A stretch of 64,000 nt of DNA from contig NZ_CP071462.1 in assembly GCF_017352155.2 (NCBI RefSeq), forward strand, positions 1,488,001 through 1,552,000. Direction: 5' to 3'. This stretch comes from Haloterrigena alkaliphila. Lineage in GTDB: Archaea > Halobacteriota > Halobacteria > Halobacteriales > Natrialbaceae. Below are positions 1 through 64,000 of the stretch, in pieces (positions within the stretch are counted from its first letter, which is position 1; every line of letters starts with the position of its first letter). The translations under genes and the position numbers were made by a program. The notes beneath the pieces were generated by a model. That model ran no database searches. It saw nothing but the letters and a program-made list of their open reading frames with translations, and was not told the DNA's origin.

Positions 1-1836
1 GTCCCCTTCCTCCGCATGGCCGTCCCCGAACTGCGCGAGCGCGCGCCGGGAATGATGACGCTCATCTCGATGGCGATCACGGTCGCCTTCGTCTACAGCC
101 TCGCGAGCCTCGTCTTCCCCACCCAGACGGCCTTTTTCTGGGAACTCGTGACGCTGATCGACATCATGCTGCTGGGCCACTGGATCGAGATGCGGAGCGT
201 CCGGCGGGCCTCGAGTGCGCTGGACGAACTGGCGAAACTGATGCCCGACACCGCCGAGCGGATTACGGACGACGGCGAGACCGAAGAGGTTCCGGCGATC
301 GACCTCGAGGAAGGGGATCTCGTCCTCGTCCGCCCCGGCGCGAGCGTGCCGGCCGACGGCGTCCTCGAGGAGGGCGAGTCGGACGTCGACGAGTCGATGA
401 TCACCGGGGAGTCGACGCCCGTCTCGAAGGAGCCCGGCGACGAGGTGATCGGCGGGACCGTCAACGGCGACGGCAGTCTCCGGGTGCGGATCGGCGCGAC
501 GGGCGAGGAGACGACGCTCGCCGGCATCATGCGGCTGGTCGAGGAGGCCCAGTCGAGCGAGTCGAAGACGCAGGCGCTCGCGGACCGCGCCGCGGGCTGG
601 CTGTTCTACGTCGCGCTGGGCGCGGCCGTCGTCACGGCCGTCGCGTGGACGGTCGCGACGGGGTTCGACTCGGCGGTAATCGAGCGCGTCGTCACCGTCC
701 TCGTCATCGCCTGTCCGCACGCGCTCGGGCTGGCGATCCCGCTGGTGGTCGCGATCAACACCTCGCTGGCCGCGCGCAACGGGATGCTCGTCCGGGACCG
801 GATCGCGATGGAGCGGGCTCGCACCCTCGATACCGTCGTCTTCGACAAGACGGGGACGCTCACGGAGGGCGAACAGGGGCTGGTCGACACCGCGACCGTC
901 GACGACGTCACGACGGACGAGGCGCTTGCGCTCGCGGCCACCGTCGAAGGTGACTCGGAGCACATGATCGCCCGGGCGATCCGCGAGGCGGCCGACGACC
1001 GCGGCGTCTCGAGGGGGACGGCGGCCGATTTCGAGGCCCTGAAGGGTAGAGGCGTCCGCGCGACGGTCGACGGTGACGAGATCTACGTCGGCGGGCCGAA
1101 CCTGCTCTCGGAACTCGAGGGTGACGTGCCGGCCGATCTCGAGCGGTTCGCGGATCGCGCGGGCGAGAACGCACAGACCGTGGTTTACCTCGTTCGGGAA
1201 GGCGAGCCCGTCGCCGCGTTCGCGCTCGCGGACGTGATCCGCGAGGAGAGCTACCGGGTCGTCGACGCGCTCCACGAGCTGGGACTCGAGGTGGCGATGC
1301 TGACCGGCGACTCCGAGGACGTCGCCCGGGCGGTCGCGGCAGACCTCGGGATCGACACGGTGTTCGCCGAGGTGTTGCCCGACGACAAGGACGAGAAGAT
1401 CACGGAGCTACAGGAACAGGACAAATCGGTCGCGATGGTCGGCGACGGGGTCAACGACGCGCCGGCGCTCGCCCGGGCCGACATCGGCATCGCGATCGGG
1501 AGCGGGACGGACGTCGCGGTCCAGTCGGCCGATATCGTCCTCGTCCAGAACAATCCGATGGACGTCGTTCGGCTCGTGAAACTGAGCCGCGCGAGCTACC
1601 GAAAGATGCGACAGAACCTCGTCTGGGCGGCGGGCTACAACGTCTTCGCGCTCCCGCTGGCGGCGGGCGTGCTCGCGCCGGTCGGGATCTTGCTCTCGCC
1701 GGCCGTCGGCGCCCTGCTCATGTCGCTCAGCACGGTGATCGTCGCGATCAACGCGCAGTTCCTCCGGCGAGTCGATCTCTCCGTCCCGAACCTACCGGAC
1801 GTTGCCGCGCCGCGGGAGCCGCGGCCGGCGGATTGA
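1..1836 (+). CDS. copB: Copper/heavy-metal P1B-type ATPase, CopB-like (5' end outside window)
   Basis: Membrane ATPase that exports copper or another soft metal. The frame is open to the first base, so the N-terminal part (metal-binding region and first membrane helices) lies outside the window; 611 codons are visible. In order: two membrane helices, the actuator loop with TGES at about nt 397-411, the transport-site motif CPH at about nt 709-720 (CPH rather than CPC is the CopB signature), the phosphorylation motif DKTGT at about nt 844-858, the hinge GDGVND at about nt 1441, and two C-terminal helices. The nucleotide-binding loop reads SEHMIARA, with Met where the family HP dipeptide has Pro. 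Its stop is followed after 10 bp by the convergent sensor kinase gene. A start at the ATG at nt 16 would lack essential helices and is unlikely. Whether the metal is Cu(I), Cu(II) or Ag cannot be read from sequence. Confidence 0.9.
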
Positions 1837-1846
1837 TTCCGCCTCC

Positions 1847-4753
1847 TCACCGATCGCGCTGCGCGGGAAGCGTGAACGAAAACGTCGAGCCCTCGCCGGG
1901 TTCGGAGTCGACCCAGATGTCGCCGCCGTGGCGCTCGACGATCCGTTGACAGAGCGCCAGCCCGATGCCCGTCCCTTCGTACTCGTCGCGACTGTGGAGT
2001 CGGTCGAAGACGGTGAACACGCGGTCTTGGTCCTCCGGATCGATACCGATTCCGTCGTCTCGCACCGAGATGACCCACTCTCGTCCCCGCCGATTCGCGT
2101 AGACGTGAACCCGCGGCGGCTCGTCACCGCTGTACTGGATGGCGTTGTTGAGCAAGTTCTGGAAGACCTGCCGTAACTGGCTGGCGTCGCCCGTCACGCG
2201 GGGGAGTTCCGCGGCCGCGATCTCCGCGTCGGTTTCGTCGATCTGGAGCTGCAAGTCCGCGAGCACGTCGTCGAGAACGGTATCCAGCTCGACCGGTTCG
2301 AACGGATCGCCCCGCGTTTCGATCCGCGAGTACTCGAGGAGGCCGTCGATCATGTCGCGCATGCGTTCGGCCCCGTCGACGGCGAACTCGAGGAACTCCT
2401 CGCCGTCCTCGTCGAAGGCGTCGGCGTAGCGCTGCTCGAGCAACTGGAGGTAGCTCGTGACCATCCGGAGGGGCTCTTGCAGGTCGTGGGAGGCGGCGTA
2501 GGCGAACTGCTCGAGGCGTTCGTTGGATTCCTCGAGCGCCCGTTCCCGCTGTTTTCGATCGAGTTCGAACTTGACCCACTGCGCCATGAGGTGGTGGAAC
2601 GTCCGTTCGGCGTCCGTGAACTCCCGGCCGCGCGAGTCCGTCGATACGAAAAAGAGCGTTCGGTCGGGCTCGTTGTCGAGTTCGATCCGCGTGCCGAGAT
2701 ACGTCTCCACGCCGAACGCCTCGTACGCGAGGGTGTTCCCGAACCCGGACCGTTCGGGATCGGTGACGTCGGTCACCGTCTCGTCACCGACGGTCGTCCG
2801 ACAGTACGTCTCCGAGAGCGGTACCTCCGCGCCCGGCACGAGCTGGTCGTGGTCGCCCTTCGTAGCTTCCACTTCGAACGAATCGGCCGTCGGATCGATC
2901 TGGGCGAGCCCGCCGATTTCGAGATCGAACCGCTCGCGTCCCAGCTCGAAGATGTCGTCCAGTTTCTCCTCGAAGGAACGGTTGGGATCGGCGGCGATCC
3001 GGCTCAACGTCCGCTGATACTGTTCTCGCCGCTCGCGCTCGAGTTCGTAGCTGACCCACTGGCCCATCAGCTCGATGAACGTGCGCTCGGTCTCGGAGAA
3101 CGGCCGGTCGCGGGGCTCCGTGCTGCCGAACCAGAACGTCCCGTACGGTTTCGATCCGTTCATCACCCGCGTCCCGAGGTAGCTCGTCAACCCGAACTCC
3201 CGGTAGATCTGGTCGTCCTGCCAGTCGGTGCCGCGCACGTCAGCCATCGCGACGGGGTCTTCGGTTTCGACGGTGCGGCGACAGAAGTGCCCGTATCCCG
3301 GGTTGGACCACAGCTCCTCCTCGGGGCCGACGCCGAGGCCGACGCCCTTCTCCAGCCGGAATTCGCCGCCCCACGACGGCAGGTGGTTCAGCCCGCCCAT
3401 CTCGAGGCCGAACTGCTCCCGGCCGAGTTCGAGCAACTGTTCGAGTTTCTCGTCGAAGTCGCGGTCGGGGTCGGCCGTGATCCGGTAGCTCTCGCGGAGG
3501 AAGCGCTCGCGGCGCTGGCGCTCCAGTTCGTACTCGACCCACTTGGCCATCATCTCGAGGAACGTTCGTTCGGCGCTGGAGAACCGTTCCTCGCGCGGCG
3601 TCTCGGCGGCGAAACACAGCGTCCCGTACTCCTCGCCGCCGACGTGGACGGTCGTTCCGAAGTAGGCGTCCAGGCCGAACCGCTCGTAGGCGGGATCGTC
3701 GGTCCACCCTCTTTCCGCCGCGTTCCGGACGGAGATCGTACCGGGTGAGGCGAGTAGCTTCTCGCAGTACGTCTCCCTGAGCGAATCGGTCACACCCGGC
3801 TCGATGATCTCGTGGCCCCCGACGGCTTCCACGATTTCGAACGTGTCGTCGTCGTTGGTTTTCGTAAAGTACCCGATCTCGAGACCGAGTCGTTCGCGCC
3901 CCAATCGCAGTAGCTCCTCGATTTTCTCGCCGAACGAGCTGTTCGAATCGGCGATCGTCTCGTACAGTTCCCGCTGATACTGCTCGCGAGTCTCGATCGT
4001 CGTCTGCGTTTGGGTCCGGTCGACCACCGTCGCCAGTTTCCGGTCGAGTTCGCGCGACGGCCGGTCGGGGCCGAAGTACTCCTCGGGCGGCGTGTAGTAG
4101 AAGTTCTGACAGACGGTGGTGTCGTCGTAGACGAGGAACGGGTGGGTCTTGAGAACGTCGTGGAGGACGTCCGCCGGAAATCGGTTCCGGTTGTACTGGC
4201 AGCAAACGGTGTACTCCTCGCCGTCGTAGAGCGGGTTGAGCAGTTCTTCGTACTCGCAGACCTGCTCGAAGTGCGCGTCGTCGCCCTCGAGCGCCCACGT
4301 CATCTCGGCGGCGGCTCTGACCCCTTCGAACCCGTCGGCGGTGGCGTCCGCGAGCGTCTCCTCCCAGAACGCCAGCATCGCCTCGCGGTCGAACTCGCCG
4401 GTCCGACGGTAGGTCTCGTCCTCCGTGTGTACCGAGAGCGCCCCGGACTCGAGGGCGGCGTCGACGTCGATGCCGCGGGCTCGCATCGCCTCGAGTACCT
4501 CGTCGACGGTGTTGTCGTCGGCGACGTAGACGCACCGCTCGCCCCGTTCGAGGCCCTCCCGGATGAACGGGACGACCGCCGCGAACTGCTCGTCTCGGTC
4601 CTCGTAGAGAAGCGCGAAATGGTCGGTGTCGTGGTGGCCGTCGATCGGTTCGATGGGGTCGCGAATGTCGAAACTCGATTGCGAGGCGTCGAGCCTGCGT
4701 CCGGCGGCAGACGTGGGATGGCGACCAGTGTCGTTCGATTGGTGTTCACTCAT
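1847..4753 (-). CDS. Sensor histidine kinase with N-terminal MEDS domain and three GAF domains
   Basis: A 968-residue soluble histidine kinase with no membrane helix. Residues about 45-215 form a MEDS domain (it begins DHFALLYED), a sensory module known from haloarchaeal and methanogen kinases. Three consecutive GAF-type repeats follow, at about 260-405, 420-565 and 585-730. Each is introduced by a similar F-x-EK(I/L)-x-x-(L/I)-(L/F)-x-LGR-(E)-(R/Q) helix, which points to internal duplication. The HisKA segment has the phospho-acceptor His in ASHDLQEP (His756), and the HATPase domain carries the N-box NLLNNAIQYSG and GIGLAL near the end. The signal is not predictable. The gene converges on copB and is followed upstream by copZ on the same strand across a 180-bp AT-rich spacer that could hold its promoter. 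No response regulator is adjacent. Confidence 0.88.
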   Translation of the reverse strand: MSEHQSNDTGRHPTSAAGRRLDASQSSFDIRDPIEPIDGHHDTDHFALLYEDRDEQFAAVVPFIREGLERGERCVYVADDNTVDEVLEAMRARGIDVDAALESGALSVHTEDETYRRTGEFDREAMLAFWEETLADATADGFEGVRAAAEMTWALEGDDAHFEQVCEYEELLNPLYDGEEYTVCCQYNRNRFPADVLHDVLKTHPFLVYDDTTVCQNFYYTPPEEYFGPDRPSRELDRKLATVVDRTQTQTTIETREQYQRELYETIADSNSSFGEKIEELLRLGRERLGLEIGYFTKTNDDDTFEIVEAVGGHEIIEPGVTDSLRETYCEKLLASPGTISVRNAAERGWTDDPAYERFGLDAYFGTTVHVGGEEYGTLCFAAETPREERFSSAERTFLEMMAKWVEYELERQRRERFLRESYRITADPDRDFDEKLEQLLELGREQFGLEMGGLNHLPSWGGEFRLEKGVGLGVGPEEELWSNPGYGHFCRRTVETEDPVAMADVRGTDWQDDQIYREFGLTSYLGTRVMNGSKPYGTFWFGSTEPRDRPFSETERTFIELMGQWVSYELERERREQYQRTLSRIAADPNRSFEEKLDDIFELGRERFDLEIGGLAQIDPTADSFEVEATKGDHDQLVPGAEVPLSETYCRTTVGDETVTDVTDPERSGFGNTLAYEAFGVETYLGTRIELDNEPDRTLFFVSTDSRGREFTDAERTFHHLMAQWVKFELDRKQRERALEESNERLEQFAYAASHDLQEPLRMVTSYLQLLEQRYADAFDEDGEEFLEFAVDGAERMRDMIDGLLEYSRIETRGDPFEPVELDTVLDDVLADLQLQIDETDAEIAAAELPRVTGDASQLRQVFQNLLNNAIQYSGDEPPRVHVYANRRGREWVISVRDDGIGIDPEDQDRVFTVFDRLHSRDEYEGTGIGLALCQRIVERHGGDIWVDSEPGEGSTFSFTLPAQRDR

Positions 4754-4936
4754 GTGTTTCCTTCAATTGGCGGCAGCTCGCTACCGGTTCGTGGCTCCGA
4801 TATGCAGAGGCCTTCCTCTTCCGCTCCGAATGCGACTCGTTACGCGTGCAGAAGATGGCAGCGGGGAAAAGAGCACCGCATAGTGTCTGCACGTAGATTG
4901 GTCAGAATTATAATATTTTCCGTCCTCGAGGGCGAT

Positions 4937-5134
4937 TCACGCCGACGCGTCGTATCCGGCCTCGTCGACGGCAGCGACGAGCGTTCGCGCCTCCGCGTCG
5001 CCCTCGACAGTCGCCCGCGCCGCCTCCCGGTCGACAGCTACTGACTCGACGCCTTCGACGCCCTCGAGCGCCTCCTCGACGGTTTGCTCGCAGTGTTCGC
5101 AGGACATGCCTTCGACGGTGATGGTCTGACTCAT
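4937..5134 (-). CDS. copZ: Heavy-metal-associated (HMA) copper chaperone
   Basis: A 65-residue single HMA domain with the metal-binding motif MSCEHC near the N-terminus and the usual beta-alpha-beta-beta-alpha-beta pattern, ending GYDASA. It probably delivers Cu(I) to CopA, which begins 0.8 kb away and carries two domains of the same type. The start is the ATG at 5134-5132; the longer open frame upstream runs antisense to the divergent regulator gene and is not coding. The gene is divergent from the AsnC-TRASH regulator with 126 bp between starts, and that gap contains one copy of the 12-bp element also found before copA, so co-regulation is likely. Confidence 0.92.
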   Translation of the reverse strand: MSQTITVEGMSCEHCEQTVEEALEGVEGVESVAVDREAARATVEGDAEARTLVAAVDEAGYDASA

Positions 5135-5204
5135 ACGAGGACGTAGGGGCGCCGGGTCTTTGTGGGTTTCTGCTTTCGACGCGAGCGAGAACGGGCGTTC
5201 GAGT

Positions 5205-5216
5205 TTCGATTCCAAA
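5205..5216. promoter_or_regulatory. Putative copper-regulator operator, copy 1
   Basis: The 12-mer TTCGATTCCAAA lies 44 bp before the regulator ATG (5261), in the divergent region shared with copZ. It is identical to a second copy before copA. Binding by the AsnC-TRASH protein is inference. Confidence 0.55.
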
Positions 5217-5260
5217 GTGACCGTCGCTATCCTCTTTGCACTCGAGTCCGAACTGGCGGT

Positions 5261-5848
5261 ATGCGCGACCTCGACGAAACCGACATGGAAATTCTGCGGC
5301 TGCTGGGCGAGGACGCTCGCCGGCCGTACAGCGAGATCGCCGAGCGGGTCGGCCTCTCCGGGCCGGCCGTCTCCGACCGCGTTCGGCGACTCGAGGAGGC
5401 CGGCGTCATCGAGGGCTTCACCGTCGACGTGGACCAGTCCCAGCTCAGAGCCGGGATTCCGGTGTTCGTGCGGGCGAACGTTCCCGCGGGCGACGTCGAC
5501 GACTGCAGGGCGGCCGTCGCGGACGCCGACGCCGTCGAGCACGTGTTCGTCACCGCCGACGGCGAGGTCTGGTTCTACGCCCGAGCGCAGGTCCAGCGGG
5601 TTCGCGAGTGGCTCGACGGCCTCTTCCCCGCCGACGGCGTCGCCTACGACGTGACGCTGCTGGACGACGCCGAGTGGACGCCGTCGCTCGACGGCACGTC
5701 GTTCGCGCTCACCTGCGCGGAGTGTGGCAACACCGTCGACAGCGAGGGGGAATCGACGCGCATCGACGGTGAAGTGTACCACTTCTGCTGTCCGTCGTGC
5801 TCGAGCCGGTTCGACGCGCGGTACACTCGACTCGAGGAGGGCGCGTGA
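5261..5848 (+). CDS. Lrp/AsnC-family transcriptional regulator with C-terminal TRASH metal-binding domain
   Basis: A 195-residue regulator. Residues 1-60 are an Lrp-type winged helix (it begins MRDLDETDMEILRLL), about 65-135 are an AsnC ligand-binding-like fold, and about 148-190 are a TRASH domain with cysteines in TCAECGN and FCCPSC that should coordinate a metal. In Halobacterium salinarum a protein of this architecture (VNG1179C) was reported to be needed for copper-responsive induction of a copper ATPase. The position here, between copZ and copA, fits the same role. The ATG at 5261 is chosen because the HTH begins immediately; the frame upstream lacks similarity. The stop is only 2 bp before the second 12-bp element and 77 bp before copA. 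Confidence 0.92.
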   Translation: MRDLDETDMEILRLLGEDARRPYSEIAERVGLSGPAVSDRVRRLEEAGVIEGFTVDVDQSQLRAGIPVFVRANVPAGDVDDCRAAVADADAVEHVFVTADGEVWFYARAQVQRVREWLDGLFPADGVAYDVTLLDDAEWTPSLDGTSFALTCAECGNTVDSEGESTRIDGEVYHFCCPSCSSRFDARYTRLEEGA

Positions 5849-5850
5849 CC

Positions 5851-5862
5851 TTCGATTCCAAA
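5851..5862. promoter_or_regulatory. Putative copper-regulator operator, copy 2
   Basis: An exact second copy of TTCGATTCCAAA in the same orientation, 63 bp before the copA ATG and just after the regulator stop codon. Exact repetition at both promoters of the copper locus, and in neither case inside the coding sequence, is the evidence for an operator. Confidence 0.55.
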
Positions 5863-5925
5863 CCGAGCGCGCCGCCGAACTTCGGAGTCTGACCAGTAAA
5901 GGGGGTAAGGCGGGACCGCCTAGTA

Positions 5926-8523
5926 ATGAGTACCCGGACCGCGCACCTGGACGTTCGGGGCATGAGCTGTGCGAACTGCTCGCAGACGATCAGCGATGCC
6001 CTGGTATCCCTCGACGGCGTCAGCGAGGCGAACGCCAACTTCGCCACCGACGAGGCGACCGTCGAGTACGACCCCGAGGCGGTATCGCTCGCCGAGATAT
6101 ACGACGCGGTCGAGACGGCCGGCTACGAGGCCGAGCGCTCGAGTCGCTCCATCGGCATCACGGACATGACCTGCGCGAACTGCGCGGAGACCAACGAGTC
6201 GGCGCTGGAGTCCGTCCCCGGCGTCGTCGAGGCGGAGGTCAACTACGCGACCGACGAGGCGACCGTCGCGTACAATCCGAGCGACGTCTCGCTCGAGGAC
6301 CTGTACGTGGCCATCGAGGACGCCGGCTACACGCCCGTCCGCGACGACGGTGGCGAGGAATCGGACCAGGAGCGCCGCGACGCGGCCAGGCAGGCCGAGA
6401 TCCGCAAACACCGCCGACTGACGCTGTTCGGGGCGATCCTGACGGCGCCGTTCCTGCTGTTCATCGCCGATCGGCTCCTGCTCGACGGGGCGATTCTCCC
6501 CGAGACGATCCTCGGCGTCGAGTTCGGCTGGCTCGAGTTCCTGCTCGCGACGCCGGTCTACCTCGTGCTCGGCCGGGAGTTCCTCGCAAACTCCTACACC
6601 GCGCTCGCGAAGAATCGGACCGCCAACATGGACGTGCTGATCGCGCTGGGCTCCTCGACGGCCTACGTCTACAGCCTCGTCGTCCTGCTGGGCCTGCTCG
6701 CGGGGAACCTCTACTTCGACACCGCCGCGTTGATCCTCGTGTTCATCACGCTGGGCAACTACCTCGAGGCCCGCTCGAAGGGCCGGGCCGGCGACGCGCT
6801 GCGGAAACTCCTCGAGATGGAGGCCGAGACGGCCACGCTGGTCGACGACGAGGGGAACGAAGAGGAGGTGCCCCTCGAGGACGTCTCGGTCGGCGACCGG
6901 ATGAAGGTCCGGCCGGGCGAGAAGGTGCCGACGGACGGCGTCGTCGTCGACGGCCAGTCCGCGGTCGACGAGTCGATGGTGACCGGCGAGTCGGTCCCCG
7001 TCGAGAAGGAGGAGGGCGACGAGGTGATCGGCTCGACGATCAACGAGAACGGCGTGCTGGTCGTCGAGGCGACGAAGGTCGGCTCGGACACGGCCCTGCA
7101 GGGAATCGTGCAGACCGTCAAGGAGGCCCAGTCCCGCCAGCCGGAGATCCAGAACCTCGTGGACCGCATCTCGGCGTACTTCGTCCCCGCGGTCATCCTC
7201 AACGCGGCGTTCTGGGGGCTGGTCTGGTTCCTCTTCCCCGACGCGCTCGCGGGCGTCGCGAGCGGTATCCCGGTGCTGGAACTGGTCGGCGGCGGCCCGG
7301 CCGCCCTCTCGACGTTCGAGTTCGCCGTCGTCGTCTTCGCCTCGGCCGTGTTGATCGCCTGTCCCTGCGCGCTGGGGCTGGCGACGCCCGCGGCGACGAT
7401 GGTCGGCTCCACCCTCGGCGCGCAGAACGGCGTCCTGTTCAAGGGCGGCGATATCTTGGAGCGCGCGAGGGACGTCGACACCGTCGTCTTCGACAAGACC
7501 GGGACGCTGACGACCGGCGAGATGACGCTGACCGACGTGGTCGCGCTCGAGGGCGATGGCGACCGCGCGGCCGCGGACGGCGGGGATGCGGCCGCAGACG
7601 GCGGTGCAGTAGTGGCTCGCGAGTCGCTCGACGAGCGCGAGGTCCTTCGCCTCGCGGCCAGCGCCGAGCGCAACAGCGAACACCCGCTCGCGCAGGCCAT
7701 CGTCGAGGGCGCCGAGGAGCGCGGCCTCGAGCTAACCGACCCCGAGTCGTTCGAGAACGTCCCCGGACAGGGCGTCCGGGCGACCGTCGAGGGCCGCGAG
7801 GTGCTGGTCGGCAACCGCAGACTGCTCGAGGGGGAAGGCGTCGATCCCGCGCCCGCCGCCGAGGCGATGGAACGCCTCGAGCGCGAGGGCAAGACCGCCA
7901 TGCTGGTCGCCGTCGACGGCGCGGTCGCCGGCGTGGTCGCGGACGCCGACACGGTCAAGGAGAGCTCGCAGGAGGCGGTCGCCGCCCTGCGCGAGCGCGG
8001 CCTCGACGTCATGCTGATCACCGGCGACAACGAGCGGACGGCCCGCGCGGTCGCCGAACGCGTCGGGATCGATCCCGAGAACGTCCGCGCGGGCGTCCTG
8101 CCGGAGGACAAGGCCGACGCGCTCGAGCCCATCCAGGCCGAGGGGCGGAAGGCGATGATGGTCGGCGACGGGGTCAACGACGCGCCGGCGCTGGCCGTCG
8201 CCCACGTCGGGACGGCCATCGGCTCCGGGACGGACGTGGCCATCGAGGCGGCGGACGTGACGCTGATGCGCGACGACCCCCTCGACGTGGTGAAGGCGAT
8301 CCGCATCTCCGAGGCGACGCTGGCGAAGATCAAGCAGAACCTCGTCTGGGCGCTGGGGTACAACACGACGCTGATCCCGCTGGCCTCGCTGGGCCTGCTC
8401 CAGCCGGTGCTCGCGGCCGGCGCGATGGCGCTGTCGTCGGTCTCGGTGCTCTCGAACAGCCTGCTGTTCCGCCGGTACACCCCGGATCACGACTACGAAC
8501 TGTTCGGACGACTCCGGCGCTAG
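5926..8523 (+). CDS. copA: Copper-translocating P1B-type ATPase CopA
   Basis: An 865-residue Cu(I) export ATPase of the cytoplasmic membrane. Two N-terminal HMA domains carry GMSCANC (Cys15, Cys18) and DMTCANC (Cys83, Cys86). Eight predicted helices follow. TGES is at about residue 353, the transport-site CPC at about 481, DKTGT at about 523, the HP dipeptide in SEHPLAQ at about 585 and GDGVND at about 747. Length and order match full CopA. A hydrophilic Ala/Asp/Gly-rich insertion ([15 protein letters not shown]) lies between the phosphorylation site and the N-domain and is probably a flexible loop. It follows the regulator gene by 77 bp and has its own 12-bp putative operator. Together with the chaperone it forms the copper-efflux unit. 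Confidence 0.97.
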
Positions 8524-8558
8524 TTCGTAGTTACTGACCGTGGTTGCACTGTTTTTCG

Positions 8559-8613
8559 CTTCGGGCGAGTAACCGACGAGTGTCTTTCTCTTCGCAAGAG
8601 TAACCGGCAAGTG
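8559..8613. repeat. Two 24-bp imperfect direct repeats after copA
   Basis: Two copies of CTTCG-x5-GAGTAACCG-x-x-AGTG at 8559-8582 and 8590-8613, matching at 19 of 24 positions with a period of 31 bp, in the convergent spacer between copA and the SpoIIM-family gene. Function unknown. Confidence 0.6.
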
Positions 8614-8642
8614 ACGGCCTCCATGCAGCGTACCGTGGCAAC

Positions 8643-8816
8643 GGGGATTTCCACACCCTCCCCAGCCGATTCGCTCACTCCGTTCGCTCATCCCTCGCGC
8701 GGTATCGTTCCATGGTTCGCTCGGCTCGCGGTTCCCGCCGGTCACCGCTCGCATTCTCGAGGCCTCACTTCGTTCGGCCTCGCGCCGCTCACCATGTCAC
8801 AGCGCGCGCCGCCGCA
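8643..8816. repeat. Dispersed non-coding repeat, family I, copy a (174 bp)
   Basis: An intergenic element that starts GGGGATTTCCAC and ends CACAGCGCGCGCCGCCGCA. Both ends are shared with the 403-bp copy at 22131-22533; the interior differs. The core holds GCTCACTCCGTTCGCTC, a 17-mer also present in the two family II regions, and a hairpin with GAGGCC/GGCCTC arms. No ORF is credible inside it. It lies between the convergent copA and SpoIIM-family genes. Confidence 0.7.
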
Positions 8817-8865
8817 TAGTAAAGTCGGCTCGAGGCGGAACCCGCCGTCGGTCGGAGTCCGCCGG

Positions 8866-9900
8866 TCACAGCGGAACGAGCGTGTCCGCGATGAGCAGGG
8901 TCACGTAGGCCTCGACGAACGCCGCGAGGACCAAGAGTAGCCAGCCGAAGACGACGAACAGCGTCGTCCGCAGGAGGTAGCTCCTCGTGAACAGCGCGTC
9001 GCGAGAACCGAAGACGCGCTGGCCGAGGCGGTGGACGAATCGGAAGCCGACGCCGGCGGCGATGAACAGCGCCGGGAGTTCGAAGATCCCGTGGGGGCCG
9101 ATCAGGGCGACGATCAGGCCGAACCCGGTCTCGGAGCCGACGACGGCCCCGATGTTGCCGATGAGGACGCCGTTGAAGCCCATGATGAGCAGCGTCACGA
9201 CCCCCAGGGTGAGCGCGCCGGCGATCGACGCCAGGAACGGCGGGGTGTTGTTCTGGATGAAAAACGTCGCCGTCGGTTCGAACGGCAGTTCGCCCGTGGG
9301 ATCCCCGACCTCGCCGGGCAGTTCCTCCTCGCCGAACTCCTGCGTGATCATCTCGAGGAAGAAGTCGACGAGGTCGACGCCGGCGGCGTACAGCGCGACC
9401 CCGAGGACGACGCCGACGGCGAACACGCCGGCGGAGAACCAGACGTACGGCCGGTGTTCGGTCCACGCGTCGTCGAGGTGGCCGAGAACCGACGGCGCGG
9501 CCGTCCGTCCAAGGAGCCCGACCGCACCGAATACGAGCGCGAGAACACTCGCGCCGCCGGCCGCTCTCGGCGCGTCGGACGCGACGAAAATCGCCCCCGC
9601 GGTCCCGGCCGCGATCACCGCCAGCGAGAACAGGAGCGCGCTCCAGCGTCGGATGGCCTCCGGATCGGATCCGCCCGGAGGCTGAGTTGGTTCCGACCCG
9701 TCGCCCCGACTCGGTTCGGAACTCGAGGCGGTCCGGCCGGGGTCGTGTCCGGACTCGTCCTGCAGGTCGGCCGCGGATCGGTCGGTCGGCGACGTCTCGC
9801 GGTCGCGACCGACGTCGTCGTTCTCGGGACTTCCAGCGGGCGGCCACTCGTCGCGGTCGGGGTCCGTTTCGGTTCGGCCACCCCTATCGTCGTCGCGCAT
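8866..9900 (-). CDS. SpoIIM (stage II sporulation protein M)-family membrane protein
   Basis: A 344-residue membrane protein. The first about 75 residues are hydrophilic, acidic and low-complexity. About 85-135 contain two helices, and the rest is a SpoIIM-like domain with helices around the conserved-looking segments FFIQNNTPPFL and GPHGIFELPALFIAAG. Archaeal SpoIIM proteins have no known link to sporulation and their role is unknown. The start at 9900 is the ATG preceding the acidic tail; the longer frame upstream runs through a repeat and is not convincing. It is convergent with copA across the family I repeat, and its 5' side faces the AT-rich island. Confidence 0.85.
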   Translation of the reverse strand: MRDDDRGGRTETDPDRDEWPPAGSPENDDVGRDRETSPTDRSAADLQDESGHDPGRTASSSEPSRGDGSEPTQPPGGSDPEAIRRWSALLFSLAVIAAGTAGAIFVASDAPRAAGGASVLALVFGAVGLLGRTAAPSVLGHLDDAWTEHRPYVWFSAGVFAVGVVLGVALYAAGVDLVDFFLEMITQEFGEEELPGEVGDPTGELPFEPTATFFIQNNTPPFLASIAGALTLGVVTLLIMGFNGVLIGNIGAVVGSETGFGLIVALIGPHGIFELPALFIAAGVGFRFVHRLGQRVFGSRDALFTRSYLLRTTLFVVFGWLLLVLAAFVEAYVTLLIADTLVPL

Positions 9901-9950
9901 AGTGGCAATTCGACGAAACGTCTGATAAATCCGCCGGCTGCAGGCGGGCA

Positions 9951-10002
9951 TGCTCGAGCGAGCCGGCGAACCGGACTCTCGACTGCCATTCGTCGAGATC
10001 AC
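9951..10002. repeat. 52-bp direct repeat, left border of AT-rich island
   Basis: This matches 12254-12305 at 42 of 52 positions without gaps and in the same orientation. The first block, TGCTCGAGCG-R-GCCGGCGAA, and the last block, GATCAC, are nearly identical. A short relative, GCTCGAGCGGGCCGG, recurs at 55948-55962. The repeats bracket 2.25 kb of lower-GC DNA. Confidence 0.65.
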
Positions 10003-10147
10003 CGCGCCAGTAGCCCGTCTCCTGACGCGAAACTGATCCGCCGTGACCGACACGGTAGGTGTCTAATCGCCCCTCAAGGACACTCGTCCGGATTTCGCCG
10101 TACACTTCGATCCCAGAGAATAGAGGATTTCTATCTCGAAATTCGAT

Positions 10148-10600
10148 TCATAATGTATCTATGTCGTCCTCGTCGAAGTCCAACTGGGCCTCCTCGGGAT
10201 GTTCGGCTTCGTGGGCCCGGTCGTCCTCCGGCGTTTTCATGAATCTGTATCGATCCCCCTTTTGTAACACATATCCATCTTCGGCGAGGCTTTTGAGCTC
10301 AAGTTTTGTTTCCGTCTTTAGCTCTCCCTCCTCGGCTGCAACCTGCTTGATCTCGTCGATGTGCGCGCCCTGAGCATCTGTCTCCAGTTCCTTGACGATA
10401 GACAGAACATGATGAGTTAGATCGGGGTTTGACCAGGCCTCGAGCGTCGGCCCATCGCCCTTTCGAGCGTTCATCTTCCGGATTTGGTCGAGTATCTGTT
10501 TGTGCATTTTCTCGAGGCGACTAATCCGACGATCGAGGGCGTTGAATTTACGCCGGATCTCGTCCTCTGGTGCCGATTCGCTGCTCTCCCATTCAGTCAT
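10148..10600 (-). CDS. Hypothetical protein with coiled coil and probable winged-helix segment
   Basis: A 150-residue acidic protein not recognised as a named family. Residues about 10-45 (FNALDRRISRLEKMHKQIL) form an amphipathic coiled coil. Residues about 60-120 have the helix spacing and closing beta pattern of a winged helix (EIKQVAAEEGELKTETKL followed by LAEDGYVLQKGDRYRF). The tail is very acidic (FDEDDIDTL). A DNA-binding or regulatory role inside the island is inference. It is the first gene of the AT-rich island and its promoter region (10601-10660) is AT-richer than the chromosome around it. Confidence 0.75.
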   Translation of the reverse strand: MTEWESSESAPEDEIRRKFNALDRRISRLEKMHKQILDQIRKMNARKGDGPTLEAWSNPDLTHHVLSIVKELETDAQGAHIDEIKQVAAEEGELKTETKLELKSLAEDGYVLQKGDRYRFMKTPEDDRAHEAEHPEEAQLDFDEDDIDTL

Positions 10601-10707
10601 TGTTCGTGTAGTTCTCTATACCAGTGTCACTTTACACTATGGGTGAAGTTAGGCGGCCGAACACACCTCTCGCGGGCCAAACTACACGCACTTATCTGGG
10701 ACAGTAG

Positions 10708-10866
10708 TCACACCCGGTCGCTGGTCGCCTCGACCGTCGACCGGATCTGCTGAATCGACTCCTCGAGTACGCCAGTGTTGGTGACGAGTTCAAGATCAGA
10801 TAGTGAACTTATCGCCGACTTTTTGAAAAAGTAAAATGGTTCAAGTATGATCTGTCTCGAGCATCT
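10708..10866 (-). pseudogene. Decayed 3' coding remnant, no start codon
   Basis: A 52-codon open stretch whose last about 30 residues (DLELVTNTGVLEESIQQ then IRSTVEATSDRV) read like the C-terminal helix of a real haloarchaeal protein. No ATG, GTG or TTG precedes it in frame and an in-frame TGA lies at 10869-10867. A second coding-like stretch in another frame (PPLLANELLKMLETDHT) lies just upstream. The best reading is a gene degraded by frameshift or truncation within the island. The family is not recognised. Confidence 0.35.
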
Positions 10867-10988
10867 TCAGGAGTTCGTTTGCGAGCAATGGAGGGATTAT
10901 CTCTTAGCGCAGTATAACAGAAATAGAGAATAATAATCTTCTGGAACTGCGCGACCGTCTATTAGACGCACTTACAGTAATATTATTT

Positions 10989-11171
10989 TCAAAATTTATC
11001 CGCGATCTTTTCAATCGATTGGACGAATCTCCACAACAGATATATTATAATCACTAGTAAGGTGTATCCAAACCAAACAATTACCTCCTGAGATAATAAC
11101 ATAGTTATAATCAAGACAGATATAATTACTATCCCGATTGCAGCTATCTCGTAAATACTTTGCTTATTCAT
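10989..11171 (-). CDS. Small two-helix membrane protein, orphan
   Basis: A 60-residue protein with two hydrophobic helices (about 9-27 and 31-50) separated by a short loop, then a charged tail (FVQSIEKIADKF). Its codons are strikingly AT-rich (many ATA and TTA), unlike the neighbouring chromosome, which suggests recent transfer. Family not recognised. Small membrane proteins of this kind occur in mobile or defence-type islands, but nothing here assigns a role. Confidence 0.55.
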   Translation of the reverse strand: MNKQSIYEIAAIGIVIISVLIITMLLSQEVIVWFGYTLLVIIIYLLWRFVQSIEKIADKF

Positions 11172-11354
11172 GTTCGATAGAATAATCTTGTTCCAATATC
11201 ATATAATTTTCCACATTATCGGATAGGGTCTAATACAATAATTACTTACTATAAAATAGCAAAACTAGCCAACAGAAATATATGAAGTTAGTCACCTATA
11301 TGGAGTTTCCTAAATAGGTAGTATTACGTAATTGTATTGTATGCCTACAATTGT

Positions 11355-11930
11355 ATGGTAGATAGAACCCGACGACAGATTCTTCGGAACACTGGTATCG
11401 GAATTGCTGGCATGAGCACTCTCGCAAGTTCAGCTACCGCAAAAGAAGATCACAGTGGAAAAGGTGTAACTGTAGCAGTCCGGAAGTTTATCGAGAAAGG
11501 TGAGTACCAAAAAGCTAAAAAATTGCTGGAAAAGAACGATATCGAGCATTCATTTGCAATCACACGTCCAGCTAATAACGTATCCATTCAGAATGGCCGA
11601 TACGTTTCTCCTAGCACACATGAAGATACGGAAATATTCGTCGGAGTTTATAATAACTTCAATGGGACGTTCGACGTAGTAAACCGCTGGACCTTAGTTG
11701 AAGAGGGCAGTTGGCTTACATCAAACAGTGTTTGCCCTGATGATGGTGCTGCAATATTCTGGAACGAGAACCATTGGCAGCCAGTAAGTCTCGGAAGAAG
11801 CAACTTCAGTACATCTTACGACTACGTAAATTACGGAGAATATTCTGGTTCGGGTGGAGTGCTGGCAGAAGTTGATATCCCTGCGCCAGAGTCAGATAAC
11901 GGTCGAGATAAAGTAACAGGATCATTCTGA
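11355..11930 (+). CDS. Tat-exported protein of unknown function
   Basis: A 191-residue protein. It starts MVDRTRRQILRNTGIGIAG, a classic twin-arginine signal, with a probable cleavage region after SSATAK. The mature part has a lysine-rich helix region (EKGEYQKAKKLLEK) that is less acidic than typical haloarchaeal proteins, then a Thr/Asn/Trp-rich beta-like region with a single Cys (NSVCPDDG). The ATG at 11355 is preferred over an in-frame TTG 18 bp upstream because the Tat motif then falls at the N-terminus. AT-rich codon use matches the island and differs from flanking genes. Family not recognised; export by the Tat system encoded at 33-37 kb is expected. Confidence 0.75.
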   Translation: MVDRTRRQILRNTGIGIAGMSTLASSATAKEDHSGKGVTVAVRKFIEKGEYQKAKKLLEKNDIEHSFAITRPANNVSIQNGRYVSPSTHEDTEIFVGVYNNFNGTFDVVNRWTLVEEGSWLTSNSVCPDDGAAIFWNENHWQPVSLGRSNFSTSYDYVNYGEYSGSGGVLAEVDIPAPESDNGRDKVTGSF

Positions 11931-12253
11931 ATTGAACTGGAAGATGTGACCGGTGATGGGCGTAACTATCCCATTAAAGGACAATAAAAGCATACTTGTA
12001 TAAATACGAACACAAGAACTTGTTCTGGAGCGAATGCTGGGTTAAGTCTCGGTCCTGTATCCATTTCGGTAAGTGATAATGTCCAAAAATGGAGTATGGC
12101 CGCTCAAGATTCATATTAGTATAATGTAATTTTCGGATTAATTCCGCGGTAAACGACATCGGATCGGTGACGATCCACCGCCTTTGACCGTACAGCGAAA
12201 TGTCCGACTGCCGCGCTTCGTGATGCTGTAGTCCGCTAGCGGAACGTCCTGGT
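11931..12253. other. Gene-free right part of the AT-rich island
   Basis: 323 bp with no credible ORF on either strand. It changes from AT-rich to GC-rich near 12130. It contains a small hairpin TCCGCTAGCGGA immediately before the right-hand 52-bp repeat. Confidence 0.5.
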
Positions 12254-12305
12254 TGCTCGAGCGGGCCGGCGAACCGCGCGCCTGACTGCAACTCGGCGGG
12301 ATCAC
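12254..12305. repeat. 52-bp direct repeat, right border of AT-rich island
   Basis: Partner of 9951-10002 (42 of 52 identical, no gaps, same orientation). It ends 52 bp before the start codon of the deaminase gene, so a promoter-associated function is an alternative to an integration scar. Confidence 0.65.
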
Positions 12306-12357
12306 TGCCCGACTCCCATTCGACAGGATAAGGCGACTCCGCGAGAAACGCCGAGCC

Positions 12358-13656
12358 ATGACAACGCTGGCGATCACCGGCGGACAGGTACTGTTGCCCG
12401 ACATCACGGTCACCCGTGCGGACGTCCTGATCGATCAGGACCGCGGCGAAATCCTCGAGATCGGCGACGACCTCGCGGCCGACGCCGACGAGACGCTCGA
12501 CGCCGCGGACTCGCTGGTCACCCCGGGGTTCGTCAACGGCCACAGTCACGTCGCGATGACCCTGCTCCGGGGATTCGCGGACGACAAGCCGCTCGACGCC
12601 TGGCTGCAGGAGGACATCTGGCCGGTCGAAGCCGAACTGACCGCCGACTCCGTTCGAGCCGGGACCGAACTCGGCGTCCTCGAGATGATCAAGTCCGGAA
12701 CCACCGCGTTCGCGGACATGTACTTCTTCGTGCCGACGATCGCCAGGGCGGTCGCGGACGCGGGCCTGCGGGCTCGACTCGGCCACGGCGTTATTTCGGT
12801 CGGCAAGGACGAGGACGCGGTCCGCGAGGACGCCCGCGAGGGCCTCGCGGTCGCCGAGGACGTCGACGGGATGGGCGACGGCCGCATCTCGTCGGCGTTC
12901 ATGCCCCACTCGCTGACGACGGTCGACGAGCAGTACCTCGAGGAGTTCGTTCCGCAGGCTCGCGAACTGGGCGTGCCGATCCACTACCACGCCAACGAGA
13001 CCGAAGACGAGGTGGCGCCGATCGTCGAATCCGAGGGTGTCCGCCCCCTCGCGTACGCCGCCGAGAAGGGGATGCTCGAGGACGGCGACTTCATCGCCCA
13101 CGGCGTCCACCTCGACGAGAGCGAGATCGGCCTGCTCGCGGAGGCGGGCACCAGCGTGATCCACTGCCCCGCCTCGAACATGAAGCTGGCCAGCGGAATG
13201 GCGCCCGTCCAGCGCCTGCTCGAGGCCGGGGTCACCGTCGGGATCGGGACCGACGGCGCCGCCTCGAACAACGACCTCTCGATGCTCGACGAGGCCCGCG
13301 ACGCGGCCATGATCGGCAAGCTCGCCGCGGACGACGCCAGCGCCGTCCCCGCGGAGGCGGTCGTCGAGATGATGACGCGGGGGAGCGCCGACGCCATCGG
13401 GTTCGATACGGGGCGACTCGAGGCGGGCGCCCCCGCCGATCTCGCGGTGATCGACCTCGAGCAGCCCCACCTCACCCCGCGCCACGACCTCGTGAGCCAC
13501 CTGGCCTACGCCGCGGCGGCGGCGGACGTCCGCCACACCGTCTGTGACGGGCAGCTTCTCATGCGCGACCACGAGGTGCTGACGCTCGACGAGGACGCGG
13601 TTCGTGCGCGAGCGAGCGAGGAAGCCGCGGCGCTGATCGATCGCGCTGACGTCTGA
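12358..13656 (+). CDS. mtaD: Amidohydrolase, probable 5'-methylthioadenosine/S-adenosylhomocysteine deaminase
   Basis: A 432-residue metal-dependent amidohydrolase of the TrzA/AtzA/MtaD group. Metal-ligand motifs are visible: GHSHVAM (about residue 61), HYHANET (about 210), AHGVHLDE (about 238) and GTDGAASNN (about 300). The group deaminates SAH, MTA or related adenosine compounds. The adenosylhomocysteinase gene is 1.1 kb downstream on the same strand, which supports a role in recycling S-adenosylmethionine by-products, though substrate specificity cannot be fixed from sequence. The start at ATG 12358 gives the expected N-terminal beta strand TTLAITGGQVLLPD. Confidence 0.85.
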   Translation: MTTLAITGGQVLLPDITVTRADVLIDQDRGEILEIGDDLAADADETLDAADSLVTPGFVNGHSHVAMTLLRGFADDKPLDAWLQEDIWPVEAELTADSVRAGTELGVLEMIKSGTTAFADMYFFVPTIARAVADAGLRARLGHGVISVGKDEDAVREDAREGLAVAEDVDGMGDGRISSAFMPHSLTTVDEQYLEEFVPQARELGVPIHYHANETEDEVAPIVESEGVRPLAYAAEKGMLEDGDFIAHGVHLDESEIGLLAEAGTSVIHCPASNMKLASGMAPVQRLLEAGVTVGIGTDGAASNNDLSMLDEARDAAMIGKLAADDASAVPAEAVVEMMTRGSADAIGFDTGRLEAGAPADLAVIDLEQPHLTPRHDLVSHLAYAAAAADVRHTVCDGQLLMRDHEVLTLDEDAVRARASEEAAALIDRADV

Positions 13657-13805
13657 GGCCGGTCAGTGTCGCACTTCGATGAACGAACTGAACACCTAGA
13701 GGCGATTATAAACGTTCAAAACGATTCTCTGTCGGTCTCGCTGAGGAGGAACGATCGATAACTGCCGAGGGGGTTTATTCATGAATTACTGAATGTATCG
13801 AGTGG

Positions 13806-14447
13806 ATGAACTCATATCGACTACTTGCGACGGCACTGGCTGCCGTCATGGTCTGTACGGCGCTCGCACCGATGGGTGCGGCGGCCGCCACGGTTGACCA
13901 GGACGCGCTTTCGGTGTCCGTCTCACAGGACGACGGCGTACTCGTAACGGTTGCGGCGAACGAAACGGTCGAAAACGCGACCGTCGAGGTTACGACGGAC
14001 GACGAGAACACCTCGTACGTCGGAACGGGCGTGTACACGACCGACGAGAACGGGACGGTGGCCCTCGAGGCGCCGACCGGGAACGAGAGCGTCAACGTGA
14101 CGGTCACGGCGACGGTCGACAACGCGACCGCCCAGACGACGGCGACGCTCGAGCCGACCGAGGACGCCGGCGAGGAGGAGAACTTCGGCTCGCTCGTCTC
14201 GGCGTTCGTCGAGAACGTCAAGAACAACTCCGACACCGACGGCCCGCTCGGCCAGCTGGTGGCGAGCTTCGTCGTCGACAACAACCCGGGTAACGCGCCC
14301 GACCACGCGGGCCCGCCGGGCGAGGACGAGAAGAAGAACGGCGGCGGCCAGCCCGAACACGCCGGCGGTCCGTCGGACAAGAAGGGGAACGGTAACGGCA
14401 ACGGCAGCGGTAACGGCGGCGGCCCGCCGGCCCACGCCGGGAAGTAA
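13806..14447 (+). CDS. Secreted protein with Sec signal peptide, Asn-rich, GGNG-type tail
   Basis: A 213-residue protein with a Sec-type signal (hydrophobic residues 6-20, cleavage likely after GAAAA). The mature N-terminal half (about 30-120) is predicted beta-rich, with at least ten Asn-X-Thr/Ser sequons (for example NET, NAT, NTS, NGT, NES), so heavy N-glycosylation is likely. About 125-160 are more hydrophobic/helical (LVSAFVENVKNN and LGQLVASFVVDNN). The C-terminal about 55 residues are low-complexity Gly/Asn/Pro/His with two similar segments (DHAGPPGEDEK and EHAGGPSDKK). No membrane anchor or LPXTG-like signal is visible. It is probably a cell-surface or extracellular protein of unknown function. 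A TATA-like TTATAAA precedes it near 13706. Confidence 0.75.
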   Translation: MNSYRLLATALAAVMVCTALAPMGAAAATVDQDALSVSVSQDDGVLVTVAANETVENATVEVTTDDENTSYVGTGVYTTDENGTVALEAPTGNESVNVTVTATVDNATAQTTATLEPTEDAGEEENFGSLVSAFVENVKNNSDTDGPLGQLVASFVVDNNPGNAPDHAGPPGEDEKKNGGGQPEHAGGPSDKKGNGNGNGSGNGGGPPAHAGK

Positions 14448-14756
14448 GGACCCGTCGGACGACGACGGCAGGTGACGACCCGACCGACGGACGCCGGTCG
14501 ACGGCTCGCGGTTCGTACTGTCAGAGGCACGATCCCGCCGCCGGTGTCCCGACCGATCGCGGCCGCTCGACTCGCGTCGGGCGCTCGCGATCCACCCTGC
14601 GCGTACCGATGCACACCGTTTTTTCGACCTCTCGAGCCCGGGAGCGACGGCTCTCCGCCCAGCGCCGGCGGCTCCGTAGCGGCCGTCGGATCGAACCGGG
14701 CCCGCCGTCGACGCCGGTTCGGTAGGGTTTTGCGTCCCCTCCCACTCAGTCGACCT
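14448..14756. other. Gene-free spacer before ahcY
   Basis: 309 bp with no credible gene. The in-frame upstream extension of ahcY through this stretch is Arg/Pro-rich and lacks similarity to AhcY. Confidence 0.6.
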
Positions 14757-16046
14757 ATGACCGACACTGCGTATCCGCCGATCAGCGAGCAACTCGACGA
14801 CCTCGAGTCCGCACGCGAGGAGGGCCGTCGTAAGATGGACTGGGCCGCCCAGCACATGCCCATCCTCGAGTCCGTCCGGGAGGAGTTCGTGGCCGACCGG
14901 CCCTTCGAGGGCGAGCGCATCGGGATGGCGATGCACGTCGAGGCCAAGACGGCGATGCTCGTCGAGACGCTCGCGGAGGGTGGGGCCGAAGTCGCCGTCA
15001 CCGGCTGTAACCCGCTCTCGACCCACGACGACGTGAGCGCCGCGCTGGACACCCACGAGAACATCACCAGCTACGCGAAACGCGGCGTCGACGACGAGGA
15101 GTACTACGCCGCTATCGAGGCCGTCATCGCCCACGAACCCACCGTCACGGTCGACGACGGGATGGATCTCGTCGCGGCGATCCACGAGGACTACCCCGAA
15201 CTGATCGACGGCATCGTCGGCGGGGCCGAAGAGACGACGACGGGCGTCCACCGCCTGCGCGCGATGGACGCGGACGGCGCGCTCGAGTATCCCGTCTTCG
15301 CCGTCAACGACACGCCCATGAAGCGGCTGTTCGACAACGTCCACGGCACCGGCGAGTCCTCGCTGGCCTCCATCGCCATGACCACGAACCTCTCGTGGGC
15401 CGGCAAGAACGTCGTCGTCGCGGGCTACGGCTACTGCGGCAAGGGCGTCGCACAGAAGGCGTCGGGCCAGAACGCGAACGTCATCGTCACCGAAGTCGAG
15501 CCCCGCCGCGCGCTCGAGGCCCACATGGAGGGGTACGACGTGATGCCGATGGCCGAGGCGGCCGAGGTCGGCGACGTCTTCCTCACCACGACCGGTAACC
15601 GCGACGTCATCGTCGAGGAACACTTCGAGAAGATGCAGGACGGCGTCCTGCTGGCCAACGCGGGTCACTTCGACATCGAGATCGATCTCGAGGCGCTCGA
15701 CGAGTTGGCGGTCGACCGCCACGAGGCCCGCGACGGCGTCGAGGCTTACGAACTCGCGGACGGTCGCAAACTCAACGTCATCGCCGAGGGCCGACTCGTC
15801 AACCTCGCCGCGCCCGTCTCGCTGGGCCACCCGGTCGAAGTGATGGACCAGTCGTTCGGTGTGCAGGCCGTCTGCGTGCGCGAAATGCTGGAGAACGCCG
15901 ATCAGTACGAGGCCGGCGTCCACGACGTCCCCGACGAACTCGACAAAGAGATCGCCGAGATCAAACTCGAGGCCGAGGGCGTCGACTTCGATTCGCTGAC
16001 GGATACCCAGCGCGAGTACATGGGTAGCTGGGACCACGGAACGTAG
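14757..16046 (+). CDS. ahcY: Adenosylhomocysteinase (S-adenosyl-L-homocysteine hydrolase)
   Basis: A 429-residue NAD-dependent enzyme that splits S-adenosylhomocysteine into adenosine and homocysteine. Visible landmarks are MHVEAKTA, the NAD-binding region VVVAGYGYCGKGVA, the segment TTTGNRDVI, the substrate-binding NAGHFDIEID and the C-terminal HPVEVMDQSF. Length is normal for archaeal AhcY, which lacks the bacterial insertion. The ATG at 14757 is chosen because homology-like sequence begins there; about 95 in-frame upstream codons are not coding. It probably works in the same pathway as the upstream deaminase gene. It is followed by terminator-like hairpins before the convergent PAS gene. 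Confidence 0.97.
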   Translation: MTDTAYPPISEQLDDLESAREEGRRKMDWAAQHMPILESVREEFVADRPFEGERIGMAMHVEAKTAMLVETLAEGGAEVAVTGCNPLSTHDDVSAALDTHENITSYAKRGVDDEEYYAAIEAVIAHEPTVTVDDGMDLVAAIHEDYPELIDGIVGGAEETTTGVHRLRAMDADGALEYPVFAVNDTPMKRLFDNVHGTGESSLASIAMTTNLSWAGKNVVVAGYGYCGKGVAQKASGQNANVIVTEVEPRRALEAHMEGYDVMPMAEAAEVGDVFLTTTGNRDVIVEEHFEKMQDGVLLANAGHFDIEIDLEALDELAVDRHEARDGVEAYELADGRKLNVIAEGRLVNLAAPVSLGHPVEVMDQSFGVQAVCVREMLENADQYEAGVHDVPDELDKEIAEIKLEAEGVDFDSLTDTQREYMGSWDHGT

Positions 16047-16109
16047 AGCGTTCCAGCGAATAGGCACCGAACAGTCCCTCGAACTGTTTGTCCGGGTCGT
16101 GTGCGTCGC

Positions 16110-16196
16110 GTCACAGCAAGCGTAACGCTGTGACTCACGAACGTCGGCATCACGTCAAAACGGATTTCCGGCTGGAAGACGGTCTCTCGACCGTCT
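16110..16196. terminator. Two hairpins in the convergent spacer after ahcY
   Basis: GTCACAGC (16110-16117) pairs perfectly with GCTGTGAC (16127-16134). AGACGGT (16177-16183) pairs with ACCGTCT (16190-16196), the second reaching the stop of the convergent gene. The location between convergent genes suggests transcription termination or mRNA 3' end protection. Confidence 0.4.
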
Positions 16197-16828
16197 CAGG
16201 CCGTTTCGTCGTCTTCGTCGGCAGTCGATGCTGCTACCACGAACACCAGACTGCCGTCCTCGGGACCACCGAGGCGAACCGTAACGGGGATCGTCCGACC
16301 GGATCGTCGGCGCCCAGTACAGGACCCCGTCCAGCGCCAGCCGTCCGCGACCGTCGGAATCGCGGTCGCCTCGAGGTGTTCGACGCTTTCGTCGGTGAAC
16401 AGCGTCCGCCAGGGCTGGCCGACGAGCGCCTCGTGGTCGTAGCCGAACTGCATCGCGAACGCCCGGTTCGCGAACTCGATGATGCCGTCGGGCGTGACGA
16501 TCGCGATCGCGTCCTGGGTGAGTTCGACGCCGGTCAGCGAGCGCTGTGTCAGCGCGGCGAGGCGCCGTCGCTCGACGAGTGACCGGATCCGATGGCGCAG
16601 TCGCTCGGCGGCGATCGAATCCGCTCGGCGCAGCCAGTCGACCAGCGGGTACGAGTCGATCGTCTCGTCGAGCGCCGGTGACGGGTCGTCCACGAGGAGG
16701 ACGATCGGCAGTTCGGGATCGCGCTCCCGGACGCGCTCGAGCAGGCCGAACAGCTCGCGAACGTCGGCGCGTGGGTCCTCGACGCTCGGACGGACCCGTA
16801 CGAACTCGAGTTGACGGACGAGGTTCAC
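16196..16828 (-). pseudogene. Receiver-like/PAS protein, apparently truncated at its N-terminus
   Basis: About 210 codons. The N-terminal part (RVRERDPELPIVLLVDD) looks like the second half of a response-regulator receiver domain; the first half, including the acidic pocket, is missing. A PAS domain follows (DAIAIVTPDGIIEFANRAF to about RTIPVTVRLGGPEDGSLVFV) and a natural acidic C-terminus. GTG codons at 16828 and 16837 could start translation, but the sequence there is antisense to the PAS domain of the plus-strand regulator. The two genes appear broken head-to-head near 16735. It may still be expressed as a lone PAS protein. Confidence 0.5.
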
Positions 16829-19582
16829 CGGATTCACAGAATCCCGCTCGATGCCGAAATCGATCTCGAGACGGCGATCGACTTCTACCATCCCGAGGAT
16901 CGACCGAAGATCGAACGGGCGCTCGAGCGCGCCGTCGAGGCGGGCGAGGCGTACGATCTCGAACTGCGGATCGTGCTCGACGACGACGGCGACGGCAGCC
17001 ACCGATGGGTTCGAACCATCGGCGACCCCGTCGAGGCGGACGGTGACGTCGTCAAGATACACGGCTCCTTCCAGGATATCACGGATCGAAAGCGACGGGA
17101 ACGAGAACTCGAGCGTTACGAGACGATCATCCAGGCGATCGGCGATCCGGTGTACACGCTCGATGCGTCGGGCGACTTTCGCTTTATTAACGATGCGATC
17201 GAACCGCTCACGGGCTACGACCCCGAGACGATGATCGGAGAGCCCGTCTCGGAATTCATGCGGCCGTCGGATCTCGAGCGAGCACAGGAACTGGTGCGGG
17301 AACTCCGCCGCGAAGACAAGCCCTACGAAACCTTCGAGATGGCGCTAGAGACTGCCGACGGCGACGCGATCGAGGCGGAAAACCACGTCGCGCTGTTGCC
17401 GACCGAGGACGGCGAGTTCGCCGGCACCGCGGGCGTCGTCCGTGATATCTCCGAGCGAAAGGAGCGCGAGCGTGATCTGGAACGGACGCGGGACCTCCTC
17501 GAGCGCACCCAGCGGATGGCACGGGTCGGCGGCTGGGAGCTGCAGATGGAGGACGACCCGTCGACGGCGATCTGGACGGACGAACTGTATCGACTCCACG
17601 ATCTCCCGCGCGATATCGAGCCCGATCTGGAGACGACGCTCGCGTGCTATCATCCGGACGACCGCCCGTTCGTCCGTGAGCAAGTCGAGACGGCGGTCAT
17701 CGAGGAAGTACCCTACGACTACGAGGCACGGCTCCGGTCGGATTCGGGGGACGTCAGATGGGTCCACGCGATGGGTGAACCGATCCACGACGACGGGGAA
17801 CTCGAGACCTTCCGCGGCTCGGTTCAGGACATCACCGACCGAAAGCGACGGGAACTGGCCCTCGAGTCGCTCCACGAGACGGCCCGCGGCCTGCTCGATG
17901 CGGAGACCGAAGCGACGGTCGCCGAACTAGTCGTCGAGACGGCCGCCGAGTTACTCGAGACCGAGGACGTGTCCGTCGCCGTCTACCTGCTCGATTCCGG
18001 AACGAACCGGTTCGAGCCGGTGGCGTTCACGCCGGCGTTCGCCCCACGATCGGACGATCCGCCGTCGGTCGCGATCGGTGACTCCGATTCCGTCCTCTGG
18101 ACGACCTACGTGACGGGCACCCAGACCGTCGTCGACGACGCCGCGATCGGTGACGGTTCGGCGCTGTTCGGCGGCGACGCGCCGGGCGGCCTGCTCGTCC
18201 CCATCGGCGATCACGGCGTGTTCGTCCTGGTCGCCCCGCCCGCGACGATCGACGAGGAGGCCCGGCAGCTGTTCGAGACGCTCGTCGCGACGACCGAAAC
18301 CGCGTTCGACCGCCTCGAAAGCGAGGCGACCCTGCGGGAGCGCGACGCGGAACTGGAAGCCCGGAACCGGCGGCTGCGACGCCAGATTCAGATCACCGAT
18401 ATCATCCGCGGAATCGACCGCTCGCTCATCGGCGCCGACGGCCGCGCCGAGATCGAACGCACCGTCCCCGATCAGCTGGTCGAGGCCGACACCGTCGACT
18501 TCGCCTGGATCGGCGACCTCGACGCCGGCGGCACCCAACTCGAGCCCCGAGCCTGGGCCGGTAGCGATCCGGAGTATCTGGACGCACTGCCGTTCGATCT
18601 CGAGGCAGACTCGAGCGAGCCGGCGGTCCTGACCGCCCGGTCGGAGACGCCGACGCTCGCGGCAAACGTCGTCGAGGGGCTCCAACAGGAATCGTGGCGA
18701 ACGACGGCCCTCGACGCCGGCTTCCAGTCGGCGCTGGCCGTCCCGCTCAGCTTCGAGGAGTACAGCTACGGCGTCCTGGCAGTGTACTCCGACGAACCCG
18801 ACGCGTTCAGCGATCTCGAGGAGACGGTGTTCGCCGAACTCGGCGAGGGGATCGCGAACGCCATCAACGCGGCCGAGACCCAGGAGGCGCTCCACGCCGA
18901 AACGCTCGTCGAACTGACCCTCGGCCTTGAGGGTGACGACCTCCTCTCGCGGATCGCGTCGGCGACCGGCGGCACGGTCACCTACGAAGGCCTTGGCACG
19001 CACTCGGGATCGGAGCCGGTGCTGTTCTTCGAGACGAGCGGCGTCTCGGCGGACGATGTTCGCGACGCGCTCGAGGATCTTGTCTCCGTCACCGACGCTC
19101 GGCTCATCGCCGACTCGGACGACGGCTGCCTGTTCGAAGCGACCGTGACGGGGGAGACGATCGCCTCGCGGCTGGTCCGCCACGGCGGGAGTCCGCGGGC
19201 GATCACCGCCGACGGCGACCGCACGGAAATCACCGTCGACGTGCCGACGACGACGGACGTCCGCGAGTTCGTCGAGATGCTCGGCGATCGGTACGAGGGC
19301 GTCGAGCTCCAGTCGCGGCGACACGTCCAGCGGGCGATGCACACCCGTCAGGAACTCGTGACGTCGCTGTTCGACGACCTGACCGACCGCCAGCTCGAGG
19401 TGCTGCGGACGGCGTACCTCGCCGGCTTCTTCGAGTGGCCCCGCGAGAGCACCGGCGAGGAGATCGCCGAGATGCTCGACGTGACCCAGCCGACGGTCAA
19501 CCGCCACCTCCGGATCGGCCAGCAGCGCCTGCTCTCGCAGCTGTTCGCCACCGAGCGGCTGGCGCCGATCGAGCCCTCGTAG
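16811..19582 (+). CDS. Bacterio-opsin-activator-type regulator with PAS/GAF domains and C-terminal HTH, 5'-truncated
   Basis: A 923-residue multidomain regulator. Three PAS domains (about 1-95, 100-215, 225-345) each end in a PAC-like (D)I(T/S)(D/E)RK motif. Two GAF-like domains (about 355-515 and 525-690) follow, then a Bat-type domain (about 695-850, ETLVELTLGLEGDDLL) and an HTH of the Bat/DmsR class (LTDRQLEVLRTAYLAGFFEW, then STGEEIAEMLDV). The first PAS domain clearly begins upstream of the only usable start (TTG 16811): in-frame codons at about 16730-16810 read LEQAEQLANVGAWVLD. No start codon lies between there and an in-frame TGA at 16679-16681. The gene has therefore lost its 5' end, and expression from TTG is uncertain. 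Confidence 0.8.
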   Translation: MTDEVHRIHRIPLDAEIDLETAIDFYHPEDRPKIERALERAVEAGEAYDLELRIVLDDDGDGSHRWVRTIGDPVEADGDVVKIHGSFQDITDRKRRERELERYETIIQAIGDPVYTLDASGDFRFINDAIEPLTGYDPETMIGEPVSEFMRPSDLERAQELVRELRREDKPYETFEMALETADGDAIEAENHVALLPTEDGEFAGTAGVVRDISERKERERDLERTRDLLERTQRMARVGGWELQMEDDPSTAIWTDELYRLHDLPRDIEPDLETTLACYHPDDRPFVREQVETAVIEEVPYDYEARLRSDSGDVRWVHAMGEPIHDDGELETFRGSVQDITDRKRRELALESLHETARGLLDAETEATVAELVVETAAELLETEDVSVAVYLLDSGTNRFEPVAFTPAFAPRSDDPPSVAIGDSDSVLWTTYVTGTQTVVDDAAIGDGSALFGGDAPGGLLVPIGDHGVFVLVAPPATIDEEARQLFETLVATTETAFDRLESEATLRERDAELEARNRRLRRQIQITDIIRGIDRSLIGADGRAEIERTVPDQLVEADTVDFAWIGDLDAGGTQLEPRAWAGSDPEYLDALPFDLEADSSEPAVLTARSETPTLAANVVEGLQQESWRTTALDAGFQSALAVPLSFEEYSYGVLAVYSDEPDAFSDLEETVFAELGEGIANAINAAETQEALHAETLVELTLGLEGDDLLSRIASATGGTVTYEGLGTHSGSEPVLFFETSGVSADDVRDALEDLVSVTDARLIADSDDGCLFEATVTGETIASRLVRHGGSPRAITADGDRTEITVDVPTTTDVREFVEMLGDRYEGVELQSRRHVQRAMHTRQELVTSLFDDLTDRQLEVLRTAYLAGFFEWPRESTGEEIAEMLDVTQPTVNRHLRIGQQRLLSQLFATERLAPIEPS

Positions 19583-19639
19583 GGGCGCCGACGGCCCGAG
19601 AGAGGAACGCCCAAGGACCCGGTCCTCGTACGCCCGGCT

Positions 19640-20455
19640 ATGGAGACTTCCCAACGGCGCCGCGAGGACGGTCCGCTCCGCTCGGTGCTCGTCGCCGCCG
19701 GACTGACGATACTCGGCCTCCTCGTCGCCAACTTCACGACGCTGCCGGCGTTTCTCCTCGATCCCGCGTTGCTCGAGTCGCCGGCGGACGCGTCGCGGGC
19801 CGCTCGTTCGGTGTTGTTGATCCTGAACTTCGTCGGCTTCGCGCTGGCGGGGGCCATCTACCTCGCCGCGACCGATCACGGCTGGGCGTACGTCGACCTC
19901 CGGATGCCGTCGAAGCGGGGCTGGAAGTACGTCGGCATCGGCATCGTCGCCATCCTCGCGTTCTACTTCCTCGTGAGCATCGTCGTCTCCACGCTCTCCT
20001 TGCCCTCCTCGGAGAACCAGGTCATGTCCTACATCGACGACGATCCGACGATGGTCCTGATCATGATCGCCATCGTCTTCTTCTTCAACGCGCCGGCGGA
20101 GGAGTTCCTCTTCCGGAACATCGTCCAGAAGCGCCTCTACGCGGCGTTCAGCCGGCTGCAGGCGGTCGTCATCGCCAGCGTGATCTTCGGACTCGTTCAC
20201 TTCCCGTCGTACGCGCTCCTCTCCGACTCGATGCTCGCGACCGCGGTGCCGCTCGCGACCGTCACCGGCGGCGCGCTCGTCTTCGGCTACCTCTACGCGA
20301 AAACGGATAACCTGCTGGTACCGATCGTCTCCCACGCCACCTTCAACGCCTTCCAGTTCGGCCTGCTCTACCTCGCCCTCGAGTACGACCTCTTCGAAGA
20401 GGCTCAGCCGACCGCCGACGCGGTCGTCGACGCGCTGGCGGCGGTTCCGCTGTAG
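19640..20455 (+). CDS. CPBP-family intramembrane metalloprotease
   Basis: A 271-residue membrane protein of the CAAX-protease/bacteriocin-processing (CPBP, ABI) family. Seven to eight helices are predicted. The catalytic signature is complete: PAEEFLFRNIV (EExxxR, about residue 153), GLVHFPSY (about 194) and SHATFNAFQFG (about 233). The substrate is unknown. Its ATG is preceded by 57 bp after the stop of the Bat-type regulator, and hjc follows 75 bp downstream on the same strand; no functional link between the three is evident. Confidence 0.9.
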   Translation: METSQRRREDGPLRSVLVAAGLTILGLLVANFTTLPAFLLDPALLESPADASRAARSVLLILNFVGFALAGAIYLAATDHGWAYVDLRMPSKRGWKYVGIGIVAILAFYFLVSIVVSTLSLPSSENQVMSYIDDDPTMVLIMIAIVFFFNAPAEEFLFRNIVQKRLYAAFSRLQAVVIASVIFGLVHFPSYALLSDSMLATAVPLATVTGGALVFGYLYAKTDNLLVPIVSHATFNAFQFGLLYLALEYDLFEEAQPTADAVVDALAAVPL

Positions 20456-20530
20456 CTCGCCGACCACTCCGCCGACCACTTTCACCGCGCGCTCCGTCCT
20501 TTTATTAGCACCCGCGGTCGAGAGGCCGGT

Positions 20531-21049
20531 ATGTCTCAGGCGAAGGGTGACCGCCGCGAGCGGGAACTCGTCAACGAACTCGACGGCGCCGGTTTCGCGG
20601 TGATGCGCGCCCCCGCGAGCGGGTCGGCAACCGAGCGCGAACTCCCCGACGTGCTCGCCGGCGACGGCGAGCGGTTCTACGCGATCGAGGCCAAGTCCAG
20701 TTCCGGCGACCCCATCTATCTCACCGGCGAGGAAGTTGAGGCGCTGATCTACTTCTCGCAGAACTTCGGCGCGAAACCCCGCATCGGCGTCCGGTTCGAC
20801 CGCGAGGACTGGTACTTCTTCCACCCCGGCGACCTCCACGTCACCGACGGCGGCAACTACCGGGTCAAGAAGGAGACCGCCATCGCGGAGGGCACCGATT
20901 TCGCCGAGTTCGTCGGCGAGTCGGCGAAGGTCACCCTCGAGGAAGTCGGCGAGGCCGACGACGGGCCCGACGAGGAGATCCTGCGGGTGCTCAACGCCGT
21001 CGAACAGGGCGTGATGGACGTCGACGAGGCCGCCGAACTGCTCGAGTAG
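20531..21049 (+). CDS. hjc: Archaeal Holliday junction resolvase Hjc with C-terminal extension
   Basis: A 172-residue structure-specific endonuclease that resolves four-way DNA junctions. The archaeal Hjc core (about residues 1-120) has the catalytic set: a Glu in RRERELV, Ser30 in PASGSA, Asp40 in RELPD, Glu53 and Lys55 in AIEAKSSS. An acidic linker and a short helical hairpin ([13 protein letters not shown], then VDEAAELLE) form an extension of about 40 residues not needed for the nuclease fold, resembling SHOCT-like C-terminal helices. Start at ATG 20531, preceded by TTTATTAG about 25 bp upstream as a possible TATA box. Confidence 0.95.
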
Positions 21050-21222
21050 TCCGCGTTCGCTCCGACGCGACCCGACGCGACTCGACTCGATCGGTGGCCT
21101 CGCGTCGGCCGCGTTCGACCCGACGCGAATCGGCCGTGACCTCGCGTTCCCCGCCGTCGGCCGCCGGCCCAACTAGTTGGGCTGAAGCGATATCCATTCG
21201 GGCGGTCTGAATCCGGTGACCA

Positions 21223-21378
21223 ATGAGCAATTCGACGGCTATCGTCCGACGGACGGCGGTTTGCGAGAACTGCGGCTCGGCGTTCGCGGTCCGCGTCTGG
21301 CCGGACGGCCGGATTCGACCGATCGGCTCGCCGGCGAACTGCCCTTGCGGAGGGACCGACTTCCGCCTGCTCTCGTAG
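21223..21378 (+). CDS. Small zinc-ribbon protein (51 aa)
   Basis: Translated from the ATG at 21223, this 51-residue protein has CENCGS and CPCGGTDF motifs, the two half-sites of a zinc ribbon of the haloarchaeal small CPxCG type, with a short beta-like linker (FAVRVWPDGRIRPIG). The frame is compact, starts with ATG in a good context and ends in a TAG before non-coding DNA. Proteins of this size are common and mostly uncharacterised in haloarchaea. Some have been linked to regulation or stress, but nothing assigns this one. Confidence 0.7.
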   Translation: MSNSTAIVRRTAVCENCGSAFAVRVWPDGRIRPIGSPANCPCGGTDFRLLS

Positions 21379-21577
21379 CCGGCGGCGACGCGAACTCCTC
21401 GTACGCCGCCTCGGCCCAAGCAGAGTTTCGTCGTTGCAACCTGTTGGCGATACGGGCTCATTTCCGGAATTAGATCCGAATCAAACGGTCCAGTTCGGCA
21501 ACTCCAGATGCAACGTGACTGTCCGTCAGGACGCAGTTCACACGTGAGAGACGACGATCGCCGGTAGCCTTTCGAGG

Positions 21578-21889
21578 CTACTCGGTTATCGACAGTGGTT
21601 CTTCGTCCGGGACGATTCGAAGTTCGTCGTTCGTAACGATCTCGACCGTGTATCCCTGATACTGGAAGGTCAGCCGGCACGGAGTTGCGGTCTCCTCGGC
21701 GCGAGCGACGACCGAATTCAGCGCTTCCGGATCCACATGGTTCCATAACGGTTCGAGTTCGTCCGGCTCCTGCCCGGTCAACTCTGCGATGCTTTGGATT
21801 ACCATGAAACTCGTCGATTGATCGGGGGTTTGCTCCAGATCGACTTTGTACACAGGGATTATTTCATCCCAGTTGTCGTTGGTGGTCAT
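21578..21889 (-). CDS. HalOD1 output-domain protein
   Basis: A 103-residue stand-alone HalOD1 domain, a haloarchaea-specific module proposed as a signalling output. The pattern SMVIQSIAELTGQEPDELEPLW...VDPEALNSVV then a beta-rich CRLTFQYQGYTVEI is typical. The start at the ATG 21889 gives the usual acidic N-terminus; an in-frame start nine codons upstream is less likely. A paralogue is at 26556-26876. Upstream (21890-22130) is AT-richer and could hold its promoter. Confidence 0.8.
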   Translation of the reverse strand: MTTNDNWDEIIPVYKVDLEQTPDQSTSFMVIQSIAELTGQEPDELEPLWNHVDPEALNSVVARAEETATPCRLTFQYQGYTVEIVTNDELRIVPDEEPLSITE

Positions 21890-22130
21890 GATGTGGGGGG
21901 TCGAGAAACTCGTCACCTATTCAGCGTGCTGAATAGTCTCTCACGAGAGAAAGACTTGGTTGCCAATATATTTGGGACGACTATCGGTCGATTCCGTCCA
22001 GTAGAGATACTACCTGTACTCGCTCCAATTTTCATAGCCTGATTTAGGTAAAGAAGCCGCGCTACTATCTACTGGTACGCGACTGTGACTGGGATAGAGA
22101 ACCCGATTTTCTGCTGCTATCGGGGCATCT
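21890..22130. other. Spacer before the family I hairpin array
   Basis: No gene. It contains the 16-mer CTACTATCTACTGGTA at 22062-22077, which recurs exactly at 33269-33284 next to the family II element. Confidence 0.5.
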
Positions 22131-22533
22131 GGGGATTGCCACCACCTCCCCCAACCGATTTCTGCTCACGGGCGCTGCGGGACGGCTTCGCCGTCCCGAC
22201 AGTCGCGGCGCGTAGCGCCGCGCTCTGCCCGTTCGCATGGTTCGCGGAACCTTTGGTTCCGCGCTAACGCTCGTTCACGTTCGTTCACTCACTCATCCAC
22301 AGGAAGACGCTTCGCGTCTTCCAAGCCATTCGCTCGTGATATCTGCTCACGGCGGCGCTGCCGCCGTCTGTTCACGGGCGCGAAGCGCCCGTTCACATGG
22401 TCGGCGAGACTGGAAGTCTCGCCCTATTCGCATAGTCTGCGGGACCGAAGGTCCCGCACTACCCGCGACGACCTCGCACGACTTCGTGCTACGGTTCGGT
22501 ATCCCTCACCGTGGCACAGCGCGCGCCACCGCA
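22131..22533. repeat. Dispersed non-coding repeat, family I, copy b: array of nine hairpins
   Basis: Same ends as 8643-8816 (GGGGATTGCCAC at the left, CACAGCGCGCGCCACCGCA at the right) but expanded to 403 bp. Eight perfect inverted repeats follow each other with 8-9 bp arms and 3-nt loops: 22178-22198 (loop TTC), 22204-22222 (GTA), 22243-22263 (TTT), 22302-22322 (TTC), 22349-22367 (GCT), 22374-22392 (GAA), 22403-22423 (GGA) and 22438-22458 (GAA). A weaker one is at 22476-22489. Arms are unrelated in sequence between hairpins. Spacers are 5-38 nt and often read GTTCAC or TTCGC. No ORF is credible. Confidence 0.75.
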
Positions 22534-22594
22534 CCCGGTGGCTCGAGCTGGTACGTCCGTAGGGCGACTCCATCCCGAAAAACATCGTCGTCGC

Positions 22595-23218
22595 TTACGT
22601 CGCTTTCTCGAGTCGCGTCCGGGGGAAGACGTAGACCTTCAGCGACTCGGGGACGACGCCGTTCTGGGCGACGGTCGCGTGGGGGTAGACGGCGCCGACG
22701 ACGGGGACGTCGGGCTCGTAGTCCTCGTTCGTCGCGTACTCGGCGACGGTGGTGTCGGTCCCGCCGATTCCGACGGCGTCGGCGCGGAGGTCCGAGACGT
22801 CGACGACGGTGAGTCGGTCGCCCGTCTCGCGGTCGACGACGGCGTCGCCCGGGTGGAGCGCGTGCTCCTCGCAGTAGAACGGCTCGGACTCCGACTCGTC
22901 GACGAAGACGGTGTCGCCGCAGTCGTGACACGCGACCGCGATCCGGCCCGGCGGCGGGGTGCGGCCGTGCGTAATCTCGATGGCGACCCGGCGGATGTGC
23001 TTGCAGCGGGCGTCCCGGAAGACGTGATCCGGACAGGTACACCGGCCCGCCTCGAGGTCGACGAGGTAGGTGTGGTCGTTGGCGGACTCGATCTCGTAGA
23101 GGCCGTCGCCCAGCCCCAGCACCGACATCGGTTCGGTGCGGGCGCGGCGCGATCGCTCCTCGAGGTGGTCGCTCGACGGTACTGGCAGTGCTGTTTTCGG
23201 TGACGCTGTTGTGTTCAT
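22595..23218 (-). CDS. SWIM zinc-finger domain protein
   Basis: A 207-residue protein. After a Ser/Arg-rich N-terminus, residues about 35-80 carry the SWIM finger: CTCPDHVFRDARCKH (CxC...CxH). A second zinc-binding-like segment (CHDCGDTVF then FYCEEHAL) follows at about 97-122, then a beta-rich C-terminal domain. SWIM fingers mediate DNA or protein binding, and archaeal members are found near recombination or repair genes. The specific role is unknown. Start is the ATG at 23218. Confidence 0.85.
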   Translation of the reverse strand: MNTTASPKTALPVPSSDHLEERSRRARTEPMSVLGLGDGLYEIESANDHTYLVDLEAGRCTCPDHVFRDARCKHIRRVAIEITHGRTPPPGRIAVACHDCGDTVFVDESESEPFYCEEHALHPGDAVVDRETGDRLTVVDVSDLRADAVGIGGTDTTVAEYATNEDYEPDVPVVGAVYPHATVAQNGVVPESLKVYVFPRTRLEKAT

Positions 23219-23565
23219 AGGTGCGTCGGGTGGTGATCGCGAAATCGCCGGTAGCGGTGGTCGACGCGGCGTCGATCACCGGTTCGGTAGTCGGTTCACT
23301 GTTCGAATACGGTAGGGGCTCAGGGACTATAACGACCGCGCCGGCGACTGCTGGGTGTCGATTTATGTGTACGGACGCGAGGCGGAACCCCTTCGCTTCC
23401 GGTGGAACCCGGCGGTCGTTCGGCCCCAGCGGCCGTTCGACCCTGCTGGCCGTCGATCCTGGTAGCCGTTCGTGAGACCGGGCCCTCCAGCTCGTCTGGC
23501 CCGCCGAGACGCGGTGGGCCGCCCCTTCGAAGCCCTTTTGACCGGGCCGCCGAAACGAACGGACA
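23219..23565. other. Intergenic promoter region between divergent genes
   Basis: 347 bp without a credible gene, between divergent starts. It has imperfect 17-18 bp repetition of GCCGTTCGACCCTGCTG type at about 23430-23475. Confidence 0.45.
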
Positions 23566-23832
23566 ATGGTCGAACGAGACCAACTCATCGAAATCGGCGT
23601 CGCCGTCGCCACCGTCATCGTGATGCTCGGGACCATGATCAGTATCGGGTCCACGTACGGCGGCGACAGCGGGACGCTCTCGGCCGACGGCGGCCAACTG
23701 CTCGTCATGGCTATCACCGGCTTCATCTTCCTCATGCTCGTCGTCGGCATCACCCTCGCGTACGTCCTGAACGACCCCGAGGACGGCCTCGAGTCGGACG
23801 AGACGGACGCCGACGCCGGGAGCGCGATCTGA
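23566..23832 (+). CDS. Small two-helix membrane protein
   Basis: An 88-residue protein with two helices (about 8-27 and 45-67) separated by a Gly/Ser loop (STYGGDSGTLSADGG) and an acidic tail. It belongs to a widespread haloarchaeal uncharacterised group by general appearance; I cannot name the family with certainty. Another small membrane-protein gene follows 42 bp downstream in the same direction, so an operon is likely. Confidence 0.75.
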   Translation: MVERDQLIEIGVAVATVIVMLGTMISIGSTYGGDSGTLSADGGQLLVMAITGFIFLMLVVGITLAYVLNDPEDGLESDETDADAGSAI

Positions 23833-23874
23833 CGACGACGGTATTTTTTTGACGTTGGTCAGTTGACGTGTAGT

Positions 23875-24288
23875 ATGGACAGTTCCGACGCCGCCGTCGA
23901 ATCGACGGATCGGTCACGCTCGAGCTGGGCAGTGATCCCCGCCGTCGTCCTCGCCGTCCTGCTCGGGTCGTCGCTGCTGTTCCTCGTGACGTCGCTCGTC
24001 GAGTCGAGCGTCGCCGTCGGCGGGATCGTAATTTTGGCACTCGCCGCGGCCGGCGCGCTGTGGCGCCGCGCCGTGGCCCCGACGGCCGACACCGACGATC
24101 CGAGTAGCGACGTCGACGCTGGCGACCGCAGTGGCGGCGACGGGACCGAGTCGAACGTCTGGAACGCGATTCCGCCCTGGCAGTACGACGGTCGCCACGT
24201 CGAATCCGGCGGTCTCACCCGCGGCGAACAGGAACGGGCGCTCCACGAGATTCAGCGGCAGGCCGACGAACTCGACGAACAGCAGTAG
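23875..24288 (+). CDS. Haloarchaeal two-helix membrane protein with hydrophilic C-terminus
   Basis: 137 residues. Two adjacent helices (about 18-40 and 45-65, VIPAVVLAVLLGSSLLFL and GGIVILALAAAGALW) are followed by a cytoplasmic-type hydrophilic tail ending ERALHEIQRQADELDEQQ, a predicted helix. The ATG at 23875 is preferred over an upstream in-frame TTG because the acidic N-terminus then precedes the first helix. It ends 12 bp before the convergent priL stop. Function unknown. Confidence 0.75.
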   Translation: MDSSDAAVESTDRSRSSWAVIPAVVLAVLLGSSLLFLVTSLVESSVAVGGIVILALAAAGALWRRAVAPTADTDDPSSDVDAGDRSGGDGTESNVWNAIPPWQYDGRHVESGGLTRGEQERALHEIQRQADELDEQQ

Positions 24289-24300
24289 CGCAGTAGGGAC

Positions 24301-25383
24301 CTAGTCGCCGCTGGCCGCCTCTTCCTCGCCGTTGGCCTCCCGCCAGTCCTCGAGGTCGTCGTCGTCGGCGTCGTCGATCCGCTCCTCGTAGTAGGCCATG
24401 GGATGGGGAATGCGCTCGCAGAGGTCGTCCTTGTTCACGCAGTCGCCGTAGGACTGCATCGTGGCACAGGAGGGCGGCGAGTACTCCGTCGGGGAGCTAT
24501 CGCCGCGGATGTGGTCGGTCTGGTAGCGGGTCATCTCCTCGCCGAACGAGGAGTTGACGCGGTAGAGTTCGACGATCTCGTCGGTGGTCATCCCGATGCT
24601 CGTCAGGAAGGCGGTGATGGCGAACCGGGAGTGGTGGGGGAGGTGTTCGCCCTTCTGGATGTCGTCCAGCAGGGCCTTCATGCAGGGCGGGAACAGGTCC
24701 GGCACGACGGTGTCGATCTCGCGGGTCAGGTCGAGGTCCGCCAGCACGTCGCGGATCTCGGCGGCCTCCTCCTCGAGGGCCGTCGCGATGGCCTCGGGGA
24801 CGTCGAACGGCAGGCCGTCCTCGATGCGGCTCCGGATGGCCTCGCGGAGCAAGGTGTGTAGTTCGGTCTCCGTAACCGGCACCTCGCCGTCGGCCAGCGC
24901 GCGGTTGACGAGGCGCCACTCGTCGTCCCGGAGGGCTTCCGCCAGCGGCAGGTAGGTGCCGACGTCGACCCGGTAGCCGTCGGGGGTCTCCCGGGTCGCC
25001 TCGTGGAGGTCGAACTCCGCGAGCAGATCCTCGAGGCCCAGTCCCGTCGACTCGACGCTCTTGAGTTCGGTCGTGTCCTCGAGGTCGGCGGCGAAGCGCT
25101 CGAAGGCCGTCGCGGCCTCGGCGCGGGCGTACTTGCGGACGAGCACGCGCTCCTCGACCATCGAGACGAGGACGCGCGCGACGGGGTAGGAGAGCAACTC
25201 GACGCGGGAATCGCGGCGCGGGTCGCCGGTCGACCGCCCCTCGAGGGAGGCCAGCACGCGCTCGCGGGCGCGGTCGACGACGGCCGGATCCTGCTCGACC
25301 ACGGTGGCTAGGTCCACGGCCTCCGTCGCCACGGCCTCGCGGGCGGCCTCGAGGAACGGGTACCGGGCGTGGAGTCGCTGCAT
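24301..25383 (-). CDS. priL: DNA primase large subunit PriL
   Basis: A 360-residue regulatory subunit of the archaeal/eukaryotic-type primase, which with PriS makes primers for replication. The C-terminal domain carries the four Cys expected to bind a [4Fe-4S] cluster: PPCMKALL (about 234), PPSCATM (about 305), GDCVN (about 312) and DLCERIPHP (about 321). The conserved segment HSRFAITAFLTSIGMT precedes them. The acidic tail (DDADDDDLEDW) is typical of halophiles. The start at 25383 begins MQRLHARYPFL, as in other PriL. priS is not in the window; the sliding clamp gene is 1.7 kb away. Confidence 0.96.
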   Translation of the reverse strand: MQRLHARYPFLEAAREAVATEAVDLATVVEQDPAVVDRARERVLASLEGRSTGDPRRDSRVELLSYPVARVLVSMVEERVLVRKYARAEAATAFERFAADLEDTTELKSVESTGLGLEDLLAEFDLHEATRETPDGYRVDVGTYLPLAEALRDDEWRLVNRALADGEVPVTETELHTLLREAIRSRIEDGLPFDVPEAIATALEEEAAEIRDVLADLDLTREIDTVVPDLFPPCMKALLDDIQKGEHLPHHSRFAITAFLTSIGMTTDEIVELYRVNSSFGEEMTRYQTDHIRGDSSPTEYSPPSCATMQSYGDCVNKDDLCERIPHPMAYYEERIDDADDDDLEDWREANGEEEAASGD

Positions 25384-25541
25384 CGGTAATGGGATGTTAC
25401 TGCGGCGGGTTAAACCCGCTGATTGTTCGAGGGGTGGTAGGGGCGGGTAACGGCGAGTTAGGAGCGCGCGTCAGATCCGCTCGCCGGACCTGTCGGGACT
25501 CGTGGGTCGATTACAAGGGGATCCGATACGTCACTTCGGGT

Positions 25542-26408
25542 ATGCCACGGGCGATACGAGACGGCGTGTCGATCTACTACGAGCGCGACGAGAGCGAGGA
25601 CGGCGGAACGCCGGTCGTCTTCGTGCAGGGACTGGGCTACGGCCGCTGGATGTGGCGCTGGCAGCGCGAGGCCGTCGGCGACCGCTACGACGTCGTCGCC
25701 CCCGACAACCGCGGGACGGGCCAATCCGACGCCGGGTTGCCGCCGCTGCTTCCGCGCCTGCCCCGGAAACTCCGCGCGCCGCTCATCTTCAAACTGGCCG
25801 GCTACTCCGTCGGCGGCCTCGCGGCGGACCTCGAGGCCGTCCTCGAGGACGCCGGGATCCGCGAGGCGCACGTCGTCGGCGCGAGCATGGGCGGAATGAT
25901 CGCCCAGCGCTACGCGATCGAGTACTCCCGCGCGAAGACGCTGACGCTGTGCTGTACGAGCCACGGCGGTCCCGACGCCGTCCCGGTCCCCGACGAGACC
26001 CAGGAGTTCATCTTCGACGTTCCCGACGGCGCGAACGAGCGGGAGACGATCCGCCACCGGATGCGTCCGGCCTTCACCGAGCGCTTTACGAACCGCAACC
26101 CCCATCTGATGGACCGGATCATCGAGTGGCGCCTCGAGCAGGACGCCACCGACCCGGCACGGGAGGCTCAAGCCGCGGCCGTGCTGAACTTCGACGTGAG
26201 CGACCGCCTCGAACGGATTCGGGTTCCGACGCTGGTGCTCCACGGGACCGACGACCGCGTCGTCCCGTTCGAGAACGCCCTGCTGCTCGAGGAGGCGATT
26301 CCGGACGCCCGCCTCGAGCGGTTCGAGGGCGGCTCACACCTGTTCTTCATCGAGGACGCCGACGGGGTCAACGAGGAACTGCTGGCGTTTCTCGACGCCA
26401 ACGAGTAG
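25542..26408 (+). CDS. Alpha/beta hydrolase
   Basis: A 288-residue cytoplasmic alpha/beta-hydrolase fold enzyme. The nucleophile elbow is GASMGGM (about residue 113), the oxyanion region is QGLGYGRWMW, the acid is in LHGTDDRVVP (about 235) and the catalytic His is in EGGSHLFF (about 266). It resembles 3-oxoadipate enol-lactone hydrolase/esterase-like members; the substrate is unknown. The ATG at 25542 is used because the signature sequence ISIYYERD-like begins there; the upstream open frame is not coding. It is divergent from priL. Confidence 0.88.
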   Translation: MPRAIRDGVSIYYERDESEDGGTPVVFVQGLGYGRWMWRWQREAVGDRYDVVAPDNRGTGQSDAGLPPLLPRLPRKLRAPLIFKLAGYSVGGLAADLEAVLEDAGIREAHVVGASMGGMIAQRYAIEYSRAKTLTLCCTSHGGPDAVPVPDETQEFIFDVPDGANERETIRHRMRPAFTERFTNRNPHLMDRIIEWRLEQDATDPAREAQAAAVLNFDVSDRLERIRVPTLVLHGTDDRVVPFENALLLEEAIPDARLERFEGGSHLFFIEDADGVNEELLAFLDANE

Positions 26409-26451
26409 CGAGCAGTGCGACGTGCGCCGCGAGAGGGTCGCGCTCGCGTCG

Positions 26452-26533
26452 GTCGGAGGGGAGGAGTCGGGGGCGCGTCAGTCGGAGGGGAGGAGTCGGG
26501 GGCGCGTCAGTCGGAGCTATCGGGGGCGCGTCA
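26452..26533. repeat. 29-bp tandem repeat (2.8 copies)
   Basis: Two identical 29-bp units (26452-26480, 26481-26509) and a third 24-bp unit lacking part of the middle. Each starts GTCGGAG and ends GGGGGCGCGTCA. Located between a hydrolase and a convergent HalOD1 gene. Confidence 0.85.
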
Positions 26534-26555
26534 GCGGGGGGACGGAACCGGGGAA

Positions 26556-26876
26556 CTACTCGAGGTCGGGGTTCGTCGCGATCGAGGAGGGTTGGATCAG
26601 GATTCGCCCGCCGCTCCGGACGCCGACGTCGAACCCCTCGTAGGCGAACCAGAGCTGGTGGGTCCCGGCGTCCGTGCGGCGGGCGTGCTCGACCAGCGCG
26701 TCGAGCGCGTCGGGATCGACCGCCTCGTAGAGGGGCGCGAGGTCGGCCGGTCGCGCGTCGACGAGGGTGGCGACCGCCGTCAGGACGGCTTCGCTGGCCC
26801 GCTCGCCGGCGTCCGGGTCGAACGTGGCGACGTAGTCCACGTCGCCCGCATCGGCGGGGTCGTCTTCGGAGGGCAT
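26556..26876 (-). CDS. HalOD1 output-domain protein
   Basis: A 106-residue second stand-alone HalOD1 protein in the window (core VATLVDARPADLAPLYEAVD and HQLWFAYEGFDVGV). Its length and layout match the copy at 21578-21889. Such proteins are thought to be signal outputs or adaptors; a partner is not evident. A very AT-rich stretch, TACTATATAGTAATTTTAAG at 26916-26935, lies upstream and probably contains its TATA box. Confidence 0.8.
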   Translation of the reverse strand: MPSEDDPADAGDVDYVATFDPDAGERASEAVLTAVATLVDARPADLAPLYEAVDPDALDALVEHARRTDAGTHQLWFAYEGFDVGVRSGGRILIQPSSIATNPDLE

Positions 26877-27037
26877 ACCATCCGTTACTGTGAGCGAACC
26901 GGTAGGTTGTCCCCTTACTATATAGTAATTTTAAGTAATAGATGAGACACTCGGCCGACCGCGGGTCGCCGTCGGTGGGGATAACCGTTCGATCGCCGGA
27001 CGAAGACTCGACCGACCGGAAACCGAGACGCGCTCCG

Positions 27038-27781
27038 TCAGTCGCTCTGGATGCGCGGCGCGAGCATGTAGGTGACCTGCCCCTGCCCCTCCGCGAAGCC
27101 GAAGTAGATCTTGACCGGGAACTCCTCGCCGAGGTGGAGCGTGACTTCCGTATCCGAGGGAATGGCCTTGTTCATGTCCTTCAGGTAATCCAGCGAGAAC
27201 AGCGAGTGGGCGGGGCCGACCTGCAGGTCGATCAGGTCCTCAGCCGTGAGTTCTAGGTGGACGTCGTCGGTGTCGCCCTCCGCGTCGACGTAGAAGAACT
27301 CGTCGGCCTCGTCGACGCCCAGCGCGATGTGGTCCGAGACCATGTCGGCGGCCTTCACCGAGCGGTTGACGTCCTTCCCCTCGAGGATGACCTCCGCGGG
27401 CAGGTCCAGATCCGGAATGTCGGGCTCCTGGCGGATCGAGTCGGGGTCGATCAGCGCTAGCGTGTACTCGAGGCCGTCGATCTGGATGTGGAGTTTCCGC
27501 GTCTCTTCGTCGAGTTCGAGCTGGACGAGCTGGCCGGACTCGGCCATGCCCGCGATGTCTTCGAGCCGCGAGAGGTCGACGCCGATCAGCCCGCCGTCGG
27601 CCTCGTAGGATTCGAACGACGACGCGTCGAGCGAGAGGTCGACCATGCCGACGTTGGCGGGGTCGACGGCCCGGATCTCGAGGCCGTCCTCCTCGAGGTG
27701 GATCTTGCACTCGTCGACCAGCACGCTGATCGAATCGAGCGCGCTGGTGAGTGTTTCCGCGCTCACGATGGCCTTGAACAT
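27038..27781 (-). CDS. pcn: DNA polymerase sliding clamp (PCNA)
   Basis: A 247-residue ring-forming processivity factor with the two tandem PCNA domains. It starts [17 protein letters not shown] and contains [20 protein letters not shown] and the interdomain connector [17 protein letters not shown]. The C-terminus MLAPRIQSD carries the usual LAPR element. The ATG at 27781 gives exactly the usual length; an in-frame ATG nine codons upstream (MATVRSTAY) is not needed. The acidic surface is typical of Haloferax-type PCNA. Confidence 0.97.
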
Positions 27782-28239
27782 ATACGCCGTGCTACGGACG
27801 GTTGCCATAAAAAGCCACCCTTTACGCGTGGCTGGGCCGCCGCCGCCGGCCCGATTTCGAGGTGCGTCGGCAGGTCCGGCGGCGGTGCCGGGAACGCGGC
27901 TCCGACCGCGAGATTTCGGTCAGTACTCCTCGCGTAATCGGATCGCGTCGTCGGTGAGCTCTCGGTTCGCGTAGGTTCGTCCACCGTTCGGCGGGATAAC
28001 TGCTGGCCCGGATTAAGCAAACCCGTAGAGTTTGCGATGTTCGACGAGTCAACGACCGAACGAGCGAAGCGACGCGAAGACGTGGACTCAACGGAAGACT
28101 TCGTCTTCCGAGCCTTTGCTCGCGGTGCTCGCAAAGACGTCGGGAGTTCGCAACCGAGACGGCGATCGACTCGCAGACGGGCCGACGCCTCGAGACGTCG
28201 ATCCCGGGATTGTGGATGCTCGAGCGCCGGATATCCCGC
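27782..28239. other. Gene-free region with hairpins upstream of pcn
   Basis: 458 bp without a credible gene. Inverted repeats are GCAAAC/GTTTGC near 28017-28035; CGGAAGAC-TTC-GTCTTCCG at 28092-28110, with the same 3-nt TTC loop as the array at 22 kb; and CTTTGC/GCAAAG at about 28114-28136. The first 130 bp upstream of pcn probably hold its promoter. Confidence 0.55.
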
Positions 28240-28416
28240 TCAAGACTCGATCTTCTCGACGATCTTCGTCGCCTGTTCCTCGGCTTTGTCTTCGCCGACC
28301 GACTTCTCGATCAGGACGCTCGTGACTTCCCAGTCGTCCTCGCCCTCGGCCGTGCCGGTCCGGACTTCGCTGCCCTCCGAGACCGACTCTCGAGCGAACC
28401 GCGCGATCCGCGTCAG
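28240..28416 (-). CDS. Small acidic protein, apparent CTG start overlapping wecB stop
   Basis: 58 codons: T-R-I-A-R-F-A-R-E-S-V then EGSEVRTGTAEGEDDWEVTS and a helical C-terminus (EEQATKIVEKIES). The composition is typical of a real haloarchaeal protein and unlike an antisense or random frame. No ATG, GTG or TTG exists at the N-terminus. The plausible initiator is CTG at 28416-28414, which overlaps the wecB stop as CTGA, the same geometry as the common ATGA overlap. Either a rare CTG start is used or the original ATG has mutated. Function and family are unknown; it should be co-transcribed with wecB. Confidence 0.5.
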   Translation of the reverse strand: MTRIARFARESVSEGSEVRTGTAEGEDDWEVTSVLIEKSVGEDKAEEQATKIVEKIES

Positions 28417-29525
28417 TCGCCGGCCGCGGACTCGAGTTCCGCCTCCGACGCGCCGTCCCCGTCGATTCGCTCCTTCAGAATTTCGGCGATCCGGCGGCTC
28501 GCGGTGCCGTCGCCGTAGGGGTTCGGCGACGTCTCGGGCGTCCGCTCGTCGGTCAGAGCCGCGCGGATGCGCTCGGTGTCGGTGCCGACGAGTTCGTTCC
28601 AGCCGGCGTCGACGGTCTCGGTCCACTCGGTCTCCTCGCGGAGCGTGACGCAGGGCGTCTCGAGGAAGAACGCCTCCTTCTGGACGCCGCCGGAGTCCGT
28701 GACGACCCGGTCGGCGGTGTCGAGCAGGCGCACGAAGTCCAGATAGCCCAGCGGTTCGACGATCTCGAGGGCGTCGTCGGCCCGCTCCCGGAGGCCGTAC
28801 TCCTCGAGGGCCTCGACGGTCCGCGGGTGGGCGGGGAAGACGATCGGCTTCTGGGCGTCCTCGAGGCCCGCGAGGATCGACTCGAGGTTCTCGCGGCGGT
28901 CGGTGTTGCTCTGGCGGTGGACCGTCGCGAGGATGAATTCGCCCGCCTCGACGCCGAGATCGTCGAGGACCGTCGAGATGTTCGCGACCCGGTCTCGGAC
29001 CGCCAGCACGCTGTCGTACATCACGTCGCCGGTCCAGTAGACGCCGTCGGTGATCCCCTCGCTCGCGAGGGCGTCGACGGCGCTCTCGCTGGGGGGAAAA
29101 CACAGATCCGAGGCGTGGTCGGTCAGCACCCGGTTGATCTCCTCGGGCATGTCGCGGTTGTGGCTGCGCAGGCCGGCCTCGACGTGGGCGACGACGGTGT
29201 CGCACTTCGAGCCGACGATGGCCCCCGCCAGCGTCGAGTTCGTGTCGCCGTAGAGCAGGATCACGTCGGGGTCGGTCTCCTCGACGATGGGTTCGATCTC
29301 CGCGATCATCTTCGCCGTCTGCCGGCCGTGGGTGTCCGACTTGACGCCGAGGTTGAAATCGGGTTCGGGGATGCCCAGTTCCTCGAAGAAGACGGCCGAC
29401 ATCTCCTCGTCGTAGTGCTGGCCGGTGTGAACCAGAACCTCCTCGCCGACCTCCCGGATCGCGTCCGAGACGACCGCGGCCTTGACGAACTGGGGCCGGG
29501 CGCCGACGATCGAACAGACCCGCAT
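28413..29525 (-). CDS. wecB: UDP-N-acetylglucosamine 2-epimerase (non-hydrolysing)
   Basis: A 370-residue enzyme interconverting UDP-GlcNAc and UDP-ManNAc for surface polysaccharides or protein glycans. Family marks: IVGARPQFVKAA at the N-terminus, HTGQHYDEEMS, YGDTNSTLAGA, HVEAGLRS, TVHRQSN and TDSGGVQKEAFFL. Its ATG overlaps the stop of the upstream DUF354 gene (TGATG), and an internal Shine-Dalgarno GGAGGTGA sits 5 nt ahead, indicating translational coupling within an operon. The acidic C-terminus (ASEAELESAAGD) is a halophilic trait. Confidence 0.95.
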   Translation of the reverse strand: MRVCSIVGARPQFVKAAVVSDAIREVGEEVLVHTGQHYDEEMSAVFFEELGIPEPDFNLGVKSDTHGRQTAKMIAEIEPIVEETDPDVILLYGDTNSTLAGAIVGSKCDTVVAHVEAGLRSHNRDMPEEINRVLTDHASDLCFPPSESAVDALASEGITDGVYWTGDVMYDSVLAVRDRVANISTVLDDLGVEAGEFILATVHRQSNTDRRENLESILAGLEDAQKPIVFPAHPRTVEALEEYGLRERADDALEIVEPLGYLDFVRLLDTADRVVTDSGGVQKEAFFLETPCVTLREETEWTETVDAGWNELVGTDTERIRAALTDERTPETSPNPYGDGTASRRIAEILKERIDGDGASEAELESAAGD

Positions 29526-30601
29526 CAGCTCACCTCCGTGGCGCCGGCCGTGGCCTGTTTCGTCCGCTGATCGCCGTAGGAGACGGCGATGTCACAGAGC
29601 AACTCCGTCACGTTGTCGATGTCCTCGACGTACTCGTCGCGTCGCTGCTCCCAGCGGTCGACGGCCGTCTCGTCGGCCAGCAGTTCCTGCGCCTGTTCGA
29701 GGACCGCTTCGAACGACTCGAGGTTCCGGACGAGGCCCGCCTCCTCGAGTTCGATGAAGTTCCCCATGTCCTCCTCGCCGACGAAGGAGTTCGAGCGGAT
29801 CGCCGGCGTCCCCAGCAGCGCGGCCTCGGTCACCATCGTCTGGGTGTCCGCGACCAGCAGGTCGGCCTCGGCCAGCGCGTCGTGCATCCGAGCGGGGTGG
29901 AGGTCGTAGGGTCGGGCCTCGAGGTCGTCGAAGTCGAGGCGCCCGCTCTCGTCGGAGACGAAGACGGTGGCGTGGTCGGCCAGTTCGGAGAGCAGTTCGC
30001 GCCGTTGCTCGATCGAGAACCCCTTCTTTCCGACGTCGTGGTGACCGTTGAACGCGTTGAATCGGACGAGCGCGTAGGGTTCGTCCCGCCCGACGCCCAG
30101 TTCGTCCCGGACCGATTCGTCCGGCTCGAAGACGTCGGGGTGGAGGTAGGCGGTTTCGGTGACGCCCGTGAACTTGTAGTGCTTGTCGCCGAGATCCTTC
30201 CGGAAGGCGCTGGGCGTCAGGATCGCCCGGACGAACGGTCGGGCGACGACGTGGTCGAGCGACGTCTCCGAGTCCAGCACGGCGATCGTCGGCGTCCGCG
30301 TTACCGTGCCGGCGACCGCCGCGTACGGTCCCTTCCCGAAGATCACGTCGGGATCGAACTGACGGGCCTGCCGAACGATCGTGTAGAGGTGGGAGGGCAG
30401 TTCCCAGGCCAGCGAGTGCAGCGACTCGCTGCGCTCGCCGTAGATCACGTAGGGGAGATCGGCGGCCTCCAGGAGCGCCTCCGTCACCTCGTCGTCTCTG
30501 GCGAGAACGAGAACGTCGTGGCCCTGGTCCTCGAGTCGCGTTACCGCGTGTTTGTACATGTGAACGTGGGCCGGCGTATTGTTGAAGATGAGCGCCTTCA
30601 T
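29525..30601 (-). CDS. DUF354 family protein, glycosyltransferase-like
   Basis: A 358-residue protein of the archaeal/bacterial DUF354 group, which has a GT-B-like fold similar to UDP-GlcNAc epimerases and glycosyltransferases. Features are FNNTPAHVHMYKH at the N-terminus, FGKGPYAAVAGT, and TQTMVTEAALLGTPAIRSNS, the equivalent of the nucleotide-sugar binding helix. It is the first gene of an operon with wecB (overlap TGATG), so a role in making or transferring a surface sugar is likely. Two ATGs six bases apart (30607, 30601) are possible; the second is used because the beta strand KALIFNN follows directly. Confidence 0.85.
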   Translation of the reverse strand: MKALIFNNTPAHVHMYKHAVTRLEDQGHDVLVLARDDEVTEALLEAADLPYVIYGERSESLHSLAWELPSHLYTIVRQARQFDPDVIFGKGPYAAVAGTVTRTPTIAVLDSETSLDHVVARPFVRAILTPSAFRKDLGDKHYKFTGVTETAYLHPDVFEPDESVRDELGVGRDEPYALVRFNAFNGHHDVGKKGFSIEQRRELLSELADHATVFVSDESGRLDFDDLEARPYDLHPARMHDALAEADLLVADTQTMVTEAALLGTPAIRSNSFVGEEDMGNFIELEEAGLVRNLESFEAVLEQAQELLADETAVDRWEQRRDEYVEDIDNVTELLCDIAVSYGDQRTKQATAGATEVS

Positions 30602-30864
30602 GGTCACCGTAGCTGATAGTTACACGAAATTCGATATGTGACATCGTTATTCGTTCTGTAACCCGCATCCATGAGGGGGGCCTCGTCGATCAGTGACCCA
30701 TTTCCGTTCCCGGACACAGTTTAACCGGTTGAAAACGATCGAAACCGTCGACCTGTAGTGTCGGATCGGCGACCGTCGCGCGATTCGACCACGACCCGAT
30801 CACGGCCCTCGTCCGTACGGCTGCAGACACGAACGGCTTCCTACGGGCCCCCTAACCTCGAGGA

Positions 30865-31089
30865 GTGAGTCCGACCTCTACCAGCGACGACGTCGGCAAA
30901 GCCGTCGAAACGGCCGCGGGCGACCGAATCGGCGCCGTCGCCGACGTCGACCCGGAGACCGCCTACGAGGAACCGGCGCCAGACGCCGGCGACTCGACCC
31001 GGGCCGTCTTCGAGCGGGGCGGTGACACCGAGACGGCCCCGCTGGCCGATGACGTCGTGAGCGAGCGAACCGGCGACTCGAGCGGGTAA
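30865..31089 (+). CDS. Small PRC-barrel-like acidic protein
   Basis: A 74-residue protein with a segment DDVGKAVETAAGDRIGAVADV that matches the first strands of a PRC-barrel, then an acidic, low-complexity tail. The start is a GTG at 30865. Haloarchaea carry many such short PRC-barrel-like proteins of unknown role. It stands alone between the wecB operon promoter region and the toxin-antitoxin pair. Confidence 0.6.
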   Translation: MSPTSTSDDVGKAVETAAGDRIGAVADVDPETAYEEPAPDAGDSTRAVFERGGDTETAPLADDVVSERTGDSSG

Positions 31090-31163
31090 GACGACTCCGA
31101 CAACTCTTCTCCCGGCCTGTTGTGACTACAACTGAACGCGTCCTGCTGATCGAGGACGCTGAT

Positions 31164-31652
31164 TCAGTCGCCCAGTTCTCGGAGCTTCTTCTGCACCTGC
31201 GCGTATACGTTCGGGTGCAGGTTCATTCCTTCGTCCACGAGGTCGTACAGGATATCGGTCGCCTCGTCCGCCGTCAACTCACCGTCTTTCGTACAACTGA
31301 GCAACAGCGTCGTCACCCACCAACATTCGACGCCGTGACTCCGAGCGACCTCGATCAGCCCCTTGTCGTTCGCGAGAAGGATCTCCTCGTCGGCCTCCGC
31401 TAGCAGGATCACCGACGCGTCGGCCACCGCAATTCCCTCCATCGTCGCCACTTCGTCGGCTGCGTCCGGCGTTCGGTGAACGGCGACGTCCGACAGAAAC
31501 TCGTCGAGCGCCGCGGCACCACGCTTTCCCTCCGTAAGGACTTTCTCCCGAACGTCTTCTGTCGTTCGAATATCGTCGAAGGCGGTTGAGACGAGGTCGA
31601 GCCGCCCGATCCACGCGAGCGGAATCAGCGCGGAGGAATCGACGACGACCAT
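31164..31652 (-). CDS. PIN-domain ribonuclease, probable toxin of a VapBC-type pair
   Basis: A 162-residue PIN domain. Likely metal-binding acidic residues are Asp5 (MVVVDSSALI), Glu36 (VREKVL), Asp78 (VADAS) and Asp96 (LANDKGL). PIN toxins cleave RNA when free of antitoxin. The C-terminal about 45 residues (GELTADEATDILYDLVDEG) form a helical addition seen in longer archaeal PIN proteins. The start codon overlaps the antitoxin stop (TGATG), so the two are translationally coupled. Confidence 0.85.
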   Translation of the reverse strand: MVVVDSSALIPLAWIGRLDLVSTAFDDIRTTEDVREKVLTEGKRGAAALDEFLSDVAVHRTPDAADEVATMEGIAVADASVILLAEADEEILLANDKGLIEVARSHGVECWWVTTLLLSCTKDGELTADEATDILYDLVDEGMNLHPNVYAQVQKKLRELGD

Positions 31653-31945
31653 CAGATGCGATCGAGATCGCGTTCGAGGTCGTCCGTCGTGTACCCGACG
31701 TCGATCCCCTCTTCGGAGGCGAGAGTCACCATCTCGACGTACGAGACGTCCGCCAGCTCCGCTGCCTTCCGCAGCGTGATGCGGTGGTCACGGAGCTGAT
31801 CGAGTGCCCGCTCCTCGCGCCAGTCGGCGAGGCCCTGTCGGATCAGGCGCCGAAGCACCTCCGACCGATCGGCGCTCCACTCCGTCTCGAGTTCGGCGAG
31901 GGCCTCCTCGTCGTCCTCCGGAATGCGCGTGGTGACCGTTTTCAT
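31652..31945 (-). CDS. Ribbon-helix-helix antitoxin, partner of the PIN protein
   Basis: 97 residues. About 2-42 are a ribbon-helix-helix DNA-binding domain (TVTTRIPEDDEEALAELE, then DRSEVLRRLIRQGL). About 50-90 carry a second helical element (TLRKAAELADVSYVEMVTLA) like UPF0175-type antitoxins, then an acidic tail. It precedes and overlaps the PIN gene. A direct repeat directly in front of its ATG is a likely autoregulatory site. Confidence 0.85.
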   Translation of the reverse strand: MKTVTTRIPEDDEEALAELETEWSADRSEVLRRLIRQGLADWREERALDQLRDHRITLRKAAELADVSYVEMVTLASEEGIDVGYTTDDLERDLDRI

Positions 31946-31969
31946 CGTTACGATCGACTACGTTACGAT
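31946..31969. promoter_or_regulatory. Putative operator of the toxin-antitoxin pair
   Basis: Two direct copies of ATCGTAACG (minus-strand sense; 31946-31954 and 31961-31969) with a 15-bp period. The nearer one is joined to the start codon as ATCGTAACG-ATG. Ribbon-helix-helix antitoxins commonly bind tandem short repeats; binding here is inference. Confidence 0.45.
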
Positions 31970-32155
31970 ACGCAATAGATGTAACGGGTAGCCGTCCCCC
32001 GTTTGAGTACTGTGATGGTGCGGGTACGCAGTGCTCGACGGCTGACCGATACTATCCGATGTGCCTTTCCGGGTCGGGGGCGTCTCATTCCGTATGAACG
32101 CAGATCCACTGACCGCGCCGACGCGGAACGTGACACGAGGTTCGGTGAGGCACCT

Positions 32156-32941
32156 ATGACGGGGAAAGACGACTACTACAACCGGGCGAAGCAGCAGGGC
32201 TACCGGTCTCGAGCGGCCTACAAGCTCAAACAGCTCGACGACCTCGAGAACGTCATCTCGGGGGGCGACACCGTCGTCGACCTCGGCGCCGCTCCCGGCG
32301 GCTGGCTGCAGGTCGCCGCCGAGAAGGCCGGCCCGCAGGGGTCGGTCATCGGCGTCGACCTCCAGCGGATCAAGGACCTCGAGGACGAGACGCTGAACGA
32401 GCGGATCGAGACGCTCCGCGGCGACATGACCGAGGAGAAGACCCGCGAGCGCGTCACCGACGCCGCCGACGGGCCCGTGGACGCCGTCGTCTCGGACATG
32501 GCGCCCAACATGTCCGGCGAGTACTCGCTGGACCAGGCCCGCTCGCTCCACCTCGCGCGGCAGGCCTTCGAGACCGCACTCGAGTTGCTCGACACCGGCG
32601 GCAACTTCGTCGTGAAGGTCTTCGAGGGGCCGGACGTCGACGACCTCCGGGCGGATATCGAGGACGAGTTCCAGTACGTCCGCGCGACCGCTCCGAAGGC
32701 CAGTCGCGACGAGTCCTCCGAGATCTACCTCATCGGGAAGGGGCGGCTCACCGCCCCCGTGCGGCCGGGCGACGAACTCGAGGTCGAGATCGTCGACGTC
32801 GGCAGCGAGGGCGACGGCATCGCGAGCGTCGACGGCTACCGGCTGTTCGTCCCCGACACCGAGGAAGGGGAGACCGTCACGGTGCGCGTCGAGGACGTCA
32901 AGCCCAACTTCGGCTTCGCGGAGCGGATCGACCGGGACTGA
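32156..32941 (+). CDS. rlmE: 23S rRNA (uridine-2'-O-)-methyltransferase RlmE/FtsJ with C-terminal TRAM domain
   Basis: A 261-residue SAM-dependent rRNA 2'-O-methyltransferase. The SAM motif is VVDLGAAPGGWLQV (about residue 40). The catalytic K-D-K-E set is visible in SRAAYKL, VSDMAPNMSG and FVVKVFEG plus a downstream Glu. Residues about 200-258 are a TRAM RNA-binding domain (EVEIVDVGSEGDGIASVDGY), the usual archaeal fusion. The ATG at 32156 (MTGKDDYYNRAK) is the family start; an upstream in-frame extension is spurious. Confidence 0.95.
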   Translation: MTGKDDYYNRAKQQGYRSRAAYKLKQLDDLENVISGGDTVVDLGAAPGGWLQVAAEKAGPQGSVIGVDLQRIKDLEDETLNERIETLRGDMTEEKTRERVTDAADGPVDAVVSDMAPNMSGEYSLDQARSLHLARQAFETALELLDTGGNFVVKVFEGPDVDDLRADIEDEFQYVRATAPKASRDESSEIYLIGKGRLTAPVRPGDELEVEIVDVGSEGDGIASVDGYRLFVPDTEEGETVTVRVEDVKPNFGFAERIDRD

Positions 32942-33360
32942 GACGGATCGCTGTAACAGCAGTTGTAACGGATTTCTTTGTTCAGAACTGTGATCGGTGC
33001 TGAATTTGGTGATTCGGTAACTACGCGTACCAACATTTTGCTCTGCGCTCCCTCGCTCTGCTCGGTCGCTCGGCAAAATGTTGATTAACAGCACTCCTCC
33101 CTCCCTTGGCTCGCGGCGTTGCCGCTCGCCGTACCGCGGCGCTTCGCGCCGCGCTTTCCGGGTCGGTCGTCGGCCCGCTCGCTCACTCCGTTCGCTCGCG
33201 GTGAGTGTACACTCTTTGGGCTGGACTTACCGTACGTTGCACGCTCAAAACCGAATAACGAAACTGTACTACTATCTACTGGTAAGGGTTTCCCGGCGCA
33301 ACTGCGACCGTCCTGCGGATGCGTCGACACCGATTTCTAGCAGTCTGGCTGACCGGTCGG
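32942..33360. other. Intergenic region carrying a family II repeat
   Basis: No gene. It contains the family II element (33031-33104), a CGCGGCGC-TTC-GCGCCGCG hairpin at 33135-33153, the 17-mer GCTCACTCCGTTCGCTC near 33181-33197, and the 16-mer CTACTATCTACTGGTA at 33269-33284. Confidence 0.6.
33031..33104 (+). repeat. Dispersed non-coding repeat, family II, copy a
   Basis: CAACATTTTGC (33031-33041) and GCAAAATGTTG (33073-33083) form a perfect 11-bp inverted repeat around 31 nt. After 2 nt comes TAACAGCACTCCTCCCTCC (33086-33104), which occurs exactly in reverse orientation at 62118-62100 with the same arrangement. Confidence 0.75.
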
Positions 33361-33537
33361 CTACTCCTCCGTCTCGAGGCGGTCGTGGCGTTCGTCGATC
33401 TCGTCGAGAATATCGAGGGTCTTTCGGATCGACGCGCGGATCGCGTCGCTGCGGTTGACGAACTTGCCGTCGTCGCCGACGTGGTCGTCCAGATCCTCGA
33501 GCAGTTCCTGCGGAATTTCGACGCTGATCTTGGGCAT
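33361..33537 (-). CDS. Ribbon-helix-helix (CopG-like) transcriptional regulator, 58 aa
   Basis: Translated from the ATG at 33537: MPKISVEIPQELLEDLDDHV, then FVNRSDAIRASIRKTLDILD and an acidic tail. This is a minimal ribbon-helix-helix dimeric DNA-binding protein of a type widespread in haloarchaea. It lies 67 bp downstream of the tatCt stop on the same strand. No toxin gene is adjacent, so an antitoxin role is not supported. Confidence 0.85.
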   Translation of the reverse strand: MPKISVEIPQELLEDLDDHVGDDGKFVNRSDAIRASIRKTLDILDEIDERHDRLETEE

Positions 33538-33604
33538 CAGTCTGGGTCGACGTTCGCAGCCACCCCCCTTAAGCCGTCGGCTCGCGGCCCGATCTGCGCC
33601 GCGA

Positions 33605-35956
33605 TTACTCGGGGCTCGCGCCGGCCTCGGCGTCCGACTCGGCCTCGGCGGGGGTGCCGCCGCGGCCGCCGCCGAACAGTCGGCCGCCGGCGGTGAGCAC
33701 GTAGAGGAGGCCGAGTCCGAGCACGTAGGTCAACGCGATCGGGAACGCGAGCAGGAGCATCGTCAGGATGCCCTTGGGGCTGGCGAAGGCGGCGACCGTG
33801 AAGATCCCGATGACGACCGGCCGCCAGCGCGCGAGCATCGTCCGGTAGTTGACGATGCCGCCGATGTGGAACAGCGCCATCGTGACGACGATGTTCAGGA
33901 GGAAGCCGATGCCCAGCGTCGTGTAGATCACGAGCCAGGAGAAGCTATTGATCCGGTAGGAGACGACCATCTGGTTCTGGACGGCGTCGGTGATGAGATA
34001 CGAGATGACCGCCGGTGCGATCCAGTAGAATCCGAGGAAGACGCCGATGCCGAAGCCGGCGAACAGCGTGAATCCCCAGAGGAGGAACACCCGCGAGTCC
34101 CCGCGGACGAGGCCGCGTTCCTTGGCGGCCGGCCAGCCCCAGTACATGAGCAGCGGCAGGATGGAGACGAACGCGAGGATCGTACTCACCTTCACCATGA
34201 AGATCAGCACTTCGACGGGGTGCAAGGCGACGACCAGTCCGAGGTCGCCGAGCAGCTCCGTCGTCGCCTCCGATCCGGTGACCTCCGCCCCGTTTCCTTC
34301 CGCGACCTCCCGGAGGACGTCGTCGGGGACGCGGTCGACGAACTGCGCGAGGATGACGCCGAACCCGCCCTGATACAGCGCGATGAAGGTCCCGGCTAGG
34401 ACGGCCATGAAGACGCCGACGATGTAGATCGTCTTCGACGTGAGGCTGTCGACGATGAAGGCGAGGTCGTAGGCGTAGCCGCCGATGTCCTCCTCGGTCG
34501 TCTCCTCCTCGGTGAACGCGTCGAGCATGCCGGCGGCGGTGCTCGAGACGAGGCTATCGTCGTCGCCGTCGTCCCCGGCGGCCGCGCCGGCGGTGCCCGC
34601 CGCAGCGGCCGTTTCAGCCGCGCCGGCGTCGGCCCCGTCGCCCGACTGCTGTTCCTGCAGCGTGTCGAACCGATTGAGGATCGCTTCGGCCTTCGCTCGG
34701 TCGTCGTCGTACATCGCCTGCCGCGAGTAGTCGAGCGCCTCTTCCTCTTCCATCGAGAGGAAGACCTCGGCGGGCACGTCCGCGATGTCGTCGGCCGCGA
34801 GGGTGTCGAAGTCGACGTCGTCGGGGTCGTCGGCGCTTCGCAGGTCGTCCTCCCGGGGGTAGATCGGCGACCGTAACACCTTGATCGTGTAGGCGACCAG
34901 CACGACGAAGCCGACCGCGGCGGCGACGATGGCACCGACGCCGACCGCACCCAGCAGACCGTGTTCGGCCGCGAACGACTCGAACCAGAGCGTGCCACCG
35001 GGACGGTACGGTGCGGGAAGCATCGGGTAGACCGACTCCTCGAGTCGGTCGAACCCGTTCTGCTCGACGAAGACGGCCGTCCCGGCCCAGACGAGCGTCA
35101 GGGCGCCGACGAACTGCAGGACCCGTCGTTTCATGAAGGAGGCGCCGGTGTCCAGTTCCGCCGCACCGCGGCGACGGATGTTGGCGACCATCTTCGCGAG
35201 ACCGAGGCTGAAGGCGTAGAGACCGACCAGCGGCAGCGCCCACATGATCAGCGTGAACGGGTCCGGCGGGGAGAAGGCCGCCCCGAAGACCGTGATGGCG
35301 ACGATCGCGTGGCGCCACTTGTCCCGGAACGTCTCGTAGGGGACGATCTCGGTGTAGGAGAGCACGCTCATGAACAGCGGGAGTTGCGCGGCGAGTCCGA
35401 ACGAGATCGTCAGCAGGGCGACGAACTCGGTGAACTCGGTGATCCCCCAGTTCGGGTTGACGCCGGCGTCGTGGGCGACGGTCCCGAGGAAGTCGAACGC
35501 GAAGGGGAAGAAGACGCCGTAGGCGTAAGTGACGCCGATACAGAACAGCGTGAACGAGGTGAGAACGAGGGCGGCCGCGTACCACCGCGAGACCGGGACG
35601 ACCGACTGGTAGCCGCGACGGCGAAGGGAGTCACGCGAGAAGTAGAGCAGGGCCGGAATCGCGACGAGGATACCGGTAAACATCCCGATCTTCGCCTGCA
35701 GGAGGATGACCTCGAACGGCGTGCGAGTGATGATCTGGGTCGCGTTCGCGACCGTCTCGTTCATCTCCGCTTTCGCCGTCGCCTCGAGGAACTCCCAGAC
35801 GAAGACCCGGAGGGCGTAGAAGGACCCGATGAACCCGATGACGAAGACGATAAACACCTTTTGGAGATGCGTCTGCGCGGCCGACAGCATCGCGCCGATC
35901 GTCTCACGGCCGGTGTTGATGGCTTTGGCCGTATCCTCGCCAACGGCAGAACTCAT
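33605..35956 (-). CDS. tatCt: Sec-independent (twin-arginine) translocase protein TatC, double-length haloarchaeal form TatCt
   Basis: A 783-residue membrane protein in which two TatC domains are fused. Domain 1 is at about residues 20-265 (HLQKVFIVFVIGFIGSFYAL; FSPPDPFTLIMWALPL). A linker with extra helices and an Ala/Gly-rich segment (about 390-440) follows, then domain 2 at about 470-760 (YWIAPAVISYL; FASPKGILTMLLLAFPI). This 14-helix TatCt is a known haloarchaeal feature and part of the main protein export route. It is divergent from tatCo with 142 bp between starts. The C-terminus is acidic. Confidence 0.95.
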   Translation of the reverse strand: MSSAVGEDTAKAINTGRETIGAMLSAAQTHLQKVFIVFVIGFIGSFYALRVFVWEFLEATAKAEMNETVANATQIITRTPFEVILLQAKIGMFTGILVAIPALLYFSRDSLRRRGYQSVVPVSRWYAAALVLTSFTLFCIGVTYAYGVFFPFAFDFLGTVAHDAGVNPNWGITEFTEFVALLTISFGLAAQLPLFMSVLSYTEIVPYETFRDKWRHAIVAITVFGAAFSPPDPFTLIMWALPLVGLYAFSLGLAKMVANIRRRGAAELDTGASFMKRRVLQFVGALTLVWAGTAVFVEQNGFDRLEESVYPMLPAPYRPGGTLWFESFAAEHGLLGAVGVGAIVAAAVGFVVLVAYTIKVLRSPIYPREDDLRSADDPDDVDFDTLAADDIADVPAEVFLSMEEEEALDYSRQAMYDDDRAKAEAILNRFDTLQEQQSGDGADAGAAETAAAAGTAGAAAGDDGDDDSLVSSTAAGMLDAFTEEETTEEDIGGYAYDLAFIVDSLTSKTIYIVGVFMAVLAGTFIALYQGGFGVILAQFVDRVPDDVLREVAEGNGAEVTGSEATTELLGDLGLVVALHPVEVLIFMVKVSTILAFVSILPLLMYWGWPAAKERGLVRGDSRVFLLWGFTLFAGFGIGVFLGFYWIAPAVISYLITDAVQNQMVVSYRINSFSWLVIYTTLGIGFLLNIVVTMALFHIGGIVNYRTMLARWRPVVIGIFTVAAFASPKGILTMLLLAFPIALTYVLGLGLLYVLTAGGRLFGGGRGGTPAEAESDAEAGASPE

Positions 35957-36098
35957 TGACTACCCGTGGGTAACTGATATCGAGTTATCAACCTTTCGTG
36001 TGCTGATACGGCGACGACCGCCGCGAGGGCCTTGTCACCTTCGAGCAGTGGCCGTAAGAAAAAGGCCTATAACTGGGGACCCTTTCATATCTCGATAG

Positions 36099-37043
36099 AT
36101 GTCGGACGACCCGCCGGACCGTGGGGACGGCAACGCGGAACCCGAAACCACCGGGGAGCCACAGGAGTCGTCCGACGAGCCGATTTCGCCGGACGAACGT
36201 GACGCCGAGACTACCCCGCCGGTCGAAACCGACGGCGAGGGCGTCGTCGGCGATCACCCCGATCACGGGGGCCCCGGCTATCCGGATCCCGACGACGACG
36301 TCGGCGGCATCTCGACGCCGCCCGACGACGAGGAGATGCCGCTGGCCGATCACATCGAGGAGATGGTGCTCCGGTTCGCGGTCGTCCTCCTGTTCGCCGC
36401 CACCGGGACGGCGCTGGGATTGCTGGTCGCCTCCGACGCCCTCAGCTACATCTGGACTGACGTGTTCCCCTACCAGACCGACGAAGTGCCGCCGCCACAC
36501 GTCTACCATCCGCTGGAGCTATGGCTGACCCGTATCAAACTGTCGGCGCTGCTGGGGATCATGGTCGGGCTCCCGGCGTTCGTCTACCAGTGTTACCGGT
36601 TCATGCGCCCCGGGCTCTATCCCAACGAGCGCAAGTACTACCTCGCGGCGGTGCCGACGAGCGTCGTCCTCGCCGCGCTCGGCATGCTGTTCTCGTACCT
36701 GCTCGTCCTCCCGACGCTCTTCCAGTACTTCACGTACTACGCCGAAGGCAGCGCGAACATCGCGTACGCGCTCGGCGAGACGTTCAACCTGATCATCACG
36801 CTGACCGGTTTTCTGGCGATCGTCTTCCAGATCCCGCTGTTCATCATGCTCGCGATCATGATGGGCGTGACGACCCGGCGCTGGCTGGCCCAGAAGCGAC
36901 TCTACTTCTGGGCCGCCTTCGCGGGCCTCTCGTTCATGTTCACCGTGGACCCGACCATGATGGCGCCCATCCTCGTCGCGGTCACGATGATCCTGCTGTT
37001 CGAGGGGACGCTGGTCGTCCTGAAGTGGGTCGGACGGGAGTAA
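36099..37043 (+). CDS. tatCo: Sec-independent protein translocase TatC, single-domain form TatCo
   Basis: 314 residues. A long acidic N-terminal region (about 1-80, rich in Asp, Glu, Pro) precedes a standard six-helix TatC core beginning MPLADHIEEMVLRFAVVLLF, with the conserved region LSALLGIMVGLPAFVYQCYRFMRPGLYPNE split over two helices and FTVDPTMMAPILVA near the end. It recognises twin-arginine signals together with TatA (not in the window). Divergent from tatCt; the shared 142-bp region probably holds both promoters. Confidence 0.94.
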   Translation: MSDDPPDRGDGNAEPETTGEPQESSDEPISPDERDAETTPPVETDGEGVVGDHPDHGGPGYPDPDDDVGGISTPPDDEEMPLADHIEEMVLRFAVVLLFAATGTALGLLVASDALSYIWTDVFPYQTDEVPPPHVYHPLELWLTRIKLSALLGIMVGLPAFVYQCYRFMRPGLYPNERKYYLAAVPTSVVLAALGMLFSYLLVLPTLFQYFTYYAEGSANIAYALGETFNLIITLTGFLAIVFQIPLFIMLAIMMGVTTRRWLAQKRLYFWAAFAGLSFMFTVDPTMMAPILVAVTMILLFEGTLVVLKWVGRE

Positions 37044-37330
37044 CCGGCCCCGTCGATCCGATCCGTTCGGGTTCTCGAGTCGGTTCCTCGTTCCAGCGTC
37101 TCGCCCTCGCCGGCGTCTTTCGTCCCTCGTGCGCTCGCTGCGCGGTGCGTCCGCGCGCTCTCGTCACGTGCCGCGAGAACACGTAACAAGACCCGTCGTA
37201 CGACCTCCCGATTTCGTGGACACGCGTTCGATCGCGGCCTCCCGTCAGCGTGTTTCAGGTCCTTATATTCTGCCTATGCATCCGTAGATTGAGGGAAGCC
37301 TCGCGTTATCGGCAGAAAAGATACGGATTG
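37044..37330. other. Gene-free region after tatCo
   Basis: No credible gene. It becomes AT-rich towards the nasA promoter. Confidence 0.5.
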
Positions 37331-37347
37331 TAAACGATCAGCGTTTA
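37331..37347 (+). promoter_or_regulatory. Putative nitrogen-regulon operator upstream of nasA
   Basis: TAAACG-ATCAG-CGTTTA, a perfect 6-bp inverted repeat with 5-nt spacer, ends 120 bp before the nasA GTG. Related elements with the same spacing precede the nitrite reductase gene and amt-glnK. The regulator is unknown. Confidence 0.55.
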
Positions 37348-37384
37348 GTAGTCGTATACGTTCTCTATTTCTGTGAAAGAGTGC

Positions 37385-37471
37385 ATGATATTGGTCCAAA
37401 TCCTCTCTGTAGAGTGTGATTGTAAATCACACATCGGTCGTCTCGGATCGTGCGGGAGGTGGACCGCGTGA
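37385..37471 (+). CDS. Short upstream ORF of nasA (28 codons)
   Basis: ATG at 37385, stop TGA at 37469-37471. The stop overlaps the nasA start GTG (37468) as GTGA. The peptide has two Cys (VECDCKSH). A perfect inverted repeat GTGTGATT-GTA-AATCACAC (37414-37432) lies inside it. It may be a leader peptide that couples translation, or a chance ORF in stop-poor DNA; codon evidence is too short to decide. Confidence 0.35.
   Translation: MILVQILSVECDCKSHIGRLGSCGRWTA
37414..37432. promoter_or_regulatory. Inverted repeat in nasA leader
   Basis: GTGTGATT-GTA-AATCACAC, a perfect 8-bp palindrome with 3-nt centre, lies 36 bp before the nasA start and 23 bp before its Shine-Dalgarno. It could be an operator half-site pair or an mRNA hairpin controlling initiation. 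Confidence 0.45.
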
Positions 37472-39669
37472 CGGACCTCGTGCCGACGACGTGTATGCGG
37501 TGTGCGGTCGGCTGCGGACACGTCCAGCGGGCCGTCGAACAGGGATACGGGCTCGACGTCGTCCGCGGCGACGCCGCCCACCCGGTCAACAACGGGCTGG
37601 CCTGCCAGCGCGGGATCAAGGAGAGCGTCGATCCCGGCGGCGAGTGGCTGACCCGGCCGCTCGTCCGTCGCGACGGCGAACTGGTCCCGACGACGTGGGA
37701 GACGGCCCTCGAGCGCGCCGCGGAGGGGCTCGACGCGGCCCTCGAGAGCGGTTCGGGCGGCGAGGGCGTCGCGGTGCTTGGCAGCGGCCAGCAGACCAAC
37801 GAGGCCGCCTACGCGCTGGGGAAACTCGCTCGCGGGGGGTTCGGCACGCCGTACTACGACGCCAACACGACGCTGTGTATGGCCTCGGCCGTCACGGCCT
37901 ACTACGACGCCTTCGGCAGCGACGCGCCGCCGCCGACCTACGACGACATCCCCGAGGCCGAAACGCACCTCGTCTGGGGTGCGAATCCGGCGGCTGCCCA
38001 CCCAGTCCTTCTCCGGTGGATTAATCACTCGGCCCAACAGGACGACTCCGAACTGATCGTCGTGGACCCGATCGAGAGCGAGACCTCCGAAGTCGCCGAC
38101 CACCACGTTCCCGTCGCGCCCGGCGGCGACGTCGACCTCGCTCGTGCCGTCCTCGCGCGCGTCGTCGAGACCGACCGCGTCGACGAGGCGTTCGTCGCGG
38201 AGGCGACCGAGGGGTTCGACGACCTCCGCGAGCGGCTCCCCGACGCGGGCGAGGCCGCGGAGGCCGCCGGCGTCTCGCTCGCGGACGTCGACCGCATCGC
38301 CGAGGCCCTCGAGGACCCCACCTTGCTCTACTGGGGGATGGGAATCAACCAGAGCGTCAACGGAACGGCGGCGTCGGGCGCGCTGATCGATTGCTGTCTC
38401 GCGACGGGCAACCTCCGGCCCGGCTCCGGTCCGTTCTCGCTGACCGGGCAGGCCAACTCGATGGGCACTCGCGTCTGCTCTTCGAAGGGATCCTGGCCCG
38501 GCCAGCGCCCCTTCGCCGACCCTAACCACCGCCGCGAGGTCGCCGAGACGTGGGACGTTCCCGCATCCCGTCTTCCCGACGACCCCGGCCCCGGCCCGGT
38601 CGGCATCGTCGACGAGATCGGCGGCGACGTCGAGGCCGTCTACGCCGTCGCGACCAACCCCGTCGCCGGGATGCCCGACGCGAACCGCGTCCGCGAACAA
38701 CTCGAGGACGCCTTCCTCGTCGTGCAGGACGCCTTCCGGTCGGAGACGGTCGAATTCGCCGACGTCGTCCTCCCCGCGGCGACGTGGGGCGAGTCCGAGG
38801 GGACGACGACCAACATGGAACGCACCGTCTCTCGCGTGCGCGCGGCGACGGAGACGCCCTCCGGCGTCAAGACCGACCTCGAATTGATCGGTGACCTCGC
38901 CGGTCGCCTCGTTCCCGACCTCTTCGACGGGGAACTCGAGCCCGCTGCGGTCTTCGACGAACTGGCCGCCCTGACCGCTGGGACCCCCGCCGATCTCTCG
39001 GGGATCAGCTACGATCGCCTCGAGCGCGAGGTGGCGGTCCGCTGGCCCGCACCGGAGCCGGACGTCTCGGCCGGCTACCGCTACTACGAGGGGCCGGCGG
39101 CGGACGACCGGCGCGCTGACGGGGCGGATGACGACAGCGCCGGCGCGGATTCGACCGGTACCGCCGAGCGAGAGGAATCCTGGTCGTTCCCGACTCCGTC
39201 CGGTCGCGCGCAGTTCTCGACGAGCGAGACCCAACCCCTGCCGGAGTCGACCGACGAGGAGTACCCCTTCACCCTGACGACGGCTCGCCGCCCGGACGCG
39301 TACAACTCGGGCGTCCGAGCGCGCGACGACGAACCCGTGGCCCGGGTCAGCCCCGCGACCGCCGCCGCGCTGGCCGACGAACTCGAGTCGCGACCGGCGG
39401 GGGAGTTCGAGTCGATCGACGACGACGGCGATTCCGGCGAGTACGCCCGGGTAGTCTCCCGTCGCGGCGCGATCACCGTCCGCGTCGAGCGCGACGAGTC
39501 CATCCCCGACGGCGTCGTCTGGCTCCCGATCCACCAGCCCGCGGTCAACGAACTCACGCTCTCCGACGTCGATCCGCGCTCGAAGGAACCCAACTTCAAG
39601 CAGTGTGCGGTCCGCCTCGAGGCGCCCCGGGAACGGGACGTCAGGGCGGTCGCGGAAGTAAGCGCCTGA
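37468..39669 (+). CDS. nasA: Assimilatory nitrate reductase, molybdopterin subunit NasA
   Basis: A 733-residue molybdenum enzyme reducing nitrate to nitrite in the cytoplasm. The N-terminal [4Fe-4S] site is CMRCAVGC (Cys9, 12, 16) plus Cys46 in NGLACQRG. Molybdopterin-binding oxidoreductase segments follow, for example GSGQQTNEAAYALGK, DANTTLCMASAV (Cys as a likely Mo ligand), GQANSMGTR and VWLPIHQPAVNEL at the C-terminal domain. GTG 37468 is chosen because a strong Shine-Dalgarno GGAGGTG lies 6 nt before it and it overlaps the upstream ORF stop; GTG 37450 lacks such a signal. An acidic insertion (DDRRADGADDDSAGADS) lies at about 545-565. The transporter gene follows after 30 bp. Confidence 0.94.
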   Translation: MTDLVPTTCMRCAVGCGHVQRAVEQGYGLDVVRGDAAHPVNNGLACQRGIKESVDPGGEWLTRPLVRRDGELVPTTWETALERAAEGLDAALESGSGGEGVAVLGSGQQTNEAAYALGKLARGGFGTPYYDANTTLCMASAVTAYYDAFGSDAPPPTYDDIPEAETHLVWGANPAAAHPVLLRWINHSAQQDDSELIVVDPIESETSEVADHHVPVAPGGDVDLARAVLARVVETDRVDEAFVAEATEGFDDLRERLPDAGEAAEAAGVSLADVDRIAEALEDPTLLYWGMGINQSVNGTAASGALIDCCLATGNLRPGSGPFSLTGQANSMGTRVCSSKGSWPGQRPFADPNHRREVAETWDVPASRLPDDPGPGPVGIVDEIGGDVEAVYAVATNPVAGMPDANRVREQLEDAFLVVQDAFRSETVEFADVVLPAATWGESEGTTTNMERTVSRVRAATETPSGVKTDLELIGDLAGRLVPDLFDGELEPAAVFDELAALTAGTPADLSGISYDRLEREVAVRWPAPEPDVSAGYRYYEGPAADDRRADGADDDSAGADSTGTAEREESWSFPTPSGRAQFSTSETQPLPESTDEEYPFTLTTARRPDAYNSGVRARDDEPVARVSPATAAALADELESRPAGEFESIDDDGDSGEYARVVSRRGAITVRVERDESIPDGVVWLPIHQPAVNELTLSDVDPRSKEPNFKQCAVRLEAPRERDVRAVAEVSA

Positions 39670-39699
39670 CGATGGCGGGACGGTTCGGGTGTTCGACCG

Positions 39700-41055
39700 A
39701 TGCCTGAGCGTCCGCCGGAGCCGACCGACTCGGGTGAGACGCCCGCCGTTCGGGGGACGCCGCGACGGGGCGTCGCCTCCGCGACGCTGGGGTTCTTCGT
39801 CGGGTTCGCCGGCGTGGTCCTCTACGGACCCGTGGCGTCGGAGTTCGAGGGTGCGATGGGTCTCTCCGGCCTGTTGCTCGGCCTGCTCGTCGCGGCGCCC
39901 CAGTTGACCGGCTCGCTCCTCCGGATCCCCTTCGGCGCGTGGGTCGAGGACGTCGGCGCGAAGAAGCCGTTTCTGGTCCTGCTCGGGCTGTCTATCGTCG
40001 GGATGGGCGGGCTGTCGGTGCTATTGCTGACGTCCTCCCCCGACGGGTTGACGATGGCGCACTACCCGCTCGTGTTCTTCTTCGGGGCGCTATCGGGTTG
40101 TGGCATCGCGACGTTCTCCGTCGGGATCACCCAGACGTCCTACTGGTACCCCTCGGAGAGACAGGGGACGGTGCTCGCGGTCTTCGGCGGTCTCGGCAAC
40201 ACGTCGCCGGGACTGTTCACGCTCGTCCTCCCCGTCGCGCTGGCTGCGTTCGGCCTGACGGGCGCCTACCTCGCGTGGTTCGCGTTCCTGATCGTCGGCA
40301 CCGTCGCCTACGCGCGCTACGCCGTCGACGCGCCCTACTTCCAGTTCCTCGAGCGCGGCGTCGACGAGGACGAGGCCAGACGACGCGCCGAGGCGGCCGG
40401 ACAGGAGCTGTTCCCCGGCGGCGACGCGATGGCCTCGATTCGGGGAGCGGCGAGCATCCCCCGGACGTGGGTCCTCGTCGCGCTGTTCTTCACGTCGTTC
40501 GGCGGCTTTCTCGCGCTGACGACCTGGCTCCCGTCGTACTGGCAGGCCGTCCACGGCGTCGACGTGCGAACCGCCGGCGCGCTCACGGCGGTCGCCTTCA
40601 CGCTGCTCGCGGCGCTGATCCGCGTGCCGGGCGGGGTCGTCAGCGACCGCCTCGGCGGCGAACGAACCGCGATCGCGAGTTTCGGGGCTATCGTGATCGC
40701 CACCGCCGTCCTCGTCGCGACCCGCGAGTTCGCGCTCGCCGTCGCCGCGACGGTCCTGCTCGGTTCCGGCATGGGCGTCGCCAGCGCGGCCGTCTTTCAA
40801 CTGGTCCCGACGTACGTCCCCGACGCCGTCGGCGGCGCCTCGGGACTGGTCGGCGGGATCGGCGCCTTCGGCGGCTTCGCCGTCCCGCCGATCCTCGGTC
40901 TCTTCGTCGACTTCCAGGGGACGACGGGGTACGCGACCGGATTCGTCGTCTTCCTCGTCCTCGGAATCGTCTCGATCGGGCTCTCGGCCGGACTGTACCG
41001 CACGCGGTCGACGCTGGTCCCCGATACTGACGCTCCGGCGTCCGCCGACGACTGA
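39700..41055 (+). CDS. narK: Nitrate/nitrite MFS transporter (NarK-like)
   Basis: A 451-residue major facilitator with 12 predicted helices. The nitrate-porter signature regions are visible in the N-terminal half (FFFGALSGCGIATFSVGITQ) and the C-terminal half (GSGMGVASAAVFQLVPTYVP). It lies 30 bp after nasA in the same direction and should import nitrate for it. Haloarchaeal nas operons have this order (called nasB in Haloferax mediterranei). The hydrophilic first 25 residues are Pro/Glu-rich. Confidence 0.92.
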   Translation: MPERPPEPTDSGETPAVRGTPRRGVASATLGFFVGFAGVVLYGPVASEFEGAMGLSGLLLGLLVAAPQLTGSLLRIPFGAWVEDVGAKKPFLVLLGLSIVGMGGLSVLLLTSSPDGLTMAHYPLVFFFGALSGCGIATFSVGITQTSYWYPSERQGTVLAVFGGLGNTSPGLFTLVLPVALAAFGLTGAYLAWFAFLIVGTVAYARYAVDAPYFQFLERGVDEDEARRRAEAAGQELFPGGDAMASIRGAASIPRTWVLVALFFTSFGGFLALTTWLPSYWQAVHGVDVRTAGALTAVAFTLLAALIRVPGGVVSDRLGGERTAIASFGAIVIATAVLVATREFALAVAATVLLGSGMGVASAAVFQLVPTYVPDAVGGASGLVGGIGAFGGFAVPPILGLFVDFQGTTGYATGFVVFLVLGIVSIGLSAGLYRTRSTLVPDTDAPASADD

Positions 41056-41409
41056 CCGCCGACTGCCCCCGTTCCGCCCTCGAGTCGAGTGTCGACCGGA
41101 CGGCCGGATCGTCGAGTTTGAATCGACCGAACGGTCGGGCCGACCCGGTTCTCGACGCGATCATGACCGGTGACGCGCTCGAGCGCTGACCTTTGCGATA
41201 TGCGTGCTCCATTGCGCGCGAGTTTGCGAGACGGGTCGTGCGTCCATCGTCGACCGAACACCGGTGTCTCAGCGGGTTGTGGGTCGTTCTCATTGTTTCG
41301 AATCGCCCAGTCGCCCCACCACTCGAGTCGGATATACGTCCTAATACTCATCATATTCCATTGGAGATGGTACGTTCGAGGCCGAACGGGGAAGAAAATC
41401 AGTTATTTG
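41056..41409. other. Gene-free region between transporter and nitrite reductase
   Basis: 354 bp with no credible gene. GC drops towards 41330-41410. Confidence 0.5.
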
Positions 41410-41430
41410 TAAACGATTACCGTTATATGG
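41410..41430 (+). promoter_or_regulatory. Putative nitrogen-regulon operator/TATA box of the nitrite reductase gene
   Basis: TAAACG-ATTAC-CG-TTATATG-G. It matches the amt-glnK promoter (55750-55770, opposite strand) at 17 of 21 positions, including the whole TTATATG TATA-like box, and shares the TAAACG-N5-CG arrangement with nasA. It lies 93 bp before the ATG. Confidence 0.6.
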
Positions 41431-41464
41431 TTTAGTAACGTGGAGTAAAAACGTGAATTACGTC

Positions 41465-41533
41465 ATGCTCAGAGAGGGAATGCGCAAATTTGGTTTCGAT
41501 CGTACGATCGGGGTGGTCGCCGATGGCGCATAA
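41465..41533 (+). CDS. Short upstream ORF of the nitrite reductase gene (22 codons)
   Basis: ATG at 41465, stop TAA at 41531-41533, overlapping the reductase start (41523) in another frame. It begins about 35 nt after the TATA box, so it would be the first ORF of the mRNA. No sequence similarity to the nasA or amt upstream ORFs. A chance ORF is possible. Confidence 0.3.
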   Translation: MLREGMRKFGFDRTIGVVADGA

Positions 41534-43334
41534 GAAAGAGGAGCTCAAGGAGGGCTGCTACGGCGACGAGGTTCGCGAGCACATCCTCGAGTTCGCCGAG
41601 AACGGCGGCTACGAGGCGATTCCGGAGGACGAACGCGACAAGTGGTTCACCCGGTTCAAGTTCTGGGGGCTCTTCCACCAGCGCGACGGGCAGGAGTCGT
41701 ACTTCATGATGCGCCTGACCAACGCCAGCGGGATTTTGGAGCCGGAACAGCTTCGGACGATCGGCGAGGTCGCCCGCGAGTACGCGAACGGCCCCGTCGA
41801 GAACCCCGAGTTCGGCAACGGCTGGATCGACCTGACGACCCGCCAATCGGTGCAGTTGCACTGGCTCAAACTCGAGGACGTCCCCGAAATCTGGGAGAAA
41901 CTCGAATCCGTGGGCGTCCACTCCCGCTCGGCCGGCGGCGACACGATGCGCAACATCTCGGGCTGTCCGCTCCACGGCAAGGCCGAGGAGTTCGTCGAGG
42001 CCGGACCGCTGCTCGAGCGCTTCGAGGAGGACCTGCGCAAGGATGACGATCTGGCGAACATGCCCCGGAAGTTCAACATCAGCGCGACGGGCTGCAAGAT
42101 CGGCTGCGCCCAGGATTCGATCAACGACATCGGCTTCGAACCCGCGAAGAAGGAGATCGACGTCTCCGGCGAAGCCGGAGGCTCGTCGGACGAGTCCGAC
42201 GGTGGCGAGGAAGTGCGAGGATTCAACGTCCGCATCGGCGGCGGTCTCGGCGGCCGCCAGCCCCGCGCCGCGACGCCGCTGGACGTCTTCGTCCGGCCGG
42301 AGAACGCCTACGAGGTCGGCCGCGGCTTCGTCGAACTCTACCACGACCACGGCGGCCGAACGAACCGGTCGAAGAACCGCGCCCGATTCTTCGCCGACGA
42401 CTGGGGGATGGAGAAGATCCGCGAGACGCTCCAGGCGGAGTACGTCGACTTCGAGATGCACACCGCCGGCGAGGACTTCCGCGAGGAGTACACCTACAAC
42501 GCCGGTCGGCCGACCGAGGACGGACCCCACGACCACGTCGGCGTTCACGACCAGCAGGACGGCCGCAACTACGTCGGCCTCAGCGTTCCCGTCGGTCGCA
42601 TGCCCGCCGAGGACGCCGTCGAACTCGCCGATCTGGCCGACGAGTACGGCTCCGGTGAGGTTCGACTCACGCGACGCCAGAACCCCGTCATCGTCGACGT
42701 CGCCGACGACGACCTCGAGGCGCTGCTCGCGGAACCGCTGCTCGAGACCTACCGGCCCGAGCCCAGCACCTTCGAGCGCGGCGCGATGGCCTGTACGGGC
42801 ACCGAGTTCTGCTCGATCGCGCTGACCGAGACGAAAACGCGCATGGCCCGCATGCTGCGCTGGTTCGAGTCGAACGTCGACCTACCCGACGACGTCGGCA
42901 AGATCAAGATGCACTACTCCGGCTGCACCGCCGACTGCGGGCAGGCGATGACCGCCGACATCGGCCTGCAGGGGATGCGCGCCCGGAAGAACGGCGAGAT
43001 GGTCGAGGCCTTCGACATCGGCGTCGGCGGCGGCATCGGCGAGGAGCCCTCCTTCGTGGAGTGGATTCAACAGCGCGTCCCCGCCGACGAGGCCCCCGGC
43101 GCGATCCGCAATCTGCTCGAGGCCTTCGCGGCCCACCGTTCGGAGGGACAGACGTTCCGCCAGTGGGTCGAGGCGACGGGCACCGAACAGCTCGTCGAGT
43201 TCTGCGAGCCCGAGGAGACCGACTTCGAGGCGCCGTACATGGACGACGCCAAGCAGTCCTGGTACCCCTTCGCCGAGAGCGAGTCCGCCGCGGCTGCCGT
43301 CGCCGACGAGACCGCGGCGCCGTCTGACGACTAA
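41523..43334 (+). CDS. nirA: Ferredoxin-dependent assimilatory nitrite reductase
   Basis: A 603-residue siroheme/[4Fe-4S] enzyme reducing nitrite to ammonium (called nasD in some haloarchaea). Two nitrite/sulfite reductase ferredoxin-like half domains flank each 4Fe-4S domain. The cluster/siroheme cysteines are in ACTGTEFCS (about 422-429) and GCTADCGQ (about 467-472). In the first repeat the equivalent residues read GCPLHGKAE and GCKIGCAQD. A Gly/Ser/Asp insertion (GEAGGSSDESDGGEE) sits at about 218-233. The ATG at 41523 is chosen because AHKKEELKEGCYG starts the family sequence. It completes the pathway with nasA and the transporter; the reductant could be a ferredoxin. Confidence 0.95.
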   Translation: MAHKKEELKEGCYGDEVREHILEFAENGGYEAIPEDERDKWFTRFKFWGLFHQRDGQESYFMMRLTNASGILEPEQLRTIGEVAREYANGPVENPEFGNGWIDLTTRQSVQLHWLKLEDVPEIWEKLESVGVHSRSAGGDTMRNISGCPLHGKAEEFVEAGPLLERFEEDLRKDDDLANMPRKFNISATGCKIGCAQDSINDIGFEPAKKEIDVSGEAGGSSDESDGGEEVRGFNVRIGGGLGGRQPRAATPLDVFVRPENAYEVGRGFVELYHDHGGRTNRSKNRARFFADDWGMEKIRETLQAEYVDFEMHTAGEDFREEYTYNAGRPTEDGPHDHVGVHDQQDGRNYVGLSVPVGRMPAEDAVELADLADEYGSGEVRLTRRQNPVIVDVADDDLEALLAEPLLETYRPEPSTFERGAMACTGTEFCSIALTETKTRMARMLRWFESNVDLPDDVGKIKMHYSGCTADCGQAMTADIGLQGMRARKNGEMVEAFDIGVGGGIGEEPSFVEWIQQRVPADEAPGAIRNLLEAFAAHRSEGQTFRQWVEATGTEQLVEFCEPEETDFEAPYMDDAKQSWYPFAESESAAAAVADETAAPSDD

Positions 43335-43472
43335 CGGCGTTTCGAAACGGTATTCTGCGCCATTTCGCCGACCGAGTATCGTCTCGTGCGATTCGCTCGT
43401 CGAGAACGCGAGTCGATCAGGGAGGAGAGCGTCCGTCACGCTAGTACGGCGAAACCGCCGACAACTGCCGAC

Positions 43473-43616
43473 TCAGAAGCGGCGGGCGAGGAGTCGCTCG
43501 AGAAATTTCGCGAATCCGATCGTCGGCGTTCCGGGGAGGTAGACCGGCACCTCGCTCCGTTCGGTCAGTTCCGGGGGATCGTTCCAGGTCTCGTCCGTGG
43601 AGTTCTTGGCTGCCAT
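43473..43616 (-). CDS. Small hypothetical protein (47 aa) convergent with the nitrite reductase gene
   Basis: ATG at 43616. The peptide starts MAAKNSTDETWNDPPELTER and ends with a basic amphipathic helix GFAKFLERLLARRF. The acidic start and defined basic helix suggest a real small protein, perhaps membrane- or protein-associated. An AT-rich promoter-like stretch lies immediately upstream (43640-43690). Family not recognised. Confidence 0.55.
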   Translation of the reverse strand: MAAKNSTDETWNDPPELTERSEVPVYLPGTPTIGFAKFLERLLARRF

Positions 43617-43776
43617 ACGATCGATTGGAACCAGGCGCATTTACGTTTTTGCAAATTTAGTTCTCGTATCGAAAACAATCAATCGTGACCGAGTAACGTT
43701 CGCACGGTATTCGATGGCCCGGGACGCCGACGGCAGACGGGCGGAGACGGTGCCGTCGACCGTCCGGCGGCGCGGG

Positions 43777-44136
43777 TTACCGGTGTTCGCGCGTTCGCTC
43801 GTAGGCGTAGTCGACGGCGTCCTCGAGCGAGCCGGGGCCGTCGTAGTTGGCCGCGAAGAGATCCATGAACTGGCGGGCGATCCGCCCGCAGCGCTCGAAC
43901 GTGAGGACTGTCCTGACGCGGATCGTCTCGGAGAGGTCGAGGCCGGGGTAGGTCGTCGCGGTCAGGGCGTACCCGGGGTGGTCCTCGCCGTCGAGCGACG
44001 CCGGCGCGACCTTCAACCGCAGGTCACCCGATTCGTGACGATACATCCGATACTCCATTTCCCGGTCCGTGTCGGCCGGGGTGTAGGTCCGACTCTCTTC
44101 CGTATTCCATTCGGGCGGCACGTCGGCGTCCATCAT
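43777..44136 (-). CDS. Conserved haloarchaeal protein of unknown function
   Basis: A 119-residue acidic soluble protein. A predicted beta-rich middle (REMEYRMYRHESGDLRLKV, GYALTATTYPGLDLSETIRV) is followed by helices (CGRIARQFMDLFAANYDG, LEDAVDYAYERTREHR). One Cys only; no catalytic motif seen. It looks like one of the many uncharacterised haloarchaea-wide families, but I cannot name it. Two ATGs at the start (MMDAD) leave the start uncertain by one codon. Confidence 0.75.
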   Translation of the reverse strand: MMDADVPPEWNTEESRTYTPADTDREMEYRMYRHESGDLRLKVAPASLDGEDHPGYALTATTYPGLDLSETIRVRTVLTFERCGRIARQFMDLFAANYDGPGSLEDAVDYAYERTREHR

Positions 44137-44378
44137 CCATCGATACCGACCGAAGGGCTACGTCCGTACCGAAATACGCAATATTCTCGGACGCAAGTCC
44201 AGAAATTCCACCAATGATGGGTTCACTCCGTCGAACCGGATTATATTCTGGAAGAACGTTTGATTACAGAGGAACAATTCGGAGGATGTCGAAACCGGGG
44301 ACGGAATCGGGGTCGAAATCGCACTCGGTTCCCGATAGGGTCGGAACTCCACCGATCCGACGTACCCGTGCCAGCCCG

Positions 44379-45236
44379 TCAGTCGTCGCTCGAGTCCGCA
44401 GTCCCAGTTGCGGATTCGCTCGCGCCCGTCTCCGCCGGACTGACGCTCCCCGTCCGGTAGCCGTGGAGATCCAGCGTGACGTGGTCGAACCCCAGTTGCG
44501 AGAGTTCCTCCCGGACCGTCTCGGCGAACTCGCGGGTCAGCGCCCGCTCGAGTTCGTCGGGCGCGACCTCGATGCGGGCCAGTCCGTCGTGGTCGCGCAC
44601 GCGGAACTGATCGAACCCCCACTGGCGGAGCAGGGCCTCCGCGCGCTCGACGCGGGTGAGCCGCTCCTCGGTGACCTCGAGGCCCGTCGGGATCCGCGAG
44701 GAGAGGCAGGCCATCGAGGGCTTGTCCGCCACCGAGAGGCCGTAGCGGGCGGCGATCTCGCGCACCTCTTCTTTGGTAATGTCGTGAGCCAGCAGCGGCG
44801 AGTGCACCTCGAGTTCGTCGACCGCCTGCAGGCCGGGGCGGTGGCCCGCGCCCGGATCGTCCGCGTTCGTGCCGTCGCAGACCGTCTCGATCCCCAGCTC
44901 GCGGGCCGTCTCGAGCATCTCGCCCAACCGCATCGTCCGGCAGTGGTAGCAGCGATCGTCGTCGTTCGCGACGAACGCGTCGCTCTCGAGTTCGGAGAAG
45001 GAGACGATCTCGTGGCGGATCCCGATCTCCTCGGCGACCTGCCTGGCATCCTCGAGTTCCGCCTCGGGGAGCGTCTCGCTCTTCGCCGTACAGGCGACCG
45101 CGTCCTCCCCGAGGGCATCGCGGGCGATGGCGGCCACGACGCTCGAGTCTACCCCACCGGAGAACGCGACCAGCACGCCGTCCCGCTCCGCGAGGTCCTC
45201 GCGCGCGGCCTCGAGTTTCGCCTCGAGCGTTGTCAT
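44379..45236 (-). CDS. larE: ATP-dependent sacrificial sulfur transferase LarE-like (PP-loop)
   Basis: A 285-residue PP-loop adenylating enzyme. Residues 22-32 are the pyrophosphatase loop AFSGGVDSSVV. DRCYHCRTMR at about 92-101 and MACLSSRIPTG at about 174-184 contain the cysteines expected in LarE-type enzymes, which donate their own sulfur to make the nickel-pincer cofactor of lactate racemase. In archaea the role may differ, and no larB, larC or larA is in the window. The ATG at 45236 follows the spurious leader MPVGCERRV. Acidic Ser/Ala/Thr-rich tail of about 20 residues. Confidence 0.88.
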   Translation of the reverse strand: MTTLEAKLEAAREDLAERDGVLVAFSGGVDSSVVAAIARDALGEDAVACTAKSETLPEAELEDARQVAEEIGIRHEIVSFSELESDAFVANDDDRCYHCRTMRLGEMLETARELGIETVCDGTNADDPGAGHRPGLQAVDELEVHSPLLAHDITKEEVREIAARYGLSVADKPSMACLSSRIPTGLEVTEERLTRVERAEALLRQWGFDQFRVRDHDGLARIEVAPDELERALTREFAETVREELSQLGFDHVTLDLHGYRTGSVSPAETGASESATGTADSSDD

Positions 45237-45303
45237 GACCCGTCGTTCGCACCCGACGGGCAAAAGCGCGTTGTCGTCGGTCGGGATCGGGACGTCGCCG
45301 CGA

Positions 45304-45594
45304 TCAGCCGTCCGCCTCGTGGACCCGATCGAGCAGTCCCGACTCCGGCACGTCGACGACGCCGGCGGCGTCTAACACCGACTGAAACGCCTCGGACTGG
45401 AAGTACTCGAGCGCCTCCTCGAGGCGATCGTCGTCGAGTTCCTGTACGACCAGCAGCGTCGTCGGATCGTCGCGCTTGCGAAACACTTGCGTTCCCAGCG
45501 AGCCGTGAGCCGCCCGCGCGTCGGCGTTCTCCTCGTGGTGGGTTTCCCAGCGGTCGTAGTCCTCGATTACGTGTTCGGCGTACAGGTAGACCAT
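45304..45594 (-). CDS. Dimeric alpha-beta-barrel (ABM-like) small protein
   Basis: A 96-residue protein with the ferredoxin-like/ABM layout: YLYAEHVIEDYDRWETHHEE, then GTQVFRKRDDPTTLLVVQEL, then ALEYFQSEAFQSVLDAAGV. Homologous small proteins are monooxygenases, cyclases or haem-binding stress proteins. The catalytic residues are not diagnostic here. It lies 67 bp from larE on the same strand; a link is not evident. Confidence 0.75.
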   Translation of the reverse strand: MVYLYAEHVIEDYDRWETHHEENADARAAHGSLGTQVFRKRDDPTTLLVVQELDDDRLEEALEYFQSEAFQSVLDAAGVVDVPESGLLDRVHEADG

Positions 45595-45638
45595 CGAATC
45601 GTCTTCACCGTACGGTCACCAGCCACAAAACAACCGGT

Positions 45639-45809
45639 CTACTCCCGACCGCGATCCCGCCCGTCTCGGCTCGAGTCCCCGACGGCCGCTCGAAGCGCCT
45701 CGCGGGCCTCCGGCGGGACCTCGTCGGCGCGCATTCGCTCGTCGAGTCACCAGCGGCGCTCGAGGACGACCGCGTCGTCGCGAGCGGGCGTCCGGAGCGG
45801 GCCGTCCAC
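45639..45809 (-). pseudogene. Small gene interrupted by an in-frame TGA
   Basis: GTG at 45809 opens a 56-residue frame with one TGA at 45749-45747: MDGPLRTPARDDAVVLERRW, stop, then LDERMRADEVPPEAREALRA and an Arg/Asp tail. Both sides have typical haloarchaeal codon use and composition and the frame is shared, so one mutation (for example CGA or TGG to TGA) in a formerly intact small gene is the simplest reading. The part after the stop could still be made from its own ATG (45731) as a 31-residue peptide. Confidence 0.4.
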
Positions 45810-45858
45810 TGCACGCCGGGCGGTTAAGTCCCTGTTCGTGGTAGACCTCGAGAGTACG

Positions 45859-46428
45859 ATGTCCGTGTCCGACCGATTACGGCAGTTGCGAGCGACGAGC
45901 GACGAACGGGAGGGCCCCGACTCGATGGCCCATCAGTCGCGCGCCGAACACGCGTTCTACTCCGCCGTGCGCGGCCTCCAGGCGGGGTTCGTCGCGACGA
46001 TCATCATGACGGCGTTCCGGCTCCCGATCCTGCGGTCGCTGCCGCCCTCGGCGAACTTCTGGGCGCAGTACGTTACCGGCGGCGACCCCGAGGAGCATCC
46101 GCTCGCCGGGCTGATCCTGCACTTCGTCTACGGCGTGCAGGCGGGGGCGATATTCGGCGGCCTGTTCGCCCTGCAGGACGCCGACCGATCCATCGAACCC
46201 GAGCAACGCGGTCTCGTCTGGGGATCGATCTACGGAATGGTCCTCTCGGCCTTCGGCTCGCAGTTCATGCTGAAGGAACTGCTGGGGATCCGCCTCGACG
46301 CCGACGAACTCGCGCTGTTCCACGCGGGACACCTCGTCTACGGCCTCTCGCTGGGCGCGTGGGTCGGATCGCGGACCGAAGGCGTCGAGGACCCCGAGAC
46401 GGAGTACGAGTACAACGACGGTAACTGA
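45859..46428 (+). CDS. Uncharacterised haloarchaeal membrane protein
   Basis: 189 residues. A hydrophilic N-terminus of about 30 residues, then about four helices (for example AGFVATIIMTAFRLPIL, LILHFVYGVQAGAIFGGLFAL, IYGMVLSAFGSQFML, HLVYGLSLGAWVGS). The two HxxYG segments (HFVYG, HLVYG) suggest an internal duplication. ATG at 45859 follows a gene-sized gap from the broken ORF on the other strand. Role unknown. Confidence 0.75.
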   Translation: MSVSDRLRQLRATSDEREGPDSMAHQSRAEHAFYSAVRGLQAGFVATIIMTAFRLPILRSLPPSANFWAQYVTGGDPEEHPLAGLILHFVYGVQAGAIFGGLFALQDADRSIEPEQRGLVWGSIYGMVLSAFGSQFMLKELLGIRLDADELALFHAGHLVYGLSLGAWVGSRTEGVEDPETEYEYNDGN

Positions 46429-46510
46429 GTCCGCACCGCCGAGACGACCGCGACTCCGTTCGCACCGATCCGATACGACCCGCCCACTTCTCGACGTTCC
46501 GCCGTCCCGT

Positions 46511-47608
46511 TCAGACGTCCACGACGTCGATCAGCCCCTCGACGTCCTCCTCGAGTCGGTTCGCGTACTCCAGACGCAGGTCCCGCGCGTCCGCCTTCGT
46601 CACGTACTGGCGGCCGTCGATCCGCGTCGAGATGGGGTGATAGTCGTCGACGGAAAACCCCATCCGATCGAGGTAGCGGACGACCTCGGCCGACTCGAGG
46701 CCGTCGTGGATCGCCGCCTCGGCGAGGTCGCAGGCGACGTCGAACGCGGGGAGGCTGATGCCGTCGCGCGTGACGTGGCCGGTGTTCCGGGGGTCGCTGT
46801 CGGTCTCGATTTCGACGGTCGTGTGGTGGAGCCGTTCCATCACCGTCTCGAGTTCGTCGGCCAGTTGCAGCAGTTGGCTCGGGAGCGCCGCGTCGGGCGA
46901 GCGCCACTCGACCGTCGGCATCTCGTCGCGCAACCTGATCGGCGTCCAGACGACGTCGTCGACCGAGAAGTGTTCCTCGATCGCCTCCTCGGCGATTCCC
47001 TCCTCGAGGGCCGCTTGCTTGAACTCGTCGTAGCGGTTCTCGAGTCGGCGGTGCCACTCGCCGACGGTCTCCACGTAGTGCCAGAGCTGGCCGTGTTTGG
47101 GGTACTCCTCGTAGCTCTTCTTCCGGTAGCTGTAGGCGCGGGCGCTGTTGGCGACGCGTTCGCCGTCGATGTACGGCGAGGAGTTGACCAGCGCCAGCGC
47201 CGAGTCCAGCGCGATGAGCGCGTTGAGCTGGTCGGTGACGTTTCGCTTCTCGACGTGAACGTGCGTCCCGGCGCAGTGCTTCGCGTAGTCGAAGTTCTCG
47301 CCGACGACAGCCTTCTGGATGCGGCCACGCTCGCCGGACCGCCGGTCGATCTGCCCGCAGTTGATCGGCGTCCCCAGCGGGACGAGCCGCTTGTCCTCGG
47401 CCGCCGCCTTCGAGAGCACCTCGTCGAGGTCCCTGACGAACTCCGCCCGTAGTTCGTCGATGGTCTCACACGGCGAGGTCTTCAGTTCGAACAGCGGTTC
47501 GACGAACTCCTCTTCCGTCCGTTCGGAGACGTCCGTGAGCGCGCCCGGTTCGGTGAGTTCGCCGTCGGTATCGACGACCCAGTACTCGACTTCGATGCTC
47601 GTGTTCAT
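46511..47608 (-). CDS. gshA: Glutamate-cysteine ligase, archaeal GshA
   Basis: A 365-residue ATP-dependent ligase making gamma-glutamylcysteine, which haloarchaea use in place of glutathione as their main low-molecular-weight thiol. Features of the GCS2-like fold are visible: SIEVEYWVVD at the start, THVHVEKRN (substrate/metal region), LGTPINCGQIDRR and PTVEWRSPDAALPS. The ATG at 47608 is used; the much longer upstream open frame (Arg/Thr-rich) is not coding. It provides redox buffering relevant to the copper and NO stress systems nearby (inference). Confidence 0.92.
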   Translation of the reverse strand: MNTSIEVEYWVVDTDGELTEPGALTDVSERTEEEFVEPLFELKTSPCETIDELRAEFVRDLDEVLSKAAAEDKRLVPLGTPINCGQIDRRSGERGRIQKAVVGENFDYAKHCAGTHVHVEKRNVTDQLNALIALDSALALVNSSPYIDGERVANSARAYSYRKKSYEEYPKHGQLWHYVETVGEWHRRLENRYDEFKQAALEEGIAEEAIEEHFSVDDVVWTPIRLRDEMPTVEWRSPDAALPSQLLQLADELETVMERLHHTTVEIETDSDPRNTGHVTRDGISLPAFDVACDLAEAAIHDGLESAEVVRYLDRMGFSVDDYHPISTRIDGRQYVTKADARDLRLEYANRLEEDVEGLIDVVDV

Positions 47609-48044
47609 ACTCGAGAGGGGGTTCCGCTGTCGTGGCGTCGGTTCCGCAGCCGTCGCTCTCCGTTGCCCTTCGGTTCGGCCAGCGTGGCGGTAGTCGACGC
47701 TTTGATGTCGGTCGGTTCGACGACGGTCCGTTCGTCGGCGCTCTCTGCCCGTGCCGCCGCCGTCGCGGTTCGATACGGTCCCTTTCACGCGATTCGTTGA
47801 AGTGGCGGTGCCTGCAGCCGCCTGCCGTCCTTCCATCGCACGTTCGTCACGTGTCGCGGTGACACGGTACACCGGTCGGTCGTCTCGGCGATACTGACGT
47901 GCGGTCGGTCGACGGCGGTCGGATGATTCCGTAGAGGTGACTCGCCTCGCCCTTGACCGTCCACCCGAACCGGTTCGCACTTTTTTCCACTCCGTAGGAA
48001 TTGTAGCGTTACTTGAGGGGATACGGAATCGACCTGTGACTGTC
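47609..48044. other. Promoter region between gshA and the NO reductase gene
   Basis: 436 bp, no credible gene. It contains a GTGTC-GCGGT-GACAC hairpin near 47851-47865 and the palindrome described at 47966-47977. A poly-T tract (CTTTTTTCC, about 47980) lies where a transcription start or TATA-like element could be. Confidence 0.5.
47966..47977. promoter_or_regulatory. NarO-like palindrome upstream of NO reductase
   Basis: CGAACCGGTTCG, a perfect 12-bp palindrome fitting CGAA-N4-TTCG, the motif reported for the NarO regulator of denitrification genes in Haloferax volcanii. It ends 67 bp before the norZ ATG. Chance occurrence in GC-rich DNA is possible. Confidence 0.45.
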
Positions 48045-50381
48045 ATGCAAATCTCTCGAAAACAACTGGCCACGTTCCTCGCGGCGATCTTCGTCCTCAA
48101 CCTCGTCGTGATGGGCGGAGGGGCGTGGCTGTCCTACGAGAACGAACCCGAGATTCCGGAGACGATCGTCGGCCCGGACGGCGAGACCGTCGCGACCAGC
48201 GACGACGTCCAGACGGGGAAGATGGTCTTCCAGGAGAACGGCTTGATGAATCAGGGGTCGATGCTGGGCCGCGGTAGCTACTACGACGTCGACTACACCG
48301 CCGACGCCCTCGAGTTGAAGACCGACTACATGCGCGACTACTACGCGCAAGAAGCGTACGACACGGCCTACGAGGACCTCGAGTCGTCCGAGCAGGCCGC
48401 GATCGACGCGCAGGTCCGAGAGGAGCTGCAGTCGAGCAGCTACGACCCCGACGAGGTCGAGTACTCCGCTGCCGAAGCGTACGCACACGAGCAGGTCCGA
48501 CAGGACTACGTCGAGACCTACCACGAGGGCGACCGCGAGCGCGGGATTCAGAAGGGGCTGATTCCGACCGAGGAGGAGGCCGAACAGTTCGCGGACTTCG
48601 CGCTGTGGACCGCCTGGATCTCACACACTGATCGCCCGGGGACGGACGTCTCGTTCACGAACGACTTCCCGTACTCGCCCGACGCGGGTAACGAGGCCGG
48701 CGGCGCGGTGATGACCTGGAGCGTCATCGCGATGGTGTTGCTGGTCGCCGGGGCCGGGGTCGCGATCTGGCTCTACCAGGCCGTCGAACTCCCCGAACCG
48801 AAGGCCGGCGGCGTCTCGATCCCCCACCCGAAGGAGATCGATCTGACGCCGAGCCAGTTACTGAGCACCAGGTTCATCCTCATCGGGGCGCTGCTGTTCG
48901 TCCTCCAGACGTTCATGGGCGGCCTGCTCGCCCACTACTACGTCGAGCGCGACGACTTCTTCGGCCTCCACGAACTCGCCGGGATCGACATCCTCGAGTG
49001 GCTCCCGTGGACCATCGCCCGCACGTGGCACGTCGACCTGGGGATCCTCTGGATCGCCACGATGTGGCTCGGCGCCGGCCTCTTCCTCGCGCCGCTGCTG
49101 ACCGGCCGTGAGCCGCGCAAGCAGGCCCTGTACATCAAGGGATTGATCGGCGCGCTGCTGGTCGTCGCCGTCGGCGGCCTCGCGGGTATCTGGCTCGGCG
49201 TCAACAACTTCTTCGACGGCCAGCTGTGGTGGCTGCTGGGCAACGAGGGACTCGAGTACCTCGAGATCGGTCGCGTCTGGCAGGCCGGTCTACTTGTCGG
49301 CTTCGTCGGCTGGACCGCCCTGGTCGCCCGCGGGTTCAAGCCACTGCTGGACCGCGAGCCCCGGTACGGGCTGGCCCACATGATCGTCTACGCGGGCGGC
49401 TCGATCGGCCTGCTCTTTATGGCCGGTTTCCTCTACACGCCGAAGACGAACTTCGTCATGACGGAGTTCTGGCGCTGGTGGGTCGTCCACATGTGGGTCG
49501 AGGGCGTCTTCGAGTTCTTCATCCTCGTCGTCATCGCGCTGACGCTGGTCTCGATGAACCTCCTGACCAAGAAATCGGCCGAGAAGGCCGTCATCTTCCA
49601 GGCCGCGCTGGTCATGGGCAGCGGCATCATCGGCGTCTCCCACCACTACTGGTGGGCCGGCCTCCCCGAGGTCTGGCTCCCCATCGGGAGCGTCTTCTCG
49701 ACGCTCGAGTTCATCCCGCTGCTGTTCATCCTCCACGAGGCGCTGGGCCAGTACCGCGCGATGGACGCCGCCGGGACGGACTTCCCCTACCGGATGGCGT
49801 TCTACTTCATCGTCGCCTCGAGCGTCTGGAACTTCTTCGGGGCGGGCGTCATCGGGTTCTTCATCAACCTCCCGGTGATCAGCTACTTCGAGAGCGGGAC
49901 CTACCTGACGGTCGCCCACGCCCACGGCGCGATGTTCGGCGCCTTCGGCTTCCTCGCGATGGGGATGGCCGTCTACATCCTCCGGGTGACCACCCGCGAC
50001 GCGCACTGGTCCGACCGACGACTGCGCTGGTCGTTCTGGCTCTGTAACGCCGGCCTCGCGCTGATGCTGTTCCTCTCCCTGCTCCCCGTGGGCTTCCTCC
50101 AGCTCGAGACGGCGTTCACGGACGGCTACGCCGCCTCGCGGGGACTGGAGTTCTACAACAGCGGGACGATCCAGACGCTGTTCTGGCTGCGCATGCCCGG
50201 CGACACGCTGTTGATCGCCGGCGCGATCGTCTTCGCCTGGGACGTCGCCGCGAAACTGCTCTTCCAGCGGAAGGCGACCGCCGAGGAGACGCGCAGCCAC
50301 GTCATCGCCGACCGGATCTTCGGCGAGGACGACGCGGTCGACCCCGTCGATCCCGTCGACCCGGTCAGCGACGACGACTGA
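48045..50381 (+). CDS. norZ: Quinol-dependent nitric oxide reductase (qNOR)
   Basis: A 778-residue single-subunit membrane NO reductase (2 NO to N2O), a haem-copper-oxidase relative with a fused N-terminal cytochrome-c-like extracytoplasmic domain. That region keeps NQGSMLGRGSYYDVDYTADAL-type sequence (about 64-85) as in other qNORs. The catalytic core has 12 to 13 helices with histidines and acidic residues in WHVDLGILWIATMWLGAGL, MWVEGVFEFFILVV (the Glu typical of NORs), GVSHHYWWAGLPEVWL and AHAHGAMFGAFGFL. The ATG at 48045 is chosen because a single helix follows directly. Its repeated VDPVD acidic tail is species-specific. No NO-forming nitrite reductase is in the window, so it may serve NO detoxification or partial denitrification. 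Confidence 0.95.
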   Translation: MQISRKQLATFLAAIFVLNLVVMGGGAWLSYENEPEIPETIVGPDGETVATSDDVQTGKMVFQENGLMNQGSMLGRGSYYDVDYTADALELKTDYMRDYYAQEAYDTAYEDLESSEQAAIDAQVREELQSSSYDPDEVEYSAAEAYAHEQVRQDYVETYHEGDRERGIQKGLIPTEEEAEQFADFALWTAWISHTDRPGTDVSFTNDFPYSPDAGNEAGGAVMTWSVIAMVLLVAGAGVAIWLYQAVELPEPKAGGVSIPHPKEIDLTPSQLLSTRFILIGALLFVLQTFMGGLLAHYYVERDDFFGLHELAGIDILEWLPWTIARTWHVDLGILWIATMWLGAGLFLAPLLTGREPRKQALYIKGLIGALLVVAVGGLAGIWLGVNNFFDGQLWWLLGNEGLEYLEIGRVWQAGLLVGFVGWTALVARGFKPLLDREPRYGLAHMIVYAGGSIGLLFMAGFLYTPKTNFVMTEFWRWWVVHMWVEGVFEFFILVVIALTLVSMNLLTKKSAEKAVIFQAALVMGSGIIGVSHHYWWAGLPEVWLPIGSVFSTLEFIPLLFILHEALGQYRAMDAAGTDFPYRMAFYFIVASSVWNFFGAGVIGFFINLPVISYFESGTYLTVAHAHGAMFGAFGFLAMGMAVYILRVTTRDAHWSDRRLRWSFWLCNAGLALMLFLSLLPVGFLQLETAFTDGYAASRGLEFYNSGTIQTLFWLRMPGDTLLIAGAIVFAWDVAAKLLFQRKATAEETRSHVIADRIFGEDDAVDPVDPVDPVSDDD

Positions 50382-50483
50382 CGCCCCGGTCGACGCTTCT
50401 CTATCTGTCACGCTGTCATTTTCCGACGGAGTCCCCCTCGAGGGGCCGCAACGGCTAACAAAACCGACCCGAATTACCAGCGT

Positions 50484-51659
50484 ATGCGCAGGCCCGGCGT
50501 CACCGATATCGTCTCCGCCGAGCGGATCCCGCAGTACGTGGTCGGCTTCGGTGTGGCCCTGACGCTCGTCGTCCTCGGTGAAATCGGGCTGCTCGCCGCG
50601 TCCGGCTCTTCGTACCTCACGGCCGGCCCGTTTCTGGTCGGTCTGATCACCGTCGCCCCCATCATCGTCGGCATCGCGTACGGGGGCTACTGGCTCGACT
50701 CCGTCCCGCTCTCGCCGTCTCGCTACCCGCGGATCGTCGGCTGGCTGCTCGGCGGACTCTTCGTCTTCCTCCTCATCAATCTCGCGCTCATCGCCGTGTT
50801 TCCGACCGACCCGTTCGCGATGGTCGTCGGGTGGGTCCGGTGGGCCGTCGCGTTCGGCGCCGGTACCGGGTTACTGATCGGCTGTATCGAAGCCCGAGCC
50901 ATCGAGCGCTCGCTGGCCGCCGAACGGGCCGCGCTCCGGGCGGAACACGCGGAGGAGCAACGGGAGTACCTCGACTACCTCAACAGCATCCTCCGCCACG
51001 AGGTGTTGAACACCGCGACGATCATCAACGGCTACGCGTCGCTTCTCCGCCGGGAGGCGGCCACGACCGATCAGCACCGCCGGTGGGCGGAGATCGTGAT
51101 CGACGAGTCCGAGGAGATGTCGTCGGTGATCGACGACGTGCGGGTCCTGTTGCAGTCGACGGACGGAGAGTGGCGACTCGAGGCGGTCGACGTCTCCCAG
51201 GTCCTGACCGACGAAGTGCGGAAACTGGAGCACAAGTGGGGGCCCGTCGACGTGGTGACGGAGATCCCGCCGAACGTCCGCGTTCGGGCCGACGGTCTGG
51301 TCGCTCGCGTCTTCGGTAACCTCCTCTCGAACGCGGTCGAACACAACGACGCGGCGACGCCGCGGGTCGCGGTGCGAGTCGACCCAGGCCCCGACACCGT
51401 GCGGATCGAAATCAGTGATAACGGCCCGGGAATCCCCGACTCGGAGCGCGACGCGCTCTTCGAGCGGGTCGAGAGCCACGGGAGCACCCACGGGCTGGGG
51501 CTCTATCTGGTCGACCGACTGGTGAATCGGTACGGCGGATCGGTCGAACTCGTCGAAACCGGCCCCGACGGCAGCCTGTTCGCGGTCGAACTCCCGGCCG
51601 CGAGCGCCGGTCCGGACGACGCGAGCGCGGACTCCCCGCAGTCGACGCTCGAGGAGTAA
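50484..51659 (+). CDS. Membrane-bound sensor histidine kinase
   Basis: 391 residues. Four N-terminal helices (about 20-40, 45-70, 85-107, 112-135) without a large external domain, then a coiled linker, the H-box SILRHEVLNTATII with His172, and an HATPase domain with NLLSNAVEHN, SDNGPGIPDSE and THGLGLYLVDRLV. This is the short haloarchaeal membrane kinase type, which probably senses something in or near the membrane. It follows norZ by 102 bp in the same direction. A role in redox or respiratory signalling is possible but unproven. No partner regulator is adjacent. Confidence 0.88.
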   Translation: MRRPGVTDIVSAERIPQYVVGFGVALTLVVLGEIGLLAASGSSYLTAGPFLVGLITVAPIIVGIAYGGYWLDSVPLSPSRYPRIVGWLLGGLFVFLLINLALIAVFPTDPFAMVVGWVRWAVAFGAGTGLLIGCIEARAIERSLAAERAALRAEHAEEQREYLDYLNSILRHEVLNTATIINGYASLLRREAATTDQHRRWAEIVIDESEEMSSVIDDVRVLLQSTDGEWRLEAVDVSQVLTDEVRKLEHKWGPVDVVTEIPPNVRVRADGLVARVFGNLLSNAVEHNDAATPRVAVRVDPGPDTVRIEISDNGPGIPDSERDALFERVESHGSTHGLGLYLVDRLVNRYGGSVELVETGPDGSLFAVELPAASAGPDDASADSPQSTLEE

Positions 51660-51677
51660 CGGTCCGCCCCGCTCGGG

Positions 51678-52352
51678 TCACGGCCGACCGACCGCGTTCC
51701 GCCGGCGCACGAGATAGTAGCCCGCCACGATCGGTTGGAGCGGCGGGACGAACAGGCTCAGGAACGCGATCCCGAGGTAGATCGCCGGATTCGGTCGCCA
51801 CGACCGGGTGTGCGTGCAGACGTAGGCCGCGTCCCGGTGGATCGCGATCGGAAACGAACCGAACGCGACCGCACCCGCGAGGCCGACGCCGGCGAGAAGC
51901 AGCCCCGGAATCGTGAGGACGACGGCGATCACCGCGGCGACCGCCCCGAACAGCGTCACCGCGAGCGAGACGGCGACCACGAGCCACCAGTCCGACCCGC
52001 CCGGCGGCGTCCCGAACCGTCTGTGTCGTCGCGCGAGGTAGACGACGCCCGCGACCGGCGCCGAGACGAGCGTGACCGCGGCGTTGAGCCACGGACGAGG
52101 CCGCCAGTTCCCGCTCGCTCGCGGTCGACGGCGGATCCGCCGGGCGTCGAAGAAGATCGCCACGAGCAGGCCGAGCGTCAGGGCCGTGTAGCCGAACCCG
52201 CTGACGAGAACCAGCGCGAGTTGTAGGCCCGGAACGCCGAGGTCGGCGTCCTGCAGGACGCCGACGACCCCCACTCCGATCACCGGCGGGAACAGGTACA
52301 ACAACCGCTCGGCGAGCCGCGCCCACTCGATTTCGTCGACGTGTGTCCTCAT
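51678..52352 (-). CDS. Hypothetical membrane protein
   Basis: 224 residues with about six helices (for example VIGVGVVGVLQDA, LALVLVSGFGYTALTLGLLVAIFF, AAVTLVSAPVAGVVYLA, LVVAVSLAVTLFGAVAAVIAVVL). An Arg-rich cytoplasmic loop lies at about 69-85. It has general similarity to uncharacterised haloarchaeal integral membrane proteins; no functional motif seen. Convergent with the kinase gene (18 bp between stops). Confidence 0.72.
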   Translation of the reverse strand: MRTHVDEIEWARLAERLLYLFPPVIGVGVVGVLQDADLGVPGLQLALVLVSGFGYTALTLGLLVAIFFDARRIRRRPRASGNWRPRPWLNAAVTLVSAPVAGVVYLARRHRRFGTPPGGSDWWLVVAVSLAVTLFGAVAAVIAVVLTIPGLLLAGVGLAGAVAFGSFPIAIHRDAAYVCTHTRSWRPNPAIYLGIAFLSLFVPPLQPIVAGYYLVRRRNAVGRP

Positions 52353-52416
52353 CTGGCGGGCGGTGCGCTACCGTCGAGGGTCCGTCGCTCGCTCCGCCGT
52401 CGCTTGCGCCTCCCGA

Positions 52417-53763
52417 TCACAGGGCCTCTTTGTACGCCTCGAGCGTCTCCTCGACGTCCTCCTCGGTGTGGCCGTAGCTGACGAACTGGCACTCGAACTG
52501 GTTCTGCGAGAGGAAGACCCCCTGCTCTTTCATCTGGCCCCAGAAGATGCGCCGCCAGCGCTCGGTCTCGGCGTTCTTCACGTCGGCGGCGTTCTTCGGA
52601 CTGTAGTCGTAGCGCGGGCAGGTCGGGTCCTGCCGACAGCCGGCGGGGCACTGCTCCTCGAGCGAGTCCGGTCCCGGGCCCTCCCTGGTGAAGATCACTT
52701 TGAACATGCTGTCGGTGCCGGTGACGGTGTAGCTGGGCGCCTGATCGGCGACGATTTCGGTCAGGCCGCGCCGGAGTTTGTCGCCGAGTCCGTTGACGTG
52801 CTCGTAGACGTCGTTTGCCGCGGCGAACTGCAGGGTCTCGAGCCCGGCGGCCATCGTGACGGGGTGACCGGAGAACGTGCCGGCCTGGAAGACGTCGCCG
52901 GTGGGTGCGAAGTGCTCGACGATCTCGGCGCGGCCGGCGATGGCGCCGACGGGGAAGCCGCCGCCGACGATCTTGCCGAACGTGGTCAGGTCGGGCGTGA
53001 TGCCGAACTCGCTCTGTGCACAGCCCAGTCCGCCGACGCGGAAGCCGGTAATAACCTCGTCGAAGATCAGCAGGGAGCCGTGCTCGTCGGTGATCTCGCG
53101 CAGGAACTCGTGGTACCCCTCCTCGGGGTAGACGATGCCGTAGTTGCCCAGAATGGGTTCCGTGAGAACCGCCGCGATGTCGTCGCCGTGTTCCTCGAAG
53201 ACCTCGCGCATCGCGTCCTCGTCGTTGAACGGCACCGGGAGGGTGTGCTCGGCGAACGATTGCGGGATGCCCGCCGAGGAGGGTTTCGGATCGTCGGCGT
53301 CGCCTTCGACCAGCGTCGACTCCTGGGCGCCGTGGTAGCCCCCTTGCATGACGACGATCTTGTTGCGCCCGGTGTAGCCGCGCGCGAGTCGCACGGCGGA
53401 GGTTGTGGCTTCGGTCCCCGAGTTGACGAAGCGGATCTTCTCGACGCTCGGGACGTGGCGGGCGACGAACTCCGCGAGGTCGACCTCGACTTCGGTCGGC
53501 GTGCCGTACATCGGCCCCTCGCTGGCTCGCTGCTGGATCCCCGCCCGCACGGGGTCGGGAAGGTCGTGGCCCAGCAGGAGCGGGCCCAGCCCCATCACCC
53601 AGTCGACGTAGCGGTTGCCGTCCGCGTCGATCACGTGGCCGCCCTCGCCCTTCCGGACGAAGAACGGGTACGGCTCGATCGCCGCCCGAACCGCCGAGTT
53701 GACCCCGCCGGGCATGACCGAGAGCGCCCGGTCGTACAGTTCGCGTGAGCTGTCGTCGTTCAT
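52417..53763 (-). CDS. hemL: Glutamate-1-semialdehyde 2,1-aminomutase
   Basis: A 448-residue PLP enzyme forming 5-aminolevulinate for haem and siroheme. PLP-lysine is Lys264 in [10 protein letters not shown], and the aminotransferase region [14 protein letters not shown] precedes it. Start [20 protein letters not shown] is family-typical. Near residue 373 it carries an unusual insertion with three cysteines ([11 protein letters not shown]) followed by an aromatic-charged segment, which bacterial HemL lacks. hemB is 2.4 kb away in the same direction, beyond amt-glnK. Tetrapyrrole supply near siroheme- and haem-using nitrogen enzymes is sensible. Confidence 0.95.
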
Positions 53764-53958
53764 ACTCGAGCCTTGGAAACGGGGCGGGAAAGTAGTACCG
53801 AGGTCCGACCGTCGTTATCCGGTCGGCGCGATCGGGTCGCCTCGAGCGGTGGTCGCCCGTCGATTCGGCCGACGGCCGGCACCGTGGGTCGCGCGATGTC
53901 GTCCTCGCAGAACTGCGCTATCGGCGTGACGCGCGTGTGACGACCTCGAGTCCCGAAC

Positions 53959-55629
53959 TCAGACGGCGTCCTGTCCGGTCTTGCCGGTCCGGACCTGGTA
54001 GGCGTCGTCGACGGGCATCACGAAGATCTTGCCGTCGCCGGGTTCGCCGGTGTTGGCCGCGCCGGCGATGGCATCGACGACGTCCTGAGCCGGAATGTCG
54101 GCGACGACGCACTCGATCTTGACCTTCTGATGGAGGTCGACCGTATACTCCTCGCCGCGCCACTGCCCCTTCTTCGCGGGCTGGGAGCCGCGGCCGGAGA
54201 CGTTAGTGACCGTCAGCGACGGCGCGCCGATCTCGGCGAGGCCCTTCTTGACGTCGCCCAGTTTGTCGGGGCGGATGATCGCGGTGATCATCTTGAGCTC
54301 GCCGTCGTTGGGTTTGCCCCCGTCCGTGCGAATGACCTTATCGTCAGTAGTGCGACCGCCGTCGGTCGCGATATCGGGCTGACCGAACTCGGGGTAGGTG
54401 TCGACGCCGTGTTCGGAGACGTCGAGTCCGTCACGCTCGTGTTCGGGCGAGACGCGTGCCTGACCGGTGGCCTTGAACACGTACCAGATGAGCGCGGTCA
54501 TGACGATCGTCCAGCCGGCGATGACGACGACGCCGATGAGCTGTGCGACGAACACGTCTACGCGACTGCCGCTAATGCCGCTCATGTATTCGGGTGTGGC
54601 CACGAGCGGGAGCAGCAGCGTCCCGAGGACGCCGGCCGAACCGTGGACCGGGAAGACCGCACAGACGTCGTCGATCTTCAGGTAGTTCTCGACGATGCCG
54701 AAGACGATGGGGAGCTGGGCACCGGCGAGGCCGCCGACCAGGAACGCACCCAACCAGCTCGAGGCGTGCGGGATCGCGGTGATGGCAGCCAGGCCGGCCA
54801 GCAGACCGTTGGCGACGTACAGGGTATCGACTTTGCCGGTCTTGAACCAGGCGACGAGTCCGGCACCCATCGCACCGCAGGCCATCGAGACGGTCGTCGT
54901 CAGGGCGACGCGACCGAGCTGATCGCCGAGGAACGCGCCCTCGCCGATGATCGCCGAAGTACCGACGTTAAAGCCGTACCAGCCGAAGGCGAGGATCAGC
55001 GTGCCGAGCGCGGCGAAAGTCAGCGAGTGCCCGGGAATGACGTTCGCGCTCCCGTCGCTGTTGTACCGGTCCATGCGCGGACCGAGGATCCACGCGGCGG
55101 TGAGACCGGCGATGCCGCCCATCCCGTGGACGATCATCCCGCCGGCGAAGTCATCGAACACCACGCCGTTGTACGAGAGTAGCCCGCCCGCCCACGTGAG
55201 TCCGGTGACGACGGGGTAGATCACCGCAGCCAGCAGGAAGGTGTACGTGACGTACGCGCGGAGTTTCGCGCGACCGGCGACGGCTCCGGAGACGATGGTC
55301 GCCGCAGTCATGGCGAAGACCGCACCGTACAGCCAGTCCATCCAGCTCACCGCGTCGCTCCGGAACTGGAACGCGAGGCCGTCTCCGGCGACGAGCCCCT
55401 CTACGGTGGCGCCGATCAGGAAGAACACCGTCACGCCCACTGACCAGGTCAGCAGGTTCTTCGTCAACTGGTTGGCGACGTTCTTCGAGCGTACCTGCCC
55501 CGCCTCGAGCATGGCGAAGCCGGCGTGCATGAAGAAGATCAGGAACGTGGCGACCAGGATCCACATGTAGTTGATCGAGTCGATCAACATCTCGAGCTCG
55601 ACTTCGCTCTGCAGGAGCGTCGGCTCCAT
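53959..55629 (-). CDS. amt: Ammonium transporter fused to a PII signalling domain (Amt-GlnK)
   Basis: 556 residues. About 1-415 form an 11-helix Amt channel: it starts [20 protein letters not shown] and has the conserved region [20 protein letters not shown] and the twin-His environment ([18 protein letters not shown]). After an acidic linker (about 415-442), residues about 443-556 are a complete PII protein beginning [19 protein letters not shown]. Its T-loop contains GEEYTVDL, with the Tyr that bacteria uridylylate, and ends [19 protein letters not shown] normally plugs Amt when nitrogen is ample; fusion would put this control in one chain. The ATG at 55629 overlaps an upstream ORF stop, and a Shine-Dalgarno GAGGTGA lies 8 nt before it. 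Confidence 0.95.
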
Positions 55630-55709
55630 CAGGCGGTCACCTCGAGTTCGATCGTTTCGTCACCGATGCATTGTAGACGTTTGTCCATGTCTTGTCCGTT
55701 CGAGCTCAT
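55629..55709 (-). CDS. Short upstream ORF of amt-glnK (26 codons)
   Basis: ATG at 55709; stop TGA overlaps the amt start as TGATG. It is acidic and haloarchaeal in style (for example [12 protein letters not shown] at the start, IELEVTA at the end). It lies about 40 nt after the putative TATA box, so it is the first ORF of the transcript, and its 3' end contains the amt Shine-Dalgarno. It may be a leader peptide coupling amt translation; no homologue is known to me. Confidence 0.45.
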
Positions 55710-55749
55710 GGTTGTCTTCTGAATCACGTCTGATTCGGATGGACTATCT

Positions 55750-55770
55750 TCATATAAGGGTTAGCGTTTA
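55750..55770 (-). promoter_or_regulatory. Putative nitrogen-regulon operator/TATA box of amt-glnK
   Basis: On the minus strand: TAAACG-CTAAC-CC-TTATATG-A, 17 of 21 identical to the nitrite reductase promoter element, and it includes the same TTATATG box. Confidence 0.6.
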
Positions 55771-56130
55771 TGGTTGTCGAATAAGGGCGTCGTAATAGGC
55801 ACAAGCGAACAAATCTAGAGGTGATTTAATGTATATAAGGCGATTCGATCTTGTGTATTTCACGAGCCGTGGTTATATATTCGATCTTTGTAAACCAGAT
55901 AAAACCGGCACTGAGCGGAACACCGGTCTCGAGAGTCCGATTTCGGGGCTCGAGCGGGCCGGTAGCCCTCGCGCGCGGCAGATGTTGCCACCTGTGCGTC
56001 CCGGGGAGTGGTGACTGGACGTTCGTCCGAATACTGGTCGTCAATGGTCGGATTCGGCAGTCGTCCGACGCGATCTCACTTCGTTTCGGTCGCCGCCGAG
56101 CCCCGAGTATACGGGGACTGTGCGGTCCGT
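55771..56130. other. Mostly AT-rich spacer between amt-glnK promoter and hemB
   Basis: 360 bp, no credible gene. AT-rich to 55910 and then GC-rich. It includes GCTCGAGCGGGCCGG (55948-55962), matching the first part of the 52-bp repeats at 9951 and 12254. Confidence 0.5.
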
Positions 56131-57156
56131 CTACCGCCCGCCGGGCAGTCGCCGCGCGACGTCCTCCGCGAAGTAGGTCAGAATCAGATCCGCACCGGCG
56201 CGTTTGATCGAGAGCAGCGACTCGAGGGCCGTCGCCTCCAGATCGAGCCACCCCTTCTCGGCGGCGGCGTGGAGCATGGCGTACTCGCCGGAGACGTTGT
56301 AGGCGGCGACGGGGTGGTCGAACTCCCGGCGCACCGCGCTGACGATGTCGAGGTAGGGGAGGGCGGGCTTGACCATCATGACGTCAGCGCCCTGCTCGGC
56401 GTCGAGTCGAACCTCGCGCATGGCTTCCCGCGAGTTCGCGGGGTCCATCTGATAGTGTCGGCGGTTGCCGAACGAGGGCGCGCCGTCGGCGGCGTCCCGG
56501 AACGGGCCGTAGAAGGCGCTCTCGTACTTGGCCGCGTAGCTCATGATCGGGACGTGTTCGAATCCGTCGCGGTCGAGCGCTTTCCGGATCGTGCCGACCA
56601 TGCCGTCCATCATGCCGCTCGGGGCGACCATGTCAGCGCCCGCACGGGCGTGCGAGGTGACGATCTTCTCGAGGGCCTCGAGCGCCGCGTCGTTGTCGAC
56701 GGTCAGCGTCGGTTCGCAGGCCGGAGCGTCCGCGGCGACCCTGCCTTCGCTCCGGAGTTCCTCCTCGAGGGGCCCGCAGTGGCCGTGGTCGGTGTACTCG
56801 CAGAGGCAGACGTCAGTGATGACGTAGGCGTCAGTCTCGTCCGTGATCCGGCGCAGCGCCTCCTGAACGACGCCGTCGTCGGCCCACGCGCGGGTTCCGT
56901 CGGGATCTTTCGACTCCGGAATCCCGAACAGCATGACGGCTTCGACGCCCGTCTCGAGGACTTCTTCGACGCGGGCGACCGACTCGTCTACGGGAACGCG
57001 CTCGTGGCCGGGCATCGACTCGATCGGTATCCGTTCGTCAGCCGTCGCGTCGACGAACACCGGTGCGATGAGGTCGGCGGGCTCGAGGCTCGTCTCGCTG
57101 ACGAGTCCGCGAACCCGGTCCCGCCGGAGCCGCCGAGGGCGATGTGTGAGGTCCAT
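56131..57156 (-). CDS. hemB: Delta-aminolevulinic acid dehydratase (porphobilinogen synthase)
   Basis: A 341-residue enzyme that condenses two 5-aminolevulinates. Active-site lysines lie in SYAAKYESAFYGPF (about 209) and VMMVKPALPYLD (about 261). A zinc site CLCEYTDHGHC is present at about 114-125, indicating a zinc-dependent form. The N-terminal arm has the RPRRLRRD motif. It functions with hemL encoded 2.4 kb downstream. Confidence 0.97.
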   Translation of the reverse strand: MDLTHRPRRLRRDRVRGLVSETSLEPADLIAPVFVDATADERIPIESMPGHERVPVDESVARVEEVLETGVEAVMLFGIPESKDPDGTRAWADDGVVQEALRRITDETDAYVITDVCLCEYTDHGHCGPLEEELRSEGRVAADAPACEPTLTVDNDAALEALEKIVTSHARAGADMVAPSGMMDGMVGTIRKALDRDGFEHVPIMSYAAKYESAFYGPFRDAADGAPSFGNRRHYQMDPANSREAMREVRLDAEQGADVMMVKPALPYLDIVSAVRREFDHPVAAYNVSGEYAMLHAAAEKGWLDLEATALESLLSIKRAGADLILTYFAEDVARRLPGGR

Positions 57157-57219
57157 AGCCGTGTTTTCGACCCGAGTCGCAAAAGAATCTCGTTCATCGC
57201 CCGTTGCCGGCGCCGTCGG

Positions 57220-57780
57220 TCAGTCGGCGCCGCCCTTCCGCTCGGACTGGCGCTGGCGAATGACGGACGCGATCTCCTCGTAGTTGGCCACTCCGCCGAG
57301 GGTGAGTCCGGTGAATCGGCCGATGCCGGTCGGAATCACCGCGTGGGAAATCGTGATGTGACCGTGGCCGAGCAGCCGCTCGAGTGCGGAGGCGCCGGTC
57401 TGCATCCCGCGGACGTCCTCCATCCACGTCTCGTTCGTCGACTTCGACGAGTGGCCCGTCACGATTACGACCCGTCGATCCGTGACGACGTACGTGACTT
57501 TGGTCCGCTGGTACCAGACGTAACCGACGATGAGACCGGCACCGAGTACGCCGAAAAGCAACGCATCGGAGACGGTCGATCCAAGAAAGACCAGTCCCGC
57601 GACGATGAGGTGGACGCTCCACGCGGACCACGCCGGCCGTTCGTCGATGAGTATCTCCTCGCCGTCGAGCAGCGGAACGGACGTCGTCCCCTGCTGGATC
57701 GTCGATTGCCCCCGCTGGTCACGCGGTGAACTGTTCGATTTCACATCCCTCTCCTCGTCGTAGCTCGTTTGCTCGCTCAT
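57220..57780 (-). CDS. PH-domain-containing membrane protein
   Basis: 186 residues. The N-terminal 40 residues are polar. Two helices (about 53-90: WSVHLIVAGLVFLGSTV, LLFGVLGAGLIVGYVWY) are followed by a bacterial PH-like domain (VTYVVTDRRVVIVTGHSS to HAVIPTGIGRFTGLTLGGV). Such bPH2 proteins are membrane-associated, with unknown partners. The tail is charged (IRQRQSERKGGAD). Located between hemB and the asparaginase gene on the same strand with short gaps. Confidence 0.8.
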   Translation of the reverse strand: MSEQTSYDEERDVKSNSSPRDQRGQSTIQQGTTSVPLLDGEEILIDERPAWSAWSVHLIVAGLVFLGSTVSDALLFGVLGAGLIVGYVWYQRTKVTYVVTDRRVVIVTGHSSKSTNETWMEDVRGMQTGASALERLLGHGHITISHAVIPTGIGRFTGLTLGGVANYEEIASVIRQRQSERKGGAD

Positions 57781-57862
57781 CCCAGGTGAAAATCAAAGCA
57801 ATCCGAAATAAGCGTGCTGGCCATTTCGAACCGAAATCCGCCGCAAGCGTCAGGACAACTCC

Positions 57863-58936
57863 TCACGCGACCGAGTCGACGCCGTCGAACGCAGCCGCGA
57901 CCCGATCGATCGCATCCTGCTCCTCGCCACCTTCGAGCGTCGACAGCACGAGCGCGGTCCTGAGCCGCGCCTTCCACGCCGGCAGGTCGCCGCCGGAAAC
58001 CGCGCCCGCCTCGAGCAGCGTCCGCCCGCCGCCGGGGCCGCCGTAGCGCCCGGCCGTCGTCCCCGCGTGACACCGGGAGGTGAGTACGACGGGGACGCCG
58101 CGATCGATCGCCTCCTCGAGCGCCGCGCCGAGTTCGCCGGTCGTGTTTCCGAGGCCGGTGCCCGCGACGACGATAGCGTCGACGCTTCCATCCGAATCCG
58201 TGCCGTCCGAATCCGCGCCATTCGAACCCGTATCGTTCGACTCGAGCGCGCACCTGATCTGCCGGCCGTCGACGCCCATCGCGTTCGTGACGATGTCGAC
58301 GCGGACGTCAGGATCGATTCGGGCGCCGGGGATGGGCCGCGAGTAGCGGCCCGGTTCCCGGAGGAACCGGAGGCCGTTCGGCGTCAGTTCAGCGATCGGT
58401 CCCGCGGTCGGCGACGCGAAGGTCTCGAGTTTGCTCGTGTGGGATTTGACGACCCAGCGGGCGGCGTGGACGGCGTCGTTGAACGCGAGATAGCTCCCGC
58501 CGCCGGCGCGAAATCGGTCGTGAGCCGCGGCACGGACGGCGAGGAGGAGGTTTGTCGGACCGTCGGTCCCCAACTGGTCGAACGGCCGCTGGGCGCCGGT
58601 GAAGACGACCGGGACGTCGGTCTCGAGCGCGAGGTCGGCGTAGTAGGCCGACTCGGCCATCGTGTCGGTGCCGTGGGTGACGACGACGCCGGCCGCGCCC
58701 TCGGCCGCCCCGCGTTCGATCGCGTCGACGATCCCTCCGGCGGTCTCGAACGCCATCTGGAAGCCCGATACCTGACAGACGTCGTCGACGTCGATCGAGG
58801 CGTGGTCGGCGAGTTCCGGGACGGCCTCGACGAGGTCGTCGCCGGAGACCGACGGCGTCGATCCGGACTCGTCGTCGCCGCTCGAGGTACTCGCGATCGT
58901 CCCGCCGGTGCTGACGATGCGGACGTGTGGTTGCAT
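57863..58936 (-). CDS. ansA: L-asparaginase (type I/II, threonine-dependent)
   Basis: A 357-residue amidohydrolase converting asparagine to aspartate and ammonia. Catalytic threonines sit in VSTGGTIAS (about residue 11) and VVTHGTDTMAESA (about 86). A downstream FTGAQRP region and the C-terminal CHAGTTAGRYG are also family marks. The start is ATG 58936. An acidic low-complexity insertion at about 232-248 (SNGADSDGTDSDGS) is encoded by a period-15 DNA repeat and is absent from most family members. It would supply ammonium, in line with the nitrogen theme. Confidence 0.92.
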   Translation of the reverse strand: MQPHVRIVSTGGTIASTSSGDDESGSTPSVSGDDLVEAVPELADHASIDVDDVCQVSGFQMAFETAGGIVDAIERGAAEGAAGVVVTHGTDTMAESAYYADLALETDVPVVFTGAQRPFDQLGTDGPTNLLLAVRAAAHDRFRAGGGSYLAFNDAVHAARWVVKSHTSKLETFASPTAGPIAELTPNGLRFLREPGRYSRPIPGARIDPDVRVDIVTNAMGVDGRQIRCALESNDTGSNGADSDGTDSDGSVDAIVVAGTGLGNTTGELGAALEEAIDRGVPVVLTSRCHAGTTAGRYGGPGGGRTLLEAGAVSGGDLPAWKARLRTALVLSTLEGGEEQDAIDRVAAAFDGVDSVA

Positions 58937-59138
58937 ACGAGGCCCTAGACGCGCCCGGATACGTGTCTGTTCGGTTCGGCTGGATCCGAGTCGGACCATC
59001 GCTCGAGGTTCGACCGATCGGCAGTACCGACGGCTGTCCCTGCGGTGGGAACTCGCTTCGCCCGTTCGAGTAGCCGCTGTGTGAGGGTGTGGCGCACGCA
59101 AGCCGCGTCTTTTCGCCGATGCTCCTCGAGGCACCGCT

Positions 59139-59939
59139 GTGTCCAACGCCGAGGAAGCGGTCACGGCCCTCGAGGAACTGGGGCTCACGGAGTACGAGGC
59201 GCGGTGTTTCGTCGCGTTGACCCGGATCTCGACGGGTACGGCCAAGGAGATCAGTCAGGTCGCGGACGTTCCCCGATCGCGAGTGTACGACACCATCGAG
59301 CGCTTGGACCGGAAGGGGCTGGTCAACGTCCAGCAGTCCGAGCCCCGCGAGTATATGGCCGTCTCGGTCGAGACGGCGTGTCGGCGCATCCGCGAGGACT
59401 ACGACTCGCGGATCAACGCCGCCGAGAACGCCCTCGGTAACCTCGAGTCGCCGGAGGAAGCGGACGACGAGGGGATGTGGGCGATCACCCAGCACGAACA
59501 CGTTACGGACCGGGTCGTCACCTTTCTGGACGACGCCGAAGAGACGGTCCACTACCTCGTCCCGGCGACCGATGTAGCCGAGCGGCCGATCGTCGACGGG
59601 CTGACGTCGGCCGCCGACCGCGGCGTCGCCGTCTCCATCGAGGTCCCAACGGACGACTACCGCGAGGAGTTCTCGGAGTCGGTCCCGCAGACCGAAATCA
59701 CCGCCTCGTCCGCTCTGCAGTCGACCAGCGAGGTCTTTTCCGAGTGGCCCGCGCAGTTGCTCATGGTCGATCAGGAATCGATCGTCGCCGCGGGTATCAA
59801 GGAGAGCGGTCTCCCCGACGTGACCAATCAGGTCGCGGTCTGGACCTACGGTGACGACCACGGCTTTGCCGTCTGGGCTCGCGAACTGCTGGACGACCGC
59901 CTCGAGTTCCGCGAGGAGGAGCGAACGGCCGCCGAGTGA
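59139..59939 (+). CDS. TrmB-family transcriptional regulator
   Basis: 266 residues. The N-terminal winged helix (LGLTEYEARCFVALTRISTG, then KEISQVADVPRSRVYDTIERL) is the TrmB/HTH signature. A coiled segment and a C-terminal alpha/beta domain related to phospholipase-D-like TrmB sugar-binding domains follow. Haloarchaeal TrmB proteins regulate carbon or other metabolic genes. The start is a GTG at 59139, required because the HTH begins about 10 residues later. Confidence 0.88.
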   Translation: MSNAEEAVTALEELGLTEYEARCFVALTRISTGTAKEISQVADVPRSRVYDTIERLDRKGLVNVQQSEPREYMAVSVETACRRIREDYDSRINAAENALGNLESPEEADDEGMWAITQHEHVTDRVVTFLDDAEETVHYLVPATDVAERPIVDGLTSAADRGVAVSIEVPTDDYREEFSESVPQTEITASSALQSTSEVFSEWPAQLLMVDQESIVAAGIKESGLPDVTNQVAVWTYGDDHGFAVWARELLDDRLEFREEERTAAE

Positions 59940-59982
59940 CGAATTTCGTCCGCTCGTTCGTCCGCTGCGGGTCAACGAGTAA

Positions 59983-60345
<363 letters not shown>

Positions 60346-60385
60346 ATCCGTCGACTCGAACCGAGCGCGACGCGACCCGCCGACG

Positions 60386-60550
60386 TTACTCGGCGCGGTC
60401 GACGTCGACTTTCTCCTTCAGCGTCTCGAGCCCGTCGGCTTCGGCGAGCTCCTGTAACCGTTCCCGGAAGTGCTCCTCGCAGAGACCAACCTTGAGTCCC
60501 TCCGACTCGGCGGCGAAAGCAGCTTCGCGGTCACAGTAGTGACAGTTCAT
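60386..60550 (-). CDS. Small zinc-finger-like protein (54 aa), DUF6757-like
   Basis: Translated from the ATG at 60550: MNCHYCDREAAFAAESEG, then LCEEHF and a helical C-terminus. CxxC plus CxxH indicates a zinc-binding finger. It resembles the haloarchaeal DUF6757 family from memory; function unknown. Confidence 0.75.
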   Translation of the reverse strand: MNCHYCDREAAFAAESEGLKVGLCEEHFRERLQELAEADGLETLKEKVDVDRAE

Positions 60551-60605
60551 ATCCCTGCGTTGGACCCACGATGCATTGAACCCTCCGCTATCGGCCAGGA
60601 TTGTA

Positions 60606-61391
60606 TCACGAAACTGCCAACCCCAGTCGGTCGAACTCGTCTCGAGACAGTCCGGCGACGCCGAGTTCGTGCTCGTGAGCGTCGGTGCCGCCGGTAACCA
60701 GCAGATCGTGGCGCTCGATCGCCCGCTCGACGATGCCGCGGTCGACGTCGCGCCCGTAGGGGTAGTGAAGTTCGACGGCCTCGAGGTCGTCGTCGGCCGT
60801 CAGCGCGAGCGCGGCCTCGGCGTCCCGATACCGAAGAGGGTGGGCCAGCGAGACGAGGCCACCGGCTCCGGTCAGCGCCGCCAGACCGCGCTCGAACGAG
60901 GGGACCTCTCGAGCCACGAAACAGGGGTCGCCGCCGCCGATGAGCCCGTCGAACGCGGCCTCGTAGTCGAGATCCACGCCGGGATGGGCATCGACCGCCC
61001 GGGCGACGTGGGGCCGGCCGAACCCCTCGTCGACGGTCACGTCGAGGTCGATTCCGAGTCGCGTCTCGACGCAGTCGACGATGGCCTGCCCGCGCTCGAC
61101 GCGGTCTCGTTGGATGCGCTCGACCAGCCCCTCGAGTTCCGGGGTGGGCTCGACGCCGTAGCCCAGCAGGTCGACCCGCTCGCCGTGGGGGGTTTCGACC
61201 CGAAGTTCGATCCCGTTGACGATCGTCACGCCGTCGCGCTCGACGATCGGTTCGTCGAACGGCTGGAGGCGATCGTGGTCCGTCACCGCGACGACGTCCA
61301 CTCCCCCGCGGCGGGCGGCGTCCGGCACTCCCTCGAGGTCGAGACTCCCGTCCGAGCGCGTGGTGTGGACGTGCAGGTCGGCGTACGGCAT
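60606..61391 (-). CDS. PHP-domain phosphoesterase
   Basis: 261 residues with the PHP metal-binding set: ADLHVHTTRSDG (about 4-15), VTDHDRL (about 38), GIELRVE (about 61), RPHVARA (about 126), LAHPLRY (about 183) and GTDAHEH (about 236). Members hydrolyse phosphate esters such as nucleoside 3',5'-bisphosphates or RNA ends (the YciV/RnaAM group is the closest in layout). Two starts, ATG 61397 and 61391, are possible; the second is used. Confidence 0.9.
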   Translation of the reverse strand: MPYADLHVHTTRSDGSLDLEGVPDAARRGGVDVVAVTDHDRLQPFDEPIVERDGVTIVNGIELRVETPHGERVDLLGYGVEPTPELEGLVERIQRDRVERGQAIVDCVETRLGIDLDVTVDEGFGRPHVARAVDAHPGVDLDYEAAFDGLIGGGDPCFVAREVPSFERGLAALTGAGGLVSLAHPLRYRDAEAALALTADDDLEAVELHYPYGRDVDRGIVERAIERHDLLVTGGTDAHEHELGVAGLSRDEFDRLGLAVS

Positions 61392-61577
61392 GAACACTCG
61401 AGTCGAAGGCCGCCGCTCGTAAAGTCGTTTCTCCGCGCCTGCGCCCGGTTTCTCGGGTCCCGCCCCCGTCGGTTCAGCTAATCTCTAGGGTCATCCTAGG
61501 ACTACTAGGTCTACAGTGCTACTAGGAAACATAGATGGACAATGTTTATAATTATCGTTCACGGAGGATAGGGCGTA

Positions 61578-61865
61578 ATGCTGCTCAACGGCACCGGCGA
61601 CGTCATCGACGACTACGAGTATCCCGCCACCACCGAGGAACTGATCGACGAACACGGCGATCGAACCCTCGAACTCCCGAACGGGTCCGAGACGGTCGGC
61701 GATGTACTCGCCCGCCTCGAGTCCGAAACCTTCGAATCTCCAGAGGACGCGCGCTTCGCTATCTACTCCGCCGTCAGCGACAAGGCCGTCGGCCGCGTCG
61801 GCTACAGCGACCGCGACCCGACGCCGGTGGGCAGCCCGTACTCGCCCGACGCGGTTTCCTTCTAG
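61578..61865 (+). CDS. Haloarchaeal DUF5789-like protein
   Basis: A 95-residue acidic protein of the form MLLNGTGDVIDDYEYPATTE, then ETVGDVLARLESETFESPED and VGRVGYSDRDPTPVGSPYS. It resembles DUF5789/DUF2795-type small proteins of haloarchaea from memory. Upstream at about 61485-61530 the hexamer-like CTAGG occurs three times, a possible regulatory feature, and TTTATAATTA at about 61543 could be the TATA box. Confidence 0.75.
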   Translation: MLLNGTGDVIDDYEYPATTEELIDEHGDRTLELPNGSETVGDVLARLESETFESPEDARFAIYSAVSDKAVGRVGYSDRDPTPVGSPYSPDAVSF

Positions 61866-62231
61866 AACCGAACTTTTTTGGCCGGGTCCTCGCTCACTCC
61901 GTTCGCTCGAACCCGGCCAAAAAACTTCGATGAAAAAAGGCCGAGCGCGTCGCTTCTCGAGGGCTTCGCTTTGCTCAGCCCTCGCTACGCTCGCGCTCGG
62001 TACTACTGCTTGCAGCGGAGGAGTCACCGTTAGCATCCGCGAGCGACCAACGGGAGCGAGCGGGCCAACGACTGATGTGAGCGAGCAGCGCGAGCGAACG
62101 GAGGGAGGAGTGCTGTTATACTAAATTTTGCCGAGGGTATGGCGAAGCCGCGCCCGTGGTTCGAAAGGCGCTTCGCGCCTTTCGTCATCACGAGAGAGCT
62201 TCGCTTTCTCGAACGACAGAGCAAAATTTAG
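61866..62231 (-). repeat. Family II non-coding repeat copy b with nested inverted repeats
   Basis: TTTTTTGGCCGGGT (61874-61887) pairs with ACCCGGCCAAAAAA (61911-61924), a perfect 14-bp hairpin just after the DUF5789-like gene. Further inside are CCGAGCGCG/CGCGCTCGG pairs. CTAAATTTTGC (62121-62131) pairs with GCAAAATTTAG (62221-62231) and encloses CGAAAGGCGC-TTC-GCGCCTTTCG (62162-62184) and CGAGAGAGC-TTC-GCTTTCTCG. The 19-mer shared with 33086-33104 lies at 62100-62118 in reverse orientation. No ORF is credible. Confidence 0.75.
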
Positions 62232-63292
62232 TTGAAGTTGTCGATGACCGGGATCCCGACCGTCTCGAAGTCGGTCATGGCCTCGAGTTTGTCGCTGACG
62301 TCCTCGAGGCCGATCGTCTCGGAGACCACTTTTTCGGGCTCGAGTTTGCCCGTCGCGACCATCCGGAAGATCTCGTCGTAGCGGGTCGGCGGCATCCCCA
62401 GCGAGCCGATGAACTCGATCTCCTGCATGACCATCGCGTCGGACGGGAGGGGGATGATCCCCTGTTCCTCCTGAGTCGTGAGGCCGACCTGGATGTGCTG
62501 GCCGCGGGCGTCGAGACTCGAGACGGAGTTCTGACTGGTCGTCGCGATGCCCAGCGCGTCCATCGAGACGTTCGCGCCGCCGTCGGTGATTCCCTGCACC
62601 TCGCCGGGGACGTCGTCGACGTCCGCCGCGTTGACGGTCTCGACCGCGCCGAGGGACTCGGCCTTCTCGAGTTTTTCGTCCTTGAGGTCGACCGCGACGA
62701 CGTTCGCGCCGAGCGCGTCGGCGATGTGGACCGCCGAGAGGCCGACCCCGCCGCAGCCGTGGACCGACACCCAGTCGCCGGCGTCGACGTCGGCGCGGTG
62801 GGCCAGCGCGTGGAACGAGGTCATGAACCGACAGCCCAGTCCGGCCATGTCGACCGACGAGACGCCGTCCGGGAGCGTCACGAGGTTGTGGTCGGCGACG
62901 GGGACGTGGACCTGCTCGGCGAACGCGCCCTGGGCCTGCTCGATGAACCCCAGCGGCATCACGTTCTCGCAGATATTGGAGCGGCCCCGCTGACACCGCG
63001 GACAGGACCCGTCGCCGAGGTTGAAGGGAACGGCGACGTGATCGCCCTCCGCGACCCCTTCCACCTCGTCGCCGACGGCCGCGACGCGGCCGGCGGGTTC
63101 GTGGCCGAGGATCTGCCCGGGTTGGGTTTCGAGGCCGAGCCATCCCCAGTCGCCCTGCCAGCCGTGCCAGTCGCTCCGGCAGACGCCGCAGGCTTCCAGT
63201 TCGACGACGGCTCCGTCCGGCGCCGGCTCCGGCGCGTCGACGTCTTCGATCGATAGCGGTTCGCCGTGCTCCTCGAGGACTGCTGCACGCAT
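62228..63292 (-). CDS. Zinc-dependent medium-chain alcohol dehydrogenase
   Basis: A 354-residue NAD(P)-dependent MDR enzyme. Catalytic-zinc segment ACGVCRSDWHGW (about 35-46) and GHEPAGRV (about 63-70); a structural-zinc-like loop with CPRCQRGRSNIC; Rossmann motif HGCGGVGLSAVHIADALG (about 168-185). Substrate specificity is not readable. The C-terminus ends inside the inverted repeat arm shared with family II, so its last codons overlap the element. The start is ATG 63292. Confidence 0.9.
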   Translation of the reverse strand: MRAAVLEEHGEPLSIEDVDAPEPAPDGAVVELEACGVCRSDWHGWQGDWGWLGLETQPGQILGHEPAGRVAAVGDEVEGVAEGDHVAVPFNLGDGSCPRCQRGRSNICENVMPLGFIEQAQGAFAEQVHVPVADHNLVTLPDGVSSVDMAGLGCRFMTSFHALAHRADVDAGDWVSVHGCGGVGLSAVHIADALGANVVAVDLKDEKLEKAESLGAVETVNAADVDDVPGEVQGITDGGANVSMDALGIATTSQNSVSSLDARGQHIQVGLTTQEEQGIIPLPSDAMVMQEIEFIGSLGMPPTRYDEIFRMVATGKLEPEKVVSETIGLEDVSDKLEAMTDFETVGIPVIDNFN

Positions 63293-63418
63293 AGAGTGTG
63301 TATCGCTATCATATCACAAATACCTGTCCGAAACGTCACCGAACCTGAGAGTTATTCCTCGAGGAGCGGTGAGAACGGCTCTGCGAACGGTCGCGGGAGC
63401 CGGCGGAGCGCCGGGCGG

Positions 63419-64000
63419 TCAGTTCAGCAGGTCGATCGCACCCGCCAGATCGAGCGGCACCGACCCCTTGGTGTAGCCCTCGACGTGGCCGTTCGGTCTG
63501 ACGCGGTAGACGACGGCGGGTCGGTGGCGCACGTCCGGTTGTTCGGCCCGAACGGCGTTCCAGGCCTCGTCGCGGAAACTCGAGCAGTCGACGAAGAGGA
63601 CGGCGCCGCCGCCGTGTTCCGCGAGTTGGCCGCTGGTCTTGGTCTCGACGGTGTCGCGGACGGCGGCGACGGGGCCGGCCGCCACGCGGTTGTTCGGGGG
63701 CTGGGGCCGGGTAACTTCGACGAGGACGTTGGTGCGTTCGTCCTCGGCGCGAAAGTCCAGCGAGTGGCCCGTCGTGACCTCGATTTCGGGCTCGACGTCG
63801 TAACCGGCGTCGGTGAGGATCTTCGCCGCGATGAACTCGGCCATCGCGGCGCTCATGCGGACTCGGTCGACGTGGTCGCTGGTGCCGAGTTTCCCCGACA
63901 TGACGTGTCGGTACTCGTCCAAGACGCCGGTGCCGAGAAAGTCCTCGAAGAAGCGGGTCGCTTCCCGGCGGCCGGCGTCGGGGAAGCCGGCGGCGTGCTC
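63419..64000 (-). CDS. DUF5784 family protein (5' end outside window)
   Basis: The frame is open to the last base (EHAAGFPDAGRREATRFF and onward), so the N-terminal part is missing; 193 residues are visible. The C-terminal domain contains GYDVEPEIEVTTGHSLDFRA, then VLVEVTRPQPP, which look like a nuclease-like D-x(n)-E-x-T core resembling PD-(D/E)XK folds. Haloarchaeal DUF5784 proteins have this composition and length. The biochemical role is unknown; the nuclease idea is inference. Confidence 0.8.
   Translation of the reverse strand, partial: EHAAGFPDAGRREATRFFEDFLGTGVLDEYRHVMSGKLGTSDHVDRVRMSAAMAEFIAAKILTDAGYDVEPEIEVTTGHSLDFRAEDERTNVLVEVTRPQPPNNRVAAGPVAAVRDTVETKTSGQLAEHGGGAVLFVDCSSFRDEAWNAVRAEQPDVRHRPAVVYRVRPNGHVEGYTKGSVPLDLAGAIDLLN

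Follow-up and report, generated by a model that had tools for sequence, protein, structure and literature searches.

Regulators of the Lrp/AsnC family generally bind 15-bp palindromic dimer sites, which often stand in helically phased arrays. Among the members that carry a TRASH domain, CopR of Pyrococcus furiosus is described as an octamer that binds its DNA with or without copper, at a motif directly upstream of the BRE, and its operator, TTNNCAWWWTGNNAA, has been published (PMC7830388). In Sulfolobus/Saccharolobus, as in the locus described below, a TRASH regulator, a chaperone gene and copA are clustered, and copA is reported to be positively controlled (PMC7830388, PMC3600143).

The haloarchaeal regulator VNG1179C/CopR of Halobacterium salinarum has been studied genetically at least since 2006 (PMC1779511). 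It is likewise an Lrp-type protein with a TRASH domain, and its described targets, a copA-type ATPase and HMA chaperones, match the genes of our locus (PMC3551603, PMC1779511, PMC3600143, PMC5605881). A personal communication cited in PMC1779511 states that it is required for copper induction of the ATPase gene yvgX; yvgX and two HMA chaperone genes are copper-induced and said to be CopR-regulated (PMC3551603; reviewed in PMC3600143). The protein is termed a repressor of the pump in PMC5605881 and is cited as an activator in PMC7830388. Halobacterium has eight Lrp-family regulators, and a figure gives a putative motif for each FFRP (PMC4236453); in another study, a de novo search of ChIP-bound promoters yielded FFRP motifs that were not clearly separable (PMC4177876). 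Within the accessible text of PMC3551603, PMC1779511, PMC3600143 and PMC5605881, we found no operator sequence for Halobacterium CopR. In Haloferax alexandrinus, silver raises the expression of copA, a neighbouring lrp gene and copZ (PMC10694973).

The window analysed here is a stretch of 64,000 nucleotides of Haloterrigena alkaliphila that holds a copper locus whose nearest named counterparts are in Natrinema and Haloterrigena. The original prediction reported a 12-bp element, TTCGATTCCAAA, identical at the promoters of the copper regulator and of copA, and proposed it as the binding site of the AsnC-TRASH regulator, a type of protein for which it knew of no established operator. The element is present letter for letter at 5205-5216 and 5851-5862, with no third exact copy in the whole genome (three contigs, 4,270,687 bases). 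Both copies do lie at promoters of the copper locus, and two points need amending: the 12-mer is the core of a longer, 15-bp imperfect palindrome with the consensus CTTTSGAWTCSAAAG, and the first copy stands between the divergent genes copR (start 5261) and copZ (start 5134) and does not belong to a copR promoter alone. Since the Pyrococcus operator is published, the remark on the lack of an established operator can apply to haloarchaea at most. The features of the locus are as follows:

4937..5134, minus strand: copZ, a 65-aa HMA copper chaperone, divergent from copR (Pfam HMA, 1.1e-20).
5166..5172, minus strand: TATA-like element CAGAAAC of the chaperone gene, assigned by its position directly after the weak partner and conserved in aligned chaperone promoters.
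5173..5187, no strand: putative weak partner of operator 1, CTTTCGACGCGAGCG, matrix score 4.8, with one intact half-site, centred 30 bp from operator 1 in the direction of copZ.
5203..5217, no strand: predicted operator 1, GTTTCGATTCCAAAG, which holds the 12-mer at 5205-5216; matrix score 21.6, the best in the window.
5261..5848, plus strand: copR, 195 aa, an AsnC-type winged helix with a TRASH_HVO_1752_C domain (Pfam PF13404, 5.8e-18; PF24273, 2.9e-26).
5849..5863, no strand: predicted operator 2, CCTTCGATTCCAAAC, which holds the 12-mer at 5851-5862; matrix score 18.9, the second in the window.
5880..5894, no strand: putative weak partner of operator 2, CTTCGGAGTCTGACC, matrix score 7.3, with its centre 31 bp nearer copA.
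5895..5901, plus strand: TATA-like element AGTAAAG of copA, assigned by its position directly after the weak partner; its A-rich columns are conserved in aligned copA promoters.
5926..8523, plus strand: copA, an 865-aa copper-type P-type ATPase with two HMA domains (Pfam, NCBIfam).

The copZ product scores 85.1 bits against the NCBIfam model CopZ_AFE_1862 (cut-off 85). The PF13404 match places CopR in the Lrp/AsnC family, and its top PDB matches are LrpA (1i1g) and PH1519 (2cyy, 1ri7). Another copper-type P-type ATPase (NCBIfam TIGR01511) is encoded at the window's left end, at 16-1836, and a gene for a large histidine kinase (1847-4753, minus strand) stands between it and copR. In several relatives, an ATPase with a CPH motif is found close to the copR-copZ locus, in some of them just downstream of the chaperone gene on the same strand.

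Set beside the Pyrococcus system, the locus shows a shared architecture in different letters. Both regulators combine AsnC/Lrp and TRASH domains, and the Pyrococcus protein is thought to wrap DNA as an oligomer of dimers (PMC7830388). The published Pyrococcus operator resembles ours in being a 15-bp semi-palindrome with outer T- and A-tracts and an A/T centre that is placed at the copA and copR promoters. In both, a site lies directly upstream of the BRE and the target promoters have unusual TATA elements. The core letters differ, with GAWTC and flanking S in haloarchaea as against CAWWWTG in Pyrococcus, and the letters of the published Pyrococcus operator are not those of the sites here. Unlike in Pyrococcus, some 39 bp separate the strong haloarchaeal site from the TATA-like element downstream, and it is a weaker, 31-bp-phased partner that stands at the BRE. 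Gene order also differs, as copR here diverges from copZ with copA downstream of copR, whereas in Pyrococcus copR diverges from copA. Compared with Lrp/AsnC operators in general, the haloarchaeal site has letters specific to copper promoters, and the predicted effector is copper, acting via the TRASH domain, and not an amino acid.

The palindrome was derived from 57 haloarchaeal loci with a regulator relative and the window, omitting two bacterial fragments (L066, L067) and one locus at a contig edge (L053). The copR training DNA comprised 145 bp upstream of the gene in 57 regions, reduced to 48 by the removal of nine near-identical ones, and the copA training DNA comprised 110 bp upstream in 24 regions after ambiguous or redundant starts were dropped. 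Expectation-maximisation returned one dominant motif in both sets, TTTSGAWTCSAAA, which with C/G outside becomes CTTTSGAWTCSAAAG; the motif log-likelihoods were 261 and 198, compared with 22-27 for shuffles. The palindrome arose without any symmetry being imposed, and it has the length and symmetry (about 15 bp) of an Lrp/AsnC-type dimer operator. The exact 12-mer was ruled out as the conserved unit, being present letter for letter in only some relatives, and the 15-bp palindrome was kept instead. Upstream of copR, a threshold of 10 bits is reached in 37 of 48 non-redundant regions, which are also the training regions, against a mean of 0.4 and a maximum of 2 in shuffles; the 11 that fall below belong mostly to divergent regulators. 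Our shuffles preserve base composition only, not dinucleotides. Column-permuted matrices gave a mean of 1.43 and a maximum of 74 hits at 10 bits on 95 copA promoters; because some column permutations reproduce the motif, sequence shuffles and flanking windows were preferred as controls.

The copA promoters provided the broadest test. From a 145-genome search of the class Halobacteria, 100 stretches were hand-picked among the roughly 150 matches listed, leaving aside 12 Natrinema-like matches of at least 85% identity, a number of identical copies and, so as to stop at 100, some others; dropping five near-identical promoters left 95, which were scanned from -140 to -25 relative to the start codon. 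Lack of conservation at the copA promoters of related species, the outcome that would have counted against the original prediction, is not what we see: at thresholds of 10, 12 and 14 bits, the site is present in 76, 64 and 49 of the 95, all among the matches listed, whereas the same promoters shuffled yield a mean of 0.9 and a maximum of 4 at 10 bits, and four windows further upstream, scanned with the same matrix, yield 0-2 of 95. A matrix built from regulator-upstream DNA alone gave an independent result on 88 copA promoters that share no 24-mer with the training loci, 67 of which reach 10 bits (shuffles: mean 1.0, maximum 4). The remaining 19 of the 95 promoters are below 10 bits, and the plasmid copA of the same genome is one of them. 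These counts are not counts of independent events, because the genomes are related.

Position is conserved along with sequence. The site usually lies 75-82 bp ahead of the copA start codon, and for 82 of 95 promoters the top-scoring site is in one of two bins chosen post hoc, -82 to -75 and -48 to -45, which together make up 12 of the 116 allowed positions. In 59 of 100 copA regions, tblastn places a copR relative no more than 1.3 kb upstream of copA, and this relative often carries the site itself. Sites of at least 10 bits occur at 46 of 55 copA genes with a copR relative within 1.3 kb and at 30 of 40 without one; their presence whether or not copR adjoins copA suggests that the site may act in trans.

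In the window itself, operator 1 is centred 76 bp from the start of copZ (5134, minus strand) and 51 bp from that of copR (5261), upstream of both, and operator 2 is centred 70 bp upstream of the copA start (5926). The third-best matrix score in the window is 11.9, a comparison in which both copies belonged to the training set of the matrix. A chaperone gene divergent from copR was found in 33 of 48 loci; 24 of these have their best site at -76 to -80, and the other nine have it at -46 to -48, where the weak partner of operator 1 stands in the window. Because this divergent chaperone has a copA-like layout, operator 1 is as much the chaperone's as the regulator's.

With promoters aligned on the distal site, a second site scoring above 4 appears at +31 bp, nearer the gene, in 18 of 59, while other offsets reach at most 3, save for a one-base shift (4); in the independent copA set, a second site stands exactly at +31 in 24 of 58, and the next-best offsets reach 10. 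The +31 partner is thus common but not universal, and its spacing fits the helically phased sites of Lrp/AsnC operators.

Chaperone genes away from copR carry the site too, at a lower rate than copA. We hand-picked 40 further chaperone genes, of which eight adjoin copR, leaving 32 (27 non-redundant); 17 of the 32, or 13 of the 27, score at least 10 bits (shuffles: mean 0.3, maximum 2), mostly at -75 to -79 or -46 to -52, and 14 of the 27 have no site at 10 bits. For two of the 27 (L250, L281), the end of a copA gene lies in the same stretch.

The perfect consensus CTTTSGAWTCSAAAG occurs at 41 sites in 39 of 381 genomes and 21 genera, and the reversed control in one genome. For most of these sites, gene context rests on tblastn with three proteins of the window and not on annotation. 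A start of copA, copR or a chaperone gene lies 10-130 bp away at 27 of the 34 perfect sites examined, and ten of these 27 are from one genus; three of the seven sites beyond the 34 are at copper genes by their coordinates, and, with the L291 site described below, at least 31 of the 41 lie at copA, copR or chaperone genes. No copper gene is evident at four of the 34 (L289, L290, L120, L137) or near one further perfect site from another search (L140), each of the five at about position 1501-1515. The site in L120 is some 40 bp before what appears by eye to be a membrane-transporter gene. In L291 (1500-1610), a perfect site follows copR and precedes a short stretch that resembles the C-terminal part of copA, apparently a copA remnant.

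Two perfect sites in different genera precede genes for small Met/Gly-rich SHOCT membrane proteins (L284:1619-1984 and L302:1617-1973). A SHOCT membrane protein is reported to be silver-induced in Haloferax alexandrinus (PMC10694973). In a family sample made up of the best 30 loci of a 97-genome search (L313-L342), 10 of 18 non-redundant SHOCT promoters, excluding the query locus, reach 10 bits, whereas matched shuffles give a mean of 0.25 and a maximum of 2. Their sites lie at -78 to -133 from the assumed ATG, at distances more varied than at copA. Some SHOCT genes are near cop genes, and the genome of H. alkaliphila has two SHOCT matches on contig C2, at 267355-267684 and 271081-271383.

Single mismatches erode the association with copper genes: only 8 of 29 one-mismatch sites examined in relatives are at cop genes, so that, outside promoters, a match must be near-perfect to be specific. 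A wider regulon drawn from sites with one or two mismatches was considered and no targets are claimed from it, as these sites lie mostly in or beside genes without a copper role recognisable by eye. The genome of H. alkaliphila has 14 places within two mismatches of CTTTSGAWTCSAAAG, none of them perfect, and operator 1 is the only one with a single mismatch. The top three by matrix score are the chromosomal copR site (21.6), a site at a second-regulator promoter on contig C2 (19.7) and the chromosomal copA site (18.9); the remaining 11 are in or beside genes for which no copper role was evident by eye. Contig C2, a plasmid, holds a second cop locus (G000:C2:248957-253198; L111, L142, L143), in which an AsnC-TRASH regulator has its own predicted operator, CTTTGGATTCTAAAC, 49 bp before the start. 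The plasmid copA is 79% identical to that of the window, and its promoter has only a weak site, at -77 (7.3).

We consider it very probable, from sequence comparison, that the palindrome CTTTSGAWTCSAAAG is the operator of haloarchaeal CopR, the AsnC-TRASH protein encoded at 5261-5848. The corresponding part of the original prediction gains support from the occurrence of the site at copA, at chaperone genes and at the plasmid regulator, and from the perfect form lying mostly at copper genes; that CopR is the binder is what we infer from these associations, and it fits the published genetics of Halobacterium. The core of the recognition helix, PAVSDR, is present in 47 of 48 aligned regulators. 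Of the 37 regulators that have a good upstream site, 1 departs from G at the residue before this core; of the 11 that lack such a site, 7 do. This pattern fits a co-variation of the residue with the site and is confounded by relatedness.

The same associations would arise if the palindrome served some other copper- or silver-responsive factor that controls copA, copZ and copR together, and haloarchaea carry several Lrp-family regulators. We nonetheless regard this as unlikely, given that a copR relative precedes copA in 59 of 100 regions and often carries the site, that 388 of 391 haloarchaeal genomes have a PF24273 match, that yvgX is reported without copper induction in a VNG1179C deletion (PMC1779511), and that the size of the palindrome and its 31-bp phasing fit an Lrp-type oligomer. 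A still smaller probability, slight by our estimate, falls to a core promoter element (a BRE/TATA variant) or some general promoter signal, which the A/T-rich composition, the location upstream of start codons and the weaker copy abutting the TATA-like element might suggest; the strong copy, however, has its centre about 39 bp ahead of that element and forms a palindrome, 4.27 Mb contain just 14 matches with up to two mismatches, and the perfect copies concentrate at copper genes.

The repeat in the window could in principle be a functionless product of chance or of a recent duplication of promoter DNA, as the 12-mer was picked by eye post hoc and this GC-rich window contains 103 exact 12-mer pairs no more than 700 bp apart; allowing two mismatches, TTCGATTCCAAA is not unusual in the window either, with six matches where 2.6 are expected and 5 of 100 shuffles reaching six. 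Against chance, the TTCGATTCCAAA pair is the only A/T-rich one among the 103, with at least eight A/T where the others have at most five, and no pair with eight or more arose in 40 first-order Markov simulations of the window. The bases flanking the two copies are unlike. Both versions are refuted by the conservation tests, which find the site at fixed positions across the class Halobacteria, and of the readings weighed here we give this one the least credence, next to none.

If CopR is the binder, as we prefer, the arrangement can be read as a working model. The 15-bp palindrome would have the size expected for a single Lrp-type dimer. In most copA and copZ genes that carry it, the strong site lies about 77 bp ahead of the start codon, and many promoters add a weaker one, 30-31 bp or three helical turns closer to the gene, where it would touch the BRE/TATA region. 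A CopR oligomer, perhaps an octamer as in Pyrococcus, could hold both sites on one face of the wrapped DNA; this placement over the distal operator and the BRE partner is proposed because of haloarchaeal genetics together with the behaviour of Pyrococcus CopR. By the same analogy, copper bound to the TRASH domain might then rearrange the complex so that TBP/TFB can use the poor TATA element, inducing copA and copZ. Operator 1, lying also just upstream of the copR promoter, may adjust the level of the regulator itself. Silver induces the lrp gene in Haloferax alexandrinus, as noted above, whereas expression of the Halobacterium regulator is reported to be unchanged under copper (PMC3551603), and the sign of autoregulation may differ among haloarchaea.

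A broader proposal, on which our judgement is evenly balanced, is that of a class-wide haloarchaeal CopR regulon with a 31-bp-phased double operator, which would include the Met/Gly-rich SHOCT membrane proteins as an envelope copper handler. The letters of the haloarchaeal operator appear to be new, while AsnC-TRASH operators as such were already known from Pyrococcus: a full-text search of the literature, with the figure motifs of PMC4236453 outside the comparison, returned no report of the palindrome CTTTSGAWTCSAAAG in the text available. A precise operator of fixed geometry offers a testable binding site and would make the copper regulon readable from haloarchaeal genomes, and the promoter that bears it might serve for copper-inducible expression in high-salt hosts. 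Set against the Pyrococcus operator, it would present one archaeal metalloregulator family that alters the letters it reads in DNA and keeps the layout in which it reads them.

Follow-up and report, generated by a model that had tools for sequence, protein, structure and literature searches.

The window analysed here is a stretch of 64,000 nucleotides of Haloterrigena alkaliphila (contig NZ_CP071462.1, positions 1,488,001 to 1,552,000). Eight perfect hairpins with arms of 8-9 bp and loops of 3 nt lie within 22178-22458 of it, and together with a weaker ninth they were found where a first, sequence-only reading had placed an array (22178-22489); the cores of the same architecture that it had listed at 28092, 33135, and 62162 are also present (Table 1). 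When the open reading frames of the neighbourhood were searched against Pfam, just HalOD1 and the primase large subunit were recognised nearby, and the frame that overlaps the array (22237-22812) belongs to no Pfam family. Congener orthologs of the flanking gene at 22506-23753 have no adjoining array, the best match covering part of the protein, and the array appears to be lineage-specific at its position in the window; the ortholog comparison shows little more. All the units of the array, which are described below, lie within a single copy (22109-22533) of a dispersed intergenic repeat, the O-element. This repeat is usually compact (about 140 nt), with the head TTCTGCTATCGTGGCAACAGGGAATTGCCACACCCTCCCCAGCCGATT and the tail GACAGCGCGCGCCACCGCA. 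There are 32 heads in 864 kb (G000:C1, 1,088,001-1,952,000), including one near position 8631 of the window; a tail was found within 450 nt for 24 of them, and 22 of these 24 show a head-to-tail distance of 63-142 nt and no detected unit. Units occur in just two of the 32 O-elements, and in the copy of the window the head-to-tail distance is 370 nt. When G003 and G001 were compared (loci L131 and L160), the units were at different places of one O-element.

Table 1. Components of the hairpin array and related hairpins, in positions of the window
Feature	Positions	Strand	Remarks
Perfect hairpins with 3-nt loops	22178-22198, 22204-22222, 22243-22263, 22302-22322, 22349-22367, 22374-22392, 22403-22423, 22438-22458		
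O-element head TTCTGCTGCTATCGGGGCATCTGGGGATTGCCACCACCTCCCCCAACCGATT	22109-22160	+	One of 32 heads in 864 kb
Unit A	22161-22266	+	Interrupted in first hairpin; second hairpin 22243-22263; CM R1 59.5 bits, E 3.8e-11
Second double-hairpin kind	22174-22226	+	Hairpins 22178-22198 and 22204-22222; lodged within hairpin 1 of unit A; ends known to within a few bases
Single hairpin GGAAGACGC-TTC-GCGTCTTCC	22302-22322	+	Loop is GAA in other copy in same genome
Outer unit B, left half	22342-22366	+	TCTGCTC and hairpin 1; hairpin 22349-22367 shares its last base with unit C
Inner unit C	22367-22426	+	Complete, 60 nt; hairpins 22374-22392 and 22403-22423; CM R1 84.7 bits; 20/20 pairs
Outer unit B, right half	22427-22461	+	Linker, hairpin 2 (22438-22458), and CTA; partial CM match 22428-22458
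Weak ninth hairpin GCACGACTTCGTGC	22476-22489	+	Body of O-element (CCTCGCACG...), not of a unit
O-element tail GGCACAGCGCGCGCCACCGCA	22513-22533	+	
Hairpin GGAAGAC-TTC-GTCTTCC	28092-28110	+	Resembles 22302-22322; not assigned to a unit
Hairpin CGCGGCGC-TTC-GCGCCGCG	33135-33153	+	Just downstream of TTTTGC...GCAAAA palindromic repeat 33032-33083; related architecture, not the 60-nt unit
First hairpin of another kind of double hairpin, CGAAAGGCGC-TTC-GCGCCTTTCG ... GAGAGAGCTTCGCTTTCTC	62162-62184	+	Inside TTTTGC/GCAAAA repeat 62121-62231

The hairpins are real and far beyond chance. Counts by loop sequence rest on the 864 kb around the window and on covariance model (CM) searches. In the 864 kb, hairpins with a 3-nt loop and arms of at least 8 bp numbered 104 compared to 28 in one dinucleotide-model shuffle, which is about fourfold, and with arms of at least 9 bp the numbers were 45 and 9. 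GAA (13) and TTC (11) top the list of loops. By a home-made gene caller, 50 of the 104 hairpins are intergenic while intergenic DNA is about 20% of the sequence, and the intergenic share of hairpins of other loop lengths is near 20%. Adjacent pairs of 3-nt-loop hairpins were observed 19 times, compared to 0-1 in five shuffles and 0-4 at any other loop length, and therefore the basic architecture is the pair and not the single hairpin. The arm sequences, which had been taken to be unrelated, in fact form two homologous series, hairpin 1 (ACGGGCGC, ACGGCGGC) and hairpin 2 (CGCGGAACC, GGCGAGACT, TGCGGGACC), with a few other kinds.

The first traces of a repeated unit came from BLAST of plasmids, which matched segments of the array to a Natrinema plasmid and to Halostagnicola, and the unit was delimited by aligning these matches with other copies in the H. 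alkaliphila genome. It is 60 nt long, TCTGCTCACGGGCGC-nnn-GCGCCCGTTCGCATGGTTCGCGGGACC-nnn-GGTCCCGCGCTA, with constant ends, a constant linker, and two hairpins whose order is fixed. Its conserved non-palindromic parts are TCTGCTC, TTCGCATGGT, and CTA, and the non-palindromic ends and linker are kept between genera. In CM searches there were 30 copies in the H. alkaliphila genome and 16-46 in five congeners, and the unit was present in 61 of the 80 relatives searched. When genomes of 84,980 species were scanned for the exact pattern, 46 contigs matched, of which 45 carry the label Halobacteria and one, a MAG, the label Euryarchaeota; these contigs include Natrialbaceae, Haloarculaceae, Haloferacaceae, and others. 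Copies occur in both orientations and in unrelated contexts, and no description of the unit was found in the open-access PMC literature. The hairpins of the array are copies of this dispersed, structurally conserved unit and not independent de novo palindromes.

Unit A starts directly after the O-element head, and lodged in it is a double hairpin of about 50 nt whose kind differs from that of the 60-nt unit. This insert recurs in an H. alkaliphila copy at C1:1439770-1439814, where the 3-nt loop of the first hairpin is inverted, and unit copies in G005 have inserts of similar length. Unit C sits exactly inside unit B, 60 nt within 60 nt, and rejoining the two halves of unit B restores a unit of precisely 60 nt in which 20 of 20 pairs form. 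Similar nests of a unit in a unit are found in congeners and in other genera, and there are two levels of nesting in L095.

The two hairpins occupy positions 3-31 and 37-57 of the unit. Below the apical stem of hairpin 1, TC faces TC in an internal mismatch with a constancy of 97-99%, which reads as a tandem GA/GA on the opposite strand. The pair 4/30, which lies beyond this mismatch, varies between G-C, C-G, and A-T. In 100 distinct 60-nt copies, standard pairs were found in 98.6% of the cells compared to 91.6% (maximum 92.2%) when the 3' partners were shuffled, and double changes, spread over many positions, numbered 136 compared to a shuffle mean of 21 and a maximum of 33; this covariation figure is inflated, because a structure-aware model was used to collect the copies and because the copies share descent, a relatedness that the shuffles keep. 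Plain copying from arm to arm is expected to erase the TC/TC mismatch; that it stays constant suggests recognition of the folded shape by some factor.

Empty and filled sites were compared at orthologous intergenic loci of congeners. At L169, a 54-nt insert (TCT...CTA) is present in G002 at GCTGCG^CTCAC and is absent in G004, G001, G005, and H. alkaliphila. At L161, the unit is present in G002 and the site GATT^CGCTC is uninterrupted in G004, the difference being 61 nt and not 60 as there is one extra A; G005 also has the unit, and gain and precise loss are indistinguishable there. G003 was not alignable and was left out of these two comparisons. At L096, the unit is present in G004 and absent in H. 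alkaliphila. There was no target duplication at the compared empty and filled sites, nor in the nest of the window. At 26 dissimilar sites the preference was for C at -5, a pyrimidine at -2, T at +2, and C at +3, with no fixed word; preferred sites resemble C(G)(C)YN^YTCG(C), and the base preceding the unit is not fixed. Units can nest because the unit interior, CCG^TTCGC, fits this preference. The unit is thus discrete, dispersed, and structurally conserved, it inserts without target duplication, it has a site preference, and it can insert into itself.

A predicted regulator gene in L173:17-826 has a 58-nt unit within its HTH region, and this insert shifts the frame. An intron-like insert that is removed from the RNA was considered and rejected, as this HTH gene is frame-shifted and L112 resembles a decayed chimera. 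Pairs of 3-nt-loop hairpins are also seen in apparent coding sequence at G000:C1:1613331-1613385 and 1563369-1563408, and these are possibly tolerated inserts.

Loops were compared in 47 pairs of homologous hairpins whose 120 flanking bases were at least 95% identical. The loop differed in 15 of the 47 pairs, and in 8 of these 15 the two loops were exact reverse complements (GAA/TTC, TCT/AGA, GTT/AAC, and GCA/TGC); no other three-base change was found. Two of the eight inversions are one event (L102 compared to L103 and L172) and about seven are independent. The clearest is at one locus, where the loop is GAA in G001 and TTC in G002 and G004. Because 8 of the 15 differences are exact reverse complements, we conclude that the hairpins fold in situ and that their loops flip orientation in place. 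These flips, at arms of 8-9 bp, would be explained if the strand switches template inside the hairpin or if a small cruciform is resolved, and the same events perhaps keep the apical arms perfectly matched. In chloroplasts, small flip-flop inversions are bounded by inverted repeats of 11-24 bp, according to work cited in PMC12928735.

The sequence-only reading had proposed that the array arose by repeated de novo formation of palindromes and not by copying, each hairpin forming independently by fold-back synthesis at a pre-existing sequence. There are several kinds of hairpin with different arms that have the 3-nt loop length in common, as such an origin would give, and the in situ inversion of loops shows that fold-back or cruciform events do take place at these hairpins. 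To this extent the fold-back idea stands, but it does not account for the origin of the array. The conserved non-palindromic parts, the fixed length and order, the dispersed homologs, the near-exact empty sites, and the nesting all show that a discrete element was copied: the ends and the linker, which are not palindromic, are shared by different genera, whole blocks of 54-61 nt with both hairpins are present or absent at once, and the rejoined outer unit B has precisely the length of a unit. De novo formation is already contradicted for the main unit, and we consider it very improbable.

In many genera, units sit in 3' ends of IS605 tnpB genes at a single fixed position, GCCCCA^CCCTC; this site is uninterrupted in L082 of H. 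alkaliphila. Such tnpB-borne units were found in L089, L091, L092, L093, L097, L099, L104, L176, L184, and others, and they lie inside the palindrome where the omega-RNA would end; other double hairpins lie within the 3' part of tnpB itself in L092, L093, and L104. Not every tnpB 3' end has the unit, and some units lie at a great distance from tnpB. The many IS605-borne copies that share one site may come from one ancient insertion that was carried along.

This location leads to the question whether the unit is a PATE in the strict sense, that is, a minimal IS200/IS605 relic in which the left and right ends are fused and which a Y1 transposase (TnpA) mobilises in trans. PATEs of Haloquadratum walsbyi have no transposase, no terminal inverted repeats, near-terminal palindromes, and no target duplication, and they are linked to transposons of the IS605 type, which transpose through single-stranded DNA (PMC3119063). 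Like them, the unit has no inverted copies at its ends (TCTGC... and ...GCTA), its palindromes are near-terminal, and its insertion duplicates no target; it is also too short to code, it lies inside IS605 3' ends in many genomes, and it has a short sequence preference at its site. However, no full-length IS605 element with the unit's two hairpins at its ends was found in the loci around tnpB, which are an unsystematic sample of complete IS605 ends. Furthermore, Y1 was not detected in three congeners, G001, G002, and G004, each about 99% complete, that hold 16-25 units, and one of them, G002, carries the lineage-specific L169 insertion. The number of units was not correlated with the number of Y1 or TnpB, and the variable base before the unit also speaks against movement by Y1. 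We regard this explanation as a real possibility but lean against it. The unit could instead be a functional structured RNA or a regulatory element under selection, for instance one related to RNA processing or to omega-RNA, with its dispersal being secondary. Covariation together with a constant internal mismatch that is a tandem GA/GA on the opposite strand is consistent with this, and so are the strong folding of the array as RNA (z of -7.8 and -8.1) and the units in tnpB 3' ends where omega-RNAs lie, since the haloarchaeal sotRNA/omega-RNA of IS200/IS605 tnpB is encoded in that very end (PMC12558985, RF02656/RF02657). But the folding as DNA is at least as extreme (z of -11.7), and no Rfam match was near threshold in the array or in eight loci, mostly around tnpB, although this is a weak test as tnpB loci were unmatched too. 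Presence and absence at orthologous sites in close congeners, both orientations in unrelated contexts, and a unit in L173 that breaks a reading frame do not fit an RNA under selection either, which makes this explanation improbable.

The likely explanation, in our judgement, is that copies of a mobile double-hairpin element of about 60 nt, neither coding nor autonomous, have inserted into one another and piled up in one O-element to form the array. The unit would move as a folded single strand, probably at replication forks, and the two hairpins with the TC/TC mismatch of hairpin 1 would be the structure that is recognised, like the near-terminal palindromes of the IS200/IS605-related PATEs. 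Resident hairpins would be places where the DNA often switches template by fold-back or is resolved as a cruciform; the resulting flips of the 3-nt loop are observed, and mutations may also pass from one arm to the other. There is no sign of a host function; the element behaves as a selfish or neutral repeat that is often in other palindromic mobile DNA, such as IS605 tnpB 3' ends and O-elements. A bolder form of this explanation, which we find rather doubtful, is that host replication or repair, working on the folded strand, multiplies the element in cells that have no Y1 transposase, and that its defined target (C..Y^YTCG) is also present within the element itself; the element would then be an archaeal counterpart of the mitochondrial double-hairpin elements, and the loop flips would be a record of extrusion in vivo.

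The closest known kinds are the IS605-related haloarchaeal PATEs and the mitochondrial double-hairpin elements. Like the unit, PATEs are haloarchaeal, short, non-coding, and IS605-associated, and the terminal-only PATEs are of similar size at 52 bp (PMC3119063). Going by the description of PATEs and not by their sequence, the unit differs in being nearly all two different hairpins, and self-nesting and loop inversion, both seen in the unit, are not described in PMC3119063. SMR-A of Haloquadratum also enter the near-terminal palindromes of IS605-type elements and PATEs without target duplication, but they are about 110 bp long with prominent terminal inverted repeats (PMC3119063); the unit, at 60 nt and without inverted ends, is not a member. 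The double-hairpin elements of Allomyces mitochondrial DNA and related repetitive hairpin-forming elements, as reviewed in PMC2800124, resemble the unit in having two hairpins within tens of bases, mobility, no flanking duplications, variable loops, and clusters or tandem copies, and an RNA intermediate has been suggested for the mitochondrial double-hairpin elements (PMC2800124). The unit is likewise a discrete mobile two-hairpin unit without flanking duplication; the resemblance to these mitochondrial elements is of form only, and the unit has in addition the mismatch of hairpin 1 and a defined site preference. REP/REPINs are also short extragenic palindromes with short loops in pairs or clusters, and they have Y1-related transposases in some genomes (PMC3733652, PMC3116915). 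Unlike them, the unit has two non-identical hairpins in direct order and not inverted copies, and no linked transposase was found. Membership in the GTAG/CGTC-REP was rejected, as there is no constant tag: the opposite strand starts with TAG in 73 of 100 copies and otherwise with TCG or TGG, and the preceding base varies.

A widespread class of intergenic palindromes in haloarchaea would thus be a single element whose ends, structure, and site preference are defined and whose insertions are polymorphic, and which can be tracked between strains. Where it lies inside tnpB 3' ends that encode omega-RNAs it may alter guide RNAs. The loop inversions are direct comparative evidence that hairpins of 8-9 bp extrude or template-switch in living haloarchaea, and cruciform or fold-back events at short palindromes in vivo become testable by sequencing. 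For the movement of double-hairpin elements, a culturable archaeon would be a better system than mitochondria.

Another intergenic repeat class, TTTTGC...GCAAAA, has an outer stem that holds one to five 3-nt-loop hairpins and is often just after a stop codon; besides the two copies of the window (33032-33083 and 62121-62231) it is found at G000:C1:1268044-1268300 and 1123410-1123680. Elsewhere in the window, the G+C content of 10001-12000 is 0.45 compared to about 0.66 for the genome, which suggests recently acquired DNA.
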